Part shown: positions 1 through 64,000 of the stretch, piece after piece | Position numbering within the stretch: the stretch's first letter is position 1 | How the letters are laid out: every line of letters starts with the position of its first letter | Assembly (NCBI RefSeq): GCF_900114435.1 | Contig: NZ_FOZK01000001.1 | Location: 248,001-312,000 of the forward strand | Source: Halomicrobium zhouii | Lineage (GTDB): Archaea > Halobacteriota > Halobacteria > Halobacteriales > Haloarculaceae | Direction of reading: 5' to 3' | Length of the DNA stretch: 64,000 nt | Position numbers and translations under genes: made by a program | Notes under the pieces: model-generated | Told to the model about the DNA's origin: nothing | Databases searched by the model: none | The model's input: the letters and a program-made list of their open reading frames with translations, nothing else

Positions 1-205
1 CGACGCGACGTCGCGCGAGGAGACTGACCTGCCGCCGCTGTTCCGGACGATCGACCCGGAGGCCGTCGACGCGCTCCTCGCGCCCCGCCCGTCTGGGCGG
101 GCCGAACCGCTGACGCTCAGCTTCGAGTACGCCGGCTGTCGCGTCTCCGTCGAGCGGTCGGACGCAGACGCCGTCGCGATCACGGCGACCGTCGAGCCGG
201 AATGA
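1..205 (+). CDS. HalOD1 output-domain protein, C-terminal part only
   Basis: An open frame enters from the left edge and stops at TGA 203-205. The visible 67 residues contain LPPLFRTIDPEAVDALL, then a beta-rich stretch with FEYAGCRVSV and a final VAITATVEPE. This pattern of an acidic N-terminal patch, 'xPPLxxxIDPEALDxL' and 'FxYxGxxVxV' is what I know from the short haloarchaeal HalOD1 output domain, found alone or attached to response regulators. The start lies outside the window, so it could be a stand-alone roughly 90-residue protein or the end of a longer signalling protein. The downstream flippase is on the same strand but 180 nt away. Confidence 0.6.
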   Translation, partial: DATSREETDLPPLFRTIDPEAVDALLAPRPSGRAEPLTLSFEYAGCRVSVERSDADAVAITATVEPE

Positions 206-385
206 GACGCGTCTCTCACTGGTAGACGCCGTATTACCTTGCCCGGGCCGTGCACGGATCGGAGCGATGGGACTGCCGATCGTCTCGACGGGGCTACCAG
301 CGGTCGCCTCGCGAGCGCGTGCACCCGGCCTCACCGGGCAGGACAGCGTCGGATCGATACGGGACCGAGCGGGGCGCAGACGGCG

Positions 386-1888
386 ATGAACCGCAAACTG
401 ACCAGCGGCTTCCTCTCGATCCTGAACGCCAAGATACTGGTCTCGTTCGTCGGCGTACTCTCCCTGCCCCTGGTCGTCCGCGCGCTGGGCGCCGACGGCT
501 ACGGGAACTACGCCTTCCTCATGTCGACGTTCTCCATGCTGATGATCCTGGTGAGTTCCGGGGTCACCGAGGGCGTCCAGAAGTTCGTCGCCGAGGAACG
601 GGACCTCGCGGGCTGGCGCGAACAGGTGCTGGGCTTCTACGGAAAGCTCGCCGTCGGGCTGGCGCTGGTCGGGAGCGTCCTCGTGGCGGGCGCCACCTGG
701 CTCGGGCTGGTCGACGGCCTGCTCTCGCCCCGGTTCCGGATTTACTTCTACCTGCTGGCTGGGCTGGTGGTCGCGGCACAGCTCCGGGCGTTCGTCCGGC
801 GGTCGCTGATGGGCGTCGGTCTCGAGAAGTACTCCGAGTCGCTGGTCGTGACCGGGAAGCTCACCTGGCTCGGCGTCAGCCTGGGACTGGCGTGGGTCGG
901 CTACGGCGTCGCGGGTTTCCTGGTCGGCAAGATCGCCGCCTCGGCGCTCACGGCCGTCGTCGGCGGGTTCGTCCTCTCGCGACACGTCTCGATCCCCCGC
1001 GTCCTCCGGCCGAGTGGGCCCTCCTTTCCGCGGCGGGAGCTGCTGTCGTTCAACGGGCTCAACATCGTGCTGGTCCTCCTGCTCATGTCGCTGTTCCACG
1101 TCGACATCGTGATGCTCCGGCTCCTGGGCGACAGCGCGCAGACGGGCTACTACAAGGCGGCGCTGGCGCTGGCCGAGTACATGTGGCTCGTCCCGATATC
1201 GCTCCAGACGCTGTTGCTCCACTCGACGTCGAACCTCTGGTCGAACGACCGGCGTGAAGCGATTTCGGACCTGGCCACGAGGGTCACGCGCTACGCGTTC
1301 CTGCTGACGGCGCTGCTGGCCATCGGCGTCTACGCGCTGGCCGACCGGTTCGTCCCGTTCTACTACGGCCAGGCGTTCGTCGTCCTGCTGGAGCCACTGA
1401 CGCTGCTGTTGCCGGGCGCGCTCGGCTTCGCGCTCGCCCGGCCGCTGTACGGGATCAACCAGGCCAACGGGAACCTCCGGCCACTCATCGTCGCCACCGG
1501 CGGGGCGGCCGCCGTCAACGCCGGCCTGAACTACGCCCTGATCCCCCTGTACGGCATGTCAGGGGCCGCCGCCGCGACGAGCGTCGGCTACGGGTCGATG
1601 TTCGTCCTCCAGGTCGCCTGCGCTCGCCACCTCGGCTACGACCCGCTCTCGGGGCTGCGACCGGTCAGACTCCTCGCGACGGTCGCCGTCGGTGCGCCGC
1701 TGATCGTCGGGCTCGACGCGCTCGTCTCGAGCACGCTCGTCGCGTTCGCCGTCGTCCCCGCCGTCGGCTTCCTCGCGTTCGCCGCCGCCGCGCTCGGCAC
1801 CGGTGCCCTCGACGCCGAGGAACTGCTGGAGGCGGCCGAACTGTTACCGGATCCGGTCGAACGCGGCGTCCGGCTGATCGTCCCGTAG
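386..1888 (+). CDS. Wzx-like oligosaccharide flippase (MOP superfamily)
   Basis: 500 residues of mostly hydrophobic sequence with about 12-14 predicted membrane segments. It opens with LNAKILVSFVGVLSLPLVVRALGADGYGNYAF, the usual start of polysaccharide flippases ('xxLGxxxYGxYxF'). The family moves lipid-linked glycan units across the cytoplasmic membrane. I chose ATG 386, because the 49 codons in front are Arg/Ser/Gly-rich and look non-coding. The glycosyltransferase and GT-C-like genes at 7.3-11.5 kb and the secreted beta-helix genes next door suggest a surface-glycan locus. The exact substrate cannot be read from the sequence. Confidence 0.88.
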   Translation: MNRKLTSGFLSILNAKILVSFVGVLSLPLVVRALGADGYGNYAFLMSTFSMLMILVSSGVTEGVQKFVAEERDLAGWREQVLGFYGKLAVGLALVGSVLVAGATWLGLVDGLLSPRFRIYFYLLAGLVVAAQLRAFVRRSLMGVGLEKYSESLVVTGKLTWLGVSLGLAWVGYGVAGFLVGKIAASALTAVVGGFVLSRHVSIPRVLRPSGPSFPRRELLSFNGLNIVLVLLLMSLFHVDIVMLRLLGDSAQTGYYKAALALAEYMWLVPISLQTLLLHSTSNLWSNDRREAISDLATRVTRYAFLLTALLAIGVYALADRFVPFYYGQAFVVLLEPLTLLLPGALGFALARPLYGINQANGNLRPLIVATGGAAAVNAGLNYALIPLYGMSGAAAATSVGYGSMFVLQVACARHLGYDPLSGLRPVRLLATVAVGAPLIVGLDALVSSTLVAFAVVPAVGFLAFAAAALGTGALDAEELLEAAELLPDPVERGVRLIVP

Positions 1889-2111
1889 GCTCTCAACGGG
1901 CTACCGTCCGGGACGCGCGTGGCCAGTATTGAAGCGTTACGGCCGGGTAAGCGGACCGTACTACCCTCTTCTTGTTATCAGAGTGGCTCTTTATCCGCCC
2001 TTTCGGACGAGGAGTTCGCCTCTACCTGGTAACTATCTCGCTGTAACTGGTCCCTCCCGGAACGTAACCGACGCCAATCAGGGAGGTTTCAGCCAGTTAC
2101 TCGCGACAACA

Positions 2112-2123
2112 CTTAACCTAAAA
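2112..2123 (+). promoter_or_regulatory. Probable TATA/BRE region for the 2145 gene
   Basis: An A/T-rich stretch (ttaacctaaaa) lies about 25-30 nt before GTG 2145 in otherwise GC-rich DNA. That spacing fits a leaderless haloarchaeal transcript and supports GTG 2145 rather than TTG 1929 as the start. Confidence 0.5.
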
Positions 2124-2144
2124 CTCCAGAGAAAGCCGGGTACA

Positions 2145-4073
2145 GTGACAGAGAAAGACGACGCTACTGCTGGTAAGGAGCGATTAATCGATAGGCGAAG
2201 TATGCTGACGCTGACTGGCTCGGCCGCGGCCGCGACGCTACTCGGCGTCGGGAGTGCCAGCGCCCAGCCCACGCCCTCGAAGCACATGCTGCTGGACACG
2301 ACCGACACCGAGGAGGTCTGCCACTACGTCGTCGAGGCCTCGGAGGCCATCGAGGTCGTCCCGACCGACGGGAACACCGTCTCGACCGCGACCGACACCC
2401 GCGTCGAGGGCGACGTCGACCAGGGCTACGTCGCTCTCAGGTACGACGGCTGGATCTCGACCATCGAGATCGACGGCCGGGCCTACGTCCGCTTCGGTGA
2501 TTCGGCCGAGAAGCTGTTCCCCGACACGGGCCGGAAGGTCGTCGTCACCTCGCCGACCGAGGTCGACTACCAGTTCACGGCGACCGGGGACATCGAGCGC
2601 GTCGAGGACGGGAGCCGGAACGCCGCCGAGACGCAGAACGACTCGATCACCGAGAACGACGACGGGACGGTCACCGCCGACGGCTTCACCGGCAACGGCT
2701 ACGGCGACTCCTTCACCGTCTACGGCGACGTCACCGAGTTCACCCCGCTCGAGGGTGACTACACGATCACCGTCGACGGCCAGGAGACGACGGCCTACGA
2801 ACTCACCGGCCAGGAGCCCGAACAGTCGAAGCGCCTGCGCATCGTCTCGCCCACGGAGATCGACTACACCTTCACCGTCACGGGCGGCGCCGTGCGCGTC
2901 GAGGACGGCAGCAAGTACGAGGCCGAGACCAACAACGACACCATCGAGCAGAACGCCGACGGCACCTACCAGGTCAGTGGACTCACCGGGAACGGCTACG
3001 GCGACACCTTCGACCTGACGGGCGACGTCACCGCCTTCTCCCCCATGGAGGGCGAGTTCACGCTCACCCTCGACGGCGAGGAGGTTTCGGCCTACGAGCT
3101 CACCGGCGAGGAACCGCCGGCCGAGGACGAGTCGGCCGAGGACGGCCCCGTTATCGGCGGCGGTGAGGGGTACGAACACACCGTCCCCGAGTCCGCGGCC
3201 GACGTCGTCGTCTCGACGAAGGCCCAGCTGAACGACGCGCTCCAGAGCGCCTCCGCCGGCGACGTCGTCTACGTCAGCGGCGACGCCGACATCTACATGG
3301 GGGAAAGCGAGTTCTCCATCCCGAGCGGCGTCACGCTCGCCTCGGACCGGGGCATCGACGGCGCGGCCGGCGGCCGCCTCTACACCGACCGCCACCCGTG
3401 GCCGATGCTCGAAGCGGCCGACGACGTCCGCGTCACCGGCCTCCGGATCGAGGGGCCCCGGAGCGACTGGTACGACCGGGGCGTCCTCGAACAGGGCCTG
3501 ACGCTTTCCGGCAGCGGCTGTGAGGTCGACAACGTGGAGGCCTACGGCTGGGGCTGGGCGGCGGTCCGGTGCCAGCAGTCGGCCCACGTCCACCACAGCG
3601 AACTCCACACCAACACCGAGGACGGCTCGGGCTACGGCGTGGCGACGACGAGCGCGAACGACGTCCTCGTCGAGTACAACCACTTCTACGACAACCGTCA
3701 CAGCGTCGAATCGACGGGCGGCGACTACACGGCCCGCTACAACCACGTCACCGGCAAGGCTATCTCTCACGTCTTCGACCAGCACGAGCCCGGTGGCGAC
3801 CGGATCGAGATCTACAACAACACCGTCGAGGTCGTCGACCAGGACCGGAAGGACAAGAACGCGCCGGCGGTGGCCATCCGTGGCGTCCCCTCGGACGGCG
3901 CCTACATCCACGACAACTGGTTCTACAACCCCGAAGAACCCCGGAGCACCCCCGACGGCTGGACCGACGAGGCCATCATCCAGGTCCACGTCGACTCCTG
4001 GGAGAACGTCGAGTTCGAGAACAACCACTACGGCTCCTCCGAGCCGTCGTCGGACGACGTCGGCTGTCCCTGA
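2145..4073 (+). CDS. Tat-secreted beta-helix (pectate-lyase-like) protein with duplicated module
   Basis: 642 residues from GTG 2145. The N-terminus has a twin-arginine signal (DRRSMLTLTGSAAAATLLG, then ASA as cleavage region), so the protein is exported folded. Residues about 131-226 and 229-324 are two copies of one beta module (VVVTSPTEVDYQFTATG against LRIVSPTEIDYTFTVTG, each ending YELTGQEP or YELTGEEP). From about residue 348 there is a right-handed parallel beta-helix with asparagine ladders (VEYNHFYDN, IYNNTVEV, IHDNWFYN, FENNHYG). Related folds include pectate lyases and surface carbohydrate-binding proteins, but I see no clear catalytic residues and do not assign an enzyme. The next gene is convergent, 63 nt away. 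Confidence 0.8.
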   Translation: MTEKDDATAGKERLIDRRSMLTLTGSAAAATLLGVGSASAQPTPSKHMLLDTTDTEEVCHYVVEASEAIEVVPTDGNTVSTATDTRVEGDVDQGYVALRYDGWISTIEIDGRAYVRFGDSAEKLFPDTGRKVVVTSPTEVDYQFTATGDIERVEDGSRNAAETQNDSITENDDGTVTADGFTGNGYGDSFTVYGDVTEFTPLEGDYTITVDGQETTAYELTGQEPEQSKRLRIVSPTEIDYTFTVTGGAVRVEDGSKYEAETNNDTIEQNADGTYQVSGLTGNGYGDTFDLTGDVTAFSPMEGEFTLTLDGEEVSAYELTGEEPPAEDESAEDGPVIGGGEGYEHTVPESAADVVVSTKAQLNDALQSASAGDVVYVSGDADIYMGESEFSIPSGVTLASDRGIDGAAGGRLYTDRHPWPMLEAADDVRVTGLRIEGPRSDWYDRGVLEQGLTLSGSGCEVDNVEAYGWGWAAVRCQQSAHVHHSELHTNTEDGSGYGVATTSANDVLVEYNHFYDNRHSVESTGGDYTARYNHVTGKAISHVFDQHEPGGDRIEIYNNTVEVVDQDRKDKNAPAVAIRGVPSDGAYIHDNWFYNPEEPRSTPDGWTDEAIIQVHVDSWENVEFENNHYGSSEPSSDDVGCP

Positions 4074-4136
4074 CGCGGCCGACCGTCACGCGCTCGACTC
4101 CGCGGTCCGTCCAGCGGCGATTCGCACCGGATACCG

Positions 4137-5534
4137 CTACAGCGCGACCCAGTTACGGCCGTCCGGCTGGGCGCGGTAGGCCGTCCAGGGCTCGGTCGAC
4201 GTGTCCCAGACGGTGGCGCCGGTCGCCCCGGCGTAGTCGGCGTGGCCGTTCCACTCGCCCTCGACGGCCGGGTCGCCGTCGTTGGTCCCCCAGCGGTTGA
4301 TCAGCGTCCGGACCCCCTCGTCGGTGACGTGCTCGTAGTCGACGTTGGCGACGTTGTCGAGGACGCTCTCGGTACCGCCTTCGATAGTGATCTTCCAGGG
4401 CTCGCCGGCGGTGCCGCCGATGCCGTTCACGTAACAGTCGTCGTCCTCGACGCGGAGCAGGGTGGTCGAGTACTCCTCGCTGGTGCGCTCGCCCCAGACG
4501 CCGCTGGCGCGCACCGACGATCCGCTGGCCCGCAACAGCGGCCGCCAGCCGTCCGCTCGCCCCCAGTTCCGGGCGAAGACGTTCGAGATGGGCGAGTTGC
4601 CGGTGCCGTCGACGATGGCGCTCTGCTTGGCGCCCTCGACGTGCATGTTCGAGATGGAAAAGCGCGAGGTCCCCCGGAAGCCGGCGTTCAGCCCCTCCTT
4701 CAGGATGACGTCGGCGTACTGGTTGCCAGGCGTCGTGTTGACGATGCCATCGTTGCCGCCGGCGGAGAAGATGGTGACGTTCGTGAAGTGGCTCTCGGCG
4801 CCCTCTATTAGGAAGCCGGAACCGATGGCGTGGACGTTGTCCACCTTCAGCCGGTTGCCCCCGCCCAGGTAGAGCGCGTGGCCGTTCACGTTCTCGACCC
4901 AGGCGTTCTGGACGCGACAGCCGCTGGCGCTGGCCGCGAGGTGGAGCGCGTCGCCGCCGCCCCAGCGGAAGATGACGTTCTCGAAGGTGTAGTCGATGAC
5001 GTTGCCGTCCGTCTCGACGATGTTCGCGTCGCCGCTCCGGTCGCCCTCGCCGGCCCCGTAGACGGTCATGTTGCGGACGCCGCCGAAGTTGCCGGCTTTC
5101 CCCGCCAACCTGACCGTCGGCGTCGACGGTTCGTCCGCGGCGTGGCGCAGCGTCGTCGTCCGGACGCCCTCGCCCTGGAGGTACGTCGACGTGTCGCTGT
5201 AGTCGAAGTCGGGGTCGGTCTCGACGCCGTCTGTCTCGAACCAGCCGCTCCCGAACTCGACGGTGCCGTGGTAGTCGGCGAACAGGTCCGCCGGCACCTG
5301 GTAGGGATCCTCACGCGTGCCCGAGCCATCGTCGGCCTGCGCGCGGACCTGCGGAATGCCGTTCAACAGTCCCGTCTCGATGGCCTCCCGGGTCGTCACC
5401 TCCCCGTTCGGGGCCTGCTGGTCGGTCTTCGCGGCACCCTGCCCCGCGTCCAGATCCACACCCTGACAGCCGGCGACGGCGGCCGAGGCGGCCCCCGCCA
5501 GCTGCAGCAGCGTCCGTCGTCGTAGCGATGTCAT
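4137..5534 (-). CDS. Tat lipoprotein with right-handed beta-helix fold
   Basis: 465 residues. The N-terminus MTSLRRRTLLQLAGAAS followed by AVAGC gives a Tat motif and a lipobox, so the mature protein is probably a lipid-anchored surface protein starting at Cys. The body has repeated short strands with Asn and Gly turns (VIDYTFENVIFRWGGGDALH, VQNAWVENVNGHALYLGG, KVDNVHAIGSG), typical of parallel beta-helix repeats of polysaccharide lyases and glycan-binding proteins. It resembles the neighbour at 5639-7078 in layout and may be a distant paralogue. No catalytic site can be assigned. Both minus-strand beta-helix genes have their own starts and a gap of 104 nt. Confidence 0.8.
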   Translation of the reverse strand: MTSLRRRTLLQLAGAASAAVAGCQGVDLDAGQGAAKTDQQAPNGEVTTREAIETGLLNGIPQVRAQADDGSGTREDPYQVPADLFADYHGTVEFGSGWFETDGVETDPDFDYSDTSTYLQGEGVRTTTLRHAADEPSTPTVRLAGKAGNFGGVRNMTVYGAGEGDRSGDANIVETDGNVIDYTFENVIFRWGGGDALHLAASASGCRVQNAWVENVNGHALYLGGGNRLKVDNVHAIGSGFLIEGAESHFTNVTIFSAGGNDGIVNTTPGNQYADVILKEGLNAGFRGTSRFSISNMHVEGAKQSAIVDGTGNSPISNVFARNWGRADGWRPLLRASGSSVRASGVWGERTSEEYSTTLLRVEDDDCYVNGIGGTAGEPWKITIEGGTESVLDNVANVDYEHVTDEGVRTLINRWGTNDGDPAVEGEWNGHADYAGATGATVWDTSTEPWTAYRAQPDGRNWVAL

Positions 5535-5638
5535 CGGTCTCGAGTGGACCGTCCGTCCCCCGACCGATTGTTATTTCGCGGCTGAGGGGTCGTAGAAGCA
5601 ACCTACGGCCGCGCACCCACACTGGTCCTGGTCTCTCC

Positions 5639-7078
5639 TCACTGCTCGCTATCCAGCGCGTCGCCCGTTCGAACGTCGAGCGTCTCCACTGTCGACCGTC
5701 GTCCCCGGACCGGAATCCCTGGCACGTCGATCTCGCCGCCGTCGACGACGCAGTTCTCGCAGGCCGTGAAGGAGAGGCCGTTGCGGCCCGGGCCGGTCCC
5801 GCTGACGGTGCAGTCCTCGAAGGCGACGTCCGCGCGGCCGGCGATCTCGACGGCCCACCCGCCGGCGGCCGACCCGGTGACTGTGACGTTCTCGAAGGTC
5901 GGGCCCGGGGACGGGTCCGCCGCGTCGTCGTCGAGGGCCCGGACGGCGGGGGTGTCGTCGCGGTCGACGCGGATGGTCGTGTCCCGGATCGTCGACGTCC
6001 CGGCGTTCGGGTGGAAGACGAGGCCGCCGAACCCCTCGCCAGCGTCTTCGCCGATCCGGATCTCGCAGTCCTCGACCACGATGCCGCTTCGGTTGCGGAT
6101 TCGGAGGCCGCGGGCGTTCATCGCGCCGGCGTGGGAGGGCGGGCGCTCGTCGACGACGACGGTGACGTCCCGCGCCGTCGAGTCGGTCGAGCCGAGGCGG
6201 ACGTTGGCGATGTTGTTGTTCGCGTAGCGCCCGCCGCGGACGTGGACCGTGCCGTCGCGGCCTCGCAGGGCCTCGTCGTCCCGGCCCGGCGCGGAGGCGT
6301 ACAGCCCGTTGTTCGGGAAGTTGCGCACCTCGCAGTCGACGAACTCGAGGGTACCCGCGTGGGCCGCGCCGACGTAGAGGCCGACGGCGTTGCCCCCGTC
6401 GTGGCCGCCGTCGCGGGCGACGACGTGCTCGACGGTGCCGGTCGCGGACTCCTCGCGGACGTCGAACCGGAAGGCGGCGGGGTTGCCCGGCAACGACTCG
6501 TCGGGCATCGTCCCGCGCACGCGGAGGTCTCGCACCGCGAAGTCGCCCCGGGAGAAGACCTGCGTCGCGCCGCCGGCGCCGGACGCGCGGTAGTCCAGCG
6601 TGAACCCCTCGAACAGAAAGTCGCTGACGCCGTGGAACTGCAGGAACTGGTGCCCGATGTCGACGGCGGGCCGGCCGGGGACGAGGCTCGTCTCGGCGGG
6701 CGACTCGGCGACCAGCCCCGCGTTCGAGACGTCCTCCACGCGGAGCGAGTTGACCCGGTAGGTGCCCGCCGGGACGTACGCCAGGGTGTCGTCGGCGACG
6801 ACCCGCTCCAGGACGTCGTCGATGGGCTCGGATCCGTCCGGGCTGGCGCCGGCGGCGACGACGTCCACGTACTCGTCGAACCGGTCGTCGTACGCCGCCG
6901 CGAGGCGCTCCCGCGATGTCGGCGTCGTCGGCGTGGGGGAGTCCGTGGTCTGGTCTCGGTCCGGAGTCGTCGTCTCGGGCGTTTCGTCGCGGAACTGGCA
7001 GCCCGCGACGGCGGCCGGGAGGGTGACGGCGGCCCCGCGGCGGAGGAACGCCCGCCTGGAGGAACGGTCGCCGGTCAT
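5639..7078 (-). CDS. Tat lipoprotein with right-handed beta-helix fold
   Basis: 479 residues. SSRRAFLRRGAAVTLPAAVAGC is a Tat signal with lipobox, followed by a Thr/Pro/Asp linker (residues about 33-55) that probably spans the S-layer zone. An early segment (VVADDTLAYVPAGTYRVNSL) resembles the pectate-lyase 'VxxPxGxY' entry strand. Beta-helix rungs follow: LEFVDCEVRNFPNNGLYAS, GLRIRNRSGIVVEDCEIRI, FEDCTVSGTGPGRNGLSFT. Substrate and activity are unknown. It lies between another beta-helix lipoprotein and a GT2 glycosyltransferase, which suggests exopolysaccharide or glycan handling at the cell surface. Confidence 0.8.
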   Translation of the reverse strand: MTGDRSSRRAFLRRGAAVTLPAAVAGCQFRDETPETTTPDRDQTTDSPTPTTPTSRERLAAAYDDRFDEYVDVVAAGASPDGSEPIDDVLERVVADDTLAYVPAGTYRVNSLRVEDVSNAGLVAESPAETSLVPGRPAVDIGHQFLQFHGVSDFLFEGFTLDYRASGAGGATQVFSRGDFAVRDLRVRGTMPDESLPGNPAAFRFDVREESATGTVEHVVARDGGHDGGNAVGLYVGAAHAGTLEFVDCEVRNFPNNGLYASAPGRDDEALRGRDGTVHVRGGRYANNNIANVRLGSTDSTARDVTVVVDERPPSHAGAMNARGLRIRNRSGIVVEDCEIRIGEDAGEGFGGLVFHPNAGTSTIRDTTIRVDRDDTPAVRALDDDAADPSPGPTFENVTVTGSAAGGWAVEIAGRADVAFEDCTVSGTGPGRNGLSFTACENCVVDGGEIDVPGIPVRGRRSTVETLDVRTGDALDSEQ

Positions 7079-7274
7079 GGCTGATTCGCGGGCGCCGCTT
7101 CTGCGTGGGCGGGTGGCCCGCTCTGGAGCGACCGAGCGGGCGCGGCGTCGTCGGTGATCATGTGGTGTGGGTTCCTCGCGTGCGGGTTAGTTACGCAGTC
7201 GCTGTGTCTCCGTCGCGTCGTCCGGCGCCGGGCAGCCGTCGCCTACCGGGGGGTTGCCAGCGTCGACTGGGCCG

Positions 7275-8411
7275 TCACTCCGCCCTCGACGGCGTCCGGC
7301 TCTTGGGGCCGTCCGATTCCGCGACAGCGTCCGGTTCCGCGACGCGCTCGGCGACCTCCACGGGGAACGCGGAGTGCTCGGGCGGCGGCATGAAGAAGCC
7401 CCGGACGAACCCGGCGCTGCTGAGGACGTACGTCCCCAGCCGCTGGGTCGCGTCGGCGTGACCCTCCCAGGCGACGTCGGCGGCGAACGTGACGAGCGAG
7501 ACGGCGAGCCACGCCACCGCCAGTGCGGGCTGGACGAGCAGGCTCGTCGCCCCGGCGGCGAGCCAGCCGTAGAAGACCGCCCGGTAGCGGTACCGGTCGA
7601 CGAACTTCCACACCGTCCGCGGCGAGTGGACGCTCTTCCGGACGGCCTGGCCGAGGCCGAAGTAGTAGCCGTTGCGCCACCGGCGGCACAGTTCGGCCGC
7701 CCCGGGCGAGCAGGGGTGGGAGGCCGCGACGATCGGGAGGCGTCGGACGTCGTAGCCCGCCTCCGTTATCCGGTAGCCCAGTTCGACGTCTTCGAGCGCC
7801 CGCAGGAACGGGTCGAACCCGTCGACCTGGTCGAGCACGTCGGCGTCGTAGATGGCGACGCCGCGTAGCGCCTCGACCGGCTCGGGGTCGGTGGCCTCGG
7901 CGGTGTTGAGGTGGCCGTCGAGGCCGGCGACGTCGTCGCGCTGGTCGAGGACGCGCCGGGCGCGGTCGAGCCACTCTCCCGAGATGCGCATGTCGCCGTC
8001 GACGAACAGCAACTGGTCGCCGGTGGCGCGCTGGTGGCCGACGTAGCGGCCCGCACCCGGAGTCGTAAGGTCGTCGTCGGGGATCCGCAGTACCGTCACC
8101 GGGTACTCGCGGGCGAGTTCGACCGTCCGGTCCGTCGAGTTCGAGTCGACGACGATCACCTCGGTCGACGGGTCGTCCGCGACGGCCGCCAGGACCGACT
8201 CCAGGCAGGTCTCGATCCGGTCTTCCTCGTTGTACGTCGGGACGACGACGGACAGTGACGGGCGAGTGCTCGATTCGGCTGTCGCCCGCCCTGACCGGGT
8301 CTCCGTGCGGCGGCGCGACCACTGGACGTCGTTCGGTTCGTCGGACGGGTCGCTGCGCCGGTCCCGGGACGGTCGCCCGTTCCCGGCGTCGGATCCGACG
8401 TCACTCGCCAT
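7275..8411 (-). CDS. Family 2 glycosyltransferase with C-terminal membrane segments
   Basis: 378 residues from ATG 8411 (a GTG three codons upstream is also possible). After a polar 45-residue leader comes the GT-A fold: LSVVVPTYNEEDRIETCLES, IVVDSNSTDRT, and the metal-binding DxD in LLFVDGDMRISGEWL. FLRALEDVELGYRITEAGYDV is the usual acceptor-side ED motif. Hydrophobic helices near residues 270-350 probably hold it at the membrane. It should transfer a nucleotide-activated sugar to a lipid or protein acceptor; donor and acceptor are not readable. The flippase, DUF1616 and GT-C-like genes around it fit a glycan assembly locus. Confidence 0.88.
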   Translation of the reverse strand: MASDVGSDAGNGRPSRDRRSDPSDEPNDVQWSRRRTETRSGRATAESSTRPSLSVVVPTYNEEDRIETCLESVLAAVADDPSTEVIVVDSNSTDRTVELAREYPVTVLRIPDDDLTTPGAGRYVGHQRATGDQLLFVDGDMRISGEWLDRARRVLDQRDDVAGLDGHLNTAEATDPEPVEALRGVAIYDADVLDQVDGFDPFLRALEDVELGYRITEAGYDVRRLPIVAASHPCSPGAAELCRRWRNGYYFGLGQAVRKSVHSPRTVWKFVDRYRYRAVFYGWLAAGATSLLVQPALAVAWLAVSLVTFAADVAWEGHADATQRLGTYVLSSAGFVRGFFMPPPEHSAFPVEVAERVAEPDAVAESDGPKSRTPSRAE

Positions 8412-8563
8412 CCGCGTCACCTGCGTGTCGGCGCGTCGTGTCTGGTAGCATCAGTTACTCACTCGTTTGTCTCCGATCTCGTCCGGAGCGTCACCGCGGC
8501 GTTCGTTAGTTATGTATCGTGTACTCCCGAACTCTGGCCGACCGGAGTCCGGTGATCCGCCGA

Positions 8564-9541
8564 CTACGTTATCTCGACCGGCAGGTGGACGACGCGGTGG
8601 GCAGACTCCCGGTCGGGCTCTGCGGGCGCCTCCCCCTCGTAGAGGAGGAAGGCCAGCGTGCGGTCGCCGGTGGTCGTCGGGGTCACCGCGGACGTCTCGA
8701 TGGTGGCGTTTCCGGGTCGGACGGTGGTCGAGAACCGGTCGAGCTCTTCGCGCTCCTCGACCGTCGCGTTCGCGCCCGCGCCCGACCGTTCCTGTAGCTG
8801 GGCGACCACGGTGTACTCCCTGGGCTGTGCACTGTGCTGTTCGATGCCCAGCGTGTACTCGGCCGTCTCGCCGTCGGCGATGTCGGTCGTGTAGCCGCTG
8901 GCCTCGTACTCGCCGTCGGCCGTCTCCGTGACCAGGTAGAACTCCGTCTCGGCGGCCTGGTCGCCGGTGACGGCCATCGTCGCGCTGCCGACCAGCATGA
9001 GGACCGCGATGGTCGCACAGCCGAGGGTGATCCCGTCGGTGGGGACGCCGGCCAGCAGCGACGGGCCGGTCGCCGGGCCGCCCGCCGCTCCCGCGACGTG
9101 TGCGCCACCGGAGTCGCGCCGGTGTGCGGCGACGACCGCCGCGAGGACGGTGACGGCGGCGACGCCGGCCAGTACGGGCACCAGGGCGACGCCGACGACG
9201 AAGTCGAGCACGAGCGCGACGAGCGGGACGACGGCGACGCTCGCGACGACGGACAGCGTCAGCCGTTCGAGTCGCGAGAGCCCGTCGTGGCTCTGGCGCA
9301 CGCCGAGACGGTCGCCGGGCCCGTCGGCGCTCGCGGGGTGGCCCGTGGCGGGCGCGATTGCCGTCACGACGGCGTACCCCGGCGCGAACAGCAGGACGGG
9401 CAGGGCCAGCGGGACGGCGACGGCAGTCGGCAGGTCGCCGACCAGCGCCAGCACGGCGGTCACTGCGACGACGTAGCCGGCGGCGACGGCCAGGTCGGTG
9501 TGCGATGCGACGCGTCCGGAGAGTGTGGTGGTTCCTGACAT
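8564..9541 (-). CDS. DUF1616 membrane protein
   Basis: 325 residues from ATG 9541, four bases after the stop of the upstream membrane gene, so the two are one operon. The first 200 residues hold paired hydrophobic segments with the signature region LPVLLFAPGYAVVTAI. The C-terminal third is an extracytoplasmic beta domain (TEFYLVTETADGEYEASGY, REYTVVAQLQER, LAFLLYEGEAP) typical of haloarchaeal DUF1616 proteins. Their function is not established, but they occur repeatedly beside glycosyltransferases. A paralogue with the same two-part layout lies at 39444-40580. I rejected the longer reading from 9736 because the extra 65 residues are low-complexity Thr/Arg/Ser. Confidence 0.82.
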   Translation of the reverse strand: MSGTTTLSGRVASHTDLAVAAGYVVAVTAVLALVGDLPTAVAVPLALPVLLFAPGYAVVTAIAPATGHPASADGPGDRLGVRQSHDGLSRLERLTLSVVASVAVVPLVALVLDFVVGVALVPVLAGVAAVTVLAAVVAAHRRDSGGAHVAGAAGGPATGPSLLAGVPTDGITLGCATIAVLMLVGSATMAVTGDQAAETEFYLVTETADGEYEASGYTTDIADGETAEYTLGIEQHSAQPREYTVVAQLQERSGAGANATVEEREELDRFSTTVRPGNATIETSAVTPTTTGDRTLAFLLYEGEAPAEPDRESAHRVVHLPVEIT

Positions 9542-9545
9542 CGTT

Positions 9546-11498
9546 CTAGACTGTGGCGGGTGACTGGCAGTAGCGGACCTCCTCGTTGGCGTAGAGGACG
9601 GCCGTTTCGCCACCGCAGACGGTCGATTCCCGCAGCTGGACCTGGACCCAGTCGTCCTGATATCTCGCGGAGGCCGCGCCGTGGGTCTGGTACTCCCGGT
9701 AGACGGCCGCGTCGGCGCCGACGGTGCCGTCGTCACCGAGCGCCAGTCCCTCTACCTCCTCGCCCTGCCAGCGGGTGAACAGCGTTCGGTAGGGGTGGTC
9801 GGTCTGGAGCGCTGGGGCGCCGTCGGGGTGGATGGTGCTCACCGTCTCGACGGCGGCCAGTTCGGCACTCGTCCCGGAGTAGCGCGGGTAGTGCTCGTCG
9901 AACATCGGGTCGCCCGGCGCCGCCTTGTTCGAGACCAGCATCGCGCCGGGGAACACCAGTGCGAAGACGAGCAGGCCGGCGACGACGGCCCGCGAGGAGA
10001 GCCGCGTCGAGAGGTATCGCACCCCGATGGCCGCGATGATGGCCATCGGCGCGTACATGAACGCGTACCACCGTCCCGGGAGGAAGAGGTTCAGGCCGAA
10101 CAGCGGCAGCCCCAGCACCACGACGAGCATCCCCGCGGCCGCGATGACGTAGGTGAGCGAGAGCTGTGAGAACCGCTCGCTCCGGACGAGCGCCAGCGAG
10201 CCGAGGACGACGGCGGTCAACAGCAGGAAGAAGCCCAGCGCGTCGACGAACTCGACCCACTTCGGGACGTCCGTCACGACGGCCGCGAGGGCGCCGCCCG
10301 CGGCCGGCTCTGACCCCATCAGCTGGAGGAAGCCGACCGAGCCGTCGAGGGCCCGCTGGAGGCTGCCGACCATCGTCTCGATGAACGTCCCCGACCCGTA
10401 GGGCGTGAACGCCCAGTTGACGACGGTGAGTCCGCAGACCATCGCGAACACCGGCGTCACGTTCGTCGTCTCGCGGCCGGCCGTGACCCGGCCGAGCGAG
10501 CCGTGCCTGTCGGCGAGCCAGAGGACCCACTGGGCGGCCACGGCCGCGGCCAGGAAGCAGAGCGTGACGAACGCGGATATCTGGTGCGTGAGCACGACGG
10601 CGACGCCGACCAGTATCGTCAGCCCGAAGACGGGCCCCTCGCGGTCGACGAAGAACAGCTTCGTGATGCCGTAGACGACCACCAGGAAGAACACCAGCCC
10701 CAGGCTCGTCGGAATGAGGTGGACACCCCACCGGACGACGTGGTCGGCGACGGCGTAGGTGGCCATCGCGAACAGCGACCAGCGGACGGGGAGGAAGTGC
10801 CGGGTCGTCAGGTAGACGAGCACGACGGAGAGGGGCATCACCAGCCCGAGCGTCGCGTAGACGGCCAGCCGGATCGAGGTGTTGAACGCCTCGGCGGCGA
10901 CGACGCCCAGCAGGTGGTACAGCGGCGCGGCGACGTACTTCACGTCCGCGATGGCCGCGAGTGACCCGCCCTCGCGGATCGCCTGCGCGTACTCGGTGAC
11001 GTGGGTCCAGCTGTCGACCCCGATCAGCCCCGGCGTCGTCGCCAGCGCCGCGAACCGCACCACGAGGGCGAAGGCGACCACTTGCAGGATGATCGACCCG
11101 GGACGTAACGCCGAGTCCCGGACGAACAGGACCTGGACGAAGATCAGCGCGCCAACGACTGACGCCAGGCCGAAGAAGGGGAGGCTCCGACCGCCGGTCG
11201 TCGTCGCGACGAGCCCCAGCGAACCGACGCCCAGCAGCGTCACGCCGCCGAGGCTCCGACCCGCCAGGTCGGAGAGGCGCCACCGGACGGCCGCGACGTC
11301 CTCGCGCCCGAAGTGGGCCGTCACCAGGTAGAGCCCGCTCGCGATGCCGACGAGGACGGGGATCACCTGGATGAAGATGTTCTCGGTCAGGAAGCGCAGC
11401 GGGAAGAGGGCGGCCGCCAGCAGCAGACCGGCGACCGCACCGATCTGGTCTATCCGGCCGTCCAGCCAGCCGTCGGTCCTGACTGCCCGGTTGCTCAT
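9546..11498 (-). CDS. Polytopic membrane protein, probable GT-C glycosyltransferase
   Basis: 650 residues with roughly 12-14 hydrophobic segments and a soluble C-terminal tail (residues about 540-650). Between the early helices lies LIGVDSWTHVTEYAQAIREG, with an Asp-Ser-Trp placed like the first-loop acidic motif of GT-C enzymes (ArnT/PMT/oligosaccharyltransferase type), which use lipid-phosphate sugars. The call is by layout and this motif, not by a family signature I am sure of. It is the first gene of a two-gene operon with the DUF1616 protein. Confidence 0.6.
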   Translation of the reverse strand: MSNRAVRTDGWLDGRIDQIGAVAGLLLAAALFPLRFLTENIFIQVIPVLVGIASGLYLVTAHFGREDVAAVRWRLSDLAGRSLGGVTLLGVGSLGLVATTTGGRSLPFFGLASVVGALIFVQVLFVRDSALRPGSIILQVVAFALVVRFAALATTPGLIGVDSWTHVTEYAQAIREGGSLAAIADVKYVAAPLYHLLGVVAAEAFNTSIRLAVYATLGLVMPLSVVLVYLTTRHFLPVRWSLFAMATYAVADHVVRWGVHLIPTSLGLVFFLVVVYGITKLFFVDREGPVFGLTILVGVAVVLTHQISAFVTLCFLAAAVAAQWVLWLADRHGSLGRVTAGRETTNVTPVFAMVCGLTVVNWAFTPYGSGTFIETMVGSLQRALDGSVGFLQLMGSEPAAGGALAAVVTDVPKWVEFVDALGFFLLLTAVVLGSLALVRSERFSQLSLTYVIAAAGMLVVVLGLPLFGLNLFLPGRWYAFMYAPMAIIAAIGVRYLSTRLSSRAVVAGLLVFALVFPGAMLVSNKAAPGDPMFDEHYPRYSGTSAELAAVETVSTIHPDGAPALQTDHPYRTLFTRWQGEEVEGLALGDDGTVGADAAVYREYQTHGAASARYQDDWVQVQLRESTVCGGETAVLYANEEVRYCQSPATV

Positions 11499-12030
11499 TC
11501 GCTATCGACCTCGCGGCCAGTTGCTCGCGCGCCGGCGCGGTCCGCGGGCCACCAGTCACCCCTCGCCCGTCGACGCGACGTCTGTCTGCCCGTTCGTCTC
11601 GGTCCCTCGCTCGAAGTCATGGATCGGCCCTTGCGGTCTCCGGCCATTGTTACGCGCCGACTGACGCCTCCTCTCACTCGAGGGCTACCGGGAGAGAGTG
11701 CCTGACATCAGCGCTATAGAGCACCTACCAATAGGGGACTCGCTCCAGTCGATCGCGACGGACGGCGCCGTCGCTCACGAAACGGGATTCCGGTGGGCAG
11801 AATACGAGTACCCCTACCCGCTGCCCACCTTCGTACTCGGTGGGTTCGTGAAGTGTGTAATAGGTTTTGTGGTACGTAACTGTCGAGCAGCGATCCGTTC
11901 TCCCTGTTTTCGGCAGTGTGCGGTCTGGAAACGACCGATGCCCCTCGACCGTCCGCTCCCGTGGTGGATCGGACCGGACACGACAACTTACGTGCGTGGG
12001 GTGTGAACTATCTACACTGGGGAACCAGCG
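11499..12030. other. Intergenic region with stem-loop copy 1
   Basis: About 530 nt without a convincing gene. Short open frames on both strands are in-frame with nothing and differ between the two copies of the stem-loop element. The interval holds the promoter side of the minus-strand membrane operon, the stem-loop at 11793-11828 with its A/T-rich partner box at about 11859-11875, and the upstream region of the zinc-finger gene. Confidence 0.6.
11793..11828 (-). ncRNA. Stem-loop element, copy 1 (candidate small RNA or mobile/regulatory element)
   Basis: Perfect 8-bp inverted repeat gtgggcag / ctgcccac with a 20-nt loop. Read on the minus strand, the loop contains cgggtaggggtactcgt. The same arms and almost the same loop recur at 13093-13130. 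In both copies an A/T-rich box (aggttttgtggt here on the plus strand) starts about 35 nt beyond the hairpin. Read on the minus strand, this box is placed so that transcription would begin just before the hairpin. A 2-nt length change in the loop between copies breaks any reading frame, so structure rather than protein seems conserved. RNA, DNA-binding site and miniature mobile element all remain possible. Confidence 0.45.
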
Positions 12031-12222
12031 ATGCCGACCGAACACTGCGCCATCTGCGGGTCCGCGACGTCCTTCGACGCTACCGTCCACGTCATGCTCA
12101 ACCCGAGCTACGCCGAGGGGGTCGACGACTACTACGTCTGCCGGGGCTGTCACGAGGACCACCTCGTCGACCTGTTCGTCTACCCCGACGAACCCGACCA
12201 GTGGGACGCCCCGACCGGCTGA
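12031..12222 (+). CDS. Small CxxC zinc-finger protein
   Basis: 63 residues from ATG 12031. Two knuckles, CAICGS (residues 6-9) and CRGCHEDH (37-40), can form one four-cysteine zinc site. The rest is acidic, as usual for haloarchaeal microproteins. Haloarchaea encode many one-domain zinc-finger proteins of this size; several affect stress, biofilm or motility, but this one's role is unknown. It is followed after 110 nt by the gene at 12333, and the pair is bracketed by two copies of the stem-loop element. Confidence 0.7.
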   Translation: MPTEHCAICGSATSFDATVHVMLNPSYAEGVDDYYVCRGCHEDHLVDLFVYPDEPDQWDAPTG

Positions 12223-12332
12223 GTCGATCCGGGCCACGAGTCCGTCTCTCCGGGTGTGACGGCAGTCTCGGGACCGCCTCGTGGCGGCGATGCGACGCCG
12301 TTATCCCCCTCGATCCCCTCTTCTCTACAACC

Positions 12333-13052
12333 ATGATCGAGGGACTGGACGCCGACGTCGCCGGCGTCGAAGCCGCCACGGAACGCCGCGACGAGGTCGT
12401 CGCCGAGGTCACCGAACACGCCAGCCTGGTCGCCCGGGAACTCTCGATTCTCCAGGGCGGGGACTACGGCCAGGCCGAGTTCGACACCAGCAACGGCACC
12501 TGGACGCTGAAGTACGAGGCCGGCACCGTCCAGTACCTCCGGTTCGAGGACGGCGGCACGGAGACGTACGTCGTCTCCTCGAAGCAACAGCCCGAACCGG
12601 AGGCGCTCGCCCAGGCGATGGAAGACTACGGGGCGTTCGTGCGGGCGTTCGCCGACCACGTCCGGTCGCTCGACGGCGTGCTCGACCAGGTCGAGACCGA
12701 CTTCCCCGAGGTGGAATCGACGGAGGACATCGTCGCCGAGCGCGAGCGGATCCTGAGCCGGATCCGGGAGTGTGCCGACCGGATGGCCGGCGAACTCCAC
12801 CGCGTCGCGGGGTCGAACTACGGCACCTTCGACACCCGCGTCGGCGGGAGCCGCTGGGAACTCAAGTGGGAGGACGGCCGGGCGCAGTACCTCCGGGTCG
12901 GCGGCGAAGGCGGCGTCTACCTCCTCTCGCAGTACGAACCACCCTCGCCGAAAGACCTGCGTCGCCACGTCGAGGACGTTCCGGCCTTCGTGGAGGCGTA
13001 CAACGACCACGTCCAGGAGATCTCCGAGGAACTCTCCACCGTCTCGCTGTAG
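12333..13052 (+). CDS. Conserved-looking hypothetical protein with internal duplication
   Basis: 239 acidic residues from ATG 12333. Two halves repeat the same plan: an Ala/Glu-rich helix, then DYGQAEFDTSNGTWTLKYE.GTVQYLRF, and again NYGTFDTRVGGSRWELKWE.GRAQYLRV. Each is followed by a strand ending VVSSKQQPEP or LLSQYEPPSP and a helix AFVRAFADHV or AFVEAYNDHV. The repeated unit, about 115 residues, looks like a small alpha/beta domain. I do not recognise a family with a known role. It is soluble, with no signal peptide or membrane segment. Longer readings from 11916 run through Arg-rich non-coding sequence. Confidence 0.72.
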   Translation: MIEGLDADVAGVEAATERRDEVVAEVTEHASLVARELSILQGGDYGQAEFDTSNGTWTLKYEAGTVQYLRFEDGGTETYVVSSKQQPEPEALAQAMEDYGAFVRAFADHVRSLDGVLDQVETDFPEVESTEDIVAERERILSRIRECADRMAGELHRVAGSNYGTFDTRVGGSRWELKWEDGRAQYLRVGGEGGVYLLSQYEPPSPKDLRRHVEDVPAFVEAYNDHVQEISEELSTVSL

Positions 13053-13092
13053 TGCGCGCCGGACGGAGAAGGCTCTCGGGAGTGAGATAATG

Positions 13093-13130
13093 GTGGGCAG
13101 AACGCACGAGTACCCCTACCCGCTGCCCAC
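13093..13130 (-). ncRNA. Stem-loop element, copy 2
   Basis: The same gtgggcag / ctgcccac arms as at 11793-11828, here with a 22-nt loop containing the identical gagtacccctacccg on the plus strand. A matching box (atgttttgtggtt) starts 34 nt beyond the hairpin, against 35 nt in copy 1. Conservation therefore covers roughly 80-85 nt in two blocks. Copy 2 lies between the hypothetical gene at 12333 and the ParA-like gene at 13293. Its nature is undetermined; see the findings. Confidence 0.45.
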
Positions 13131-13260
13131 TTCGTACCACGTACATGCGAGACGGGGGGAATATGTTTTGTGGTTGCGACGGCGGCCCGGACGCAACTGG
13201 TAGTGACCGCCTTCGCCCGGTCGCTATCGGTCCTGGCCGACGGACGCGGCCGTCCGACAC

Positions 13261-13268
13261 TTTTTATC
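13261..13268 (+). promoter_or_regulatory. Probable TATA box of the 13293 gene
   Basis: tttttatc ends 25 nt before ATG 13293. This is the spacing expected for a leaderless haloarchaeal transcript. Confidence 0.55.
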
Positions 13269-13292
13269 GGGTGACGACACAGTGAATTTACA

Positions 13293-14015
13293 ATGAGCAC
13301 GACTGTCGCGTTCGTCGGGGTGACCGGCGGAGCGGGGACGACGCGCCTCAGCGTCGAGGCCGGGGCGACGCTCGCCCGCGCCGGCCACTCCGTGGCCGTC
13401 CTCGACGCCGCGTTCGCCACCCAGGGCCTGGCCACCCACGTCGAGGGGCGCATCGACCCGGACCTGACCCGCGTCCTCACCGACGAGGCCGCCTTCGGCG
13501 ACGCTCTCGTGGACGTCTGGCCGGACCTGGAGGGTCGCGCCGCGATCGCGCCGGTTCACGCGCCCTTCGAGCGCGTCGCCCGCGCGAAAGCGCCCGACGC
13601 CGCCCGGCAGTTCGAGACCTGCGTCGACCACGCGGCCCGCCAGTTCGACCACGTCGTCGTCGACGTCCCGCCGGTGGCCGACAACCAGTCGGTCGCCGCC
13701 GTCACGGGCGTGGACCGGCGCGTCCTCGTCGCGCCCGACGCCCGCCGCGGCGCGGACCTGCTCCCCCGGATGCGGGGCCGACTCGTCGACCTCGGTTCCG
13801 AGTCCGACGCGCTGGTCGCCAACCGCGCCGGAGGCGGGGAACCGACCCACCTCCCCGAGGCCGACCACGTCGTCCCGACGGGGGAGGACGGCGTCGTGAC
13901 GCCGACCTGTGCCACCGCGAACACGGCGTTCGCCGTCGCCGTCGCCGACCTCTCCTCGTCGCTGTTCGACCGCGACATCGAGGTCGACGTCGAATCCGGC
14001 GGCCTCCTCGGGTGA
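13293..14015 (+). CDS. ParA/MinD-like protein with degenerate Walker A motif
   Basis: 240 residues with the ParA/MinD layout: N-terminal beta strand and loop (VAFVGVTGGAGTTRLSVEAG), switch-like VAVLDAAFATQGLATHV, the VVVDVPPVAD strand and a late LVANRAGGGEP. The deviant Walker A of active members is KGGxGK[ST]. Here the loop reads TGGAGTTR, so both the signature lysine and the P-loop lysine are missing. It may bind nucleotide weakly or serve as a non-catalytic partner, perhaps of the true MinD/ParA at 16486-17151. This is inference. A TATA-like box 25 nt upstream suggests a monocistronic leaderless mRNA. Confidence 0.7.
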   Translation: MSTTVAFVGVTGGAGTTRLSVEAGATLARAGHSVAVLDAAFATQGLATHVEGRIDPDLTRVLTDEAAFGDALVDVWPDLEGRAAIAPVHAPFERVARAKAPDAARQFETCVDHAARQFDHVVVDVPPVADNQSVAAVTGVDRRVLVAPDARRGADLLPRMRGRLVDLGSESDALVANRAGGGEPTHLPEADHVVPTGEDGVVTPTCATANTAFAVAVADLSSSLFDRDIEVDVESGGLLG

Positions 14016-14104
14016 GCGCCCGCCGTCACCAGCCGCAACCACCGGCCACCTGCCGAGCGAGAGCCGGCTGGTACGTGGCCCGAACCCAGCTGGTCACCAA
14101 GAGG

Positions 14105-14112
14105 CTTTTACC
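14105..14112 (+). promoter_or_regulatory. Probable TATA box of htpX
   Basis: cttttacc lies 25-32 nt before ATG 14137, in the usual place for a leaderless transcript, and supports that start. Confidence 0.5.
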
Positions 14113-14136
14113 GCCAGACGGCCTTCCATCCGCCGT

Positions 14137-14961
14137 ATGACAGACACGGGACTGCAACTGCGGATGCTCGTCGTCGGCGCGATACTGTTCGCGTTCTACC
14201 TCTTCGCCGGGACCGCACTGTCGGCCCTTCTCGGGCTTCCGCTGGTGCCGGTCCTGCTCCTCGGCATCCTCGTCGTGCCGGCCGTACAGTACAAACTCGG
14301 GAAGTGGATGGCGCTCCGGGGCGCGCGGGACATGCCCGAGGACGGCCAGTACGGGCACGTCCACCAGCTGGTCGGGCGCCTCTGTCGCGACATGGACCTG
14401 CAGGAACCGCGGCTGATGACGATGGAGATGGGCGTCCCCAACGCCTTCGCCGTCGGGCGGAAGGGCGCCGGCGTGGTCGTCGTCTCGACCGAGCTCATGC
14501 AACTGCTCGACGACGACGAACTCGAGGGCGTCGTCGCCCACGAACTGGCCCACATCAAGAACCGGGACGTGATCACGATGGTCGTCGGGCAGTCCATCGG
14601 GATGATCGTGGGCTACGTCGCCTACTTCGCGGTGCTGTTCGGCGGCGAGCGGAATATGGGCTCGTGGATCCTGGCGATGGTCGCCTCGTCGCTGGCGAAC
14701 GCGCTCGTGATGGTGTTCGTCATGGCCATCTCGCGGTACCGGGAGTACGTCGCCGACGCCGACGCGCGCGACGCCATCGGCACTGGCGACCCGCTGGCAC
14801 GCGCGCTCGAGAAGATATCCCGCGGCGCGGAGGGCCGCGAGTCGACCGTCGAGGACAGCGTGAACGCCCTCTGTATCTTCAACGCCGACGGGGGTCTCCT
14901 CCAGCGAGTGTTCTCGACGCACCCGCCGACGGAGAAGCGCATCCAGCGGCTCCGCTCGTAG
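14137..14961 (+). CDS. htpX: HtpX-family membrane zinc metalloprotease (M48)
   Basis: 274 residues. Two N-terminal membrane helices (about residues 10-50) precede the M48 catalytic region. H135-E136-x-x-H139 in VVAHELAHIKNRD supplies two zinc ligands and the catalytic glutamate, and E203 in SRYREYVADADA is the expected third ligand. Two more helices lie between them (about 148-195). The C-terminus FSTHPPTEKRIQRL is the family's closing motif. HtpX-type proteases degrade damaged membrane proteins. All catalytic residues are present. The gene is convergent with the next one, one base away. Confidence 0.93.
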   Translation: MTDTGLQLRMLVVGAILFAFYLFAGTALSALLGLPLVPVLLLGILVVPAVQYKLGKWMALRGARDMPEDGQYGHVHQLVGRLCRDMDLQEPRLMTMEMGVPNAFAVGRKGAGVVVVSTELMQLLDDDELEGVVAHELAHIKNRDVITMVVGQSIGMIVGYVAYFAVLFGGERNMGSWILAMVASSLANALVMVFVMAISRYREYVADADARDAIGTGDPLARALEKISRGAEGRESTVEDSVNALCIFNADGGLLQRVFSTHPPTEKRIQRLRS

Positions 14962-14962
14962 A

Positions 14963-15484
14963 CTACCGCAGTCCGTCGCCGGCTTCCACTGACTCGCCGA
15001 GCGACGCCTGTTTCTCGCCGGTGGCGTCGTCGCTCGTCAGATACCCTTCTGTGGCAGCCTGGGCGTCGGCCGAGGGTTCGTGGGTCTCGACGTAGACGCC
15101 GAGCGAGAACTCCCGTTCGCTCGCGCCGGTGAGCGCGAGCGCCTCGCTCCGCGAGACCCGCCCGTCGAGCCAGTCTCGGACGACGTCGCGGGCGGTCGGC
15201 GAGAGCGGCGAGACGTGCTCACCGACGTGATGCAGCGTCTTCGCGGCGGTGATCGGTGCGACGCCGGCGGCCCGGCCCGCGTCGCCGATGGACTCGCCCG
15301 CGGCGTAGCGTTCGACCAGCGTCGCCGCGGTCCCGGCGTCGCACGGCAGGTCGTCGGCGGCGCCGGCCAGTCGGTCGGCCAGCGCCTCGTCGGTCCGGTC
15401 GACGCTCGCGACGCCGCGGTCGCGCTGCTCGGTGGTGACCTCGATCCCCGCGGCGATGTCCGACAGCGCCATCCGTTCCACCAT
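14963..15484 (-). CDS. Haloarchaeal hypothetical protein with possible HTH segment
   Basis: 173 acidic residues from ATG 15484 (an alternative Met lies four codons later). The middle, LVERYAAGESIGDAGRAAGVAPITAAKTLHHVGE, reads like a helix-turn-helix of the kind that recognises DNA or packs into a tri-helical bundle. ARDVVRDWLDGRVSRSEALALTGASE may be a second such unit. There are no cysteines arranged for zinc, no signal and no membrane segment. I do not recognise a named family. It is divergent from the TFB gene with 159 nt between the starts. Confidence 0.6.
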   Translation of the reverse strand: MVERMALSDIAAGIEVTTEQRDRGVASVDRTDEALADRLAGAADDLPCDAGTAATLVERYAAGESIGDAGRAAGVAPITAAKTLHHVGEHVSPLSPTARDVVRDWLDGRVSRSEALALTGASEREFSLGVYVETHEPSADAQAATEGYLTSDDATGEKQASLGESVEAGDGLR

Positions 15485-15643
15485 TCGATTGACAGAACGT
15501 AAGCCTGTCGGCTGCGGCGTCACGAGCGTCGACTGGTCGCATCTACCTACCGGTTACCGGTCGGTAGATACGGCGCCGTCCGGCGTCTGACCGGCGATTC
15601 CCCCGGTCTTTACATTCCCCTTCGAGACGAACTTCGAACTGTA

Positions 15644-16504
15644 ATGAGTATCACATCTCAGGGGTGCCCCGAGTGTGACGGGGTGCTGGAAGCGTCGGAC
15701 TGCGAGACAGTGTGTGCGAGCTGCGGGCTGGTGGTGGCCGAGGACGTCATCGACCGCGGCCCGGAGTGGCGGTCGTTCCAGGACGACGACGAGGAGAAGG
15801 CCAGAACTGGCGCCCCGCTCACCCGGTCGCGCCACGACCGGGGCCTCTCGACGGAGATCGGTCGGTCGACCCGACTCAAGGGACGCAAGCGCCGTCGGAT
15901 GCGCCGCCTGCGTCGGCAGCACCGGCGCGCCCAGACAGAGTCGAAGCGCGACCGAAACAGGATGCTCGGGTTCATCGAGGTCCGCCGCGTCGTCAGCGGC
16001 CTGGACCTCTCCAGGACGATCCGCGACCGGGCGTGCGTGCTGTTCGAGTCCGCCCAGAGCGAGGACCTGCTGGTCGGCCGCTCCATCGAGGGGTTCGCCG
16101 CCGCCGCGGTGTACGCGAACTGCCGGACGTCGGGGGTGTCCCGGACGCTCCACGAGGTCGCTGGCGCGGCACAGGCCACCGAGGACGAGTTGCGCGTCGC
16201 CTACGACGCGCTGAACCGGGAACTCGGGCTCCCGACGGGTCCCATCGACCCCGCCGAGTACCTGCCGCGGTTCGCCAGTGACCTCGACGTCCCCCACGAG
16301 GTGGAGCGCAGAGGCACGGAACTGGTCGAGCGCGCCCACGACGAGGGCGTGGTCGCCGGCCGGAACCCCGGCGGCGTCGCCGCGGGCTGTCTGTACACCG
16401 CCGCCAGGGAACTGGGACACGACCTCACGCAGGTGGCGGCTGCCGACGCCGCGGACGTCAGTCCGGTCACGCTTCGGTCGACGTATCAGGCCCTGCAGGA
16501 CTGA
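15644..16504 (+). CDS. tfb: Transcription initiation factor IIB paralogue (TFB)
   Basis: 286 residues. The N-terminal zinc ribbon has C8-x2-C11 and C24-x2-C27 (CPECDGVLEASDCETVCASC), followed by the B-finger with GPEWRSF. Two cyclin-like repeats follow: residues about 108-190 (LDLSRTIRDRACVLFESAQ, SIEGFAAAAVYANCR) and 205-285 (ERRGTELVERAHDEG, GRNPGGVAAGCLYTAAREL). TFB bridges TBP-bound promoters to RNA polymerase. Between ribbon and core there is a very basic patch (LKGRKRRRMRRLRRQHRRAQ), stronger than in the usual archaeal form. Haloarchaea carry several TFBs, so this is one paralogue. Its 3' end overlaps the convergent ParA gene by 19 nt. Confidence 0.93.
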   Translation: MSITSQGCPECDGVLEASDCETVCASCGLVVAEDVIDRGPEWRSFQDDDEEKARTGAPLTRSRHDRGLSTEIGRSTRLKGRKRRRMRRLRRQHRRAQTESKRDRNRMLGFIEVRRVVSGLDLSRTIRDRACVLFESAQSEDLLVGRSIEGFAAAAVYANCRTSGVSRTLHEVAGAAQATEDELRVAYDALNRELGLPTGPIDPAEYLPRFASDLDVPHEVERRGTELVERAHDEGVVAGRNPGGVAAGCLYTAARELGHDLTQVAAADAADVSPVTLRSTYQALQD

Positions 16505-17151
16505 ACCGCTCGCGCGAGGGTTTCGAACTGTTCGACGACCCGTGCCGACGCCGGCGCCAGCGAGCGGACGGGCTGGCCCGAGGACTGGGCCCGTCCGAGC
16601 CGTTCCGAATCGGGGATGGGGACCGCCGGCGCGCCGAACAGGTCGGCGACCCGGGCGGTCGGGGGGTTCGCGCCGGCGCGGTTGACGGCCACGCGGACCA
16701 GCCCGGCGTCGAACTCCCGGGCGAGTTCGCGGGCCCGCATCGCGTCCGCGATGGCGGCCTCCGAGGGCGTCGTCACGACGACGCAGGCCGAGGCGACGAC
16801 CAGCGGCAGGCCCGCGTCGGCCCGCAGGCCGGCCGGACAGTCGACGACGACGGTCCCGTAGGCCCGTTCGACCGCCTCGACGGCGTCACAGAGTCGGGCC
16901 GGGTCCGCGGCGCGTGCGCCCGCGAGCGAGCGCCCGCAGGGAAGGATCGCGACGGGGCCCGATTCGCGGACGGCCTCCAGCGGCGCGGCACGACCGGCGA
17001 GCACGTCGTGCAGGTCCGGCCCGCGCGAGGCGGGCAGGTCGGCCATCCCGAGGTCTGCGTCGACGACGACACCCCTCAGTTCGGCGGCGAGGTTGAAGGC
17101 GACGGTGGACTTGCCGACGCCGCCCTTCCCGCCCGTGACGGCCAGGATCAC
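16486..17151 (-). CDS. MinD/ParA-family P-loop ATPase
   Basis: 221 residues starting at GTG 17151, which overlaps the upstream stop as GTGA. It opens VILAVTGGKGGVGKST, the intact deviant Walker A with both lysines, then VVVDADLGMADL (switch I), TVVVDCPAGL (Walker B region) and VRVAVNRAGAN (base-recognition strand). The family cycles between membrane or DNA and cytosol to position cellular structures. Members of this type in archaea act on chemoreceptor, archaellum and other positioning. It is the last gene of a tightly coupled operon with three hypotheticals. Longer upstream readings are Arg/Gly-rich and overlap the neighbouring gene, so I rejected them. Confidence 0.87.
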   Translation of the reverse strand: MILAVTGGKGGVGKSTVAFNLAAELRGVVVDADLGMADLPASRGPDLHDVLAGRAAPLEAVRESGPVAILPCGRSLAGARAADPARLCDAVEAVERAYGTVVVDCPAGLRADAGLPLVVASACVVVTTPSEAAIADAMRARELAREFDAGLVRVAVNRAGANPPTARVADLFGAPAVPIPDSERLGRAQSSGQPVRSLAPASARVVEQFETLARAVQSCRA

Positions 17152-17969
17152 GCGAGTCGCTCCAGTGTCTCCAGGGGCACGTCCGCGGCCGCCGTTCGCT
17201 CGGCCAGTTCGTCGGCCCGTTCGGCGACCGATTCCAGGGCCGCCCGCTCCTGCTGGAGCCGTTCGACCAGTGCTTCGGCGTCGTCCAGCCCGCCAGTCGC
17301 CCGCATCGCGGCCGTCGCCTCGGGGACCGTCTCGGCCGCTGCGAGTCGTTCGGCCGTCACGACCCGTTCCTCGACGTCGTCGAGCCACGTCGCGGCCGCT
17401 GCCGGAACGCCGTCTGCCGACTGCTCACCGGCGTTCTGGTCCGCTTGGGCGGCGGAGTGCTGATCGGGCCGACCAGGCCGATCCGACGGTTCCGGCTCCG
17501 GAACGGACGCCTCGTCTCTCGCTGGTGGCGGCGAGTGACCGACTGTCGTCTGGTCGGTCGACGACTGATTCGCCCGTTCTGTCTGGTCCACAGCGTCGTC
17601 GACCGGCACCGGCACCGCGTCTCGGGGCGGCGACGGGTCGCCCAGGTCGCGGAGCGCGTCAGCCGCCGTTGCAGGCTCCTCGTCCGCTCCGTCCTCGACG
17701 ATTTCGCGGTCGACGACGGCGACCGGCGCGTCGACGGCCGGTGCGGGTGAGGCGTAGCCGACGGCGACGACTCCGTCGGCCGGCACGACCGTCTCGAAGC
17801 CGTCGTCGTTCCAGCCCGCCGCCGGAACCCCGTGCCGGCGCGGCGGCCAGACCGGCCCGTCGAGTCGGTTCGTCAACCGGACGCGCTGGGCGACGCCCGC
17901 CCCGTCGAGGCGGACGGTGACCAGCGTGACCCCGTCCCGGTGGTCGGCGTCACAGGTGAGTGAAACCAT
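17148..17969 (-). CDS. Haloarchaeal hypothetical protein, third gene of the MinD operon
   Basis: 273 residues from ATG 17969. The N-terminal 90 residues look like a beta-sandwich (VSLTCDADHRDGVTLVTVRLDG, VAQRVRLTNRLDGPVWPP). A long low-complexity acidic Ser/Gln/Pro linker follows (about 130-210), then a C-terminal helical region with LVERLQQERAALESVAERAD suggestive of a coiled coil. It may belong to the series of haloarchaea-specific DUFs annotated near mcm (DUF7854-7857), but I cannot confirm the number. It overlaps the MinD/ParA start as GTGA, so translation is probably coupled. Confidence 0.72.
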   Translation of the reverse strand: MVSLTCDADHRDGVTLVTVRLDGAGVAQRVRLTNRLDGPVWPPRRHGVPAAGWNDDGFETVVPADGVVAVGYASPAPAVDAPVAVVDREIVEDGADEEPATAADALRDLGDPSPPRDAVPVPVDDAVDQTERANQSSTDQTTVGHSPPPARDEASVPEPEPSDRPGRPDQHSAAQADQNAGEQSADGVPAAAATWLDDVEERVVTAERLAAAETVPEATAAMRATGGLDDAEALVERLQQERAALESVAERADELAERTAAADVPLETLERLA

Positions 17970-18009
17970 GGCGGGGCTGGTCCCGTCCTCCGGTATAAAC
18001 GCATGGAAC

Positions 18010-18843
18010 TCACAGACGGACGACCGGCGCCGCCAGCCACCGGGCGGCCGCTGCGGGGTGCTCGAACCGGTCGACGGTGAGGACGACCGGGGCGCGAACC
18101 GCTGCGATCCGCAGGATTGCCAGGGCCGCCGTGACCGGGTCGACGTCGAACGGGTCGTCGCGGTCGTTCGCCGTGGCGCCCCCGGCACTCACCGCCTGCA
18201 GCGAGCCGACCGCCGCGGCGAACTCCTCGCGGAGGTCGGCGACGAGCTGAGCGCGCGCGTCGCGTTCGAGGTTCGCCGCCCGGTCCTGGAGTTTGAGTCG
18301 ACGTTCTCGCCGGTCCCGCAGCGCACGCGATCGCTCGCGCGTCTCGACGGCGGCCACGCGTTCGGTCTCCAGTTCAGAGAGTCGGCGGGCGGCGTCCCGG
18401 AGTTTCGACCGGGCGTCGCTGGCGTCGCGGTCGGTCGATTCGAGCGCCTGGACGCGACCCCGTAGCTCCGCGACGCGCTCGCGCAAGCGTTCCCGGTCGG
18501 CGTCGGGGGCCGTCGTCGGCGCGGACGGACACTCGGTCTCGTCGCCGTCGAGCGTCGCCAGTTCCGAGCGGACCGCGGCCAGTTCGTCGTCGGACGGCGT
18601 ATCGAGTCCGCGCGACCGCCCGGCGGCGGCGAGTGCGGTCCGCGTCGACAGTCCCATCCCCGGCCTGACGTACCCCGCCCGGGCGTGGACCGGCGACGCC
18701 GGTGGACAGTGCACGCCACAGCAGGATTCCTCGCCCCGGATGGCGGCCGCGATCGCCGCTCCATCGCTGGTGGCGTCGACGTCGGCGTCCCGCAGATCGA
18801 CGACGGCACCGCAGAAGGTCCGCCCGTCGACGCGGAGGATCAC
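18010..18843 (-). CDS. Haloarchaeal hypothetical coiled-coil protein
   Basis: 277 residues from GTG 18843, overlapping the upstream stop as GTGA. The N-terminal 70 residues form a compact domain (VILRVDGRTFCGAVVDLRDA, CCGVHCPPASPVHARAGYV). Residues about 100-205 are heptad-rich with many Arg/Glu/Leu (RLRERVAELRGRVQALEST, ARRLSELETERVAAVETRER), a clear coiled coil. A hydrophobic C-terminal end (AALAILRIAAVRAPVVLTVD) could be buried. No known family. Its place between two coupled hypotheticals and a MinD-type ATPase suggests a scaffold or partner role, which is inference only. Confidence 0.72.
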   Translation of the reverse strand: MILRVDGRTFCGAVVDLRDADVDATSDGAAIAAAIRGEESCCGVHCPPASPVHARAGYVRPGMGLSTRTALAAAGRSRGLDTPSDDELAAVRSELATLDGDETECPSAPTTAPDADRERLRERVAELRGRVQALESTDRDASDARSKLRDAARRLSELETERVAAVETRERSRALRDRRERRLKLQDRAANLERDARAQLVADLREEFAAAVGSLQAVSAGGATANDRDDPFDVDPVTAALAILRIAAVRAPVVLTVDRFEHPAAAARWLAAPVVRL

Positions 18844-19175
18844 ACGTCGGTCTCCCGGAGCGACTCCGGCGACGGGTAGTCGGTCCCCGACGCGAACTGC
18901 CGGTAGGGAACCGACGACTGGTCGCGGTTCTCGTAGGCGGTGGCGGCCTCGCGAACACGCTCGGGCACGTCGCTCTCGACGAACGGTTCGACGCGTTCGA
19001 CCTGGACGTCGAGGCCGTGTTTCGCCTGCAGCCTGAGCGCCTGGAACGCGCCGAACCCCGTAGCCTCCAGCAGGGCGGCACGACCGAACCGGCGGACGAC
19101 GCTGTCCTCGTGGGCCCGGCAGACGTTCCGGAGTGACTGCCGGGCCGCCTGCGAGTAGGTTATCACGAGGAGCAT
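18840..19175 (-). CDS. Small haloarchaeal hypothetical protein, first gene of the MinD operon
   Basis: 111 residues from ATG 19175. It starts MLLVITYSQAARQSLRNVCRAHEDSVVRRFGRAALLEATGFGAFQALRL, with a strand, a basic helix and a hydrophobic helix, and ends in an acidic tail. I recognise no named domain. A strong TATA-like box at 19198-19210 lies about 25 nt upstream, fitting a leaderless operon that runs through the next three genes, which overlap successively by GTGA or sit close together. Confidence 0.72.
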   Translation of the reverse strand: MLLVITYSQAARQSLRNVCRAHEDSVVRRFGRAALLEATGFGAFQALRLQAKHGLDVQVERVEPFVESDVPERVREAATAYENRDQSSVPYRQFASGTDYPSPESLRETDV

Positions 19176-19197
19176 GCATCTCGTTGCCGCCTGGCTT

Positions 19198-19210
19198 AGT
19201 ATAAAATTAA
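19198..19210 (-). promoter_or_regulatory. TATA box of the four-gene operon ending in minD/parA
   Basis: On the minus strand ttaattttatacta is an unusually A/T-rich island centred 25-28 nt before ATG 19175. It is the clearest promoter-like signal in this part of the window. Confidence 0.6.
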
Positions 19211-19289
19211 CTAAAATTGAACAGACGAAAACTCTCGGTATCCAGCGCTTCCCGATGGAGTCGGCCGGCTGATGGTCCGACGAGCCCGT

Positions 19290-19874
19290 CTAGTCGAGCA
19301 CGGGACGCGTCCGGACGGCGGGGTCGTCGTCGCCGTCGTCGCCGACGTTCACCACGGCGTCACACAGCGACGCGAACAGGTCGACCGTCGACGCGTCGTG
19401 GGCCGCGGGGTCGATGTGGAAGTGAGCCGTCGCGTCGGCGGCGTACAGCTGGACGGCGATGGTGTGGAGGAAGCCGTAGGCCGTCTCCGGTTCGACGTAC
19501 TGGCACATCGCCGTCACGGAGTCGAAACAGACGGTCAGGTCGTCGTCGCCCCCCGAGAGGAACCGGCTCAGCTTGATCCCGAGCGCGGTGATGTCGCCGG
19601 GCGTCGCGACCACCTCGACGTCGACGCCGTCGATGGACGTCTCCCAGTGGGGCGCGTCGCCGACGGCGAGGACGCCGCGGACGGACACGTCGTCGGGCAC
19701 CGACGCGAGGCAGTCTGCCGGCGGCCGCGTGTAGGTCACCCACAGCACCTCTCGCCCATCGTCTGCGCCCGCCCTGAGCAACGCTTCACAGCACTCCCGC
19801 GTCTCGCCGCCCAGCGACGCCCCGCACAGCAGCGTCGTGGTGACACCGTCGACCACCTCGGCGACCCCAGTCAT
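19290..19874 (-). CDS. Haloarchaeal RecA/KaiC-like (DUF7504-type) protein
   Basis: 194 residues from ATG 19874 (GTG 19898 is an alternative). It begins TTTLLCGASLGGETRECCEALL, which sits where RecA/KaiC-like proteins have their P-loop but lacks the GxxxxGK[ST] lysine. Alternating strands and helices follow (VLWVTYTRPPADCLAS, VVATPGDITALGIKLSRFL, DLTVCFDSVTAMCQYV). The DSV/T pattern after a hydrophobic strand resembles a Walker B position. I associate it with the haloarchaeal 'HTR-like' DUF7504 group, moderately sure. An A/T-rich box at about 19903-19910 gives a leaderless promoter. Confidence 0.6.
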   Translation of the reverse strand: MTGVAEVVDGVTTTLLCGASLGGETRECCEALLRAGADDGREVLWVTYTRPPADCLASVPDDVSVRGVLAVGDAPHWETSIDGVDVEVVATPGDITALGIKLSRFLSGGDDDLTVCFDSVTAMCQYVEPETAYGFLHTIAVQLYAADATAHFHIDPAAHDASTVDLFASLCDAVVNVGDDGDDDPAVRTRPVLD

Positions 19875-19902
19875 CGTCCCATCAGTTGTCGATACCACAA
19901 CA

Positions 19903-19912
19903 TATTTGTTCC
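19903..19912 (-). promoter_or_regulatory. Probable TATA region of the 19874 gene
   Basis: aaatatgttgtgg on the minus strand lies about 30 nt before ATG 19874 and supports that start over GTG 19898. The same A/T-then-tgtgg pattern recurs beside both stem-loop copies. Confidence 0.4.
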
Positions 19913-19922
19913 CATTTTCCCC

Positions 19923-20192
19923 TCATTCGACAGATTCGACGGCGAAGCGGCCCGGGTCCTCGACCAGGTCCGCGACGCGCTCGCGGGCCTCGTCGCGGGA
20001 CGACGCCAGGACGGTGAGCGTTCCCAGGGCCTCGCCCGACGCCTCGAAGGCCCGCAACTCCCCGTCGAAGTCGGTGGCGTAGGTCCGGAGCACGCCGCGG
20101 ACGTCCCGTTCCAGCTCCGCCAGCGAGCACTCGCCCGCCTCGAAGCGAGCCAGCGATTCCTCCACGTTGCGCAGCGCCGATATCCGGTCCAT
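19923..20192 (-). CDS. Small haloarchaeal protein downstream of mcm
   Basis: 89 residues. The sequence is an acidic helical N-terminal half (VEESLARFEAGECSLAELERDVRGVLRTYA) followed by LTVLASSRDEARERVADLVED, which could form a strand-helix end. No known domain. Its start follows the mcm stop by one base, so it is cotranscribed and likely translationally coupled with mcm. Possibly one of the haloarchaea-only families described next to mcm; the number is not confirmed. Confidence 0.72.
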   Translation of the reverse strand: MDRISALRNVEESLARFEAGECSLAELERDVRGVLRTYATDFDGELRAFEASGEALGTLTVLASSRDEARERVADLVEDPGRFAVESVE

Positions 20193-20193
20193 C

Positions 20194-23100
20194 CTACGTC
20201 GTTCGCAGGTGGTCGGTGCGGGGCTCGTACACCTCGCCCTTCTGTTTGAGCTGCTCGATCTCGTGTTCGGCCTTGGACTGGTCGACGCCGACCTCCTCGG
20301 CGCGCTCGACGACGACGTCGATGGGCGCGCCCTCGTCGTACTCGGACTCGATGTCGTTGATGATGCCCTTGATGTTCTGGATGCGGTCGCGCTGGGTCTT
20401 GGAGGTCCCCGTCTCGACGACGTCGGCGTCGAACTCGCCGGTCTCCGGGTCGACGCCGATGTCCTCCATCGAGGACCGGACGATCTGGATGACCCGTTCG
20501 GAGTCCTCCTCCTCGACGGTATCGGAGAGGCGGATGCGCGCCGACGCCTCGGCCAGGCGGACCAGCGCCTCGAGCTTTCGGGCCGTGACCGGGACCGGGG
20601 CGTCGTCGTCCTGCCCCTTCGCCCGCAGGTCGACGTAGAAGTCCCGGATGGCCTCCTTGGCCTCCTCCGTCATCGTCGGGTAGCAGTTCCGCTTGGCGTA
20701 GGCGATGTACTTCCGAAGGAGTTCAGGTTCGATGGTCGGGGCGACCTCGTCGGTGACGTTCGCGACCTCCTCCTCGCTGTAGTCCGACGTGGCGTTCTGC
20801 TCGCGGTGGGTGTTCAACTCGCCGGCGTAGTTGGTCTGGATGATGTGGTCGGCGAGGTTGGCGTCCTCCTCCTCGTCGGGCTGGTCGGTGACGGTGAAGA
20901 TGAGGTCGAACCGGGATATCAGGGCGGGTTCGAGGTCTATCTGTTCGCCGATGGGCTCGAACTGGTCGAAGCGACCGTACTTCGGGTTCGCCGCGCCCAG
21001 CAGCGAACACCGGCTCTTGAGCGTCGCGTTGATGCCGGCCTTGTTGATGCTGATCTCCTGTTGCTCCAGGGCCTGGTGCATCGCGGAGCGGTCCTCGGAG
21101 TTGTGGACGATCATTCCGTTCGCGACGAAGTTGTGCGTCCCGTCGACCGTGAGGTCGTAGACGGAAGGCCCGCTCCGGGATTCAATTTCCCGTAAGATCT
21201 CGGCTGCCCTGTCGCGGATGGCATCGACGCGTTCGATCGTGGCATCGCGGACTTCTTCGAACCGGTTATTCGAGACGACGCCCCGGGACCAGCGTGAGAT
21301 GGTCGCCTGGTCGACACCGACGTCGGTACCGATGGCCGTCATCGAGATACCGTACGTTTCCAGCGTTTCGCGAAGCTCGGACCAGTCGTCGGGTGAGGGT
21401 CGTTCAGCCAGTAGCTCGTGAGCAGTCTCGGTTGCATCCTCCGGTGAACAGCTAATCAGATCCGCGAGCTCGCCTTCGAGGATCCTAACGTGGTCATCAG
21501 TCTCGTCGGGAGCTACCTGATCGACCGACTCGACGCGACGCCACTTGACGTCAGCGTGGACGAGTTCCGTCAATGTGGAGATGTCAGCTGCACCGACCTG
21601 TCCGAGGACATCGAGGAGGTATCCCTCGATAGCCGCACGCATCTCTGGATCTTCTCCCCACTCGGTCGAAATCTGGTCCTGGCGATACTTGGTACCTTTT
21701 GCGAGTTCTGCCTGTGAGACGTGGAATTCCGTCCGTATCGACTCCAATGTCGCCCAGTCGGCATCGTTCAGGTCGTCGAGACGATCCCGTGCTTCGTGCT
21801 TTCGTTGTTCGAAGGCCTCCAGCACTTGCTTAACGAGCCTCAGTGAGATGTTTGCGTCGCCATTCTCGAAATTGCAGTACGTTGCATCGTTGAGGCCACA
21901 CTCGGCTTGATACAGGCGGAGTGAGTCACGACATTCGGCCAGCAAATCACCGCAGTCGGGGAGCACGTCTAGAATCGTCCGGTCGCCACTAACCGATGCG
22001 ACTACGTCGGAGAGCGACGACTGCTTTCGGTCGAGCGTGAATCCGACGTGACGGTCGAACGAGGCCAACGAGTCCGCGTCAGTGATGGCGAGTATGTACA
22101 AATCACGCCTGCCATCGCGCTCACGGGTCTGTATCTGGCTCGAGATGTCGAATTCCAGAAGGAGATGCTTCGCTCCCATGAGGAGTTCGTAGCTGGCGGA
22201 GTGAATCTTCACGTTCCGTTCGCCGACGGACCCTTCACTGTCTGCCAGAGCACGAAGGAAGGCAGCTTTCGCCGTTCGAGACGAAGCCGTGACCTCCTCG
22301 GGAAGTCGCTTTCCGTCGTAGATCTCCTGGTTCATCCCGGCATCGATTACGGCGTCTGCGACGTCCCGGCCAGCTAACCGGACGGTTTGGACCCCATCGC
22401 CCCGCTGCTCGCTCGGTGGTCGTACAGGCTCGCTATCGAACGCGTCGCGACAGCATTGCTCGAAGTCGGTCAACAGCTGTTCCTCGATGTTCGTAAATCG
22501 AATGCCGTAGACTCCCTCCTCGCGGTCGTAGTAGAGGTTTCCGTCACCGGCCAGGTATCCGAGTACAGCGCCGAGAGACGGAGAAAGACCGTCGGTCGGG
22601 TTTGGCGTCTCTGAGGGGCGAGTAGCTGCGACACCACCATCAGTCGCCGCCTCCGTAAGCGACCGTGGAACGAACACCCAGTCGTCCTGCTCAAGTTCCG
22701 CGGCCCCTCTCTCGATCCGTTCACCGTCGTCGAAGACGAAGAAGGGATGGTCGGCCGTCGAGGTTAGCCGCTCACCTGTTCGAAGCGTTACCTGCGTAAG
22801 CGCCTCCGGTGCATCGTACTCGTGAATCGCGGTGACGGAACGTTTCTCCAACCGTCCCTCCTCTGTCATCGTCCACGCCTGGGCACCGAAGTCGCGGATC
22901 GTCCGGCCGTTCGGAAGTTCCTCGATCGAACCCGACTCTGCGGCCTCGTGCGCGAAATCACGGATTCGTGTTACGCGGTCGCCGAGATGGACGAGCGTGT
23001 CGCCGGTGACACACCGCATCTTGTCGAGTTCGTCGATAGCGGCGATGCCCTGGTCGGCGAGGACGAGCGCGCCCGCTTCGAGGGTCCATTGCTGACCCTC

Positions 23101-24204
23101 GCCGAAGTCGTCGCGGACCGCAGCGGCCGTCAGACCGGCCGAGGACGACCCTTTGCCGGAGGTGTAGACGGATCGGGGCGCGATGTTCTCGACGTAGGAT
23201 AGCATCTGCGACTTACCAGTACCGGGATCCCCGATCATCAGCATGTGGAGGTCGCCGCGGATGCGGGACTCGTCGGGGAGGTGTTTGGTGACGCCGGAGA
23301 AGAGCTGGAGGATCATCGCGAGCTTCTCCTGGTCGTAGCCGTAGATGGAGGGGGCGATGGCGCCGACCATCTTCTCGTAGAGGCCGTCCTCGTTCGAGAG
23401 CTCGACGATGTCCTTCTTGTCCTCGTCGGTGATGTCCATGTCCTCGAACTGCTGGTCCTCGATGGAGACGTCGACGCCGTCCATGTAGAGGTCGAACATG
23501 GGCGACTTCTCGCGGTCGTTGCCCTGCTGGTCGAGTTTGAGGACGCCGGTGACGTTGACGTGGTCGCCCGCCGTCACCTCGCCGCAGATGTCGTCTTCGA
23601 TGCTGACGTCGATGGCCTGGGGCGTCTCGCCGCCGCGCAGGCCCTCGGGGGACTCCTGAACGCGGAGCTTCTGGGCGTCGACGAACTCCGACTGGTCCAT
23701 GTTGAGCCGGAAGGGGCCCTGTCGCTCACACCCCTGGCACTCGTGGGGCTCCTGGAAGTCGCCGGCGACCTGGGGAATCCTGGTCAGGGTGCCACAGCGC
23801 TGGCACTCGAAGGCGGCGTTGGTGACCTTGGGGCGGACGTCGGTGGCCTTGCGGACGATGCCCTGGACGGAGATGAGGTTGCCGTGGTGCTCGTGCCGGA
23901 TGGCGCGGATGTCCTCCGACTGCGGGAGGTTGTGCACGCGGACGTGGGCCTGGCCGAGCTTGACGTCCACCGGCAGGTCGTACAGCCGCAGCGCCTCTTC
24001 GGCGTAGTCCTGGAGCTGGGCCGGCTTGTTCCTGAAGTCGTCGGCCAGGTCGGGGTCGAAGCGGTACAGGTCCTGCCAGTCGATCCACAGCGACTTCTGG
24101 TCCGTCGGGTACTTCTGGGCGAGCTCACCGATCTCGTTCCGGTAGTAGTTGCGGTAGAACTCCTCGAACGCGTCGGTGAGTTCGGTGTTCTCGGCAGTGG
24201 CCAT
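20194..24204 (-). CDS. mcm: MCM replicative helicase with in-frame intein
   Basis: 1336-residue precursor from ATG 24204; an upstream TTG would add 11 atypical residues before MATAENTELTDAFEEFYRN. After removal of residues 398-1035 the mature helicase has 698 residues, normal for the family. The N-terminal domain has a four-cysteine zinc site (C134, C137, C156, C159). The AAA+ core has Walker A GDPGTGKSQ (325-333), Walker B IDELDKM just before the intein, and the arginine finger in SRFD (R1098). A C-terminal winged helix follows (about 1260-1336). MCM unwinds DNA at replication forks. The intein sits directly after Walker B DELDKMR, so unspliced protein cannot be active. Confidence 0.96.
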   Translation of the reverse strand: MATAENTELTDAFEEFYRNYYRNEIGELAQKYPTDQKSLWIDWQDLYRFDPDLADDFRNKPAQLQDYAEEALRLYDLPVDVKLGQAHVRVHNLPQSEDIRAIRHEHHGNLISVQGIVRKATDVRPKVTNAAFECQRCGTLTRIPQVAGDFQEPHECQGCERQGPFRLNMDQSEFVDAQKLRVQESPEGLRGGETPQAIDVSIEDDICGEVTAGDHVNVTGVLKLDQQGNDREKSPMFDLYMDGVDVSIEDQQFEDMDITDEDKKDIVELSNEDGLYEKMVGAIAPSIYGYDQEKLAMILQLFSGVTKHLPDESRIRGDLHMLMIGDPGTGKSQMLSYVENIAPRSVYTSGKGSSSAGLTAAAVRDDFGEGQQWTLEAGALVLADQGIAAIDELDKMRCVTGDTLVHLGDRVTRIRDFAHEAAESGSIEELPNGRTIRDFGAQAWTMTEEGRLEKRSVTAIHEYDAPEALTQVTLRTGERLTSTADHPFFVFDDGERIERGAAELEQDDWVFVPRSLTEAATDGGVAATRPSETPNPTDGLSPSLGAVLGYLAGDGNLYYDREEGVYGIRFTNIEEQLLTDFEQCCRDAFDSEPVRPPSEQRGDGVQTVRLAGRDVADAVIDAGMNQEIYDGKRLPEEVTASSRTAKAAFLRALADSEGSVGERNVKIHSASYELLMGAKHLLLEFDISSQIQTRERDGRRDLYILAITDADSLASFDRHVGFTLDRKQSSLSDVVASVSGDRTILDVLPDCGDLLAECRDSLRLYQAECGLNDATYCNFENGDANISLRLVKQVLEAFEQRKHEARDRLDDLNDADWATLESIRTEFHVSQAELAKGTKYRQDQISTEWGEDPEMRAAIEGYLLDVLGQVGAADISTLTELVHADVKWRRVESVDQVAPDETDDHVRILEGELADLISCSPEDATETAHELLAERPSPDDWSELRETLETYGISMTAIGTDVGVDQATISRWSRGVVSNNRFEEVRDATIERVDAIRDRAAEILREIESRSGPSVYDLTVDGTHNFVANGMIVHNSEDRSAMHQALEQQEISINKAGINATLKSRCSLLGAANPKYGRFDQFEPIGEQIDLEPALISRFDLIFTVTDQPDEEEDANLADHIIQTNYAGELNTHREQNATSDYSEEEVANVTDEVAPTIEPELLRKYIAYAKRNCYPTMTEEAKEAIRDFYVDLRAKGQDDDAPVPVTARKLEALVRLAEASARIRLSDTVEEEDSERVIQIVRSSMEDIGVDPETGEFDADVVETGTSKTQRDRIQNIKGIINDIESEYDEGAPIDVVVERAEEVGVDQSKAEHEIEQLKQKGEVYEPRTDHLRTT
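21100..23013 (-). mobile_element. MCM intein with LAGLIDADG endonuclease and extra HTH-like segments
   Basis: 638 residues, precursor positions 398-1035, starting Cys398 and ending His-Asn before Ser1036 of the C-extein. These are the residues needed for class 1 splicing. Block A is CVTGDTLV, block B has T-x-x-H (STADHPFF, H486), and block F-G is NFVANGMIVHN. LAGLIDADG motifs are LGAVLGYLAGDGN (about 544-556) and AAFLRALADSEGSV (about 647-660). Between the endonuclease and block F lie about 280 residues with helix-turn-helix-like stretches near 752-798, 817-851 and 955-979 (MTAIGTDVGVDQATISRWSRG). The DNA is visibly lower in G+C than the flanking mcm exteins, consistent with transfer. Confidence 0.93.
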
Positions 24205-24439
24205 TCGATCGAGGGAAGGTACTGCGTCCTCGCTCAAGAAGGTTCGCCATCCGTAGCGGAAGTGGTTGTGGCGAAGTGATCAGTATCTGGCGCTGGATGG
24301 CTTCTGCGGAGTTCTGTAGGGTCGCTGTAGCATCTCCTTTGGGTCTCTGTGGTGGCTTCGTGCGACGCTCGGTGGTCCTCGCGCCCCAAATCTCCACGCC
24401 GGTAAAAAGCATTTACCAGACCCGTCGGTAGACCGGCAC

Positions 24440-24958
24440 GTGACGGCGAAATCACCCCTCCATCTGATCGCCCTTATCGCGCTGGCCCTTCTCACGGCGG
24501 GTTGCGTCCAGAGCCTCGCCGGTTCGCCGACGGCGACACCGACCGACACGCCCCCCGAGAGCGTCCAGTCGCCGACCGACACCCCCACCGACGTCCAGAC
24601 CCCGCCGCCCAATCGGACGGTCGAACTCCCAGAGGGCCCCAAGGAACGGCCCGAGCGGCCAGAGACGCTCACCGAGGACTCCGTCGGCGAGTTCGTGAAG
24701 ACTCACGAGTACCGGTACGCGTACAACGGTCTGTGGTACAGCGAGCACAGCGAGGTGACACTCGATTGCACGCTCCACGGCGTCACCGAGCGCGACGGCT
24801 GGTTCGAGGCGACGGTGAGCTGTTCCGGCTCATCGAACACCGGCGGCCCGGCTGAAGGAACGGAGGCTGTCACCGAACTTATCGCCGACTGGTCCACCCT
24901 GACGTACGTCTACTACGTCGACGAGAACTCGCTGATCCGGGAGGGGACCAACGAGTAA
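24440..24958 (+). CDS. Small secreted lipoprotein, function unknown
   Basis: 172 residues from GTG 24440. A Sec-type signal with lipobox, LALLTAGC, predicts lipid attachment at Cys22. A Thr/Pro linker follows (residues about 27-55), then a globular domain with two cysteines (LDCTLHGV and VSCSGSS) that may form a disulfide outside the cell. The hydrophobic end SVTELIADWSTLTYVYYVDE-like segment is strand-rich. I recognise no family; many haloarchaeal lipoproteins have this layout. It stands alone between the divergent mcm gene and an oxidoreductase. Confidence 0.7.
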   Translation: MTAKSPLHLIALIALALLTAGCVQSLAGSPTATPTDTPPESVQSPTDTPTDVQTPPPNRTVELPEGPKERPERPETLTEDSVGEFVKTHEYRYAYNGLWYSEHSEVTLDCTLHGVTERDGWFEATVSCSGSSNTGGPAEGTEAVTELIADWSTLTYVYYVDENSLIREGTNE

Positions 24959-25038
24959 CCCGCGAAACTGGCGACTGGTAGTCCGTTTTGCAGCACCCGA
25001 GCCAACACCTCTATTTCCGGCCGCCGGTTTGGGGGACT

Positions 25039-26133
25039 ATGGACGTTGTCAACGCCGGCGTGCTCGGCTGTGGAACTATCAGCGACGCCTACCTCTCGGC
25101 TGGCGACCGCTTCGACGCCTACGAGATCACCGCGTGCGCCGACCTCGATACGGAACGCGCCGAACAGGCGGCCGACGAGTACGGCGTCACCGCAATGGCC
25201 CCCGAGGAGATGCTCGCCGACCCCGACATCGAGATCGTCATCAACCTCACGCCGCCGTCGGTCCACGAGGCGACCTGCACGCAGGCGCTGGAGGCGGGCA
25301 ACCACGTCTACGTCGAGAAGCCGCTGGCGTCGACCGTCGCTGGCGCCCGGTCCATCCTCGACGTCGCCGAGCGCGAGGGGCTGCTGGTCGGGTCCGCACC
25401 GGACACCTTCCTCGGCGCGGGACTGCAGACCTGCCGGCAGGTCATCGACGACGGGCTGATCGGCGAGCCCGTCGGTGCGACGGCCATCTGGACGAGTCCG
25501 GGCCACGAGGTCTGGCACCCGAACCCGGACCTGTACTACCAGGAGGGCGGCGGGCCGCTGTTCGACATGGGGCCCTACTACGTGACGGCGCTGGTCTCCC
25601 TGCTCGGCCCGGCGACGCGGGTCACTGGCTCGGTCACCCGGGCCAGCGACGAGCGTACGATCACGAGCGAACCGCGCGACGGCGAGACCATCGACGTCGA
25701 GGTGCCGACCCACGAGTCGGGCATCGTCGACTTCGCCGGGGGCGCCACTGCGAACCTCTTGACCAGCTTCGACGTCCAGGGGTCGACGTTCCCCATGCCG
25801 GCGTTCGAACTCTACGGCACCGAGGGGACCCTGGCGCTGCCCGACCCGAACCACTTCGAGGGGCCGGTCCGCGTCCAGAAACGGGGCGAGCGCGAGTTCG
25901 AGGAAGTCGAACTCACGCACGAGTACACCGCCGGTCGCGGCGCGGGCGTCGCCGACCTGGCCGCCGCGGTCCGGACCGACTGGAGCCACCGGACGAGCGG
26001 TGACCTGGCCGCCCACGTCCTCGACGTCCTCGCAGGGATCCGGGAGTCCTCGGAGACGGGCGAGCACCTGTCCTTCGACGCCGACCTGGACCGGCCCGAG
26101 CCGCTGCCTGGTGCGTGGCCCGCGGAGTACTGA
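25039..26133 (+). CDS. Gfo/Idh/MocA-family oxidoreductase
   Basis: 364 residues from ATG 25039. A Rossmann NAD(P)-binding start (NAGVLGCGTISDAYL) is followed by ITACADLDTERAEQAADEYG, the catalytic-lysine motif VYVEKPLAST, and GGGPLFDMGPYYVTALVSLLG, a family hallmark at the substrate site. The C-terminal half is the alpha/beta substrate domain (FELYGTEGTLALPDP). Enzymes of this family oxidise or reduce a sugar or inositol hydroxyl; the substrate is not evident. The convergent ThuA-like gene next to it is a common companion in sugar catabolism. Confidence 0.93.
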   Translation: MDVVNAGVLGCGTISDAYLSAGDRFDAYEITACADLDTERAEQAADEYGVTAMAPEEMLADPDIEIVINLTPPSVHEATCTQALEAGNHVYVEKPLASTVAGARSILDVAEREGLLVGSAPDTFLGAGLQTCRQVIDDGLIGEPVGATAIWTSPGHEVWHPNPDLYYQEGGGPLFDMGPYYVTALVSLLGPATRVTGSVTRASDERTITSEPRDGETIDVEVPTHESGIVDFAGGATANLLTSFDVQGSTFPMPAFELYGTEGTLALPDPNHFEGPVRVQKRGEREFEEVELTHEYTAGRGAGVADLAAAVRTDWSHRTSGDLAAHVLDVLAGIRESSETGEHLSFDADLDRPEPLPGAWPAEY

Positions 26134-26169
26134 ACCCTCGTTTTCAGAAGAAGCGACCGCGCTGCCGAC

Positions 26170-26829
26170 CTACGCGCCGGCGACCCAGCCGGCGGCGTTC
26201 TGCAGGATGCGACGGTACTGCGGATTCTCCAGCGATTCTTCGGTGTGGCCCAGCGAGGCGTAGCAGACGCGCCCCGCGCCGTGGTCGCGGACCCAGACGA
26301 CGGGGTAGTCTTCCAGGTCGGGGTGGTCCATCCGCGCGAGCACTCGCACGCGGTCGGCGTCGTAGTCGACCTGGTAGGGCTCGTCGAACACCGAGAAGTC
26401 CGAGACGCCCGCGGTGACGGGGTGGTCGTCGTCGACGACGGTCACGTCGAAGGTGGACTGCTCGGGGTGGGTGAGGAAGTAGCCGCCGATGAGGTCGTGG
26501 AGTTCGGGGATGGGTTCGTCCCGCGCGTCGATTCCGCCCTCGCCGTCGTGGGTGCTGGTGATGTCCGACGCGCAGTGGACGCCCAGGTAGCCGCCGCCGT
26601 CCTCGACGAACGAGAGGAGGCTCGCCTGCTGGTCGTCGGTGAGCGTGCTGTCGGTGAGGTAGTCGACGACGAGGTCGTAGCCCGAGAGATCCAGCAGGTC
26701 GTCGCGGTCCTCGGTGAGGGTGGCGTCGACGCCGTCGCCGAGGGCCGCCTCGACGTGGGGCCCCATCTCGTCGAAGCTGTGGAACGGGAACGTGCGCTCG
26801 CCGATGACGAGTGCGGTGAGCTGGCTCAT
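26170..26829 (-). CDS. ThuA-like domain protein
   Basis: 219 residues from ATG 26829. It has the class I glutamine-amidotransferase-like fold of ThuA proteins: LTALVIGERTFPFHSF, YDLVVDYLTDSTLTDDQQASL, FVEDGGGYLGVHCASD, where glutamine amidotransferases have their nucleophile, and ELHDLIGGYFLTHPEQSTFDV. The end VVWVRDHGAGRVCYASLGHTEES is a ThuA signature. ThuA-type proteins accompany sugar oxidoreductases and take part in keto-sugar or trehalose use. It is convergent with the Gfo/Idh/MocA gene (36 nt between stops), so the two are probably functionally linked but separately transcribed. Confidence 0.88.
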   Translation of the reverse strand: MSQLTALVIGERTFPFHSFDEMGPHVEAALGDGVDATLTEDRDDLLDLSGYDLVVDYLTDSTLTDDQQASLLSFVEDGGGYLGVHCASDITSTHDGEGGIDARDEPIPELHDLIGGYFLTHPEQSTFDVTVVDDDHPVTAGVSDFSVFDEPYQVDYDADRVRVLARMDHPDLEDYPVVWVRDHGAGRVCYASLGHTEESLENPQYRRILQNAAGWVAGA

Positions 26830-26924
26830 ACCGGGTGGAGGGCGGCGGTCACCATTAATTGACTGGCACGGGGCGAAGCCGGAGCGAGGCCGGAGCGAGA
26901 CCGGAACGGCGCGTCCGTCCGTGA

Positions 26925-28085
26925 TCACTGGCCGGCGACGCAGGCGGCCGCGCAGGCGCCGCCCGTCCCGTCGTCGTCTTCGCACTCGACCGGGGGTCGG
27001 TAGCGGTCCTCGGCGACGAAAGACCACTCGTCGCGGCCCACCTCGCCCGAGCCGTCCGAGTACGTCTCGACCTCGTAGAGAGCGTTGTAGTTCATCACGC
27101 TGCGGTACTCCGCTGTCTCGAACCGTTCCTCGTCGACGCCGACCTCGCCGGGTCCGAGCCCGAATGCGTGGCCGAGTTCGTGCATCAACAGTGAACTCGT
27201 GATCTTCGGCGAGTCGAACGACTCCACGACTGCGGCGCCGTTCACGCCCGACCCGGCGTAGTAGTCGTCGCCCCGGAAGGCGGCTTCCGTCGTCACGAGG
27301 ACGTAGTAGTAGCCCGCGTCGCCGTGGTCGACGTAGCGGTCCCGGTAGTCCCGGAGGTCGTTGTGGTCGCCGGGTCGCGGGCTGCTGTCGACCGACCCGT
27401 TCACGGGCAGGTCGGTGTCGCTCCGCCTGACGTGGAGCGCGATGCCCGACTCGCCGTCCGGGTTGTCGACCGGCGCGTCGGCGAAGGCAGCCCGGAGGCG
27501 ACCGACGGCGGCCGGGTCCAGGTGCGTCCCGCGGACGGTGTCGACCTCCACGAAGACGTCGTGGTGGCGCGGGTCTGCCCCGGGCAGCGAACCGCTGCAG
27601 GCAACCTCCATCCCGTCAGCGTAGCCGTCGCCGTCCGTGTCGGGGTCCGTGGGGTCGGTGCCGTAGATATCCCGCTCGGCCGCGTCCGTGATGCCGTCGC
27701 CGTCGGTGTCGTTCACCCCGCTCTCGTTCGGCCCGACGATTCCTCTGGGGGGCTGGGCGGCGCTCGCCCCGTCGCTGTCACCGGTTCCGTCTGTCGCATC
27801 GGTCTCTGCCCCCGCCGAGCGGAGCGTCGCGAACGGCGCCGACGTCGGCCCGTCGCCCTTCCCGGCGCCGTCCTGCCGGTCGGCTTCGGCACCCGGCGTT
27901 CCCTCGGCCGCTCGCTCCGCGGCGTCGTCCTGGTCCGGGACCGGCCCACCCGCCACGAGAAATCCCGTCGTGAGGACGGCGAGGGCCACGACGAAGACGA
28001 CCGGCAGCGCCGACCGGACGCGCTGTCGGCACTCGCGCGTCGCTGTCGGCGACTCTCCGTTCGGTTCGGCTGGTTCGGTCGTCAT
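26925..28085 (-). CDS. Membrane-anchored or secreted zinc metalloprotease with calcium-binding repeats
   Basis: 386 residues. A single hydrophobic segment at about residues 26-47 is a membrane anchor or uncleaved signal. A long acidic linker leads to thrombospondin type 3-like calcium repeats (NDTDGDGITDAAE and DTDGDGYADGME, residues 126-160). The catalytic site H302-E303-x-x-H306 lies in MHELGHAFGLGPG, followed by a possible Met-turn (SVMNYNAL), so the fold is metzincin-like. Two Cys-containing C-terminal stretches may form disulfides. Substrate unknown. The enzyme should act on the outer face of the cell. Confidence 0.82.
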   Translation of the reverse strand: MTTEPAEPNGESPTATRECRQRVRSALPVVFVVALAVLTTGFLVAGGPVPDQDDAAERAAEGTPGAEADRQDGAGKGDGPTSAPFATLRSAGAETDATDGTGDSDGASAAQPPRGIVGPNESGVNDTDGDGITDAAERDIYGTDPTDPDTDGDGYADGMEVACSGSLPGADPRHHDVFVEVDTVRGTHLDPAAVGRLRAAFADAPVDNPDGESGIALHVRRSDTDLPVNGSVDSSPRPGDHNDLRDYRDRYVDHGDAGYYYVLVTTEAAFRGDDYYAGSGVNGAAVVESFDSPKITSSLLMHELGHAFGLGPGEVGVDEERFETAEYRSVMNYNALYEVETYSDGSGEVGRDEWSFVAEDRYRPPVECEDDDGTGGACAAACVAGQ

Positions 28086-28339
28086 GTGGCTGGAATCAGT
28101 ATCGATTTCGAGTTTCAGAGGCTGGCTGGCATTTACTCAATCTCAAGATCGCCTTCAAATCTGCTCTACCTGCTAGAATAGGAGATCTGTTCTGGGCCAT
28201 AAACGTGCCGTGCCGGTATCAAAACTGAGATCGATATTCGAACGCGGCGCCGGGCGTGGAGCTGATCGCCGCGGTCGGAACGATCAACCTGACTGACTAG
28301 ACCAGTAGCTTCAATGGCGCCCCGCGGCACTCACCAGCT

Positions 28340-29767
28340 ATGGAGGTGACCCGCCGGTACTGGACACTCGTCGCCGTCGGCCTGTTCCTGGCGTGCTGGG
28401 GGGTCGTCGTCGCACAGCCGCTGGCCCTGCTCGGCGCCGCCGGTGTCGCCGCCTGGCTGGTCGCCAGGCAGTTCACGTTCGCCCGGGCCGTCGGCCGGGT
28501 GCCCGCCACGCTCGACGTCTCGGTGACGACGGCGCCCCGTCTCATGGCCGAGGAGTCCGCACAGCTCTCCGTCGACGCCGAACTGGCCCGCGCGCTCCCG
28601 GTCACGGTCGCCGTCACGGTGACACCGCCGCCCGGCGCGAGGGGCGGGCCCGTGGCGGTCACGCTCGACTCCGGGGAGCGCGCGGCCGTCGACCACGCGA
28701 CGCTCACGTGGCCCGTCGCCGGGTCGTTCCGGGTCGACGACGTCACGGCGCGGATTACCGACGACACCGGCCTGTTCGGCCAGACCGCCGTCCTGGACGT
28801 CGGCGTCGACGTCGCGGTGGACCCGCGCGCACCGAGTGACGTCCACGTCGGCGAGGGCGGGGACCGCATCGCGGCCGGCTTCGGCGAACACGAGGCGGGC
28901 CGGCCCGGCGGCGACGTCGAACCCGTCGAGGTCCGCGAGTACGTCCCCGGCGACGCCGTCCGCCAGATCGACTGGAAGTCGACCGCCCGCCTCGACCAGC
29001 CCCACGTCCGCGAGTTCGAGGGCAACACCGACCGGGAGACGCTGCTGTTTTTCGACCACCGGGCCACCATGGCCGACGGCCGGCCCGGGACGCGAAAGAT
29101 CGACTACGCCCGTCAGCTCGCGGTCGCCCTCGTCGACCAGGTCGGCCGGTCGGACGACAAACTGGGCTACTACGCCGTCGGCGACGGCGGGACCACGGCG
29201 CTGATCGACCCGGGAACCAGGACCGAGACCTGGCGCCCGGTGAGGAACCACCTGTTCGAGGTCGAACCGACGCGCGGCGCGCCGGCCGCGTCCGACCCGG
29301 TCCGGCCGACCGCGGCCCGCGCCGCGAGCGCACACCTCGATTCCGACGACTCCGCGTTCGGCCGGACGCTGGCTCCCTACTTCGCGGCTCGGGACGCCTA
29401 CCGGCGCCGGTTCGACTCGCGCCCGCTCTATCGGACGGTCAGGAACGCCGAGTTCGGCGCGGCGACGGCTGTCTGGACCGTCATCGTCACCGACGACGCG
29501 GACCGGGCCGCCCTGCGCGAGGCGGTCACCTACGCCCGCGGCGAGTCCGACCAGGTCACCGTCTTCCTGACGCCGACGGCGCTGTTCGCCGACGGCGACG
29601 TCGCTGACCTGGACGCGGCCTACGACCGCTACAGCGAGTTCGAGGCGTTCCGGCGCGAACTGGCCAACCTCGAGGGCGTCTCGGCCTACGAGGTCGGGCC
29701 GGCAGACAAACTGGCGGCCGTGCTGTCGGTCGGCCGCGACCGCCGCCGACGGAGGGCCAGGGTATGA
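28340..29767 (+). CDS. DUF58 domain protein
   Basis: 475 residues. Two hydrophobic helices at the N-terminus (about 10-45) anchor the protein. A beta-rich domain follows, then the DUF58 signature VREYVPGDAVRQIDWKSTAR with an aspartate-rich vWA-like region after it (ETLLFFDHRATMADG, where DxSxS-type metal sites occur). DUF58 proteins work with MoxR AAA+ ATPases, which lie on the opposite strand at 31214-32269. The stop overlaps the next start as ATGA. Confidence 0.9.
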   Translation: MEVTRRYWTLVAVGLFLACWGVVVAQPLALLGAAGVAAWLVARQFTFARAVGRVPATLDVSVTTAPRLMAEESAQLSVDAELARALPVTVAVTVTPPPGARGGPVAVTLDSGERAAVDHATLTWPVAGSFRVDDVTARITDDTGLFGQTAVLDVGVDVAVDPRAPSDVHVGEGGDRIAAGFGEHEAGRPGGDVEPVEVREYVPGDAVRQIDWKSTARLDQPHVREFEGNTDRETLLFFDHRATMADGRPGTRKIDYARQLAVALVDQVGRSDDKLGYYAVGDGGTTALIDPGTRTETWRPVRNHLFEVEPTRGAPAASDPVRPTAARAASAHLDSDDSAFGRTLAPYFAARDAYRRRFDSRPLYRTVRNAEFGAATAVWTVIVTDDADRAALREAVTYARGESDQVTVFLTPTALFADGDVADLDAAYDRYSEFEAFRRELANLEGVSAYEVGPADKLAAVLSVGRDRRRRRARV

Positions 29768-30234
29768 TGGGCGCACTCCGCACCGACGACCGACTTACGG
29801 CGGCCCTCACTGGCCTCGCGACCCTCGGGGCCGTCGCCGTGGGCTTCCTCGTCGCCGGCGTCCCGGGCGTCCTCGCCGGCGCGGCGCTGGTCGTCGCCTG
29901 GCTCCTCGCACCGCCGGTCGTCGTCGTCGCCCTCGGCCAGGTGCTGTTCGCACCGCTGCTCCCGGCCGACGCGTCGCTCGCGACCATCGCGCTCGTCGAG
30001 GCCCCGCTGGCCGCGATGCTGCTCGTCGACCTCACCGACTGGCGGGCCCCGGTCGGCACCCTGGCCGGCGCCGTCGTCGCCCTCGCCGCCTTCGCCGGAC
30101 TCGCGGTCGCCGGTCTGGTCTGGTTCGGCCGGCTCTGGCAGACTGCGGCGCTCCTGGTCCCCGTCGCCGCCGTCGTCGCCTACGGGTTGCACCGATACAC
30201 AGTCGTCACCGTGGAGATCACCGATGAGTTCTGA
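29764..30234 (+). CDS. Small polytopic membrane protein (DUF7519-like)
   Basis: 156 residues, almost entirely hydrophobic, with about four to five membrane segments: LTGLATLGAVAVGFLVAGVPG, LAGAALVVAWLLAPPVVVV, LVEAPLAAMLLVDL, VVALAAFAGLAVAGLVWFG, ALLVPVAAVVAYGL. No catalytic motif. Its start overlaps the DUF58 stop (ATGA) and its end overlaps the next start by 11 nt, so the three are one translationally linked unit. I think of DUF7519, with limited certainty. Confidence 0.75.
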   Translation: MMGALRTDDRLTAALTGLATLGAVAVGFLVAGVPGVLAGAALVVAWLLAPPVVVVALGQVLFAPLLPADASLATIALVEAPLAAMLLVDLTDWRAPVGTLAGAVVALAAFAGLAVAGLVWFGRLWQTAALLVPVAAVVAYGLHRYTVVTVEITDEF

Positions 30235-31192
30235 AACACCCGCCACCGACCCCGAGGCCCAGCCCAACGAGCCACCAGCGTCAGCGGACGAACCGTCGGC
30301 CGACGACGCCTCGCCCGAGGAACCGGACCGGGAGACGCTGCTGGCCGAACTGGAACGCCAGCGGGCGGAGGCCGACCGCCTCCGCGAGTCCTACGTCCGC
30401 GCCCGCCGGAGCCAGTACCGGCGGACGGCGCTGGGGTTCGCCGTCCTCGGCGCGCTCGCCACGGCCGGCGGCGTCCTCTTCCCCGAGACGCGAACCGTCC
30501 TGCTGGCGCTGGGCGGGACCGGGCTGTTCGCCGCCCTCCTGACCTGGTTCGTCACGCCCGAGCGCTTCGTCTCGGCCGACGTCGGCGACGCCGTCTACGA
30601 GGCGCTGGCCCGGAACCAGGAACGGCTCTGTCTCGTCCTCGGCCTCTCCGAGGAGCGGGTGTACGTCCCGACGGGCTCGATAGACGAACGGAGTGAGTCT
30701 ATCGGCGTCCGACTGTACGTCCCCCAGCGAGAGAAGTGGACGCTCCCCGGCGCCGACGCGCTGGAGTCGCTGTTCGTCGTCACCGGCGACGCGGCGACCC
30801 GCGGCGTCTCCCTCGAACCCACTGGCGAGACGCTGTTCCGCGAGTTCGAGGCCGCGCTGGGCGGCCCGCTCGCCAGCGACCCCCCTGAACTGGTTGGCCA
30901 GGTCCGCGAGGCCGTCGTCGAGCAGTTCGAGATCGCGGGTGCCCTCCGGACCGACCTCGACCTCGAGGGCGGCCGCCTCACACTGGACGTGACCGACGGC
31001 GCCTACGGGTCCATCGCTCGCTTCGACCATCCGGTCGTCTCGACCGTCGCCGTCGCCCTGGCGCGCGGGCTGAACCGGCCGGTCACGGTCGAACTCGACG
31101 ACGCGGACGGCGAGGCGGTCGCGACGCTCCGGTGGGACGTCGAACGGTCAGCGGACAGCGACGGTACGGAGAACGGCGACGAGACCGAATAG
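30224..31192 (+). CDS. Coiled-coil and membrane protein (DUF7502-like)
   Basis: 322 residues. An acidic disordered start (about 1-40) is followed by a coiled coil (ETLLAELERQRAEADRLRES), two membrane helices (LGFAVLGALATAGGVLF, VLLALGGTGLFAALLTWFV) and a soluble C-terminal domain of strands and helices (VYVPTGSIDERSESIGVRLY, GRLTLDVTDGAYG). It completes the DUF58 operon and is convergent with MoxR, 21 nt away. The domain assignment is tentative; the layout is what I can see. Confidence 0.78.
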   Translation: MSSETPATDPEAQPNEPPASADEPSADDASPEEPDRETLLAELERQRAEADRLRESYVRARRSQYRRTALGFAVLGALATAGGVLFPETRTVLLALGGTGLFAALLTWFVTPERFVSADVGDAVYEALARNQERLCLVLGLSEERVYVPTGSIDERSESIGVRLYVPQREKWTLPGADALESLFVVTGDAATRGVSLEPTGETLFREFEAALGGPLASDPPELVGQVREAVVEQFEIAGALRTDLDLEGGRLTLDVTDGAYGSIARFDHPVVSTVAVALARGLNRPVTVELDDADGEAVATLRWDVERSADSDGTENGDETE

Positions 31193-31213
31193 AAACGGTC
31201 CTCGACGGCGACG

Positions 31214-32269
31214 CTACCGCTCGCCTCCGGACTCGGCCCCGTCGGGGGCGAAATCCGTCCCGGTTCGGCCGCCGTCGGTGGCACCCTCGGCCATCGTCTC
31301 CGCCGCGTCGAGTTCGGCCTCGGGGTCGCCCCCGGGCGGCGTCACGTCGTCGAGGACGTCGGCGACGACGCCGCCCGGGTCGACGTCGCCCAGTTCTGCG
31401 TCGGTGTTCAACACGAGCCGGTGGATCAGGACGGGTCGGGCCATCGCCTTCACGTCGTCGGGGATGACGTACTCGCGGCCGTGGATCGCCGCGCGGGCCT
31501 TGGCCGTGTACAGCAGCGCGAGCGAGGCGCGGACGGACGCCCCGTGTTCGACGTCGGGGTGGGTCCGCGTCCCCTCGACGAGGTCGAGGACGTACTCGCG
31601 GACGCTGTCGGCGACGTGGACGTCGGTGATCGACTCGCGGGCACGCTGAAGCTCTCGCGGGCTGACGACCTGCTCGACGTCCTCGGCGGCCAGGTCCGGG
31701 TTTGCGGCGAACCGGTCGAGGATCCGGCGCTCGTCGTCGCGGTCAGGGACGTCGACGGTCAGCTTCAGCATGAAGCGGTCGCGCTGGGCCTCGGGCAGCT
31801 CGAAGGTCCCCTCCATCTCGATGGGGTTCTGCGTCGCGATGACGATGAACGGCTCGGGCAGCGCGAGCGTCTCCCCCTCGATGGTGACGGCGCTCTCCTC
31901 CATGGCCTCCAGCAGCGCCGACTGGGTCTTGGGCGTCGCGCGGTTGATCTCGTCGGCGACGACGACGTTGGCGAACACTGGTCCTTTCTGGAGTTCGAAC
32001 TCGCCGGTGCCGCTGCGGTAGACGGTGGTCCCGGTGATGTCGGCCGGCAGCAGGTCGGGCGTCATCTGGATGCGGTTGTAGGCGAGACCACTGGCGCGGG
32101 CGAAGACGTTCGCGAGCGTCGTCTTGGCGACGCCGGGGACCCCTTCGAGGAGGACGTGGCCGCGGCTGAGCAGCGCGACGGTGATCTGCTCGACCAGTTC
32201 GTCGTGGCCGACGAGCACCGTCGACACCTCTGCTTCGATGGCCTCGTACAGGGCGGCAGGCTCACTCAT
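31214..32269 (-). CDS. MoxR-family AAA+ ATPase
   Basis: 351 residues. Walker A GVPGVAKTTL (about 43-52), Walker B VVADEINRA, sensor 1 IATQNPIEMEG, and the MoxR feature ELPEAQRDRFML are all present. A C-terminal lid helical bundle follows (RASLALLYTAKARAAIHG), then a long acidic tail. MoxR ATPases remodel or insert cofactors into partner proteins that carry vWA/DUF58 domains. The start overlaps the DUF4350 stop by 8 nt, so it is the last gene of a three-gene operon opposing the DUF58 operon. Confidence 0.95.
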   Translation of the reverse strand: MSEPAALYEAIEAEVSTVLVGHDELVEQITVALLSRGHVLLEGVPGVAKTTLANVFARASGLAYNRIQMTPDLLPADITGTTVYRSGTGEFELQKGPVFANVVVADEINRATPKTQSALLEAMEESAVTIEGETLALPEPFIVIATQNPIEMEGTFELPEAQRDRFMLKLTVDVPDRDDERRILDRFAANPDLAAEDVEQVVSPRELQRARESITDVHVADSVREYVLDLVEGTRTHPDVEHGASVRASLALLYTAKARAAIHGREYVIPDDVKAMARPVLIHRLVLNTDAELGDVDPGGVVADVLDDVTPPGGDPEAELDAAETMAEGATDGGRTGTDFAPDGAESGGER

Positions 32270-33374
32270 CGTTCGTCCCTTCCGGCGGTCGGTCCATAAT
32301 TGCTTGCGTTACTCGCCCGATCCGCGCCTCGTCCCAGTCGGGGTGACGTTCGCGGACGCCCGCGACGACCTCCTCGCGACCGAGCCGACCGATCGCCGGC
32401 GAGTCCCCGCCGAGCCGCCGCCTGAGGGCCGTTCCCGCACCGACCAGGGCGGTCGAGCCGGCGACGAGCGCCAGCGCTGCCCCGCCGACCGCCGCCTGCA
32501 GGAGCGGCGACTCCCTGAGCGTCAGCACTGCGGCCTGGAGCGGCGGCACCGACCCGGCGTGGGAGACGTCCAGGACGACCCGGTCGTGGGTCTCGTAGAG
32601 GTTCCGCGCGAACGCGCGGTTGTCCGCCCGCTCGAGCATCGTGTTGATGAACAGGCTCGGGTCGCTCACCGCGACGACCCGCCCCTCGCCGACGGACTCG
32701 ACGGTCACGACGGGCGAACTCGCCAGCGTCTCGTCGTCGTCGAGCTGGTCGTTCCCGTTCGAATCGAGGTAGGCGTACGACGAACTCTCGACGAGCACGG
32801 TCGCGTTCGTCTCGTTCGCCGTCCCGTTCGCCGCCGCACCGGCCGTCCCGTTCGCGGTCACGTTGCCGGCGACGGCCGTCGCGTGGTTTAGCCCGAGCGA
32901 GTCGACGTCCCGGGTGTAGGGGTGCGTGCCGACGGCCGAGGCGGTGGGCAGCGCTGGCGAGTTCTCGTAGTTGCGTTCGTCGCGGAGGCGGTCGCCGTCG
33001 AAGCGGGCCCGCGCGCCCACGTCGCGCAGGAGCCGGTTCCCGTTCGGGCCGAAGTCCTCGGCGACCAGCAGCGTCCCGCCGTCCCGGACGAACGCTCGAA
33101 CGGCCGCGCTCTCCCGCTCGTCGTAGGCCTCCGCTGGCGAGAGGACGACGGCGAGCGTCCCGTTCGGCTGACTCGTCCGGTAGACGCTCGCGTTCCGGGC
33201 GATCTCCTGGTCCGTGCCGGTCCCCTCCGCCAGCGACCGGAACTCCGCCGTGCCGTCCCAGGAGGGGTTGTACGTCCCGAAGGCCGCCCCCGAAGTGCTC
33301 CCGGCGACGGTCAGCGCGAGTACGACCGTGAGGGCGAAGCCGGCGAGGGCCAGCCGGGGGTAGTCCGGCGCCAC
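32262..33374 (-). CDS. DUF4350 membrane protein
   Basis: 370 residues from GTG 33374, two bases after the preceding stop; a further upstream reading overlaps that gene. One N-terminal membrane helix (LALAGFALTVVLALTVAGS) and a second near residue 315 flank an extracytoplasmic domain. The core has the DUF4350 pattern: VVLSPAEAYDERESAAVRAFVRDGGTLLVAEDF, then VVTVESVGEGRVVAVSDPSLFIN. This fold is a degenerate glutamine-amidotransferase-like alpha/beta unit. Partner of MoxR/DUF58 systems; exact function unknown. Confidence 0.87.
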   Translation of the reverse strand: MAPDYPRLALAGFALTVVLALTVAGSTSGAAFGTYNPSWDGTAEFRSLAEGTGTDQEIARNASVYRTSQPNGTLAVVLSPAEAYDERESAAVRAFVRDGGTLLVAEDFGPNGNRLLRDVGARARFDGDRLRDERNYENSPALPTASAVGTHPYTRDVDSLGLNHATAVAGNVTANGTAGAAANGTANETNATVLVESSSYAYLDSNGNDQLDDDETLASSPVVTVESVGEGRVVAVSDPSLFINTMLERADNRAFARNLYETHDRVVLDVSHAGSVPPLQAAVLTLRESPLLQAAVGGAALALVAGSTALVGAGTALRRRLGGDSPAIGRLGREEVVAGVRERHPDWDEARIGRVTQAIMDRPPEGTNDE

Positions 33375-33376
33375 GC

Positions 33377-33652
33377 TCAGATCACCCCCGGCGGCAGTAT
33401 CTCCAGGATCCGTCTGACGACGACGTACGTGAACCCGACCAGCCCCAGCAGTATCAGCCACTTCAGGCGCGACCGCCAGGTCGGCGTGACGCTGAACGAC
33501 GCCGTCAGTTCGACGACGATCAGCAGGCCGACGAGCGAGACGACGAAGAACAGTTCCAGCGACAGCGACCCCAGCAGCGCGAGCACGAGAATCGCCCCGA
33601 GCATCCAGGCGACCTGCCCGATGACGAAGCGCTGGCGTCGGCGAGTTGTCAT
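33377..33652 (-). CDS. Small two-helix membrane protein of the MoxR operon
   Basis: 91 residues with a basic start (MTTRRRQRFV), two adjacent helices (about 14-45) and a third hydrophobic stretch (LKWLILLGLVGFTYVVV). No signature beyond hydrophobicity. It stops two bases before the DUF4350 start, so it is probably the first gene of that operon. Confidence 0.75.
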   Translation of the reverse strand: MTTRRRQRFVIGQVAWMLGAILVLALLGSLSLELFFVVSLVGLLIVVELTASFSVTPTWRSRLKWLILLGLVGFTYVVVRRILEILPPGVI

Positions 33653-33744
33653 TGACAGGACCGTCTCACGCGATCCGTTAGAAGCTGTCGGGATTTCGGA
33701 ACGAGCGGTCGCCCGGGCGGCACCGCTGGGCCGAACGGACAGGC

Positions 33745-33752
33745 TATTTTAC
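33745..33752 (+). promoter_or_regulatory. Probable TATA box of the 33777 gene
   Basis: tattttac lies 25-32 nt before ATG 33777, as for leaderless genes; it also argues against the much longer upstream reading. Confidence 0.5.
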
Positions 33753-33776
33753 CCGGCCCGCGGAGCGATAGATACG

Positions 33777-34307
33777 ATGTGGCCCTGGGGACACCTCGCC
33801 GTCGGCTATCTCGCCTACGCCCTCCTCCGGCGCCGGTCGGGCGACTATCCGACCGAGCACGGCACCGTCGCCCTCGCGTTCGGGACGCAGGCGCCGGACC
33901 TGGTCGACAAGCCCCTGGCGTGGTGGTTCGCCCTCCTGCCGAACGGCCGGTCGCTCGCACACTCGGTCCTGATCGCCGGCCTGGTCTGGATCGTCGTCCT
34001 CGCCGTCGCGCGTCGCCTCGGGCAGCGTGAGGTCGGGGCCGCGTTCGTCGTCGGCTACGCGTTCCACCTCGCCGGCGACGCGCTGCAGCCCGCCCTCGCC
34101 GGGAACGTCGCCGACCTGGCCTTCCTCGCCTGGCCGGTCCTGCCGCCGGTCGTCTACGACGGTCCCGGAAGCTTCGTCGGCCACTTTCTCGGGATGGAGC
34201 TGACGCCGTTCCTCCTCTTCGAGTTCGCCCTTGTCGCCGTCGCGCTCGCGTGCTGGGTCCGGGACGGGGCGCCCGGTACCGCGCGGCTCCGGGCCCAGTT
34301 CGGCTGA
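33777..34307 (+). CDS. DUF457 (YdjM-like) membrane protein
   Basis: 176 residues from ATG 33777. It starts MWPWGHLAVGYLAYALLRRR and contains FGTQAPDLVDKPLAWW, SLAHSVLIAGLVWIV and AFHLAGDALQP. The conserved histidines and aspartates within membrane helices are typical of the DUF457/YdjM group, often annotated as membrane-bound metal-dependent hydrolases, related to bacterial LexA-regulated YdjM. The residues needed for a metal site (GH, PDLxD, AHS, HxxxD) are present. No operon partner is evident. Confidence 0.85.
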   Translation: MWPWGHLAVGYLAYALLRRRSGDYPTEHGTVALAFGTQAPDLVDKPLAWWFALLPNGRSLAHSVLIAGLVWIVVLAVARRLGQREVGAAFVVGYAFHLAGDALQPALAGNVADLAFLAWPVLPPVVYDGPGSFVGHFLGMELTPFLLFEFALVAVALACWVRDGAPGTARLRAQFG

Positions 34308-34472
34308 GGCCAGGCCGGCGTCGCACCACGCGGCCAGGCGCCTCCAGCGGGTTCCGACGCCGAGAACCTGCGGAGTATCCTGTACCCAGTCGGCTGCCAG
34401 TGCCGAGTAATTTGCCGTGTCCCGTGAGTAGGCGGCCTGCTGCTGGCAAGCGACGAACGTCCATAACTGGTT

Positions 34473-34481
34473 GGAAATATA
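34473..34481 (+). promoter_or_regulatory. Probable TATA box of the 34518 gene
   Basis: aaatataac in the A/T-rich interval before ATG 34518, about 37-45 nt upstream. A short leader is likely. Confidence 0.4.
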
Positions 34482-34517
34482 ACAAGTACTAATGGTGTCG
34501 GATTGGTCGTTATTCCC

Positions 34518-35777
34518 ATGCCAACACTCCAAGAACTGGCTGTTGGAGCGGTGTGTAGCCTGGTTTTGCTATCGATGGCCGCGCCCGTGACCGGCGCCGT
34601 GTCCACATCCGCGCCGCAGGTCGACAGCGACTCGTCGGTCGGGACGGTCTCGGTCACGGACAACGTCTCCGTGTGGGAGCGAGCACCCCTTCCCTTGCGG
34701 ACGGATCCGGGCGGACCGACGCAGGTACAGGGGATGAGTCTCTTCTTCAACGTCCCACAGCAGAACACCGGCGACGTGCCGCTGAACAAACCCACCCTCT
34801 CGGTGTACGACAAGGGCGAGCCGATCACGATGAACTTCGAGTCCTCGCTGGGCGCGGGGACGGAGTCCTTCGCCGGTGACGACGCCCAGCTCGTCGCCGT
34901 CCAGCTGGAGAACGAGTCCAGCATGCAGCGGTTCACCGACGGGTTCACCGTCACCGAAGTCCGCGACCTCGTGCAGAACGACTCCGAGTCCGTCTTCGTC
35001 GAGGTGCTCGACGACGAGGACGGCGTCGGGTCCATCGACCAGGACGGCCGGCTGAACGTGAGCTACACGCCCAACGAGTCCGGGGGCTACCTCTTCATGC
35101 TCGCGACGGTCGACTCGGGCGACGGCTTCGCCACCGACGGTGACAACCTCCGGGCCGACGGCGACGTGACCGTCGTCGGCATGGACGGCGCGCTCGTCCA
35201 CGACACGTCCTCTACCGTCGAACCGGTCTCCGACCGCGTCGCGCCCGGCGAGGAGGCCACCTTCCACGTCGACTCGAACCTCGAGACGGAGGAGGTCACC
35301 CACGGCATCGTCGTCTACCGGCAGTCAGAACTGGTCAGCCAGCGCGCGACGGCTACCCTCGAGGGCGACCTCGACCGGAACCTCTCGACTGACCAGCTCA
35401 CCGTCGAGACGACGCTCGACCGGGTCGAGGGGACCACGACCACCAGCGAGAACGCCACCCTGCTCGGCGTCGACCTCACCGACGAGCGGTTCGCGCTCCC
35501 GCTGACCCTCGACGGACTGTTCGACGTCGTCGTCACGGAATCGCGCTCCGGACAGGGGCAGGGCCAGGAGAACGTCCTCCACGCGTCGATGACCGTCGTC
35601 GAGGGCGGCCCGAGCGGCGTCCTGGCGGTCGAAACCGGCGAGGACTGGCCCAACGGGAACTACCGCGTCGTCCACGTCGCCACCGCCGAGAACGGCTCCC
35701 AGATCAGCACGAGCGACGGCCGTATCACCGTGAACCCCAGCGGCCAGAGCGGGAACGGACAGGGCTCGGACAAGTGA
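34518..35777 (+). CDS. Secreted surface protein with VWER-type N-terminal module
   Basis: 419 residues from ATG 34518. A Sec signal (VGAVCSLVLLSMAAPVTGAVS) is followed by NVSVWERAPLPLRTD, a stretch with many acidic residues, and PVSDRVAPGEEATFHVD, where surface proteins often have an Ig-like strand. The protein has a paralogue at 37177-39081 with the same order of elements: VWER..LR, YDDGQ/YDKGE..MNF, a FTVTEV-like region, VxVVGM, a VTHGIVVY/INQGVVVY strand, and a terminal GNYRVVHVA/GEYRWVYVG strand. It lacks the paralogue's C-terminal anchor and ends in a Gly/Gln/Ser-rich tail, so it may be freely secreted. Confidence 0.72.
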   Translation: MPTLQELAVGAVCSLVLLSMAAPVTGAVSTSAPQVDSDSSVGTVSVTDNVSVWERAPLPLRTDPGGPTQVQGMSLFFNVPQQNTGDVPLNKPTLSVYDKGEPITMNFESSLGAGTESFAGDDAQLVAVQLENESSMQRFTDGFTVTEVRDLVQNDSESVFVEVLDDEDGVGSIDQDGRLNVSYTPNESGGYLFMLATVDSGDGFATDGDNLRADGDVTVVGMDGALVHDTSSTVEPVSDRVAPGEEATFHVDSNLETEEVTHGIVVYRQSELVSQRATATLEGDLDRNLSTDQLTVETTLDRVEGTTTTSENATLLGVDLTDERFALPLTLDGLFDVVVTESRSGQGQGQENVLHASMTVVEGGPSGVLAVETGEDWPNGNYRVVHVATAENGSQISTSDGRITVNPSGQSGNGQGSDK

Positions 35778-35922
35778 ATTCGGCGACGGTCGGCGATAGC
35801 ATCGACCGCGATCCGAACTGACTCTACCCGAACTGACCCGTCCTGACTCAACTCGATCATTTTTCGCGTGCGCTCGTCCGACGAGCGACGCCGCTTTCCT
35901 ACAGTCGGGTGACGCCGTTCTC

Positions 35923-37056
35923 CTACAGTCGGCGTCGGCCCAGCAGCCCGACCAGCACGAGCGCTGCCAGCGCACCGGCGGCGGTGAACCCGGGCCCGGC
36001 CAGGCCCGTGGCCTCCGTCTCTGTCTCCGTCTCGGTGTCGTCGGCCGGCGTGACGACGCCGTCGTCGGTGTCGGTCGCCGTCTCGGTCATCGCCACGGTC
36101 GTGGTCGGGGGTTCGGTCGTCGTCTCCGTCTCGGTCGTCTCGTTGGCCGGCGGGTTCGCCGCGCCGTCGTCCGTCGACTCGTCGTCGGAGTCGCCGCCGT
36201 CGTTCGCCCCGTCGCCGTCCGACCCGCCGCCGTCCGAGCCGTCGGACTCGTTCGCGTCGTCTCCGTCGGTCGTCTCCGACTCCTCGGTGGACTCCGAGCC
36301 GTCAGTCCCGTCGCCGCCGGAGCCGCCCGAATCGCCGTCGCCGCCGGACCCGGACTCGACGGCGAGCGCGTGCCCGTCGCTGAGCCCGAGGAGTTCGCTC
36401 CGGCCGAAGGCCTCCTCGTCGCCCTGGGCGACGGCGTAGACGGTGTAGTCGCCTTCCTCCAGCGCGCCGCCGTCGACGGTCGCGGTGTACTCGCCGTCAC
36501 CGCCCGAGGCGTCGAACGTCTCGGTGGTGTCGCCCTGGGCGGCGATCACCTGGACGTTCGCCGGGTCGCCACTCGCCGCCGTCTCGGTGAGGTCGACGGT
36601 CACCTCGGCGCTCCCGTCGCTACTAACCGATCCGGGCGCGTCCACGGAGACGTCGTAGCCGCTGACGAGCAGCGGCTGGACTTTCTGGTAGTCCCCGGTC
36701 TGGAGGTCATACACTGCGAATGCGTAGGAGCCGTACTCGTAGTTCGAGAGGTCGAAGGTGAACGACTCGTCGCCGGTCCCCTTTGGCTGATCGATGATCT
36801 GGTTTTCGCTGTTGCGCACGTGGAGGCGGTAGTTATCGTCGTTCGGTGCGGTCACGTCCAGCGTGACGGTGTCGCCCTCGTCGGCGCGGATCGTCGAGTC
36901 GATCGTGAATGTGTTCCCGCCGACGGTTTCCGTCCGCTCGGGCACGGGTGTCGTATCAGCGGACGATATCTCGAAGCCGGACTGGGCACCGGCCGCCGGG
37001 GCGAGGCTCACCACGACGACGACTGCGAGGAGGGCTGTCAGGGTTCGCGCGTTCAT
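35923..37056 (-). CDS. Secreted S-layer-type protein with PGF-CTERM-like anchor
   Basis: 377 residues from ATG 37056. A Sec signal (LTALLAVVVVVSLAPAAGAQS) opens a strand-rich ectodomain with Ig-like features (about 30-215), then a very long Ser/Gly/Asp/Glu/Thr linker (about 220-345). The C-terminus GPGFTAAGALAALVLVGLLGRRRL is a PGF-CTERM-type tripartite signal, cut and lipid-linked by archaeosortase in related haloarchaea. The protein is probably attached to the outer face of the membrane or S-layer. It is convergent with the surface protein at 34518 and precedes the paralogue at 37177. Confidence 0.83.
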   Translation of the reverse strand: MNARTLTALLAVVVVVSLAPAAGAQSGFEISSADTTPVPERTETVGGNTFTIDSTIRADEGDTVTLDVTAPNDDNYRLHVRNSENQIIDQPKGTGDESFTFDLSNYEYGSYAFAVYDLQTGDYQKVQPLLVSGYDVSVDAPGSVSSDGSAEVTVDLTETAASGDPANVQVIAAQGDTTETFDASGGDGEYTATVDGGALEEGDYTVYAVAQGDEEAFGRSELLGLSDGHALAVESGSGGDGDSGGSGGDGTDGSESTEESETTDGDDANESDGSDGGGSDGDGANDGGDSDDESTDDGAANPPANETTETETTTEPPTTTVAMTETATDTDDGVVTPADDTETETETEATGLAGPGFTAAGALAALVLVGLLGRRRL

Positions 37057-37176
37057 ACTTCTACAGGGAACGTGCAACCCTGATGAAACGACGGGTTTCT
37101 TCAGGGATTAAGCAACCTGCTAACATCCGAACCGAACTGGAAAAATGCTGGTAGTGGGCGCCAAACGACGGGGCGG

Positions 37177-39081
37177 CTACCGGATCCAGAAGACGTAGAA
37201 CGCGCCCGCGCCGCCCGCGAACACGACCACGACGCCGATGGCGACGACCGGCAGTCCGCCGCCGTCCTCGGGCGGCTCCGCACCGCCGGGCGTGTCGTCA
37301 CCGCCGCCGGCCTCGGTGACGGTCAGCGTCCCGGCCGAGGTGCCGCTGGCGGAGATCTCGTAGGTGCCCGCTTCGTCGAAGGTGACCGAGACGGTCTCGG
37401 TGACCGTCTCGCCCGCGCCGACGGTGACCTGCTCGGTCGCGACGACCGATTCGTTCGCGCGGATGCGAATCGTCGCGGACCCCTCCTTCCCGCCGTCGTT
37501 CTCGAGGGTCACGGAGACGTTCACCGAGTCGCCGGCCGTAATCTCGTCGGCGCTCAGTGTGGCGTCCGTGATCTCGATGGATGCCGGCTCGGGCTCGTCG
37601 GTCTCGTCGTCGTCGTCATCGTCGTCGCCGCCGGTGCCGGCGTCCTTCTCGGTCTCCGTCTCGTTGCCGGCGTCGGGCGCGCCCGTGCCGCCGGTGCCTG
37701 CGCCGTCGTCACCACCGGGGTCACCACCGGTGCCAGCGCCGGGGTCGCCGCCGCTGCCATCGTCATCGTCGTCACCACCGGGGTCGCCGCCCGGATCACC
37801 GCCGGAGCTACCGCCCGTCGACTTCTTCTTCACGTGTATCGTCCCGGTCTGGGTGACCATGTCGGCGCTGTCCTGGCCCATGCCGACGTACACCCAGCGG
37901 TACTCGCCGGTCGACCAGTTCTTGAACGTCTCGACCTCGACGGTTCGGTCGGCGCTCGACCCGCTGACGAACGTCGTCGACGCGTCGAGGACGACGGTGT
38001 CCGCCGAGTCGTCCTCGATGCTCCCCATGTCAGTGCCGGCCTGCTCGCCGACGAAGTCGAAGAGGAACCCGAGGCCGGCGCTGCCGGTCACCCGGTTGTC
38101 ACCGACCTGGCGACCGAAGATACTGACCCGGTCGTCGAGGCGAGCGACGCCGTTGACCTCGTCGATGTCGGAGTGGAACGTCGCGTCCTCGTCGACGTCG
38201 AAGTCCGTGCTCACGTCGTCGTTCAGTTCGATCAGGAAGCGCTGGTTCACGTACGTCTCCTCGTCGTACACGACGACGCCCTGGTTGATGGTCTCCCCCG
38301 CGTCGGCCGCCTCGAGCTCCGACGCGTCGACGTCGAAGGAGGCGGTCTCGCCGGGTTTGACCTTGCTGGGAGCGTCGACCGACCCCGCGCCCGCGCGGGC
38401 GACGACGTGTTCCAGCCCGACGACCGTCACCTCGCCGTCGACGCCGGTGACGTCGCCGTCGTCGGAGACGGTGACGCCGTCCCCGTCTTTCACGGTCACG
38501 AGGAAGTAGACGGTGTGACCAGCCTCGACCGAATCGAAGTACTCGTTTTCGCCGGTGGCGAGTTTCTTCTTCTCGGCGACGGAGAACGAGGCGTTCTCGT
38601 TCGCGTCGTCTGCGCTGTCTGTGTCGAGCAGGTCGAACGCTTCGCCGGTCGTGCGCGGGACGTCGCCGTTGCCGGTCTCCTCGAGGTGGGCGGCGATCAG
38701 CTGCGTCTTCTGGCCCGCGAGGTAGTCGTCTGCCTTCTGGGCCCGGTTCGGATCGAACGTCAGCCTGACCTCCTGGCCGTCGTCGTACACCGGAACGGGG
38801 TCCCGGTTCAGCGACGCCTGGTCGCCGCTGGTACTCTCGATCTGCCAGGCCGCGTTCGGGAGGGCGTAGGCCGCGTCGTCGTCGTCCGCGCGGAGCGTCA
38901 CGATCGACCGCTCCCAGACGCCCATGTCGCCCTGCTGAAACACTTCGCCACTCGGGGGTGTGTCACCGGCCTGGGCGATTCCGGTCGCCCCGCCGGCGAG
39001 CGCCATCGTCGAGACGGAGGCGACCACGATACCCACCAGTACCGTCGCCACCACCGTCTGGGGTAGTCTGGATCCCACCAT
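37177..39081 (-). CDS. Large surface protein with CARDB domain and C-terminal anchor
   Basis: 634 residues from ATG 39081 (the reading upstream to 39408 is non-coding in character). Signal: VVATVLVGIVVASVSTMALAG. The ectodomain carries GVWERSIVTLRADD and the same series of elements as the protein at 34518-35777. A low-complexity Gly/Asp/Thr-rich linker follows, then a CARDB domain (about 520-600: ITDATLSADEITAGDSVNVS, TLENDGGKEGSATI, GAGETVTETVSVTFDEAG), a Gly/Pro stalk, and one membrane helix (LPVVAIGVVVVFAGGAGAF). It resembles S-layer-associated proteins; function not readable. Confidence 0.8.
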   Translation of the reverse strand: MVGSRLPQTVVATVLVGIVVASVSTMALAGGATGIAQAGDTPPSGEVFQQGDMGVWERSIVTLRADDDDAAYALPNAAWQIESTSGDQASLNRDPVPVYDDGQEVRLTFDPNRAQKADDYLAGQKTQLIAAHLEETGNGDVPRTTGEAFDLLDTDSADDANENASFSVAEKKKLATGENEYFDSVEAGHTVYFLVTVKDGDGVTVSDDGDVTGVDGEVTVVGLEHVVARAGAGSVDAPSKVKPGETASFDVDASELEAADAGETINQGVVVYDEETYVNQRFLIELNDDVSTDFDVDEDATFHSDIDEVNGVARLDDRVSIFGRQVGDNRVTGSAGLGFLFDFVGEQAGTDMGSIEDDSADTVVLDASTTFVSGSSADRTVEVETFKNWSTGEYRWVYVGMGQDSADMVTQTGTIHVKKKSTGGSSGGDPGGDPGGDDDDDGSGGDPGAGTGGDPGGDDGAGTGGTGAPDAGNETETEKDAGTGGDDDDDDDETDEPEPASIEITDATLSADEITAGDSVNVSVTLENDGGKEGSATIRIRANESVVATEQVTVGAGETVTETVSVTFDEAGTYEISASGTSAGTLTVTEAGGGDDTPGGAEPPEDGGGLPVVAIGVVVVFAGGAGAFYVFWIR

Positions 39082-39443
39082 TTGATCGGTTGGACAAACG
39101 ACAGTGGCATAATACTTGCTGATATGATAAGATAATTTGAAGCCCTGGCCGGGATTAGGAACCTCCTTATCGGTGGTTAATACAACTTTGTTAGGAGTAT
39201 GCCCGTGGAAAACAATCAATTTATGGACCAGTCGCCGCGGTGGCAGTAATTTACGTTCGGATGCAGGTCGCAGTTGCGAACTCGATTCGGCTGCACGCTC
39301 CCGACTGTCGTGAAGGGGCTGCTGGCAGTCGGCGCCGTGCTCGAGCCGGTCGCCTCGACCACCGTCCGCAACCGCTGATCCGGACCGGCGTCGTGGGACG
39401 CCTTCCACGGGTTTCTTTTAGGTCACTCACACATGTTACGCCA
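39082..39443. other. Divergent intergenic region, surface protein / DUF1616
   Basis: 362 nt between divergent starts. The left part is A/T-rich (aatacttgctgatatgataagataattt near 39112-39139) and carries the minus-strand promoter, with aagtattat about 28-36 nt before ATG 39081. The right end has ttcttttag about 25 nt before ATG 39444. Between them I see no gene and no clear repeat. Confidence 0.5.
39413..39421 (+). promoter_or_regulatory. Probable TATA box of the second DUF1616 gene
   Basis: ttcttttag ends 23 nt before ATG 39444, as in leaderless haloarchaeal promoters, and supports that start. Confidence 0.5.
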
Positions 39444-40580
39444 ATGGAGAATCGCCGGTGGTTGTGGGCACTCTTGCCGCCACAGCTCAGGAACCTGCCC
39501 GCGGACCTGGCGACGGTCGTCGTCCTGACGCTCGCCACCGTCCTCGCCGCGACGCTTCCCGTGGTCGCGGAGACGCCGCTGCGGGTCGTCCTCGGCCTGC
39601 CGTACGTGCTCTTCCTGCCCGGCTACGCGCTCGTCGCCGCGCTGTTCCCCGAAGCCGGACCGGACCGCGTGGAGAAACCAGCCGACGACTCCGGCGACAC
39701 CGACGACGAGGAGACAGACGGCTGGGTCGCGACAGGGGCGTGGGGCGAGTCGTCGGCGGACGACGACCACTCCGGCACCGACGGCTCGACGACCGGACCG
39801 TCCGGCGTGGCCGACGCCGGTATCGACGGCATCGAACGCGTCGCGCTCGCCTTCGGGACGAGCATCGCCGTGGTGCCGCTGGTGGGGCTGGTCCTGAACT
39901 TCACGCCGTGGGGCATCCGCCTCGTCCCCATCCTCGTCGCCGTCAGCGGCGTCACGCTGGCCTGTACTGCCGTCGCCGCCCGTCGCCGGTGGGCCTTGCC
40001 CGCCGACGAGCGCTTCCGCGTCCCCTACCGGCAGTGGTACCGCGCCGCTCGCGACGAACTGTTCGCCCCCGAGACGCGGACCGACGGGGCGCTGAACGTC
40101 CTGCTGGCGCTGAGCATGCTCGTGGCCGTCGCCAGCGTCGGGTACGCCGTCGCCGTCCCCAAGGAGGGCGAGTCCTTCTCCGAGTTCTACCTCCTCACCG
40201 AAGGCGAGGACGGCGAACTCGTCGCCGACGACTATCCCACTGAGTTCGTCCGCGGCGAGGGACAACCGCTGGTGGTCGGGATCGGCAACAACGAGCACGA
40301 GGCGACGACGTACACGGTGGTGGTCCAGTTACAGGACGTCGCCGTCGTCGACAACGAGACGCGCGTGCGCGAACGGCGCGAACTCGACCGGTTCGGGACG
40401 AGACTGGCCCACAACGAGACCTGGCACCAACCCTACGAGGTGACGCCGACGATGACAGGGACGCGCCTGCGACTGCAGTTCCTGCTCTACACGGACGAGG
40501 CGCCCGCGAACCCGCGCGTCGAGAACTCGTATCGCGACCTCCACCTCTGGGTCAACGTGACCGACGGGTCGGCGGGGTAG
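39444..40580 (+). CDS. DUF1616 membrane protein (second copy)
   Basis: 378 residues. The N-terminal half has paired helices and the DUF1616 signature PLRVVLGLPYVLFLPGYALVAALFP, with an acidic loop (about 75-125). Later helices (about 130-230) are followed by an extracytoplasmic domain: EFYLLTEGEDGELVADDYPTE, TYTVVVQLQDVAVV, LRLQFLLYTDEAPANP. The same two-part layout is found in the gene at 8564-9541, so these are paralogues (TEFYLVTETADGEY, LAFLLYEGEAPAEP there). It starts at ATG 39444 by TATA spacing and by the paralogue's length. Confidence 0.87.
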   Translation: MENRRWLWALLPPQLRNLPADLATVVVLTLATVLAATLPVVAETPLRVVLGLPYVLFLPGYALVAALFPEAGPDRVEKPADDSGDTDDEETDGWVATGAWGESSADDDHSGTDGSTTGPSGVADAGIDGIERVALAFGTSIAVVPLVGLVLNFTPWGIRLVPILVAVSGVTLACTAVAARRRWALPADERFRVPYRQWYRAARDELFAPETRTDGALNVLLALSMLVAVASVGYAVAVPKEGESFSEFYLLTEGEDGELVADDYPTEFVRGEGQPLVVGIGNNEHEATTYTVVVQLQDVAVVDNETRVRERRELDRFGTRLAHNETWHQPYEVTPTMTGTRLRLQFLLYTDEAPANPRVENSYRDLHLWVNVTDGSAG

Positions 40581-40687
40581 ACGGTCGAACCCGTCGGACC
40601 CAAGTCAGCGGAACGCGGTCCGGCAATGGTCTGACCCACGCCGGTGACGCACTGGCTACTAAGGCCCGTCGAGACTATCGTGAGACC

Positions 40688-41443
40688 ATGGACGTCGGAC
40701 TCACGGTGGGGGACTCGATCGAACGGCTGGAAGCGACCGGCGACGGCTTCTCGTTCGTCGAACTCTCGGTCGGGGAGTCGGCGCTCGTTCCGGCCGAGAC
40801 GGACGAGAGACGGATACACGAGGCGCTGGCGGCCATTGACGCCGACCTCTGTGTCCACCTCCCGTTCGACCAGGTCGTCGCGACGGCGATTCCACAGATC
40901 GACGACGCCATCGTCGACTACCAGTCGGAACTGCTCGAGTGGGCGGGCTCGCTCGGAGCGAGAAAGGCGGTCCTCCACGCGACGATGCGGAACCCGCACG
41001 ATACCGACCAGCGCCCAGTGTTCGCCGACCAGCTCTCGGCCATCGACGCCGCCGGCGCGGACGCCGGCGTCGAGGTCGTCGTCGAGAACGTCGGCCACCA
41101 GCCCCGCGGGGTACAGCTCTCCGTCCTCGGTGACATCGCACGGGAGACGGGGACGGCCGTCTGCTTCGACGTCGGCCACGCCTACATGGAGGACGGCGAC
41201 GACGGCGTCGACAGGTTCCTCGGCGAGTACGCCGACCTCGTCTCCCACCTCCACGTCCACGACGCCCGCGGGCGCGGCGACACCCACCTCCCGATCGGCG
41301 CGGGCGAGATCGAGTACGGACTCGTCACCGAGCACCTCGACGGCTTCGACGGGACGGTCGCCGTCGAGGTGTTCACCGACGACGTCCCGCTCCTGGCGGA
41401 CTCCGCGCGACGAATTTCCGCGTTTCTCGACGGGAGCGAGTGA
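40688..41443 (+). CDS. Sugar phosphate isomerase/epimerase-like TIM-barrel protein
   Basis: 251 residues. The AP-endonuclease-2-like TIM-barrel pattern is present: FSFVELSVGESALVP, VHLPFDQVVATAI, GARKAVLHATMRNP, VVVENVGHQPRG with a probable metal-ligand Glu, AVCFDVGHAYMEDG with the DxGH ligands, SHLHVHDARGRGDTHLPIGAGEI with the HxHD/H ligands, and AVEVFTDD. Family members isomerise or epimerise sugars or inositol derivatives. It may serve the same pathway as the Gfo/Idh/MocA enzyme at 25 kb, but the genes are 14 kb apart. Confidence 0.9.
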   Translation: MDVGLTVGDSIERLEATGDGFSFVELSVGESALVPAETDERRIHEALAAIDADLCVHLPFDQVVATAIPQIDDAIVDYQSELLEWAGSLGARKAVLHATMRNPHDTDQRPVFADQLSAIDAAGADAGVEVVVENVGHQPRGVQLSVLGDIARETGTAVCFDVGHAYMEDGDDGVDRFLGEYADLVSHLHVHDARGRGDTHLPIGAGEIEYGLVTEHLDGFDGTVAVEVFTDDVPLLADSARRISAFLDGSE

Positions 41444-41554
41444 CGAACCCGGGAGGTGACCCGAGAACCGGCCGTTTGCACTTGTTTCTGCTCCGTTCCC
41501 ATTTCCGCGCCCATTTCCGCCCCGTTCTTTTTCCACTTTCGTGGCCGCGCTCGA

Positions 41555-41857
41555 CTACGCGCTGACGGACCGCGGGATGCTGTACAGCGACCGGAGCAAC
41601 AGCACAAATCCGGGGGCGACCAGCGCGCCCTGGATCAGCAGGGTTCGCTCGACGTCCAGACCGACCACGAGGCCGCCGACGCCGCCGACGAGCAGCCCGA
41701 GGGTGATGGCGCCGAACCCGTAGCTGAACAGTCGGAGCGCCCGGGACGTGTGTCTATCTGCGGCTCGAAAGGCGAGAACCGTTATCGTCGTGCCGATGAC
41801 GACCGCGACGGTCGTCACGACGGCGATCAGTGGGGTGAGTGTGGCGTGGAGTGTCAT
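41555..41857 (-). CDS. Small three-helix membrane protein (DUF7521-like)
   Basis: 100 residues from ATG 41857. It has three hydrophobic helices: LTPLIAVVTTVAVVIGTTITVLAF, LRLFSYGFGAITLGLLVGGVGGLVVGL and LLIQGALVAPGFVLLLRSLYSI. The conserved-looking AADRHTSRALRLFSYGF loop matches the haloarchaeal DUF7521-type proteins I know, often next to HTH regulators, but no regulator is visible here. Function unknown. Confidence 0.7.
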   Translation of the reverse strand: MTLHATLTPLIAVVTTVAVVIGTTITVLAFRAADRHTSRALRLFSYGFGAITLGLLVGGVGGLVVGLDVERTLLIQGALVAPGFVLLLRSLYSIPRSVSA

Positions 41858-42151
41858 GGTGTCGGCTCGTGCGTGGAATGCCTGGTTCGTGGCCCGGAGA
41901 CCGGGACGCCCGGGCCCAGTGATACGACCGCTGCATCTACTAGCGACTTCTCCTGGACACACCTTCAAGCGTGAACGACGTTCTCACGCCACGGGAAGAG
42001 TGCCACCTCGTGGGGGCGGCGGACCGACGCGAAAACCGCAGAGGGTAGGCCAGCTGTCAAGCGATGGTCGTCTGTGGCCTACACCCCCAGAGAGGAGGGC
42101 TACCCATTAGTGTCCCAGCGGGTATTTTCAGCCGCCGGGAACCCCCTCCCG

Positions 42152-42159
42152 TTTATACC
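42152..42159 (+). promoter_or_regulatory. Probable TATA box of the doxX operon
   Basis: tttatacc, 37-45 nt before ATG 42197; the transcript would have a leader of about 15-20 nt. Confidence 0.5.
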
Positions 42160-42196
42160 TGCTATGAGGGCGGAGTCGTACATGTGAGCCACACAG

Positions 42197-42721
42197 ATGT
42201 CTACTAACACAGCCAACCCACTGGCGGGCGAGTTCGAGTTGGCCATGGACGGGCCACTGACGGCGTACTGGCTGGCGATCCTCCGGGTGCTCACCGGCTG
42301 GTGGTTCTTCCACGCCGGCATGACCAAGCTGCTGGAGGACGGCCTGGCGTACAGTTACGGGCCGATGTACATGCAGGGCATGGAGGGCACCGCGCTCGGC
42401 CCCATCCCCGTGTGGATGGGGAACAACCTGGCGTGGTTGATCGCGCCGGGCGTGCCGCTGTTCGAGACGCTGATCGGCCTGGCGATCATGGCCGGCGTCC
42501 TGACCAGGCTGGCGGCCTTCGGCGGGGCGTTCTTCATGGTGCTGTTCTGGGTCGGGAACGCCGGCTTCGGCCACGGGCTGGTCAACAGCGACCTGATGGG
42601 CCTGCTGCTGTTCGTGACGATCATGGTCCTGGCCGCTGGGCGGTACTACGGCCTGGACGCCGTCATCGAGAAGCTGCAGTTCGTACAGCAGCGCCCGAAA
42701 CTTCGGTACCTGCTCGGCTGA
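42197..42721 (+). CDS. DoxX-family membrane protein
   Basis: 174 residues with four membrane helices. WLAILRVLTGWWFFHAGMTKL is the DoxX/DoxD signature of a helix with conserved Arg, followed by APGVPLFETLIGLAIMAGVLTRLAAFGGAFFM and FVTIMVLAAGRYYGLDAVI. It resembles the DoxD-like small subunits of thiosulfate:quinone oxidoreductase and haloarchaeal DoxX proteins; the electron donor cannot be told from sequence. The next gene starts 15 nt after its stop, suggesting a two-gene operon. Confidence 0.87.
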   Translation: MSTNTANPLAGEFELAMDGPLTAYWLAILRVLTGWWFFHAGMTKLLEDGLAYSYGPMYMQGMEGTALGPIPVWMGNNLAWLIAPGVPLFETLIGLAIMAGVLTRLAAFGGAFFMVLFWVGNAGFGHGLVNSDLMGLLLFVTIMVLAAGRYYGLDAVIEKLQFVQQRPKLRYLLG

Positions 42722-42736
42722 CGAGGTGACCAAACA

Positions 42737-43036
42737 ATGACACAGATCAAATCGACGGTCGATAGGGCGGCGATGGCGGTCAGCGGCGGCCTGATACTGC
42801 TGGGCGTCGTCGTCCTCGGACTGGTAGAGACGCTCGCGGGCCAGCCCTACGGGGCGGCACCGCTGACGAACGACGCGGGCGAAGTGATCGCGATGCCACT
42901 GATAGCCCCGAACCTCCGGACGGGGCTGGTGATCCTCGGGCTAGTGGTCCTGCTGCTGTGGGGCCTCTACAAGCTCGCGACGCCCATGGCCGGGGGCGAC
43001 ACGGAGACGACGCCGGCCGAGAGCACGGCCGACTAG
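42737..43036 (+). CDS. Small two-helix membrane protein of the doxX operon
   Basis: 99 residues with two predicted helices (MAVSGGLILLGVVVLGLVETL and TGLVILGLVVLLLWGLYKLA) and an extracytoplasmic loop between them. It ends in an acidic tail. No family recognised. The 15-nt gap to the DoxX stop suggests a membrane partner of DoxX. Confidence 0.7.
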   Translation: MTQIKSTVDRAAMAVSGGLILLGVVVLGLVETLAGQPYGAAPLTNDAGEVIAMPLIAPNLRTGLVILGLVVLLLWGLYKLATPMAGGDTETTPAESTAD

Positions 43037-43875
43037 ACCGAGATTCCGACAGCCGTCTGCTTTTCTTCGCACACTGTGCTGGTAGCCGCTGGTAGCCCGG
43101 CACACACGACGAGACGCCCGGCGGTGATACCGGCCGCCTCGGCGGTTTCACTGCGAAATACACAATCTGACGTGTATGCATCTATCATCACCCAAATCTT
43201 AGAATGGATGGATATATAGACAAACTTCGTTATGTCTTTGCTACACTGGGGATGTGTTCTAGGAGATCGTACGGAACACTCAAGCCCTTGCGTAAGTCAG
43301 TCTCTCTCATGATTCACGGAGGTGGTGCGACCCGAGCGTGAGACGAGATCACTCGCCAGCAGCGAGCTGCTGGTGCTCGAACCCGGTCGTACCGTGTCAT
43401 CGTCGAGAACGTGACCTGTCACCATCACCGGTATCTACCGGCCGATTCGTCCCAGTTCGGCCGAACTGGTGTTCGTCTGGAACGGCCAGTCGCCGTCCGG
43501 TCCGCCTCTCCCGGAGGGGGCCGACGGCACTGCCTGCACTTCACTGTACACGCATCCCGGAGCCACGGCTCGGACCGCCCACAGCTGCCACTGATCCACA
43601 CTGTTTCGGGCGTGCCGGGTCGTCGCGTTCAGTCTCGTCTTCCCACAGAAATTCGATTGACAGGGATTGAAATGTACGTCCGTTCTCAAAAACTCCTGAT
43701 CACTTTCTATGTAATAGGTGTTGTGGGGGACTTCAATGCGATTATGGTATTTGGTGGCAACCATTATACCGAATCGGAATCCCAACACTCACCGTGAACG
43801 TATTAGTCGAACCTGTCGAAGCCGACGACGTCGCGACGGCCGTCGAACCGACCACGGCGAACGGAGCGGCGTGAC
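43037..43875. other. 839-nt stretch without a supported gene
   Basis: No open frame here has the acidic composition or codon pattern of the neighbours. The longest candidates (110-128 residues, on both strands) are Arg/Ser/Pro-rich or poorly biased. The stretch contains A/T islands near 43155-43215 (gatatatagac), 43640-43780 (tttctatgtaataggtgttgtgg, gtatttggtggcaaccattatacc), and an A/T-then-tgtgg box like that beside the stem-loops. I find no tRNA cloverleaf and no CRISPR. It may be decayed mobile DNA or carry small RNAs. Confidence 0.5.
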
Positions 43876-44727
43876 GTGAGCGACGCGACGACACACCCAC
43901 GGATACTCGAACTGCCCCGGGAGGAGACGGGACTGGCGACGTCTAAACCGGCAGTCAGGCGCGTACAGCAGCTGCTGCCTGCCTTTCTCGAAGACGGCGT
44001 CGCCGAGGCGGGCGCGGACGGCCTCGTCGTCCGACTCGACGGGAGCGTCGAGACGGCTGTCGCCGCCGCACTGGCCGTCGACGCGGTGGGCGCCGATCGC
44101 GTGACCGGACTCGTCATGCCCGCCCAGTTGAACGACGAGGCGCCCGCCCGCGACGCCGAGGCCGTCGCCTCGATACTCGACGTCGACTACCGGCGCCTGG
44201 CGCTGCAACCGCTCCTCACCGCGTTCCAGCGCGTCGTCGGGACGGCCGGGGAACCCGCCGACGACCTCGTCGCGGTCGGCAACGCCAGCGAGCGGTTCCG
44301 GATGGCCTGTACGTACTACGTCGCCAACACCACGAACCGGCTCGTCGTCGGCACCGTCACCCGCACCGAGCGCCTGCTCGGCTCCGTCACGAAGTACGGG
44401 GAGACCGGCGTCGACCTCTCGCTGTTCGGCGACCTCTACCGGACCGAGATTCGGGCGCTCGCGAGGGAGATGGACCTCCCCGAGGTCATCCTCGACGGCA
44501 CCCGGCGCCGCACCGGGAACGTGGACCCCACCGACGCGGAGAAACTCGGCGTCGAGCAGACGACGCTGGACGGTCTCCTCCACTTCTCGATCGACGAGCA
44601 GCGGGCAGACGCCGCAGTCGCCGAACGGGTCGACGTCGACGAGTCCGTCGTTCGCCGAGCCAGGCGGTGGTGTGCACGGACCCGTCACAAGCGTCACCAG
44701 CCGCCGAAACCATCGATGGCGAACTGA
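43876..44727 (+). CDS. NAD synthase-like protein lacking the ATP-pyrophosphatase motif
   Basis: 283 residues from GTG 43876. The back half follows the NadE pattern: GNASERFRMACTYYVANTTNRLVVGTVTRTERLLG, TKYGETGVDLSLFGDLYRTEIRALAREMDLPEVIL. Active NAD synthases carry SGGxDS[AS] near the N-terminus to bind ATP phosphates. Here the same place reads VVRLDGSVETAV (residues 51-62), so the motif is destroyed. The C-terminal lid with KPPSAxLxxGQTDE is replaced by DGTRRRTGNVDPTDAEKLG. It is a paralogue unlikely to make NAD by the normal route; a regulatory role or another substrate is possible. Confidence 0.75.
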   Translation: MSDATTHPRILELPREETGLATSKPAVRRVQQLLPAFLEDGVAEAGADGLVVRLDGSVETAVAAALAVDAVGADRVTGLVMPAQLNDEAPARDAEAVASILDVDYRRLALQPLLTAFQRVVGTAGEPADDLVAVGNASERFRMACTYYVANTTNRLVVGTVTRTERLLGSVTKYGETGVDLSLFGDLYRTEIRALAREMDLPEVILDGTRRRTGNVDPTDAEKLGVEQTTLDGLLHFSIDEQRADAAVAERVDVDESVVRRARRWCARTRHKRHQPPKPSMAN

Positions 44728-44825
44728 GCGGGCCGGCCCTGCCGATCACCTCGATCCGCTGCGCGCCGGCGTTCGAATCGCGTGCCCACGGCCGGCTCTC
44801 GTGAAAAAAGCGCAGTGGTACCGAC

Positions 44826-45437
44826 TTACTCGAAGTGGTCGACGACCTTCTGGTACTCCTCGGCGGCCTTCTCCCAGTCGACGACTTCGAAGAAGGCGTC
44901 GACGAAGCTGCCGCGGTCCGGGCCGTAATCGTAGTAGTAGGAGTGCTCCCAGACGTCGATGGCCAGGATGGGGTGGGAGCCCCAGAGCGCGCCCTGGTCG
45001 TGTTTGTCGACCGCGACGTTGCGCAGTTGCTTGGCGACGGGGTCGTAGACGAGCAGCGCCCAGCCACCGGCGGCGCCGGCGGCGGCCTCGAACTCGCCCT
45101 TCCAGCCCTCGTAGGAGCCGAAGTCCTCCTCGATGCGGCTGCGGAGGTCGCCCTCGGGCTCGCCGCCGCCGTTGGGGGACATGTTCTCCCAGAACAGCGT
45201 GTGGAGGTAGTGACCGCTGCCGTTGTGGGTCACGTTCCCGAGCGCGCCGGCGGAGCCGCCGAAGTCGCCCGACGAGCGGTTCTCGGCCAGGGTCTCCTCG
45301 GCCGACTGCAGGCCGTTGACGTAGCCCTGGTGGTGCGTATCGTGGTGCCAGGTCAGCACCTGCTCGGAGATGTGTGGTTCGAGCGCGTCGTAGTCGTACG
45401 GCAGTTCCGGAAGCTCCGGGTTCGACTGTTCAGGCAT
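44826..45437 (-). CDS. sod: Superoxide dismutase, Mn/Fe family
   Basis: 203 residues from ATG 45437; ten further upstream residues have no counterpart. All four metal ligands are present: H31 in TWHHDTHHQGYV, H79 in GHYLHTLFWENM, D161 and H165 in AIDVWEHSYYYDYG. GGWALLVYDP carries the family's Trp and Asp near the active-site gateway. It converts superoxide to peroxide and oxygen in the cytoplasm. Haloarchaeal members usually use manganese. It is single and separate from its neighbours, with a TATA-like cttaaact about 50 nt upstream. Confidence 0.95.
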   Translation of the reverse strand: MPEQSNPELPELPYDYDALEPHISEQVLTWHHDTHHQGYVNGLQSAEETLAENRSSGDFGGSAGALGNVTHNGSGHYLHTLFWENMSPNGGGEPEGDLRSRIEEDFGSYEGWKGEFEAAAGAAGGWALLVYDPVAKQLRNVAVDKHDQGALWGSHPILAIDVWEHSYYYDYGPDRGSFVDAFFEVVDWEKAAEEYQKVVDHFE

Positions 45438-45647
45438 AGCGGCCGAGACGACGGCTGCCCGCCCCATAATGGCTTGCTGAAACCAGTTTAAGTAGGACCG
45501 TTGATACGACGCCCCCTCGGCTTCCAGACGTCCGTAGCGCCGCCGTCACGGCTGCTGTGAGGCGAGTATCGCCGTCGTGACGTCGCGGTTCTCGGACCGA
45601 GAACCGTCCAGCCGATCGGTGACGTTCAGCTGAGTAACAGCCGCCGA

Positions 45648-46358
45648 TTAGCTGACGAACAGCCGCCGGTCGGCCCGTTCGTGGTCGGCCGAGGCCACGT
45701 CGACGAGCGGCGCGAACGGCTCCATCTCGTCGAGCGAGCGGTCGCCGCTCTCCTCGACCGCGGCCGTCATCGCCGGTCGCAACTCGTCGACGGTCCGCTG
45801 GACGTCGGTGTGGCCGAGCCGGAGGAGCCGCTGTGCGGCGCCGAGCAGCCCAGTCACGAACCCGTGATACGCGACCAGACACGCCTCGTCGGCGTCGATA
45901 CCCTCGCGGCCGGCGACCGCACCCAGGACGACGGCGTGGTTCCCGGGGGCGTCGCCCGCCTCCACCGCGGCGGCGTAGTCGTCGAGGAAGTCGTCGTCAC
46001 GCAACTCGCGCTGGAGCGAGAGGAGCCGCTCGCCCGTCCGCGTGGAACTCTCGCGGAACTCCGCTGTCAGCGTCGTCGCTGTCAGTCGGCGGTCGGCAGC
46101 GAGGACTGCATCGACGTCGGCTTCCTCAGTGCCGCCCTCACCCGCCGTCGCGCCGCGGTGTGCGGCCCGGAGCGCCACCAGGTCGGCGACGCCCAGCTGG
46201 CGGCGGAGGTACGTCTCCAGGAGCGTCCGGAGGTCGTCGGCGTCCTCGACGCGGTCCTCGGCGACGAACTGCTCCAGCCCGTAGGAGACGCTGTCGGTGC
46301 CGACCGGGAGCGCCGAGTCGGCCAGCCGGAGCGACGCCAGTGTCGACTCGTCGCTCAC
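45648..46358 (-). CDS. ureF: Urease accessory protein UreF
   Basis: 236 residues from GTG 46358, overlapping the ureE stop as GTGA. All-helical, with the UreF opening LASLRLADSALPVGTDSVSYGLEQFV and the central GDAPGNHAVVLGAVAGREGIDADEACLVAYHGFVTGLL. UreF joins UreD and UreG to make the complex that delivers nickel and lets CO2 carbamylate the active-site lysine of UreC. It is the last gene of the urease operon here. Confidence 0.92.
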   Translation of the reverse strand: MSDESTLASLRLADSALPVGTDSVSYGLEQFVAEDRVEDADDLRTLLETYLRRQLGVADLVALRAAHRGATAGEGGTEEADVDAVLAADRRLTATTLTAEFRESSTRTGERLLSLQRELRDDDFLDDYAAAVEAGDAPGNHAVVLGAVAGREGIDADEACLVAYHGFVTGLLGAAQRLLRLGHTDVQRTVDELRPAMTAAVEESGDRSLDEMEPFAPLVDVASADHERADRRLFVS

Positions 46359-46963
46359 GACGACCCCTCCGAGTCGATCTCTCCGACCCCGTGGCTGTGC
46401 GTGTGACTGCCGTCTCCGTGCGCGTGGTCGTGGCCGCCATCGCCGTGGCTGTGTGCGTGACCTCCCTCATCGCTTCCGTGCCCGGCGTCGCCATCGTCGA
46501 ACAGCGCGGGACTCACCTCGTCGTAGCCCACGGTGGTGCCGTCGGGGAGGTGGGGCTCCACCTCGGCTTCCATCCGCTCGCGGACGTCGGCCAGCGGGAG
46601 GTAGGCCCGCTCGCCCTCGACGGCCAGGTCCCAGTGGCGGTTGCCGACGGCGTGGCCGAGTTCGAGCGCGGTCGACACGGCCGACGCATCGGGGTCGACG
46701 CCGCCCAGGTCGACGACCATCGCTGCGACCGGTTCGAGCGAGATGTGGACGAGCCGGCCGTCGGCCGAGAGGAGGTCGCCGGCCCGGAGTTCGCGCCCGA
46801 GGACCACGCCGAGGTCGGTGCCGTCGTCGGCCGTCGTGCGAAAGCGCGAGCGCCGCCGCTCCGTCTCGTCGACGGTGATGGCGAGCGCGTCCTCGCTTTC
46901 GAGTCGGTCGGCGAGCTCCGGGTCCTCGTCGACGTTCCCGACGTAGGAGTCCGCGACCAGCAT
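46355..46963 (-). CDS. ureE: Urease accessory nickel metallochaperone UreE
   Basis: 202 residues from ATG 46963; one base is shared with the ureD stop. The N-terminal part has the UreE fold (AITVDETERRRSRFRTT, DLGVVLGRELRAGDLL) and the conserved metal-site region LELGHAVGNRHWDLAV with H104 and H110. The C-terminus is a His-rich tail with about ten histidines between residues 162 and 191 (HAHSHGDGGHDHAHGDGSHTHSH), a nickel-storage feature also known in some bacterial UreE. The very acidic neighbours make the His tail stand out. It overlaps ureF as GTGA. Confidence 0.93.
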   Translation of the reverse strand: MLVADSYVGNVDEDPELADRLESEDALAITVDETERRRSRFRTTADDGTDLGVVLGRELRAGDLLSADGRLVHISLEPVAAMVVDLGGVDPDASAVSTALELGHAVGNRHWDLAVEGERAYLPLADVRERMEAEVEPHLPDGTTVGYDEVSPALFDDGDAGHGSDEGGHAHSHGDGGHDHAHGDGSHTHSHGVGEIDSEGSS

Positions 46964-47883
46964 CAGAGCTTCCTCCCGTCGGGGGCGCCGACGTCGAGTA
47001 GTACGGTTCGTGCCTCGTCCCACGCCGCGTGCAGCGATCCGGTGACGTCCTCGGCGCGGTGGCCCAGCGCGCGGACGACGACGCCGGCGCCGTTGGGCAG
47101 CGTCGTCGCGGCGGCGCGGGCGCTCGACGTCTCGTCTTCCGTCTGCTCGCCGGCTCGGTCGTGGAGCGCGTCGGAGAGGGCGTTCCCGTCGCTCTCGGGC
47201 GCGACGACGTACAGCGTGCCGTACACCGCGTACTCGCCCATCACGCCGGGGGCGGTGGGATCGCCGTCGGCTGGCGTGAGGTGCGTCGCGTCCTCGAACA
47301 GCAGGTCGCCGTCGCTGCGGCACTCGAACCGGGAGACGAAGCGTTCGAAGTCGAAGCGCTCGCCGCGGGCCAGTCGGCCCGGGACGACGACGTCGCCGAC
47401 GACGGCCGTCGCGTCCGGCGTGATGTCCAAATGCAATTCCTGGCAGTAGCGCGCGTCGGGATTGACGATCACGGGTTCGGGGACGTAGTCGAGGTGGCTC
47501 CCCGGACCCACGGAGAGCGAGACGTCCGCGGCGGCGTAGTTGCGCTCCATCGTGAGCACCTTCGTCGAACTCCCGGTGGTGACGTGGGCGATGCCGCCGT
47601 TCGCCACGCTGACGTCGATGGTGTGGCGGTCGCCCTGGGCGACGCCGCCGTTCGGCGACTGGACGAACACCGTCTCCGCGTCGGGGTGGGGGTCGTGGGC
47701 GAGCGTGCCGCTCAGGTGGAAGGGGACGCGGGCGAAGTCGCGGACGAGGTGGGTCTGGCCGTCCTCATCCGCGGCGAAGGCCAGTTCCAGCCGGCCCTCC
47801 TTGCCCGGGGCGCCGACGGGGGCCTGCGGGACCGGTTCGGCCGCGTAGGGTTCGAACGCGGGGTGTGGGGCGTCGGCGGCCAT
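46963..47883 (-). CDS. ureD: Urease accessory protein UreD (UreH)
   Basis: 306 residues. The UreD beta-helical pattern is clear: GRLELAFAADEDGQTHLVRDF, FVQSPNGGVAQGDRHTIDVSV with the 'sPgGGlxxGD' motif, HVTTGSSTKVLTM and YVPEPVIVNPDARYCQELHLDI. UreD binds the urease apoenzyme and opens a path for nickel. It starts directly after the ureG stop and shares one base with ureE, so translation is linked along the operon. Confidence 0.92.
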   Translation of the reverse strand: MAADAPHPAFEPYAAEPVPQAPVGAPGKEGRLELAFAADEDGQTHLVRDFARVPFHLSGTLAHDPHPDAETVFVQSPNGGVAQGDRHTIDVSVANGGIAHVTTGSSTKVLTMERNYAAADVSLSVGPGSHLDYVPEPVIVNPDARYCQELHLDITPDATAVVGDVVVPGRLARGERFDFERFVSRFECRSDGDLLFEDATHLTPADGDPTAPGVMGEYAVYGTLYVVAPESDGNALSDALHDRAGEQTEDETSSARAAATTLPNGAGVVVRALGHRAEDVTGSLHAAWDEARTVLLDVGAPDGRKL

Positions 47884-48507
47884 CTACGCGAACAGGACCC
47901 CCTCGGTGACGTGCTCCAGGACCGACTCGACCCCGTCCCCGGTCTTGCAGTTCGTGGTGACGAACGGGCCCTCCCGGACCGATTCGGCGTCCGCCTTCAT
48001 CACGTCCAGGTCCGCGCCGACGTGGGGCGCCAGGTCGGTCTTGTTGATCACCAGCAGGTCGCAGTCGACGACGCCCGGACCGCGCTTGCGCGGGATATCC
48101 TCGCCCTCCGCCACCGAGATGACGTACAGCGAGTAGTCGGCGAGTTCGGGGTTGAACGTCGCCGCGAGGTTGTCGCCGCCGCTCTCGATCAGGACCAGAT
48201 CCAGGTCGGGGTGGTCGGCCAGAAACGCGTCGATCTGGGTGAGGTTCATCGACGGGTCCTCGCGGATGCCCGTGTGCGGGCAGGCGCCGGTCTCGACGCC
48301 CGCCACGAGGTCCTCGGGGACGATGCCCGCGAAGCGCTCGCGCAGCGCGTCGGCGTCCTCCTGCGTGAGGATGTCGTTGGCGATGACGCCCACGTCCAGG
48401 TCTCGCTCCACGAGTTCCGGGACGAGTTCGGTGACCAGCGACGTCTTGCCGGAGCCGACGGGGCCGCCGATGCCGACCGTGGCGACGTCGCGGTGGGTGA
48501 GGCTCAC
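47884..48507 (-). CDS. ureG: Urease accessory GTPase UreG
   Basis: 207 residues from GTG 48507, overlapping the ureA stop as GTGA. P-loop [10 protein letters not shown] (about 14-23), [16 protein letters not shown], the nickel-binding CPH motif (C76-P77-H78 in [17 protein letters not shown]), [15 protein letters not shown] and the [13 protein letters not shown] guanine-recognition motif. UreG hydrolyses GTP to hand nickel to urease. Complete in all motifs. Longer upstream readings are Arg/Gly-rich and overlap ureA. Confidence 0.95.
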
Positions 48508-48896
48508 GGCTCTCCCTCCGCGTCCGCAGCCGGACCGCCGTCGGCCGCGGCCTCCGCGTCGTCCTCGTCGCTGCCGGGGTCCATCGCGCCCGAGGACCGG
48601 ATCGGGTCGTGGACGGTGACGAGCTTGGTGCCGTCGGGGAAGACGGGCTCGACCTGGATCATGTCGACCATCTCCGGGACGCCCGGCATGACGTCCTCCG
48701 GGTCGAGTAGCTGGGAGGCCTCGGCGCGGATCTCGGCGACGTCCCAGCCGTCGCGGGCGCGCTCGACGCACCAGTCCGAGATGTACGCGACCGCCTCGGG
48801 GTGGTTCAGCCTGACGCCTCGGTCCTTGCGGCGCCGGGCGAGCTCTGCGGCCATGAAGACCGTCAACCGCTCTCGTTCCTTGGGCGTGAGATTCAT
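48504..48896 (-). CDS. ureA: Urease gamma subunit UreA
   Basis: 130 residues: [50 protein letters not shown] and later [37 protein letters not shown], all typical of the gamma subunit. About 30 acidic residues extend the C-terminus beyond the usual 100, a haloarchaeal adaptation. The order ureB-ureC-ureA, with gamma after alpha, differs from the usual bacterial ureA-ureB-ureC. It follows ureC by 12 nt. Confidence 0.94.
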
Positions 48897-48908
48897 CCTT
48901 GGAGTACC

Positions 48909-50627
48909 TCAAAGCATGTACCGCTGTGCGAGGGGGACCTCCTCGCTCGGTTCGCAGGCGACGACGTCGCCGTCGACCCGCACCTCGAAGGTCTCGGGGT
49001 CGATCTCGACGTCGTCGGGGCAGTAGTCGTTGTAGTGCATGTCCGCCTTGCCGGGCGTCCGGGTGTCGGAGACGGGGACGACGGGCGTGTCGAGGCCGTA
49101 TTCCTCGCCCGCGTCCGCGTCGGCGGCGGCCTGGCTGACGAACGACAGCGAGAGGGCGTGTTTGGCCTTCCCGGCGGCGCCGGCGCGTGGCCGTTGCATG
49201 ATCGGTTCGCAGGTCATCAGCGAGCCGTTGGCCTCGCCCATCTCGGAGTAGGTAGGGAAGCCGCCCTTGAACGTCATCGCCGGCTTGATCCCGAAGAACG
49301 CGGGGTCCCACAGCACCACGTCGGCGAGTTTCCCGGGTTCGAGCGAGCCGACGTACTCGTCGATGCCCGCAGAGATGGCCGGGTTGATGGTGTACTTCGC
49401 GAGGTAACGCTTGACCCGGAAGTTGTCCGCCTCGGGGTGGGTGTCGGACGCTTCATCTTCCGGCAGGGGACCGCGCTGGGCTTTCATCTTCGAGGCTGTC
49501 TGCCAGGTCCGGCTGATCACCTCGGCCTGCCGGCCCATCGCCTGGGCGTCGGAGGTCATCATCGAGATGGCGCCCTCGTCGTGGAGGACGTCCTCGGCGC
49601 CGATGGTTTCGGCGCGCACCCGGGACTCGGCGAAGGCGACGTCCTCGGGGACGTCGGGGTTGAGGTGGTGACACACCATCACCATGTCCAGGTGCTCGTC
49701 GAACGTGTTGGCCGTGTACGGCATCGAGGGGTTCGTCGAGGAGGGGAGCATGTTGGGCTGGCCGACCATCTCCATGATGTCCGGGGCGTGGCCGCCGCCG
49801 GCGCCCTCGATGTGGAACAGGTGCATCGTCCGCCCGTCGACGGCGGCGAACGTGTTCTCGACGAACCCCGCCTCGTTGAGCGTGTCCGTGTGCATGCACA
49901 CCTGGACGTCCTCCGCTTCGGCGACGTCGAGGCAAGTGTCGATGGCCGCGGGCATCGACCCCCAGTCCTCGTGGAGTTTCAGCCCGCAGGCGCCCGCCTC
50001 GACCTGCTCGACCAGGGGGTCGGGCTTCGAGGCGTTGCCCTTCCCGTAGAAGCCGACGTTCACCGGCCACTCCTCGGCGGCCTGGAGGAACCGCTCGACG
50101 TTCTCGGGGCCGGTCGTGCAGGTGGTCGCGCCGCCGCCGTAGCCGCCGCCGAGCATCGTCGTGATCCCGGAGGCCAGCGCGTGTTCGTGCAACTGCGCGG
50201 AGTTGAAGTGGACGTGGACGTCCAGCCCGCCCGGGGTGACTATCTTCCCCTCGGCGGGGTAGACGTCCGTCGACGGGCCGACGACCATGTCGACGCCGTC
50301 CATCGTGTCGGGATTGCCGGCCGACCCGATCCCCGCTATCTTCCCGTCGCGGATGCCGACGTCGGCGGCGACGATGCCCTGGACGGGGTCCAGCACGAGT
50401 GCGTTCGTCAGCACCCAGTCGAGCGCCCCCTCCTCCTGGGTTGTGCCGGGCGACTGGCCCAGGCCGTCACGGAGCGTCTTCCCACCGCCGAACACCGCCT
50501 CGTCGCCCGGCGTCCGCAGGTCTTCCTCGACCTCGACGAACAGTTCGGTGTCGCCCAGGCGGACCCGGTCGCCCTCTGTCGGGCCGTACAGCTCCGCGTA
50601 CGTCTCGCGGTCGACGTCGCGGGTCAT
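48909..50627 (-). CDS. ureC: Urease alpha subunit UreC (catalytic)
   Basis: 572 residues from ATG 50627, overlapping the ureB stop as ATGA. All active-site residues are present at nearly the same numbering as in Klebsiella urease: H138 and H140 (GLDVHVHF), carbamylated K217 (GLKLHEDWG), H246 (QVCMHTDTL), H272 ([10 protein letters not shown]), C319 and H320 (MVCHHL), and D360 ([10 protein letters not shown]). The reaction is urea plus water to ammonia and carbamate at a two-nickel centre. It is the key enzyme of the island. Confidence 0.97.
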
Positions 50628-51112
50628 CGCTTGCCCTCCGTCGCGTCGTCGTCCACGTCGTCGGCGCCAGTTCCGTCCGCCACCTCGCCGTCGGCGGCGC
50701 CGTCTCCCTCGTCCTCGGCCAGCGTTCCCGCCTGCGACGGGATGCCGCCAAAGCCCTGCCGTCCTGCCCGTTCGACCGCCGCAGCGGCGTCGCCGTCGAC
50801 GCTCCCGTTCACGAGGCCGTTCATCCCGTGGGCGACGCGCTTCCCGCCGAGCGCGACCAGGTCGACCGTCTTCTCGTCGCCGGGCTCGAACCGGACTGCC
50901 GTGCCCGCGGGGACGTTCAGTCGCATCCCGAACGCGCCCTCGCGGTCGAATTCGAGGGCGGCGTTGGCCTCGAAGAAGTGGAAGTGCGAGCCGACCTGGA
51001 CGGGCCGGTCGCCCGTGTTGGCGACGCGGACCGTCGCCGTCTCCCGATCCTCGTTGATAGTCACCGGTTCCTCGCCCGTCCGCACCTCGCCGGGGACGAC
51101 CGGTTCGGTCAC
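50624..51112 (-). CDS. ureB: Urease beta subunit UreB
   Basis: 162 residues. [77 protein letters not shown] is the full beta-subunit core. An acidic Gly/Asp tail of about 50 residues follows, beyond the usual 100-110. First gene of the urease operon. An A/T-rich gactaaatca at 51201-51210 may be its promoter, giving a leader of about 70 nt. Confidence 0.95.
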
Positions 51113-51200
51113 GGCGACCCACCCCCGGTCGGCGCGCGGTTCGACTCCGATTCCGCTGGTGTTCGTTCGTCGGTCATCTGCGCCGAGATTCCACTGTCGC

Positions 51201-51210
51201 GACTAAATCA
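51201..51210 (-). promoter_or_regulatory. Possible urease operon promoter
   Basis: On the minus strand tgatttagtc lies about 90-100 nt before ATG 51112 in otherwise GC-rich DNA; the only TATA-like patch in the 139-nt gap between the cbiO-like gene and ureB. No copy of the 53829 palindrome is found here. Confidence 0.3.
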
Positions 51211-51251
51211 CCGACGCTGTGCGCAATATTGGCACTCCAGCCCGACAGAAC

Positions 51252-52055
51252 TTACCGATCGTCCAGTTCGTCGACCGCCTCGGCGATCGTAATCGGCGGA
51301 TCGTCGACTCCGAGCCGGTCGAACAGGTCGACGACTGTCGGAACGGAGAGTCCCACTCGCCTGAGCGCGTCGACGTCGGTCAGCACCTCGCGAGTCTGGC
51401 CGTCGGCGGCGATCGCGCCCTCGCGGTCCATGAGGATCACCCGGTCGGCCACCGCGGGGACGAGGTCGGCGTCGGGCGTGGAGACGACCAGCGTGACGCC
51501 GTCGTCGACCAGGTCGTCGAGCAGGTCCAGCAGCTCCGCTCTGTTCGCGCCGTCGACGTTCGAGAGCGGTTCGTCCAGCAGGAGGACCTCCGGATCGAAC
51601 GAGAGGACGCTCGCGAGCGCCGCCCGGCGCTGTTCGCCGCCCGAGAGGCGGAACGGGGGGCGGTCGAGCAGGTGGGTCAGGCCGAAGCGGTCCGCGAGGG
51701 CGCTGACTCGCTCGTCGACCGTCTCCTTCGGGAGGTCGAACTGCGAGGGGCCGTACTCCACGTCCTCGCGGACGGTGGGATTGAACAGGTACTCGCCGGG
51801 GTCCTGGGTGAGCACGCCGATGCGCTCGCGGACATCGTCGGCCGGCTGGTCCTCGCCGAAGAAGCGGACCGTCCCCTCGTCGGGGTCGAGCAGGCCGCCC
51901 AGGAGCAAGAGGAGCGTGGACTTGCCCGCACCGTTCGGGCCCAGGATGGCGACCCGTTCGCCGGCACCGATGGCCACGTCCAGATTCTCGACGGCTGCCG
52001 TCCCGTCCGGGTAGGCGTAGGACAGGTCCCGGGCCGCGACGACGGGGTCGGTCAC
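51252..52055 (-). CDS. cbiO: Nickel/cobalt ECF-type transporter ATPase (CbiO/NikO)
   Basis: 267 residues from GTG 52055, overlapping the CbiQ stop as GTGA. Walker A GPNGAGKST, Q-loop TQDPGEYLF, ABC signature FRLSGGEQRR, Walker B VLLLDEPLSN and the switch region VVSTPD are present. It energises the CbiMNQO-type uptake complex. Given the urease operon downstream and nikR upstream, nickel is the likely substrate. Confidence 0.93.
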   Translation of the reverse strand: MTDPVVAARDLSYAYPDGTAAVENLDVAIGAGERVAILGPNGAGKSTLLLLLGGLLDPDEGTVRFFGEDQPADDVRERIGVLTQDPGEYLFNPTVREDVEYGPSQFDLPKETVDERVSALADRFGLTHLLDRPPFRLSGGEQRRAALASVLSFDPEVLLLDEPLSNVDGANRAELLDLLDDLVDDGVTLVVSTPDADLVPAVADRVILMDREGAIAADGQTREVLTDVDALRRVGLSVPTVVDLFDRLGVDDPPITIAEAVDELDDR

Positions 52056-52867
52056 GCGAGCACCACCCGGCCCGCGACGGCCAGCGCGACGACCGCGGCG
52101 AAGCCGACGTCGGCGACGCCGACCGGGTGGGGACGGGCGTAGGGCGTCATCTGCGTTCCGCCGCGGGCGGCCGCCGCGCGCTGGACGCGCTCGCCCCGCT
52201 CGAACGTCCGCAGGAAGAAGGTGCCGAGGAAGGACCCGGAGCGGCGCCACGACGACCGCAGCGACTCCGGCGCGAACCGGCGGCTCCGGCGAGCCACGGT
52301 CATTCTGGTCAGCTCCCGGAAGAACAGCAGCAGGTACCGGTGGGTGACGGCGATCAGGGTGACGGCGAGCGGTGGCGCGCGGAGCCGACGAAGCGCCGCC
52401 AGGACGCCCGAGAACCGGGTCGTCAGGAGCAACAGCGACAGGAAGCCTACGCAGCTCGCGACGCGGACGGCGAACGCCACGACGTAGGCGACGCCGGGTT
52501 CGGTGACCATCAGGGGGACGAGTGGCAGCGGCAGGGTGGCCATCGCAGGTCCCTCCATCAGCACGGCCTGCGGCGCGACGACCAGGAGCGACGGGAGCGT
52601 CGGCAGGGCGAGCCGTTCGGCGAAGGTACTGATCGGGACGCGCGAGGCGAGGGCGAGCGCGACGGCGAGGCCCAGCAACGCGGCGAGAGGGCGGAGGTCG
52701 TCGGTGGCGACGGCGACGACGACGAGCGAGACGAGGCCCACGAGCTTCGCGACGGGGTGGACCGCCTGGAGGAACCCGTCTCGTTCGGGGACAGTCGCCG
52801 ACAGCAGGAACGCCGTCGCCCGGTCGCTGACGGTCGTAACGGTGCGGTCGAGGGCGTCGACGACCAT
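52052..52867 (-). CDS. cbiQ: ECF transporter T component (CbiQ/NikQ)
   Basis: 271 residues with about five to six helices. The T-component coupling motifs with Arg-Gly and Arg-Ser pairs are present (GVLAALRRLRAPPLAVTLIAV, RMTVARRSRRFAP, FERGERVQRAAAARGG). It joins the ATPase and the substrate-capture subunit CbiM. Its stop overlaps the cbiO start and it begins one base after the CbiN-like stop, so it belongs to the same operon. Confidence 0.9.
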   Translation of the reverse strand: MVVDALDRTVTTVSDRATAFLLSATVPERDGFLQAVHPVAKLVGLVSLVVVAVATDDLRPLAALLGLAVALALASRVPISTFAERLALPTLPSLLVVAPQAVLMEGPAMATLPLPLVPLMVTEPGVAYVVAFAVRVASCVGFLSLLLLTTRFSGVLAALRRLRAPPLAVTLIAVTHRYLLLFFRELTRMTVARRSRRFAPESLRSSWRRSGSFLGTFFLRTFERGERVQRAAAARGGTQMTPYARPHPVGVADVGFAAVVALAVAGRVVLA

Positions 52868-52868
52868 T

Positions 52869-53165
52869 TCAGTCGGCCAGCACCCGGCCCATGCCCGTCG
52901 CGAGGACGAGGGTCAGTGCGGTGCCGACGAGCGCGGCCAGGAGCGTCCCGGGCGCGGCGCCCAGCCCGGGGACGCCGTAGTCCGGCATGAGCCCGGGGTT
53001 GACGGTCTCTGCGGCGTCCGTCGCGCCGGTCGCCTCGGCGGCGTTGTCCAGCGGCTCGGCGTAGCCGACCTGGCCGGCCGCCCAGCCGAAGACGGGCGCG
53101 AGGAGGACCAGGACGAGCAGTATCGCGAGCCCCGTCCGAAACCAGGAACGGTCGAGGGCGCTCAC
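52869..53165 (-). CDS. cbiN: CbiN/PDGLE-type transporter component
   Basis: 98 residues: helix LAILLVLVLLAPVFGWAAG, an extracytoplasmic loop with NPGLMPDYGVPGL, which matches the PDGLE-type motif PDYxxPGL, and a second helix GTLLAALVGTALTLVLATGMG. CbiN-type subunits assist CbiM. It begins within the CbiM stop (4-nt overlap). Confidence 0.85.
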   Translation of the reverse strand: MSALDRSWFRTGLAILLVLVLLAPVFGWAAGQVGYAEPLDNAAEATGATDAAETVNPGLMPDYGVPGLGAAPGTLLAALVGTALTLVLATGMGRVLAD

Positions 53166-53803
53166 GCCTTCACCTCCCGGAGCGGGGACGCGGGGAGGAC
53201 GTCCGGCCGCGCGTCGACGACGGCGCGGTAGACAACGGCCGTGATGGCGCCCTCGATCAGCCCGAGCACGAGGTGGCCGGCGCCCATTAACAGGACGACC
53301 GTGCCGAGTTCGTAGGCGAAGGCCGACGAGAGGCCCAGCTGGACGGCCGCGCTGAGCGCGCCCGCAGTGATGCCGAGCCAGCCGGCGGCGAAGGCCGCCC
53401 CGAGTTCGTGGTGGTTCGCGAGGGCCCGGTAGACGGCGTAGCCGACGTACACCTCGACGATGGCCATGTTGAACACGTTCGCGCCCAGGACGACGACGCC
53501 GCCGTCGCCGAAGACGAGCGCCTGGACTGTGACCACCGTCGCGACGCAGAGCGCACCGAGGTGGGGCCCGAGCAGGATGGCGGCGAAGGCGCCGCCGACG
53601 AAGTGAGCGCTCGTACCGCCCACGATCGGCCAGTCGAGCATCTGGGCGGCGAAGATGCCGGCCGCGACGATGCCCAGCAGTGGCGCCTGCGCGTCGGAGA
53701 GCTCGCCGTCGACGCGCCGGGCCGCGTAGGCGAGGACGGCTATGGACGCCAGGGCGCAGACGGCCGCGACCGCAAGGTCGAGAAACCCGTCGAGGATGTG
53801 CAT
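53162..53803 (-). CDS. cbiM: Substrate-capture subunit CbiM/NikM
   Basis: 213 residues from ATG 53803. It begins MHILDGFLDLAVAAVCALA, where the conserved H2 (with the N-terminal amine) coordinates the metal in this family. PIVGGTSAHFVGGAFAAILLGPHLGALC holds the second histidine motif. Five to six helices follow. It binds the metal and is the first gene of the four-gene operon running toward urease. A TATA-like attatcg directly upstream at 53829-53836 lies in the NikR-type palindrome. Confidence 0.93.
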   Translation of the reverse strand: MHILDGFLDLAVAAVCALASIAVLAYAARRVDGELSDAQAPLLGIVAAGIFAAQMLDWPIVGGTSAHFVGGAFAAILLGPHLGALCVATVVTVQALVFGDGGVVVLGANVFNMAIVEVYVGYAVYRALANHHELGAAFAAGWLGITAGALSAAVQLGLSSAFAYELGTVVLLMGAGHLVLGLIEGAITAVVYRAVVDARPDVLPASPLREVKA

Positions 53804-53828
53804 ACCCGCACTGACCGGTGCCCCGTCG

Positions 53829-53856
53829 ATAATACTTTTCCTTGGCGCAGTATTAT
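53829..53856. promoter_or_regulatory. Candidate NikR operator overlapping both divergent promoters
   Basis: A perfect 8-bp inverted repeat, ataatact, spaced by 12 nt from agtattat, total 28 bp. That is the full span of the Escherichia coli NikR operator (GTATGA-N16-TCATAC), with GTAT in the inner part of each arm. The left arm lies 26-33 nt before ATG 53803 and could be its TATA box; the right arm is about 47-54 nt before the nikR start. NikR bound here would block both. Inference from position and geometry only. Confidence 0.6.
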
Positions 53857-53902
53857 TCGAGCCGGGAACAGGCTCTTGGCGCCCGGCGCGAAACGGGAGC
53901 GC

Positions 53903-54313
53903 ATGAGCGAGGACCTCGACCGCATCAGCCTCACCCTCCCGCCGGAGATGACCGACCGGCTGGACGACATCGCGACGGACTGGGACTACGCCAGCCGGTC
54001 GGAGGCGGTCCGGGACGCCCTGCGGGACTTCTTCACGGCCTACGAGTGGGAGAGCGACCACGGCGAGACGCACTACGGAACGCTGGTCGTCATCCACGAC
54101 CACCACGTCGACGGCCTGGCCGACCGCCTCCAGCGACTCCAGCACGACGCCGAGGAGATCATCACCGCCGTCCAGCACGTCCACCTCTCGCACCACCGCT
54201 GCATGGAGACCATCACGGTGGAGGGCCCGGGGGCCGAGATAAGCGACCTGGCCAACCGCCTCCGGTCGGTCAAGGGGGTCCGGCAGGTGAAGGTCGTCGT
54301 CGTCGGCGAGTGA
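53903..54313 (+). CDS. nikR: Nickel-responsive regulator NikR
   Basis: 136 residues from ATG 53903. A ribbon-helix-helix DNA-binding start (RISLTLPPEMTDRLDDI, SRSEAVRDALRDF) is followed by an ACT-like metal domain. High-affinity ligands are H81, H92, H94 and C100 (QHDAEEII, VHLSHHRC), with spacing 11-2-6, exactly that of E. coli H76-H87-H89-C95. It represses nickel-uptake genes when nickel is ample. It is divergent from the nickel transporter, with the 28-bp palindrome between. Confidence 0.95.
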   Translation: MSEDLDRISLTLPPEMTDRLDDIATDWDYASRSEAVRDALRDFFTAYEWESDHGETHYGTLVVIHDHHVDGLADRLQRLQHDAEEIITAVQHVHLSHHRCMETITVEGPGAEISDLANRLRSVKGVRQVKVVVVGE

Positions 54314-54504
54314 GGGCCGCCGACCCGATTTTCTGACGATCCGGGAGAATCACTGCCCGTTTTCGAACACCACTCCTCCCCGACACGTTATCGCTGGACT
54401 TGACGGGCCGACAGTTCGGGCGCCGGCGCGTTCGGGAAAACGGATCGTCCGTCAACTTTCGAGCGCCTAGCTGGACGATCGCCTGTCATCGACCCCAGGT
54501 TTAA

Positions 54505-54547
54505 TGTATTCCTTATACACCTCCAAGGTCAGTTGGATGAATATAAG
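54505..54547. promoter_or_regulatory. A/T-rich inverted repeats upstream of urtA
   Basis: tgtat-tcctt-ataca (54505-54519) is a perfect 5-bp inverted repeat, and cttata (54512-54517) pairs with tataag (54542-54547) over a longer spacing. The stretch is markedly A/T-rich compared with flanking DNA. It could hold a regulator site for the urea transporter, such as nitrogen or urea control. Weak support. Confidence 0.3.
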
Positions 54548-54563
54548 ATTGGATTGGTAACCC

Positions 54564-54570
54564 TTATTTA
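54564..54570 (+). promoter_or_regulatory. Probable TATA box of the urt operon
   Basis: ttattta, about 30-36 nt before ATG 54601. It would place the transcript start just ahead of the small ORF at 54601-54705. Confidence 0.45.
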
Positions 54571-54600
54571 GCAAGTGCGAAACGGAAGGGATGGAAACAT

Positions 54601-54705
54601 ATGATGGACGTTCGTCACGCAATCTCGCGGAAAAGCAGTGGATTGAACGAAGTATCATCGTCTGACGTTACAGAAGCCGCGCGAATGGTGGAGGCCGGCC
54701 AATGA
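54601..54705 (+). CDS. Candidate 34-codon upstream ORF coupled to urtA
   Basis: ATGATGGACGTTCG starts a 34-residue frame (MMDVRHAISRKSSGL ... ARMVEAGQ) that ends with TGA 54703-54705, overlapping the urtA ATG at 54702 as ATGA. The predicted promoter lies about 30 nt upstream, so this ORF would be the first one translated on the urt mRNA. It has no signal sequence. It may be a leader peptide that controls urtA translation; it may also be chance. Confidence 0.4.
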   Translation: MMDVRHAISRKSSGLNEVSSSDVTEAARMVEAGQ

Positions 54706-56015
54706 ACGACCGGATCAGTCGCCGCCGCTTCGTCACCGCCGGGGGCGCCGCGATGGTCGCCGGACTCGCCGGCTGTTCCCAGAGCGACGGGAGCGCCGAG
54801 GGCGCCTCGACGGACACGGCCAGTAGCGCCGACGTCGTCAAGATCGGCGTCCTGGAGGACCAGTCCGGCAACTTCGCCCTCGTCGGCGACCCCAAGTACA
54901 AGGCCTCGATGCTCGCCATCGAGGAGATCAACGCCGACGGCGGCATCGACGGGAAGCAGATCGAACCGGTCACCGCCGACCCCCAGTCCGACAACCAGCG
55001 CTACCAGGAACTCACGCGCGAGTACATCAACGAGGAGGAGGTCGACGTCCTCTGGGCTGGCTACTCCTCGGCCACGCGGGAGGCGATCCGACCGATCATC
55101 AACCGCAACGAGCAGCTGTACTTCTACACCACCCAGTACGAGGGCGGCGTCTGTGACTCGACGACGTTCGCCGTTGGCCCGACCGCGCGACAGCAACTCG
55201 GGATCGTCCTCCCGTACCTGCGCGAGGAGTTCGGCCCGGAGATCTACACCATCGCCGCGGACTACAACTTCGGCCAGCTATCGGCCGACTGGGTCAAGGT
55301 GCTGGCCGACGAGAACGACGCCGAAGTGGTCGGCGAGGAGTTCATCCCCCTCTCGGAGTCCAGCTTCGGGTCGACGATCAGCCGCATCCAGGACGCCGAC
55401 CCCGACTTCGTCATGTCGATGCTCGTCGGCGCGAACCACACGGCCTTCTACGAGCAGAAGGCCTCCTCGGGGCTGGACGTCCCCATCGGGACCTCGACGG
55501 CGATGGCCCAGGGGTACGAACACCGCCGCATCGACCCGCCGGCGATGGCCAACATCTACGCCGGCGTCAACTACATGGAGGAGGTTCCCACCGAGAGCAA
55601 CACCAGCGACGGCGGGTTCGTCGACCGCTACTTCGAGAAGTACCCCGACGCGCCCTACCTCAACGAGGAGGCCGAGACGAACTACTTCTCGACGTACATG
55701 TACAAGGAGGCCGTCGAACAGGCCGGGACGCTCGAACAGCCGGAGGTCATCGAGGCCCTGGAGTCGGGGATCAGCCTCGGCACCGAGCGCGCCCCCGAAG
55801 CGCCGGAGGGCGAGACGATCGAACTCGACCCGGCGACCCACCACGTCGACCACCACATGTGGGTCATGAAGGCCGACGAGGAACACAACGTCGAGGCGAT
55901 CACCGACCGGAAGATCCCCGAGCAGTTCCTCTCGGAGACCGTCGGCTGCGACCTCACTCAGGAGGACGAGCAGAAACAGTACACCCCGGTCGACTACTTC
56001 GAGGAGGCGGAGTAA
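54702..56015 (+). CDS. urtA: Urea ABC transporter substrate-binding lipoprotein UrtA
   Basis: 437 residues. A Tat signal with lipobox (SRRRFVTAGGAAMVAGLAGC, lipidated at C25) precedes a Leu/Ile/Val-type binding protein fold. KIGVLEDQSGNFALVGDPKYKASMLAIEEINADGGIDGKQIE, VLWAGYSSATREAIRPIIN, FYTTQYEGGVCDSTTFAVG, AADYNFGQLSADWVKVL and EAETNYFSTYMYKEAVEQAG are close to UrtA rather than to amino-acid-binding relatives. It captures urea outside and feeds UrtBC. The gene next to urease/nickel genes supports urea as substrate. Confidence 0.93.
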   Translation: MNDRISRRRFVTAGGAAMVAGLAGCSQSDGSAEGASTDTASSADVVKIGVLEDQSGNFALVGDPKYKASMLAIEEINADGGIDGKQIEPVTADPQSDNQRYQELTREYINEEEVDVLWAGYSSATREAIRPIINRNEQLYFYTTQYEGGVCDSTTFAVGPTARQQLGIVLPYLREEFGPEIYTIAADYNFGQLSADWVKVLADENDAEVVGEEFIPLSESSFGSTISRIQDADPDFVMSMLVGANHTAFYEQKASSGLDVPIGTSTAMAQGYEHRRIDPPAMANIYAGVNYMEEVPTESNTSDGGFVDRYFEKYPDAPYLNEEAETNYFSTYMYKEAVEQAGTLEQPEVIEALESGISLGTERAPEAPEGETIELDPATHHVDHHMWVMKADEEHNVEAITDRKIPEQFLSETVGCDLTQEDEQKQYTPVDYFEEAE

Positions 56016-56111
56016 CATGGTCGCGGGTCTGTTCGGACCGGGCGGAACCGGGAGACGGGTCTCCCCACCGTCGGTGTGGGGTCGGCCCCGCAGCCACTGC
56101 GAGCCGAGACG

Positions 56112-57113
56112 ATGATGCAGGCGCTATCCCAGGCCCGCTACGGAATCGGGGCCGTCGTCGTGGTCGGACTGGTGTTCGCAGTCGGCGCGCTCACGACCCC
56201 GAACCTCACGTTCCGGATCGCCTACGCGGTCTCGTTCGTCGTGCTCGCGGCGATCGGACTCGCGATCATCTTCGGGATCATGGGCGTGATCAACCTCGCC
56301 CACGGGGAGTTCATCCTCGTCGGCGCGTACGCGACGACGCTCGCCGTCACGAAAGTCGGCCTGCCGCTGCCGGTCGCGATGGTGGCCGGTGCGCTGGTCA
56401 CCGCCGGCTTCGGTCTCGTGGTCGAGCGAGTCATCATCTCGGGGTACGTCCCCAACTGGATCGGCCAGCGGACCGTCGGGCGCGACCTGATCACGCCGTT
56501 CTACGACCGGCTGGCCGACTCGATGGTGGCGACGTTCGGGCTGAGCCTGATCATGGTCCAGGGCGCTCGCATCGTCTTCGGCAACTCGATCGACCAGATC
56601 GGCGTCCCGTTCGGGAGCACCGCCGGCTACCCGGACTACCGGATCGCGCTCGTCGGTATCACTGCCGGCGTGTTAGCGCTGGTCTACGTCCTGTTCACGC
56701 AGACGCTGTTCGGCACGCGCGTGCGTGCGACGATGCAGGACGAACAGACGGCGAAGGCGCTCGGGATCGACACGGAGCGGACCTACATGTACACGTTCGC
56801 CATCGGCTCCGGGCTGGCCGGCTTCACCGGCGCCCTGTTCGCGCCGCTGCTGTCGATGCAACCGTCGATCGGTGACCAGTTCCTCGTCGAGGCGTTCGTC
56901 GCCGTCGTCGTCGGCGGCGCGAGCGTCGTCGTCGGGACGTCGCTGTCGGGCCTGCTGCTGGGCCCCATCGACGCGCTGTTCTCCGACGAGTTCGGGGAGT
57001 TCGCCGGTCGCATCGCGCTGCTGGTGACGGCGATGCTCGCCCTGCGGTTCCTGCCGGGCGGCATCACCGGGCTGATCGACCGCGTTCGCGCCATGCGAGA
57101 GGGGGGATCCTAG
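56112..57113 (+). CDS. urtB: Urea ABC transporter permease UrtB
   Basis: 333 residues (Met 56112 or the adjacent Met 56115). About eight helices, with IIFGIMGVINLAHGEFILVGAYAT early (the LivH/UrtB signature) and RVRATMQDEQTAKALGIDTERTYMYTFAIGSGLAGFTGALF (the EAA-like loop and following helix). A 15-residue insertion near residue 130 (NWIGQRTVGRDLITPFYDRL) is slightly unusual. Partner of UrtC in the membrane. It follows urtA after 96 nt, which hold no gene. Confidence 0.92.
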   Translation: MMQALSQARYGIGAVVVVGLVFAVGALTTPNLTFRIAYAVSFVVLAAIGLAIIFGIMGVINLAHGEFILVGAYATTLAVTKVGLPLPVAMVAGALVTAGFGLVVERVIISGYVPNWIGQRTVGRDLITPFYDRLADSMVATFGLSLIMVQGARIVFGNSIDQIGVPFGSTAGYPDYRIALVGITAGVLALVYVLFTQTLFGTRVRATMQDEQTAKALGIDTERTYMYTFAIGSGLAGFTGALFAPLLSMQPSIGDQFLVEAFVAVVVGGASVVVGTSLSGLLLGPIDALFSDEFGEFAGRIALLVTAMLALRFLPGGITGLIDRVRAMREGGS

Positions 57114-58409
57114 ATGGCTGCCGAATCGACCGCGGCCGACGGGACCGCCCCCAGCTCCCTGACTCGCCTCCGAAACCGGCTGGAGGGGCCGAACACGATC
57201 GGGAACTCGCGACCGTTCTGGATCGGGTTCGCCCTCGTCCTGGCGGCGCTCGTGGCGTTTCCGATCCTCGGCACTGGCACCGGGAACCAGTTCTCGCTGT
57301 TTCTGGTGCTCGGGCTGCTCGGACTGTCGCTCTCGCTCGTCTGGGGCTACACCGGTATCCTCAGCTTCGGGCAGACGGTGTTCTTCGGGGTCGGCGCCTA
57401 CACGTTCGGCGTCGTCTCGATCAACGTCCCGTCGCCGGGCGGTATCACGGGTGCCATCGTCGCGGGCACGCTGGCCGGCGCCGTCCTCGCGGCCCTGCTG
57501 GGCTACTTCATGTTCTACGGCGGTGTCAGGGACGTCTACGTGACGATCATCACCCTCGTCTCGACGCTGGTGACGTTGACGTTCATGGCCCAGACCGCCG
57601 GTTCGGAGTGGACCATCGGCGAGGCGGCGCTTGGCGGCTTCAACGGGATGCCCGGCATGCCACCGCTCACGCTCGGCGTCGAGGGCCTGTTCACCTTCCA
57701 GTTCGTGTTCAACAAGTACGAGGTGTTCGTCCCGTTCCTCGGGACGAGACCCTTCGACCCGTTCTACTACCTGGCGCTCGCTCTGCTCGTGGCCGCCTAC
57801 CTCGGCCTGCGCGTCCTGGTCAACATGGACTTCGGGCGCGTGCTCGTCGCCATCCGCGAGGACGAGGACCGGACCGAGATGTTCGGCTACGACGTCAAGC
57901 GGGCCAAGCTCGTCTCGTTCACGCTCGGCGGCGGTCTCGCCGGGTTCGCCGGCGTGCTGTACGCGGCCCGGAACGTCTACATCGACCCGTCGGTGTTCGA
58001 GCTGTACTTCGCGACGCTGCCCGTCGTCTGGGTGAGCGTCGGCGGCCGCAAGAGCCTGCTCGGCGCTGTCGTCGCGACCATCGCGGTCGAGTACCTGCGA
58101 CTGTCCATCGGCGGGGAGTACGCGCTGGTCGCGGTCGGCGCGCTGCTCCTGCTGTCGATACTGGTATTGCCCGGCGGCGTCGTGCCGTGGATAGCTTCCC
58201 GAGGGATTCCGTGGATCAAGACCGACGGCGCCCCGTGGATCTGGGACGACTGGATTCCGTGGCTGAAGAACGAAGCAATCCCTTGGATCAGGCACGACTC
58301 GATCCCGTGGCTGAAGAACGACTCGATCCAGTGGCTGAAGAACGACGCAATTCCCTGGATCAAGGAGAAGGCACGTCCGTCGGTGAACACGGAGGAAACC
58401 GAATCATGA
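57114..58409 (+). CDS. urtC: Urea ABC transporter permease UrtC with repeat tail
   Basis: 431 residues. LivM/UrtC core with about 10 helices: LSLSLVWGYTGILSFGQTVFFGVGAYTFGV, the EAA-like loop ILVAIREDEDRTEMFGYDVKRAKLVSF and GFAGVLYAARNVYIDPS. The core ends near residue 357 at LLLLSILVLPGGVV. Residues 358-421 are eight tandem octapeptides of the form P-W-[IL]-x4-x (PWIASRGI, PWIKTDGA, PWIWDDWI, PWLKNEAI, PWIRHDSI, PWLKNDSI, QWLKNDAI, PWIKEKAR), which I do not know from other UrtC proteins. The stop overlaps the urtD start as ATGA. Confidence 0.92.
   Translation: MAAESTAADGTAPSSLTRLRNRLEGPNTIGNSRPFWIGFALVLAALVAFPILGTGTGNQFSLFLVLGLLGLSLSLVWGYTGILSFGQTVFFGVGAYTFGVVSINVPSPGGITGAIVAGTLAGAVLAALLGYFMFYGGVRDVYVTIITLVSTLVTLTFMAQTAGSEWTIGEAALGGFNGMPGMPPLTLGVEGLFTFQFVFNKYEVFVPFLGTRPFDPFYYLALALLVAAYLGLRVLVNMDFGRVLVAIREDEDRTEMFGYDVKRAKLVSFTLGGGLAGFAGVLYAARNVYIDPSVFELYFATLPVVWVSVGGRKSLLGAVVATIAVEYLRLSIGGEYALVAVGALLLLSILVLPGGVVPWIASRGIPWIKTDGAPWIWDDWIPWLKNEAIPWIRHDSIPWLKNDSIQWLKNDAIPWIKEKARPSVNTEETES
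58185..58376 (+). repeat. 24-bp tandem repeat coding the UrtC tail
   Basis: Eight in-frame 24-nt units inside urtC, for example ccgtggctgaagaacgac. Copies 4, 6 and 7 are closest. The array encodes Pro-Trp octapeptides after the last membrane helix. Unit divergence at third positions suggests it is not very recent. The phase is entirely in the urtC frame, so this is a coding minisatellite, not a CRISPR array. Confidence 0.85.
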
Positions 58410-59224
58410 GCGACTCGACCACACAGGAGAGCCTCGACCCGAACGTTCGCCAGACGGCCGCCGAGCTGGCGACCGGCGACCGGACCGACACGCTGCTCCA
58501 GACCGACGACCTCGTCAAGACCTTCGGCGGGTTCACGGCGACCGACGAGGTCGACTTCTCGGTCGAGGAAGGCGAACTGCGCTGTCTGATCGGCCCGAAC
58601 GGCGCCGGGAAGTCGACGCTGCTGAAGCTGATCACCGGCACCCTCGCGCCGACTGAGGGGAGCATCTACTACGACGGCCACGACGTCACCGACCTGGAGC
58701 CCAACGAGCGGGTCGCCCGCGGGATCAGCATGAAGTTCCAGGTCCCGTCGGTGTACGGCGACCTCTCGGTCCGCGAGAACGCCCGGCTCCCCATCCAGCA
58801 GTTCGCCGACGGCGAGGAGCGACGCCGCCGCGTCCAGGAGGCTATCGACGCCGCCGGCCTCACTGGCACCGAGGACGTCGACGCGAGCACCCTCTCGCAC
58901 GGTCAGCAACAGCAACTCGAGATCAGCATGGCCGCCTCGCTCGAACCGGACCTGCTCTTGCTCGACGAGCCGGTGGCCGGCCTCTCGGTCGACGAACGCG
59001 CCGAGATCGCAGACCGGATCACGACGCTCAACGAGGAGGAGGGGATCGCCTTCGTCGTGATCGAACACGACACCGACTTCGTCGCCGAGATCGCCGACAA
59101 CGTGACCGTCCTCCACAAGGGCGATATCTTCCGGGAGGGCTCGATAGGCGATATCGAGTCCGACCCGGCCGTCAAGCGGATCTACCTCGGGACCGACGAG
59201 GACTCGGACGGTGATTCGCGATGA
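58406..59224 (+). CDS. urtD: Urea ABC transporter ATPase UrtD
   Basis: 272 residues from ATG 58406. Walker A GPNGAGKSTLL, FQVPSVYGDLSVRENARLP (Q-loop area), LSHGQQQQLEISMA, a signature with HGQQQ where most ABC proteins have SGGQ as in other UrtD/LivG proteins, Walker B LLLLDEPVAGL, and H-loop VVIEHDTDF. It hydrolyses ATP for UrtBC with UrtE. Overlaps urtE by 4 nt (ATGA). Confidence 0.94.
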   Translation: MSDSTTQESLDPNVRQTAAELATGDRTDTLLQTDDLVKTFGGFTATDEVDFSVEEGELRCLIGPNGAGKSTLLKLITGTLAPTEGSIYYDGHDVTDLEPNERVARGISMKFQVPSVYGDLSVRENARLPIQQFADGEERRRRVQEAIDAAGLTGTEDVDASTLSHGQQQQLEISMAASLEPDLLLLDEPVAGLSVDERAEIADRITTLNEEEGIAFVVIEHDTDFVAEIADNVTVLHKGDIFREGSIGDIESDPAVKRIYLGTDEDSDGDSR

Positions 59225-59925
59225 CCGTGCTCTCGCTGGACGGCGTCACCGTCGGCTACGGCCCGACGCCCGTCCTCCGGGAGATCGATCTGGCCATCGA
59301 GCGAGGCGAGATCGTCGGCGTCGTCGGCAAGAACGGCGTCGGGAAGACCACCCTCATGAAGACCGTCATCGGCCTGCTCGAACCGACGTCGGGGTCGATC
59401 ACCTACGACGGGCGGGACGTCACCGGGCTGGCGGCCGACGACCGCGCTCGCTCCGGCATCGGCTACATCCCGCAGGGCCGGGACATCTTCCCCGACCTGA
59501 CGGTCGAGCAGAACCTCCGGATGGGCGAGCACGTCAACGCGGACGGCGCCGTCACTCGCTACGAGGAGGTGTACGACCTCTTTCCGGTGCTCGAAGAGCG
59601 CGCCGGGCAGGACGGCGGGACGCTCTCGGGCGGGCAACAGCAGATGCTCGCCATCGGCCGGGCACTCGTCGGTGACCCCGACCTCCTGCTGCTCGACGAA
59701 CCGAGCGAGGGCGTCCAGCCCTCCATCGTCGACCAGATCAGCGAGGACATGCGCGCCATCAACGACGAACTCGGGACGACCGTCCTCTTCGTCGAACAGA
59801 ACCTGGGCGTCATCCAGGAGATGGCCGACCGGTGCTACGCGATGGAACGGGGCACCATCGTCGACGAACTGACGAGCGAGGAGATCGCCGACGAGGACGC
59901 CATCGCCAGCCACCTGGCGATCTGA
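59221..59925 (+). CDS. urtE: Urea ABC transporter ATPase UrtE
   Basis: 234 residues: Walker A GKNGVGKTTLMKTV, Q-loop GYIPQGRDIFPDLTV, signature TLSGGQQQMLAI, Walker B LLLLDEPSEGVQPSIV and H-loop region LFVEQNLGV. The 'GKNGVGKTT' P-loop and 'DEPSEGxQPSI' are typical of UrtE/LivF. Last gene of the urt operon. Confidence 0.94.
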   Translation: MTVLSLDGVTVGYGPTPVLREIDLAIERGEIVGVVGKNGVGKTTLMKTVIGLLEPTSGSITYDGRDVTGLAADDRARSGIGYIPQGRDIFPDLTVEQNLRMGEHVNADGAVTRYEEVYDLFPVLEERAGQDGGTLSGGQQQMLAIGRALVGDPDLLLLDEPSEGVQPSIVDQISEDMRAINDELGTTVLFVEQNLGVIQEMADRCYAMERGTIVDELTSEEIADEDAIASHLAI

Positions 59926-60033
59926 CGCCGGACCGACCCCATCGCTCCTGTTTGGAATCGCTGCCGCCCCGTCGACACCGTCGCACCCAACGCCAAACTG
60001 TTATGACACTGTCGTTACAGTGTCCGGGTAGGA

Positions 60034-60792
60034 ATGAGTTCCCGGAACCAGGGGCGGAGTGTGACACGGGAGGGTGCGAGCGAGCGGGCGGTCATCGCCG
60101 CCTGCGAGTCGCTCGTCCGGGAGTACACGCGCGGGTCGGGCGGTGGGTGGTTCGGCAGCGGGAACCTGCCGACGGTGCGCGCGCTCGACGGCGTGAGTCT
60201 CTCGGTCCGTCGCGGCGAGATCGTCGGGATCGAGGGGCCGAGCGGGAGCGGGAAGTCGACGCTGTTGCACCTGCTCGCGGCCCTCGACACGCCGACGGCG
60301 GGCGAGCTAACCGTCGCCGGCGAGGACGTCAGGCGCCGCTCCGAGCGCGGCCGGGCGAAGCTTCGACTGGAGCACATCGGCCTCGTCTTCCAGCGCTTTC
60401 ACCTGCTGCCGGCGCTGTCGGCGCGGGCGAACGTCGCCCTGCCGCTGGTGGAACTGGGCTGGTCCAAGCGGCAGCGTCGCGAGCGGGCGACGAGCCTGCT
60501 CGAGGACGTCGGCCTGGGTGAGCGGGCCACGCACCGGCCGGGACAGCTGAGCGGCGGGGAACAGCAACGGGTGGCCATCGCGCGAGCGCTGGCGACCGAA
60601 CCGGACCTCCTGATCGCCGACGAGCCGACGGGGGAACTCGACACGGCGACGGGCCGGCAGGTGCTCGACCTGTTCGAGGACCTGGGCGAGAACCACGCCA
60701 TCGTCCTGGCCTCCCACGACCAGCCGACCCTGGCCATCGCGGACCGGGTGATCAGCCTCCGCGACGGCCGCGTGCAGGGCGCCGACCGATGA
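60034..60792 (+). CDS. MacB/LolD-type ABC transporter ATPase
   Basis: 252 residues. Walker [24 protein letters not shown], the LolD/MacB '[23 protein letters not shown]' Q-loop region, [32 protein letters not shown], and the H-loop IVLASHD. The N-terminus (about 1-30) is an unusual polar Ser/Glu-rich extension with [17 protein letters not shown] before the core. It works with the two FtsX-like permeases that follow; it overlaps the first as ATGA. Substrate unknown. Confidence 0.92.
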
Positions 60793-62033
60793 CTCTCCCC
60801 GGAGCCAGGTGGCTGCGACGCCGCCGGGCACTCGTGGGGCTGGCCGTCCACCGCGTCGTCGGTCGGGTGCGCTCCAGTCCCCAGCGCGTCGTCCTGAGCG
60901 TGCTCGGCGTGGCGCTGGCCGTCGCGCTGGTGGTCGCCGTGACGGGCGTGGCGCTGGGCCTGACCGCCGAGTCCGTCGTCCAGAACGACGACACCGACTT
61001 CTGGGTCGTCCCCGAGCAGTCGACCGCCGAGTCCGTCGCGGTGTCGAGCGGCGGCGTCAAACTCGGCGACGTCCACGCCACGAGCGAGCGCATCGAACGC
61101 GACGAGCGGGTGGACTACGCGACGCCCGTGGCGCTGAGCGTCGTCCCCGTCACGGACCGGACGACGGGGGAGACGGAGTACGTCCTGGCCGCCGGCATCG
61201 TCCCGCGGGAGGGCCAGGAGCTGTTCGGGCTCTCGACCACGCCGCTGGAGCCCGGTGACCCCCACTACGCGAACGGGAGCTACGACGGCCCCTGGACCGG
61301 CGAGGCCGTGGTCAACGACGCCGCCGCGTCGATCACGAACACCTCGGAGGGTGAGGACCTCCAGGTCGCCCGGACGGGGACGAACCGGTCGTTCCGGGTA
61401 CTCAACGTCTCCCAGGGCGAGGCGGGCTTCGGGTTCGGGTCGGCCCCCATCGCGGTCGTCCACCTGAGTGAACTCCAGAGCGCGACGGGGCTGGCCGCCA
61501 GCGACCAGGCCGACCAGATCCTCGTCAGCACGAACGACCCGGGCGTGCGCTCGGATCTCGAGTCGCTGTATCCGCACACGACGGTCGTCACCAAGCGCGG
61601 CATCTCCGCCCAGCAGGCCTCGACGTCGAACCTCCCGCTGGCCGTGGGGCTGTCGGCGCTCCTGTCGGCGCTGGTCGTCGGGGTGCTGTTCATCGCGACG
61701 CTGATGGGTCTGGAGGTGAGCGCCGACCGGGCGACGCTGGGGACCCTGGCGACGCTGGGCTTCGCCAGTCGCTCCCGCTCGCTGCTCATCGGCTGTGAGA
61801 CGCTGGTCGTCGCCGTCGTCGGCGGCCTGGTCGGCGTGGCCGTCGGCGCCGGGAGCATCGGCCTCGTCAACCGCGTCGTCGGCGCCCGGTTCGGTATCGC
61901 GGAGGTGGCCGTCTTCGACCCGCTCCTGGTCCCCTACGGACTCGCCGTCGCCGCCGTCGTCGGCGTCGTCGGGAGCGTCTACCCCATCTACCTCGGCCGC
62001 CGGACCGACGTCCTGGAGGTGCTCTCGGAATGA
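60789..62033 (+). CDS. FtsX-like (MacB-type) permease
   Basis: 414 residues: an N-terminal helix ([21 protein letters not shown]), a large extracytoplasmic domain (about 55-275: [38 protein letters not shown]) and three C-terminal helices ([73 protein letters not shown]). This four-helix plan with a big loop is the FtsX/MacB type, which does mechanical work on lipids or peptides rather than classical transport. ATGA overlap with the next permease. Confidence 0.9.
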
Positions 62034-63259
62034 TCGGGTCGCGCTTCCGCGCCGTGCTGGGCATCGCCGCGGCGCAGTTGCGCCACGAACGCGGACGGAC
62101 GCTACTGGCCATCGTCGCCGTGGCACTGGCTGTACTCGCCACCACCATCCTGGCCAGCGTGGGCTACGGCGTCGTCGAGACGGGCCAGGAGAAGTTCGAC
62201 ACCTCCGGCCGGGATCTGTGGGTGACCGGCGGGCCGCTGAAGTTCTCGCCCGGGTCGGTCGGCGGCTTCGAGAACACGCTCGTCGACTCCCACAGCGTCG
62301 CCGACGACATCGAGCAACGCGAGGAGATACAGACGGCGGTGCCGATGAGCTTTCAAACTGTGTACGCCAGCACGGACGGCGAGGAGTTCCAGACCGTCGT
62401 CGGCGTCGGCGCGCCCGCCCGCGGCCCGTCGGTCAACGTCATCGAGGGTAGCGAGTTCTCGACGAAGGACACTCACTACGCCAACGGGACCTACGACGGG
62501 CCGATGTCCCACGAAATCGTGATCGACGAGCGGACGGCCGACCAGCTCGGCGTCGAGGTGGGGGACAGCCTCTACGTCGGCGGGACGCTGAGCGCCGCCC
62601 GGCAGAACGAGTTCGAGGTGGTCGGTATCTCCAACACCTTCTCCACGTTCGTCGGCTCCGCGACGGTGACGATGCACCTGAGCGAACTCCAGGAGGTGAC
62701 GGGGACGACCGACTCCGACCGGGCGACGTTCGTCTCCATCGACGTCCACGACGACGCCGACGTCGAGCAGGTCGAACGGGAAATACAGGCCGAGTACCCC
62801 TCCTACGACGTCCGGACCAACGAGGAGCAACTGGAGGCGACGCTCCGCGAGCAAGCAGTCCTCATCGCCAGCGGCATCTCGCTGGTCGCCTTCGCCGTCG
62901 CCGCCGGCGTCGCGCTGACGACCAACCTCCAGTTCTCGCTGGTGTACCAGCGCCGCGACCGGCTGGCCGCCATCAAGGCCATCGGCTGGCGCACCCGCAC
63001 TCTCGTCGCCGTGACGACGGTGAAAGCCCTCGTCGTCGGGATCATGGGCGCCGGGCTGGGACTGGTCCTGACCTACCCGGGCGTCGCGGTGGTCAACGAG
63101 GTGGCCGCGGCCATCGCCGGGTTCGAGGGGCTCGTCCAGCTCTCCCCGGAGATTCTCGTCGGCGGGCTGGTACTCGGCGTCGTGATCAGCTTCCTGAGCG
63201 GCCTCGCGGCGAGCGCGCTGATCGCCAGGGTGTCGCCCCTGGAGTACATCTCGCGGTAG
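62030..63259 (+). CDS. FtsX-like (MacB-type) permease, second subunit
   Basis: 409 residues with the same layout: [25 protein letters not shown], an ectodomain about 55-275 ([52 protein letters not shown]), then [39 protein letters not shown] and two closing helices. It is a paralogue of the preceding permease ([17 protein letters not shown] against [17 protein letters not shown]), so the transporter is probably a heterodimer. No adaptor (MacA-like) gene is nearby. Confidence 0.9.
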
Positions 63260-63421
63260 CGGGCGGGAATCGCCCGGCCAGCCGGTGGAGTCGGACGGCG
63301 CTCTCCGTCCGTCAGCCCCGTCGCGGGGGACGGGCTGTGCCTTCTTCCCGCGTGGCCCCGTCTGTGCGCCGGTACGTACCATCTCCGTACCAGCTATCTG
63401 TGCCTTACCTGACTGAAAACT

Positions 63422-63431
63422 GATTTTTTAG
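63422..63431 (+). promoter_or_regulatory. T-rich stretch between the permease and the right-edge gene
   Basis: gattttttag: a T-run about 165 nt after the permease stop and 100 nt before ATG 63531. It may end the upstream transcript or be the TATA-like box of the downstream gene. The rest of the 271-nt interval shows nothing further. Confidence 0.3.
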
Positions 63432-63530
63432 TACAACCGACACGTCGTCGAACGTGTGACTCGTTACCTATTCCACCACTGGTTGCGTCGAGACCGGCAC
63501 GGCAAATCACGGGCCGTCACGAGCGGATAG

Positions 63531-64000
63531 ATGCGGTGGCCGACTGCCGTCATCGCCGTCATCGTCCTCCTCGTCCTGGCGCCGATGTGGGTCATCGCCA
63601 TCCAGGGCGAGGGGGCCTCCGAGGAGGTCGAGATCGACCGCGGCGTCAGCGAGATCCAGCCACTCGACGGCTTCCTCGACACCCCGAACAAGCTCTCGCC
63701 CAGCCAGGTCGGGGTGATCGTCTGGGTGGCGCTGCTGGCCCTGGTCGGCGTCGTCTCCGCCGCACACCGGTTCATGAACGAGGCGGTGCGGCCGCCCGAC
63801 GACGCGGCCGTGGCCGCGGACGGCGGGAGCGCCTCGGCCGGCTGGCTCGACACCGACGACCGGTGGGTGGTCGAGTACTACGACGCCTCCGAACAGGCCG
63901 AGGGACTCCTCGCGATGGGCGGGCTGACGGTGCTGGCCATCGTCTTCGCGGCGCTGTTCACCGGCGAGTACTTCACCCTCGCGAGGACGCAGTACTTCGG
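63531..64000 (+). CDS. Integral membrane protein, partial (runs off the right edge)
   Basis: 157 visible residues from ATG 63531 with no stop before the window ends. MRWPTAVIAVIVLLVLAPMWVIAIQGEG is a signal or first helix; SPSQVGVIVWVALLALVGVVSAAHRF is a second helix; an acidic loop and LDTDDRWVVEYYDASEQAEGLLAMGGLTVLAIVFAALFTGEYF give a third. I do not recognise the family; membrane subunits of respiratory complexes can look like this, but nothing here proves it. Confidence 0.65.
   Translation, partial: MRWPTAVIAVIVLLVLAPMWVIAIQGEGASEEVEIDRGVSEIQPLDGFLDTPNKLSPSQVGVIVWVALLALVGVVSAAHRFMNEAVRPPDDAAVAADGGSASAGWLDTDDRWVVEYYDASEQAEGLLAMGGLTVLAIVFAALFTGEYFTLARTQYF

Follow-up and report, generated by a model that had tools for sequence, protein, structure and literature searches.

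Predicted hairpin RNAs of haloarchaea carry a conserved core complementary to the 5′ end of the S-layer glycoprotein mRNA

Introduction

In haloarchaea the S-layer serves as the cell wall. The mRNA for its glycoprotein is among the most abundant in these organisms, and no dedicated small RNA or other RNA partner for it has been described in the open-access literature searched; to our knowledge, few archaeal small RNAs have a known target. Among described haloarchaeal RNAs, sRNA132 of Haloferax volcanii is a 138-nt intergenic RNA with its own promoter, two stems and a pyrimidine-rich linker, which is reported in Haloferax only and predicted to bind the 3′ UTR of a phosphate-transporter operon; within its regulon, the transcript of the S-layer glycoprotein is one of those that are lowered (PMC6560208). 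Because sRNA132 lowers that transcript, an RNA influence on the S-layer gene has a precedent, albeit from an RNA that is apparently unrelated to the family described here. The two are alike as putative haloarchaeal regulatory RNAs with a promoter of their own and an S-layer transcript as an affected gene or candidate target, but they differ in size and distribution; sRNA132 is set apart by its published description, and no sequence relation is apparent.

In Methanosarcina mazei, sRNA154 pairs through stem-loops with mRNAs and has been proposed to stabilise its targets by masking RNase sites (PMC5867862), and sRNA162 is a two-domain trans-acting RNA that pairs with mRNAs encoded elsewhere (PMC3510493). 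The present family resembles sRNA154 as a conserved archaeal stand-alone RNA with stem-loops, but belongs to another lineage and differs in sequence, structure and targets, having one dominant candidate partner, the S-layer mRNA 5′ end, conserved across several families of the order. With sRNA162 it shares a probable action in trans, whereas that RNA has, by description, two domains and unrelated targets. The loop-initiated, cis-encoded plasmid antisense pairs CopA/CopT and RNAI/RNAII offer a likeness of mechanism rather than of membership: here too a G-rich loop would meet a C-rich partner before the duplex is extended, although the present RNA is encoded far from its partner.

Results

Two hairpin elements lie in the 64,000-nt stretch of Halomicrobium zhouii DNA analysed here (the window), at the positions given by the original prediction, 11793-11828 (36 nt) and 13093-13130 (38 nt). 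As it had also stated, both have perfect 8-bp arms that are identical between copies (GTGGGCAG/CTGCCCAC) around the common loop sequence CGAGTACCCCTACCCG, with a 2-nt difference between the loops, and in both the ‘gtttt’ part of a box follows at a conserved spacing of 34-35 nt; the first base of the box is 30 nt from the hairpin in copy 1 and 29 nt in copy 2. No match to such a spaced, perfect arm pair occurred in 100 dinucleotide shuffles of the window. The features of the elements and of their counterparts elsewhere in the genome are as follows.

11792-11829, minus strand: hairpin, copy 1; outer stem of 8-9 bp, inner stem CGGGUA/UACUCG, GGGG loop
11808-11819, minus strand: core GGGUAGGGGUAC, copy 1; perfectly complementary over 12 nt to the S-layer mRNA leader in its own genome
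11859-11873, minus strand: putative promoter box, copy 1, ACCACAAAACCTATT (plus strand, aataggttttgtggt); BRE and TATA type, at a fixed distance in relatives
13093-13130, minus strand: hairpin, copy 2; 6-nt 3′ bulge
13110-13121, minus strand: core GGGUAGGGGUAC, copy 2; complement of the same S-layer mRNA leader
13160-13174, minus strand: putative promoter box, copy 2, ACCACAAAACATATT (plus strand, aatatgttttgtggt)
L102 (G000:C3:670400-673400): S-layer leader site of the window genome, GUACCCCUACCC
L101 (G000:C3:7000-10000): leader hairpin of the MptE-like gene of the window genome, core at locus position 1508

Read 5′ to 3′ on the minus strand, each element comprises ACCACAAAAC(A/C)TATT (the BRE and TATA region), the predicted start, a few nucleotides and then the hairpin. 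From archaeal promoter geometry we infer ~25-27 nt between the box and the start, with predicted starts at ~11833-11837 for copy 1 and ~13132-13138 for copy 2. The minus strand also forms an inner 6-bp stem, CGGGUA-GGGG-UACUCG, that was absent from the original prediction. Because the G.U pair within this stem becomes an A.C mismatch on the plus strand, the minus strand makes the better RNA, and copy 1 folds at -19.9 kcal/mol on the minus strand versus -15.1 kcal/mol on the plus strand. The 3′ bulge varies from 4 to 6 nt in length, being 4 nt in copy 1. Neither window copy has a clear poly-U terminator, and the two are the only copies in the 4.25-Mb genome.

Relatives of these elements are found well beyond the window. 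Another genome of the same genus (G006) has both elements at an identical spacing of 1302 nt, and G019, from another genus, has one element whose arms are changed on both sides (GTGGACAG/CTGTCCAC). A first covariance model, built from five members, matched 13 of the 146 genomes of the family that were searched. In the order as a whole, the second had matches in 67 of 392 genomes, spread over 19 of 95 genera; 67 is an upper limit for the stand-alone class, since the weaker matches in f1 (g12, g43 and g10) and f4 (g65) belong to the MptE-leader class described below; the weaker f17 matches that were read were mostly stand-alone. Across 55 distinct relatives, 96.6% of pair cells pair and 48 cells are changed on both sides, a level of two-sided change that none of 500 shuffles attained and that slid controls did not approach (at most 9), in an alignment that was fitted to the model and therefore leans towards structure; the unfitted alignment of the first five sequences already has compensated arms.

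Among the relatives the arms vary with compensatory changes around a fixed core, and the BRE/TATA-type box, its spacing and the hairpin are kept in nearly all. The hairpin is followed in f7 by a GATTTATC-like sequence and in f17 by U-runs such as TTTTTTCTT. A poly-U end in some relatives gives these the look of stand-alone RNAs, and both kinds of 3′ end look like marks of short transcripts of this sort. Plasmid searches returned one copy, on a Haloterrigena alkaliphila plasmid, the match by which the f7 member was placed, and a viral scan filtered for promoter and spacing returned no convincing element. In Rfam, the window had no match at gathering scores, and eight member and partner loci, searched at E up to 1, gave one weak match only, inside the S-layer coding region. 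The predicted small-RNA family, of which no description was found in the open-access literature searched, is widespread in haloarchaea. Three stand-alone elements (L044, L046 and L049, in G433, G317 and G407, respectively) have the core GGGUAGGGGUAU in place of ...UAC; in two of these genomes, G317 and G433, the S-layer base opposite the altered final core base has changed as well, but no Watson-Crick pair results. Another candidate, L057, with the core GGGCAACGGTAC, is probably a false member.

The 11-mer GGTAGGGGTAC was searched in 33 genomes, and its sites, once read, proved to be of three kinds: the element itself (A), a leader hairpin of an MptE-like gene (M) and the leader of an S-layer gene (B). 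At B sites the reverse complement, GTACCCCTACCC, lies a few nucleotides past the predicted start of a gene identified as S-layer glycoprotein by NF041335, TIGR04207 and PGF-CTERM, with a 5′ UTR of ~90-130 nt that places the site ~100 nt ahead of the start codon. In the window genome the 11-mer is found at exactly four sites: both elements (A), the MptE-like leader (M, L101) and the S-layer leader (B, L102). Since a reversed control pattern has four occurrences there as well, the locations are remarkable and the count alone is not. The promoter of the S-layer gene, ACCACAAAGCATTTATAA, resembles that of the element.

In S-layer genes retrieved independently of the motif, through the signal-peptide family TIGR04207, ACCCCTA[CT]C was present in all 20 leaders read from element-carrying genomes, in 24 of 34 from genomes that were M-positive by the strict pattern and had no A, and in 9 of 27 from genomes negative by the strict pattern. 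The longest Watson-Crick match to the core is 10-13 nt in 25 S-layer leaders; of 2500 dinucleotide shuffles, six reach 10 pairs and none is longer. In predicted folds the site is more open than the remainder of the leader in 22 of 25 cases (mean unpaired 0.65 vs 0.49), and its distance from the promoter is equal in S-layer leaders of several families. Leaders of f7 (L147, L141 and others) have the site shifted by one base, UACCCCUACCCG. Locus L103 (G004:C1:342000-352000) contains three tandem S-layer leaders ~3.4 kb apart, each with a promoter and a complementary site, and two complete S-layer-type genes lie within the fetched stretch.

The M hairpin has the same core on a different and longer stem. 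It follows a GAGAAARCTTAT promoter and precedes an MptE-like gene (PF01973), which in the window genome has a Pterin_bind gene upstream of it. This deeply conserved leader hairpin is present in 230 of 392 genomes and is itself a further undescribed RNA family, perhaps a separate small RNA. U-rich sequence (TTTATC, AATTATT) often follows it. Four genomes of the same genus as the window genome (G001-G003 and G005) keep the leader hairpin in the absence of the stand-alone element; because they keep the S-layer site wherever an S-layer leader was read, conservation of the site is independent of that element.

Natural variants tie the leader hairpin to the S-layer site. In G133, G134, G135 and G008, where the strict MptE-leader pattern had failed, the S-layer site reads GU(A/G)CCCCUGCCC; a leader hairpin of GGGCAGGGG type was predicted before looking, and the MptE-like genes were then fetched by protein. 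As predicted, a GGGCAGGGGCA leader hairpin accompanies S-layer GUGCCCCUGCCC in G133 and G147, and the G133 leader hairpin, GGGCAGGGGCAG, has two compensated positions with respect to GUGCCCCUGCCC. S-layer GUACCCCUGCCC goes with leader hairpin GGGCAGGGGUGU in G134, G135, G136 and G008. Further agreement comes from G147 (a double change), G136 and, with a shorter match, G024, and G132 represents a G.U intermediate. Of the leader hairpins with C at the varied position, all seven that have a readable S-layer leader are matched by G in it. The events are few and clustered in genera g19 and g3, and we regard this hairpin-site covariation as strong, not extensive, comparative evidence of pairing. In G407 the complementarity to the MptE-leader hairpin extends up to 18 Watson-Crick pairs plus one G.U. 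For the stand-alone class, complementarity to the S-layer site is conserved, and no clear compensatory change was seen.

Hairpin RNA and site also tend to be present or lost together. In counts tallied by hand, the site occurs in 59 of 63 genomes with a hairpin RNA versus 2 of 10 without (Fisher p 1.5e-6, ignoring phylogeny). Genera g2 and g4 have an MptE-like gene without the leader hairpin and S-layer leaders without the site; G129 lacks both, in a genus whose sister genomes have all parts; and in G140 no leader hairpin was seen and the site is decayed. Because G227 and G291 have the S-layer site and no MptE-leader hairpin, together with three stand-alone RNAs each (several ending in U-runs), the site is evidently kept with the stand-alone RNA alone too. 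The exceptions are G191, with an MptE-leader hairpin and no site; G242, with stand-alone RNAs and no site in the sole S-layer leader found; G236 and G282, with a shorter site; and the incomplete genomes G142 and G143, in which the site is present and no RNA was found.

Discussion

We consider it likely that the stand-alone genes, with their S-layer-type promoter and hairpin-borne core, specify trans-acting RNAs that pair with the S-layer mRNA. This reading draws on what sequence comparison reveals: a structured RNA family, a complement that recurs in many genera, leader hairpins that covary with the S-layer site, and parts that are present or lost jointly. Transcription, RNA size, pairing in vivo and its outcome we infer. 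Each element would be a gene for a minus-strand RNA of ~50 nt that starts a few nucleotides ahead of the hairpin, and the hairpin would present the core GGGUAGGGGUAC around its GGGG loop. In trans, the core would then pair with GUACCCCUACCC, close to the 5′ end of the mRNA for the S-layer glycoprotein, the GGGG loop probably meeting CCCC before the duplex spreads to ~12 bp. When co-folded, the two copies and the MptE-leader hairpin of the window genome are each predicted to form a ~12-bp duplex with the S-layer site, at a net gain of 3.5-7.9 kcal/mol under standard RNA parameters (the internal salt of these cells is high); the net energy is modest because the hairpin must open. The promoter type common to both suggests that RNA and target may be made together. 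Because the site lies close to where the mRNA is predicted to begin and ~100 nt short of the start codon, control of mRNA stability through 5′-end protection, or of early events, is favoured over a direct block of the start codon, and either a stabilising or a repressing effect is possible.

The core of the MptE-like leader hairpin would pair with the same S-layer site, so that the MptE-like leader RNA and the stand-alone RNAs would be joined with the S-layer mRNA in one base-pairing network. To the broader reading of an order-wide network, in which the S-layer mRNA 5′ end is joined both with stand-alone RNAs made from S-layer-like promoters and with a pterin-gene leader, tying cell-wall to cofactor synthesis and including mRNA-mRNA pairing, we give somewhat less than an even chance.

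The direction of control may instead be the reverse, such that the S-layer mRNA 5′ end regulates MptE via the leader hairpin and the stand-alone hairpins mimic the leader as decoys or sponges. The leader hairpin is wider in distribution (230/392 genomes) than the stand-alone element (at most 67/392), is the partner with covariation, and occurs in G001-G003 and G005 without the stand-alone element; moreover, in a haloarchaeon the S-layer mRNA ranks among the most abundant transcripts (PMC5496347). However, G227 and G291 keep the site and three stand-alone RNAs each without an MptE-leader hairpin, and a pterin kinase and the S-layer have no known functional link, making this arrangement unlikely in our judgement. 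An aptamer for a metabolite or protein seems to us less probable still, in fact improbable. The hairpin would then be a riboswitch-like leader of the MptE-like pterin gene, with stand-alone copies, and the S-layer complementarity would be secondary; in favour are its compactness, its invariant core and its place in the 5′ leader of a gene for pterin biosynthesis that, where examined, has a Pterin_bind gene upstream of it. Such an aptamer leaves unexplained the S-layer leader complement at equal promoter distance in several families, the GGGCAGGGGCA/GUGCCCCUGCCC co-changes and the joint loss; its core should not drift to match another gene, and the covariation already strains it. Riboswitches and metabolite leaders are expected in cis to functionally related genes, and only the MptE-leader class is in cis.

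The original prediction had named, besides a family of small structured RNAs, a protein-binding site and a miniature mobile element. A transcription factor that binds GTACCCCTACCC as DNA downstream of co-regulated promoters (S-layer, stand-alone and MptE-like) would account for the 12-mer shortly past the predicted start in all three classes, two of which have a common promoter box, and a duplex site is indifferent to strand. Yet it would predict neither the compensatory changes in arms of unrelated sequence, nor the strand-favouring G.U pairs, nor poly-U tails right after the hairpins, nor the consistently opposite orientation in S-layer genes, and we rate it as very improbable. The chance that the elements are mobile, or remnants of something mobile, appears negligible: two similar copies do lie 1.3 kb apart, and locations differ between genera, but instead of many near-identical copies each genome has 1-3, with compensatory arm changes, a preserved promoter-to-hairpin distance and a core that matches an outside partner.

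The structured-RNA reading, by comparison, gains from the relatives recovered by covariance model and from their compensatory arm changes, and as far as sequence allows, copies and covariation have both been found elsewhere, leaving it unrefuted. Promoter geometry, covariation and the poly-U tails of relatives likewise favour the predicted arrangement, in which the box is the promoter of a minus-strand RNA whose 5′ end carries the hairpin. The bracketing of a zinc-finger and duplicated-protein gene pair, to which attention had been drawn, proved incidental: the duplicated-protein gene is kept in 7/7 genomes of the genus, four of them without a detectable element, which rules out a link to the pair, and stand-alone relatives adjoin unrelated, often convergent genes. 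A leader of 3-dehydroquinate synthase II, as seen in genus g14, is not general, as neighbours differ in other genera; a plus-strand RNA or 3′-UTR element was rejected because the inner stem, promoter position and relatives’ poly-U tails fit the minus strand; and a second hairpin downstream of some g14 and g1 copies is not conserved.

A conserved core that is the complement of the S-layer mRNA 5′ end suggests that haloarchaea may tune their cell wall by base-pairing RNA. The target is suggested here by comparison across several families, through a site of 12 nt, naturally occurring compensatory variants and lineages in which the parts have been lost, and the S-layer/MptE-like case offers a test of mRNA-mRNA regulation in archaea.

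Two neighbouring genes of the window may also be recorded. A MinD/ParA-like P-loop ATPase gene (PF13614; 13293-14015) lies just past copy 2, divergent from its putative minus-strand promoter, and an open reading frame at 15644-16504 has two N-terminal CxxC zinc-ribbon motifs and, by eye, looks like a TFIIB-type transcription factor.
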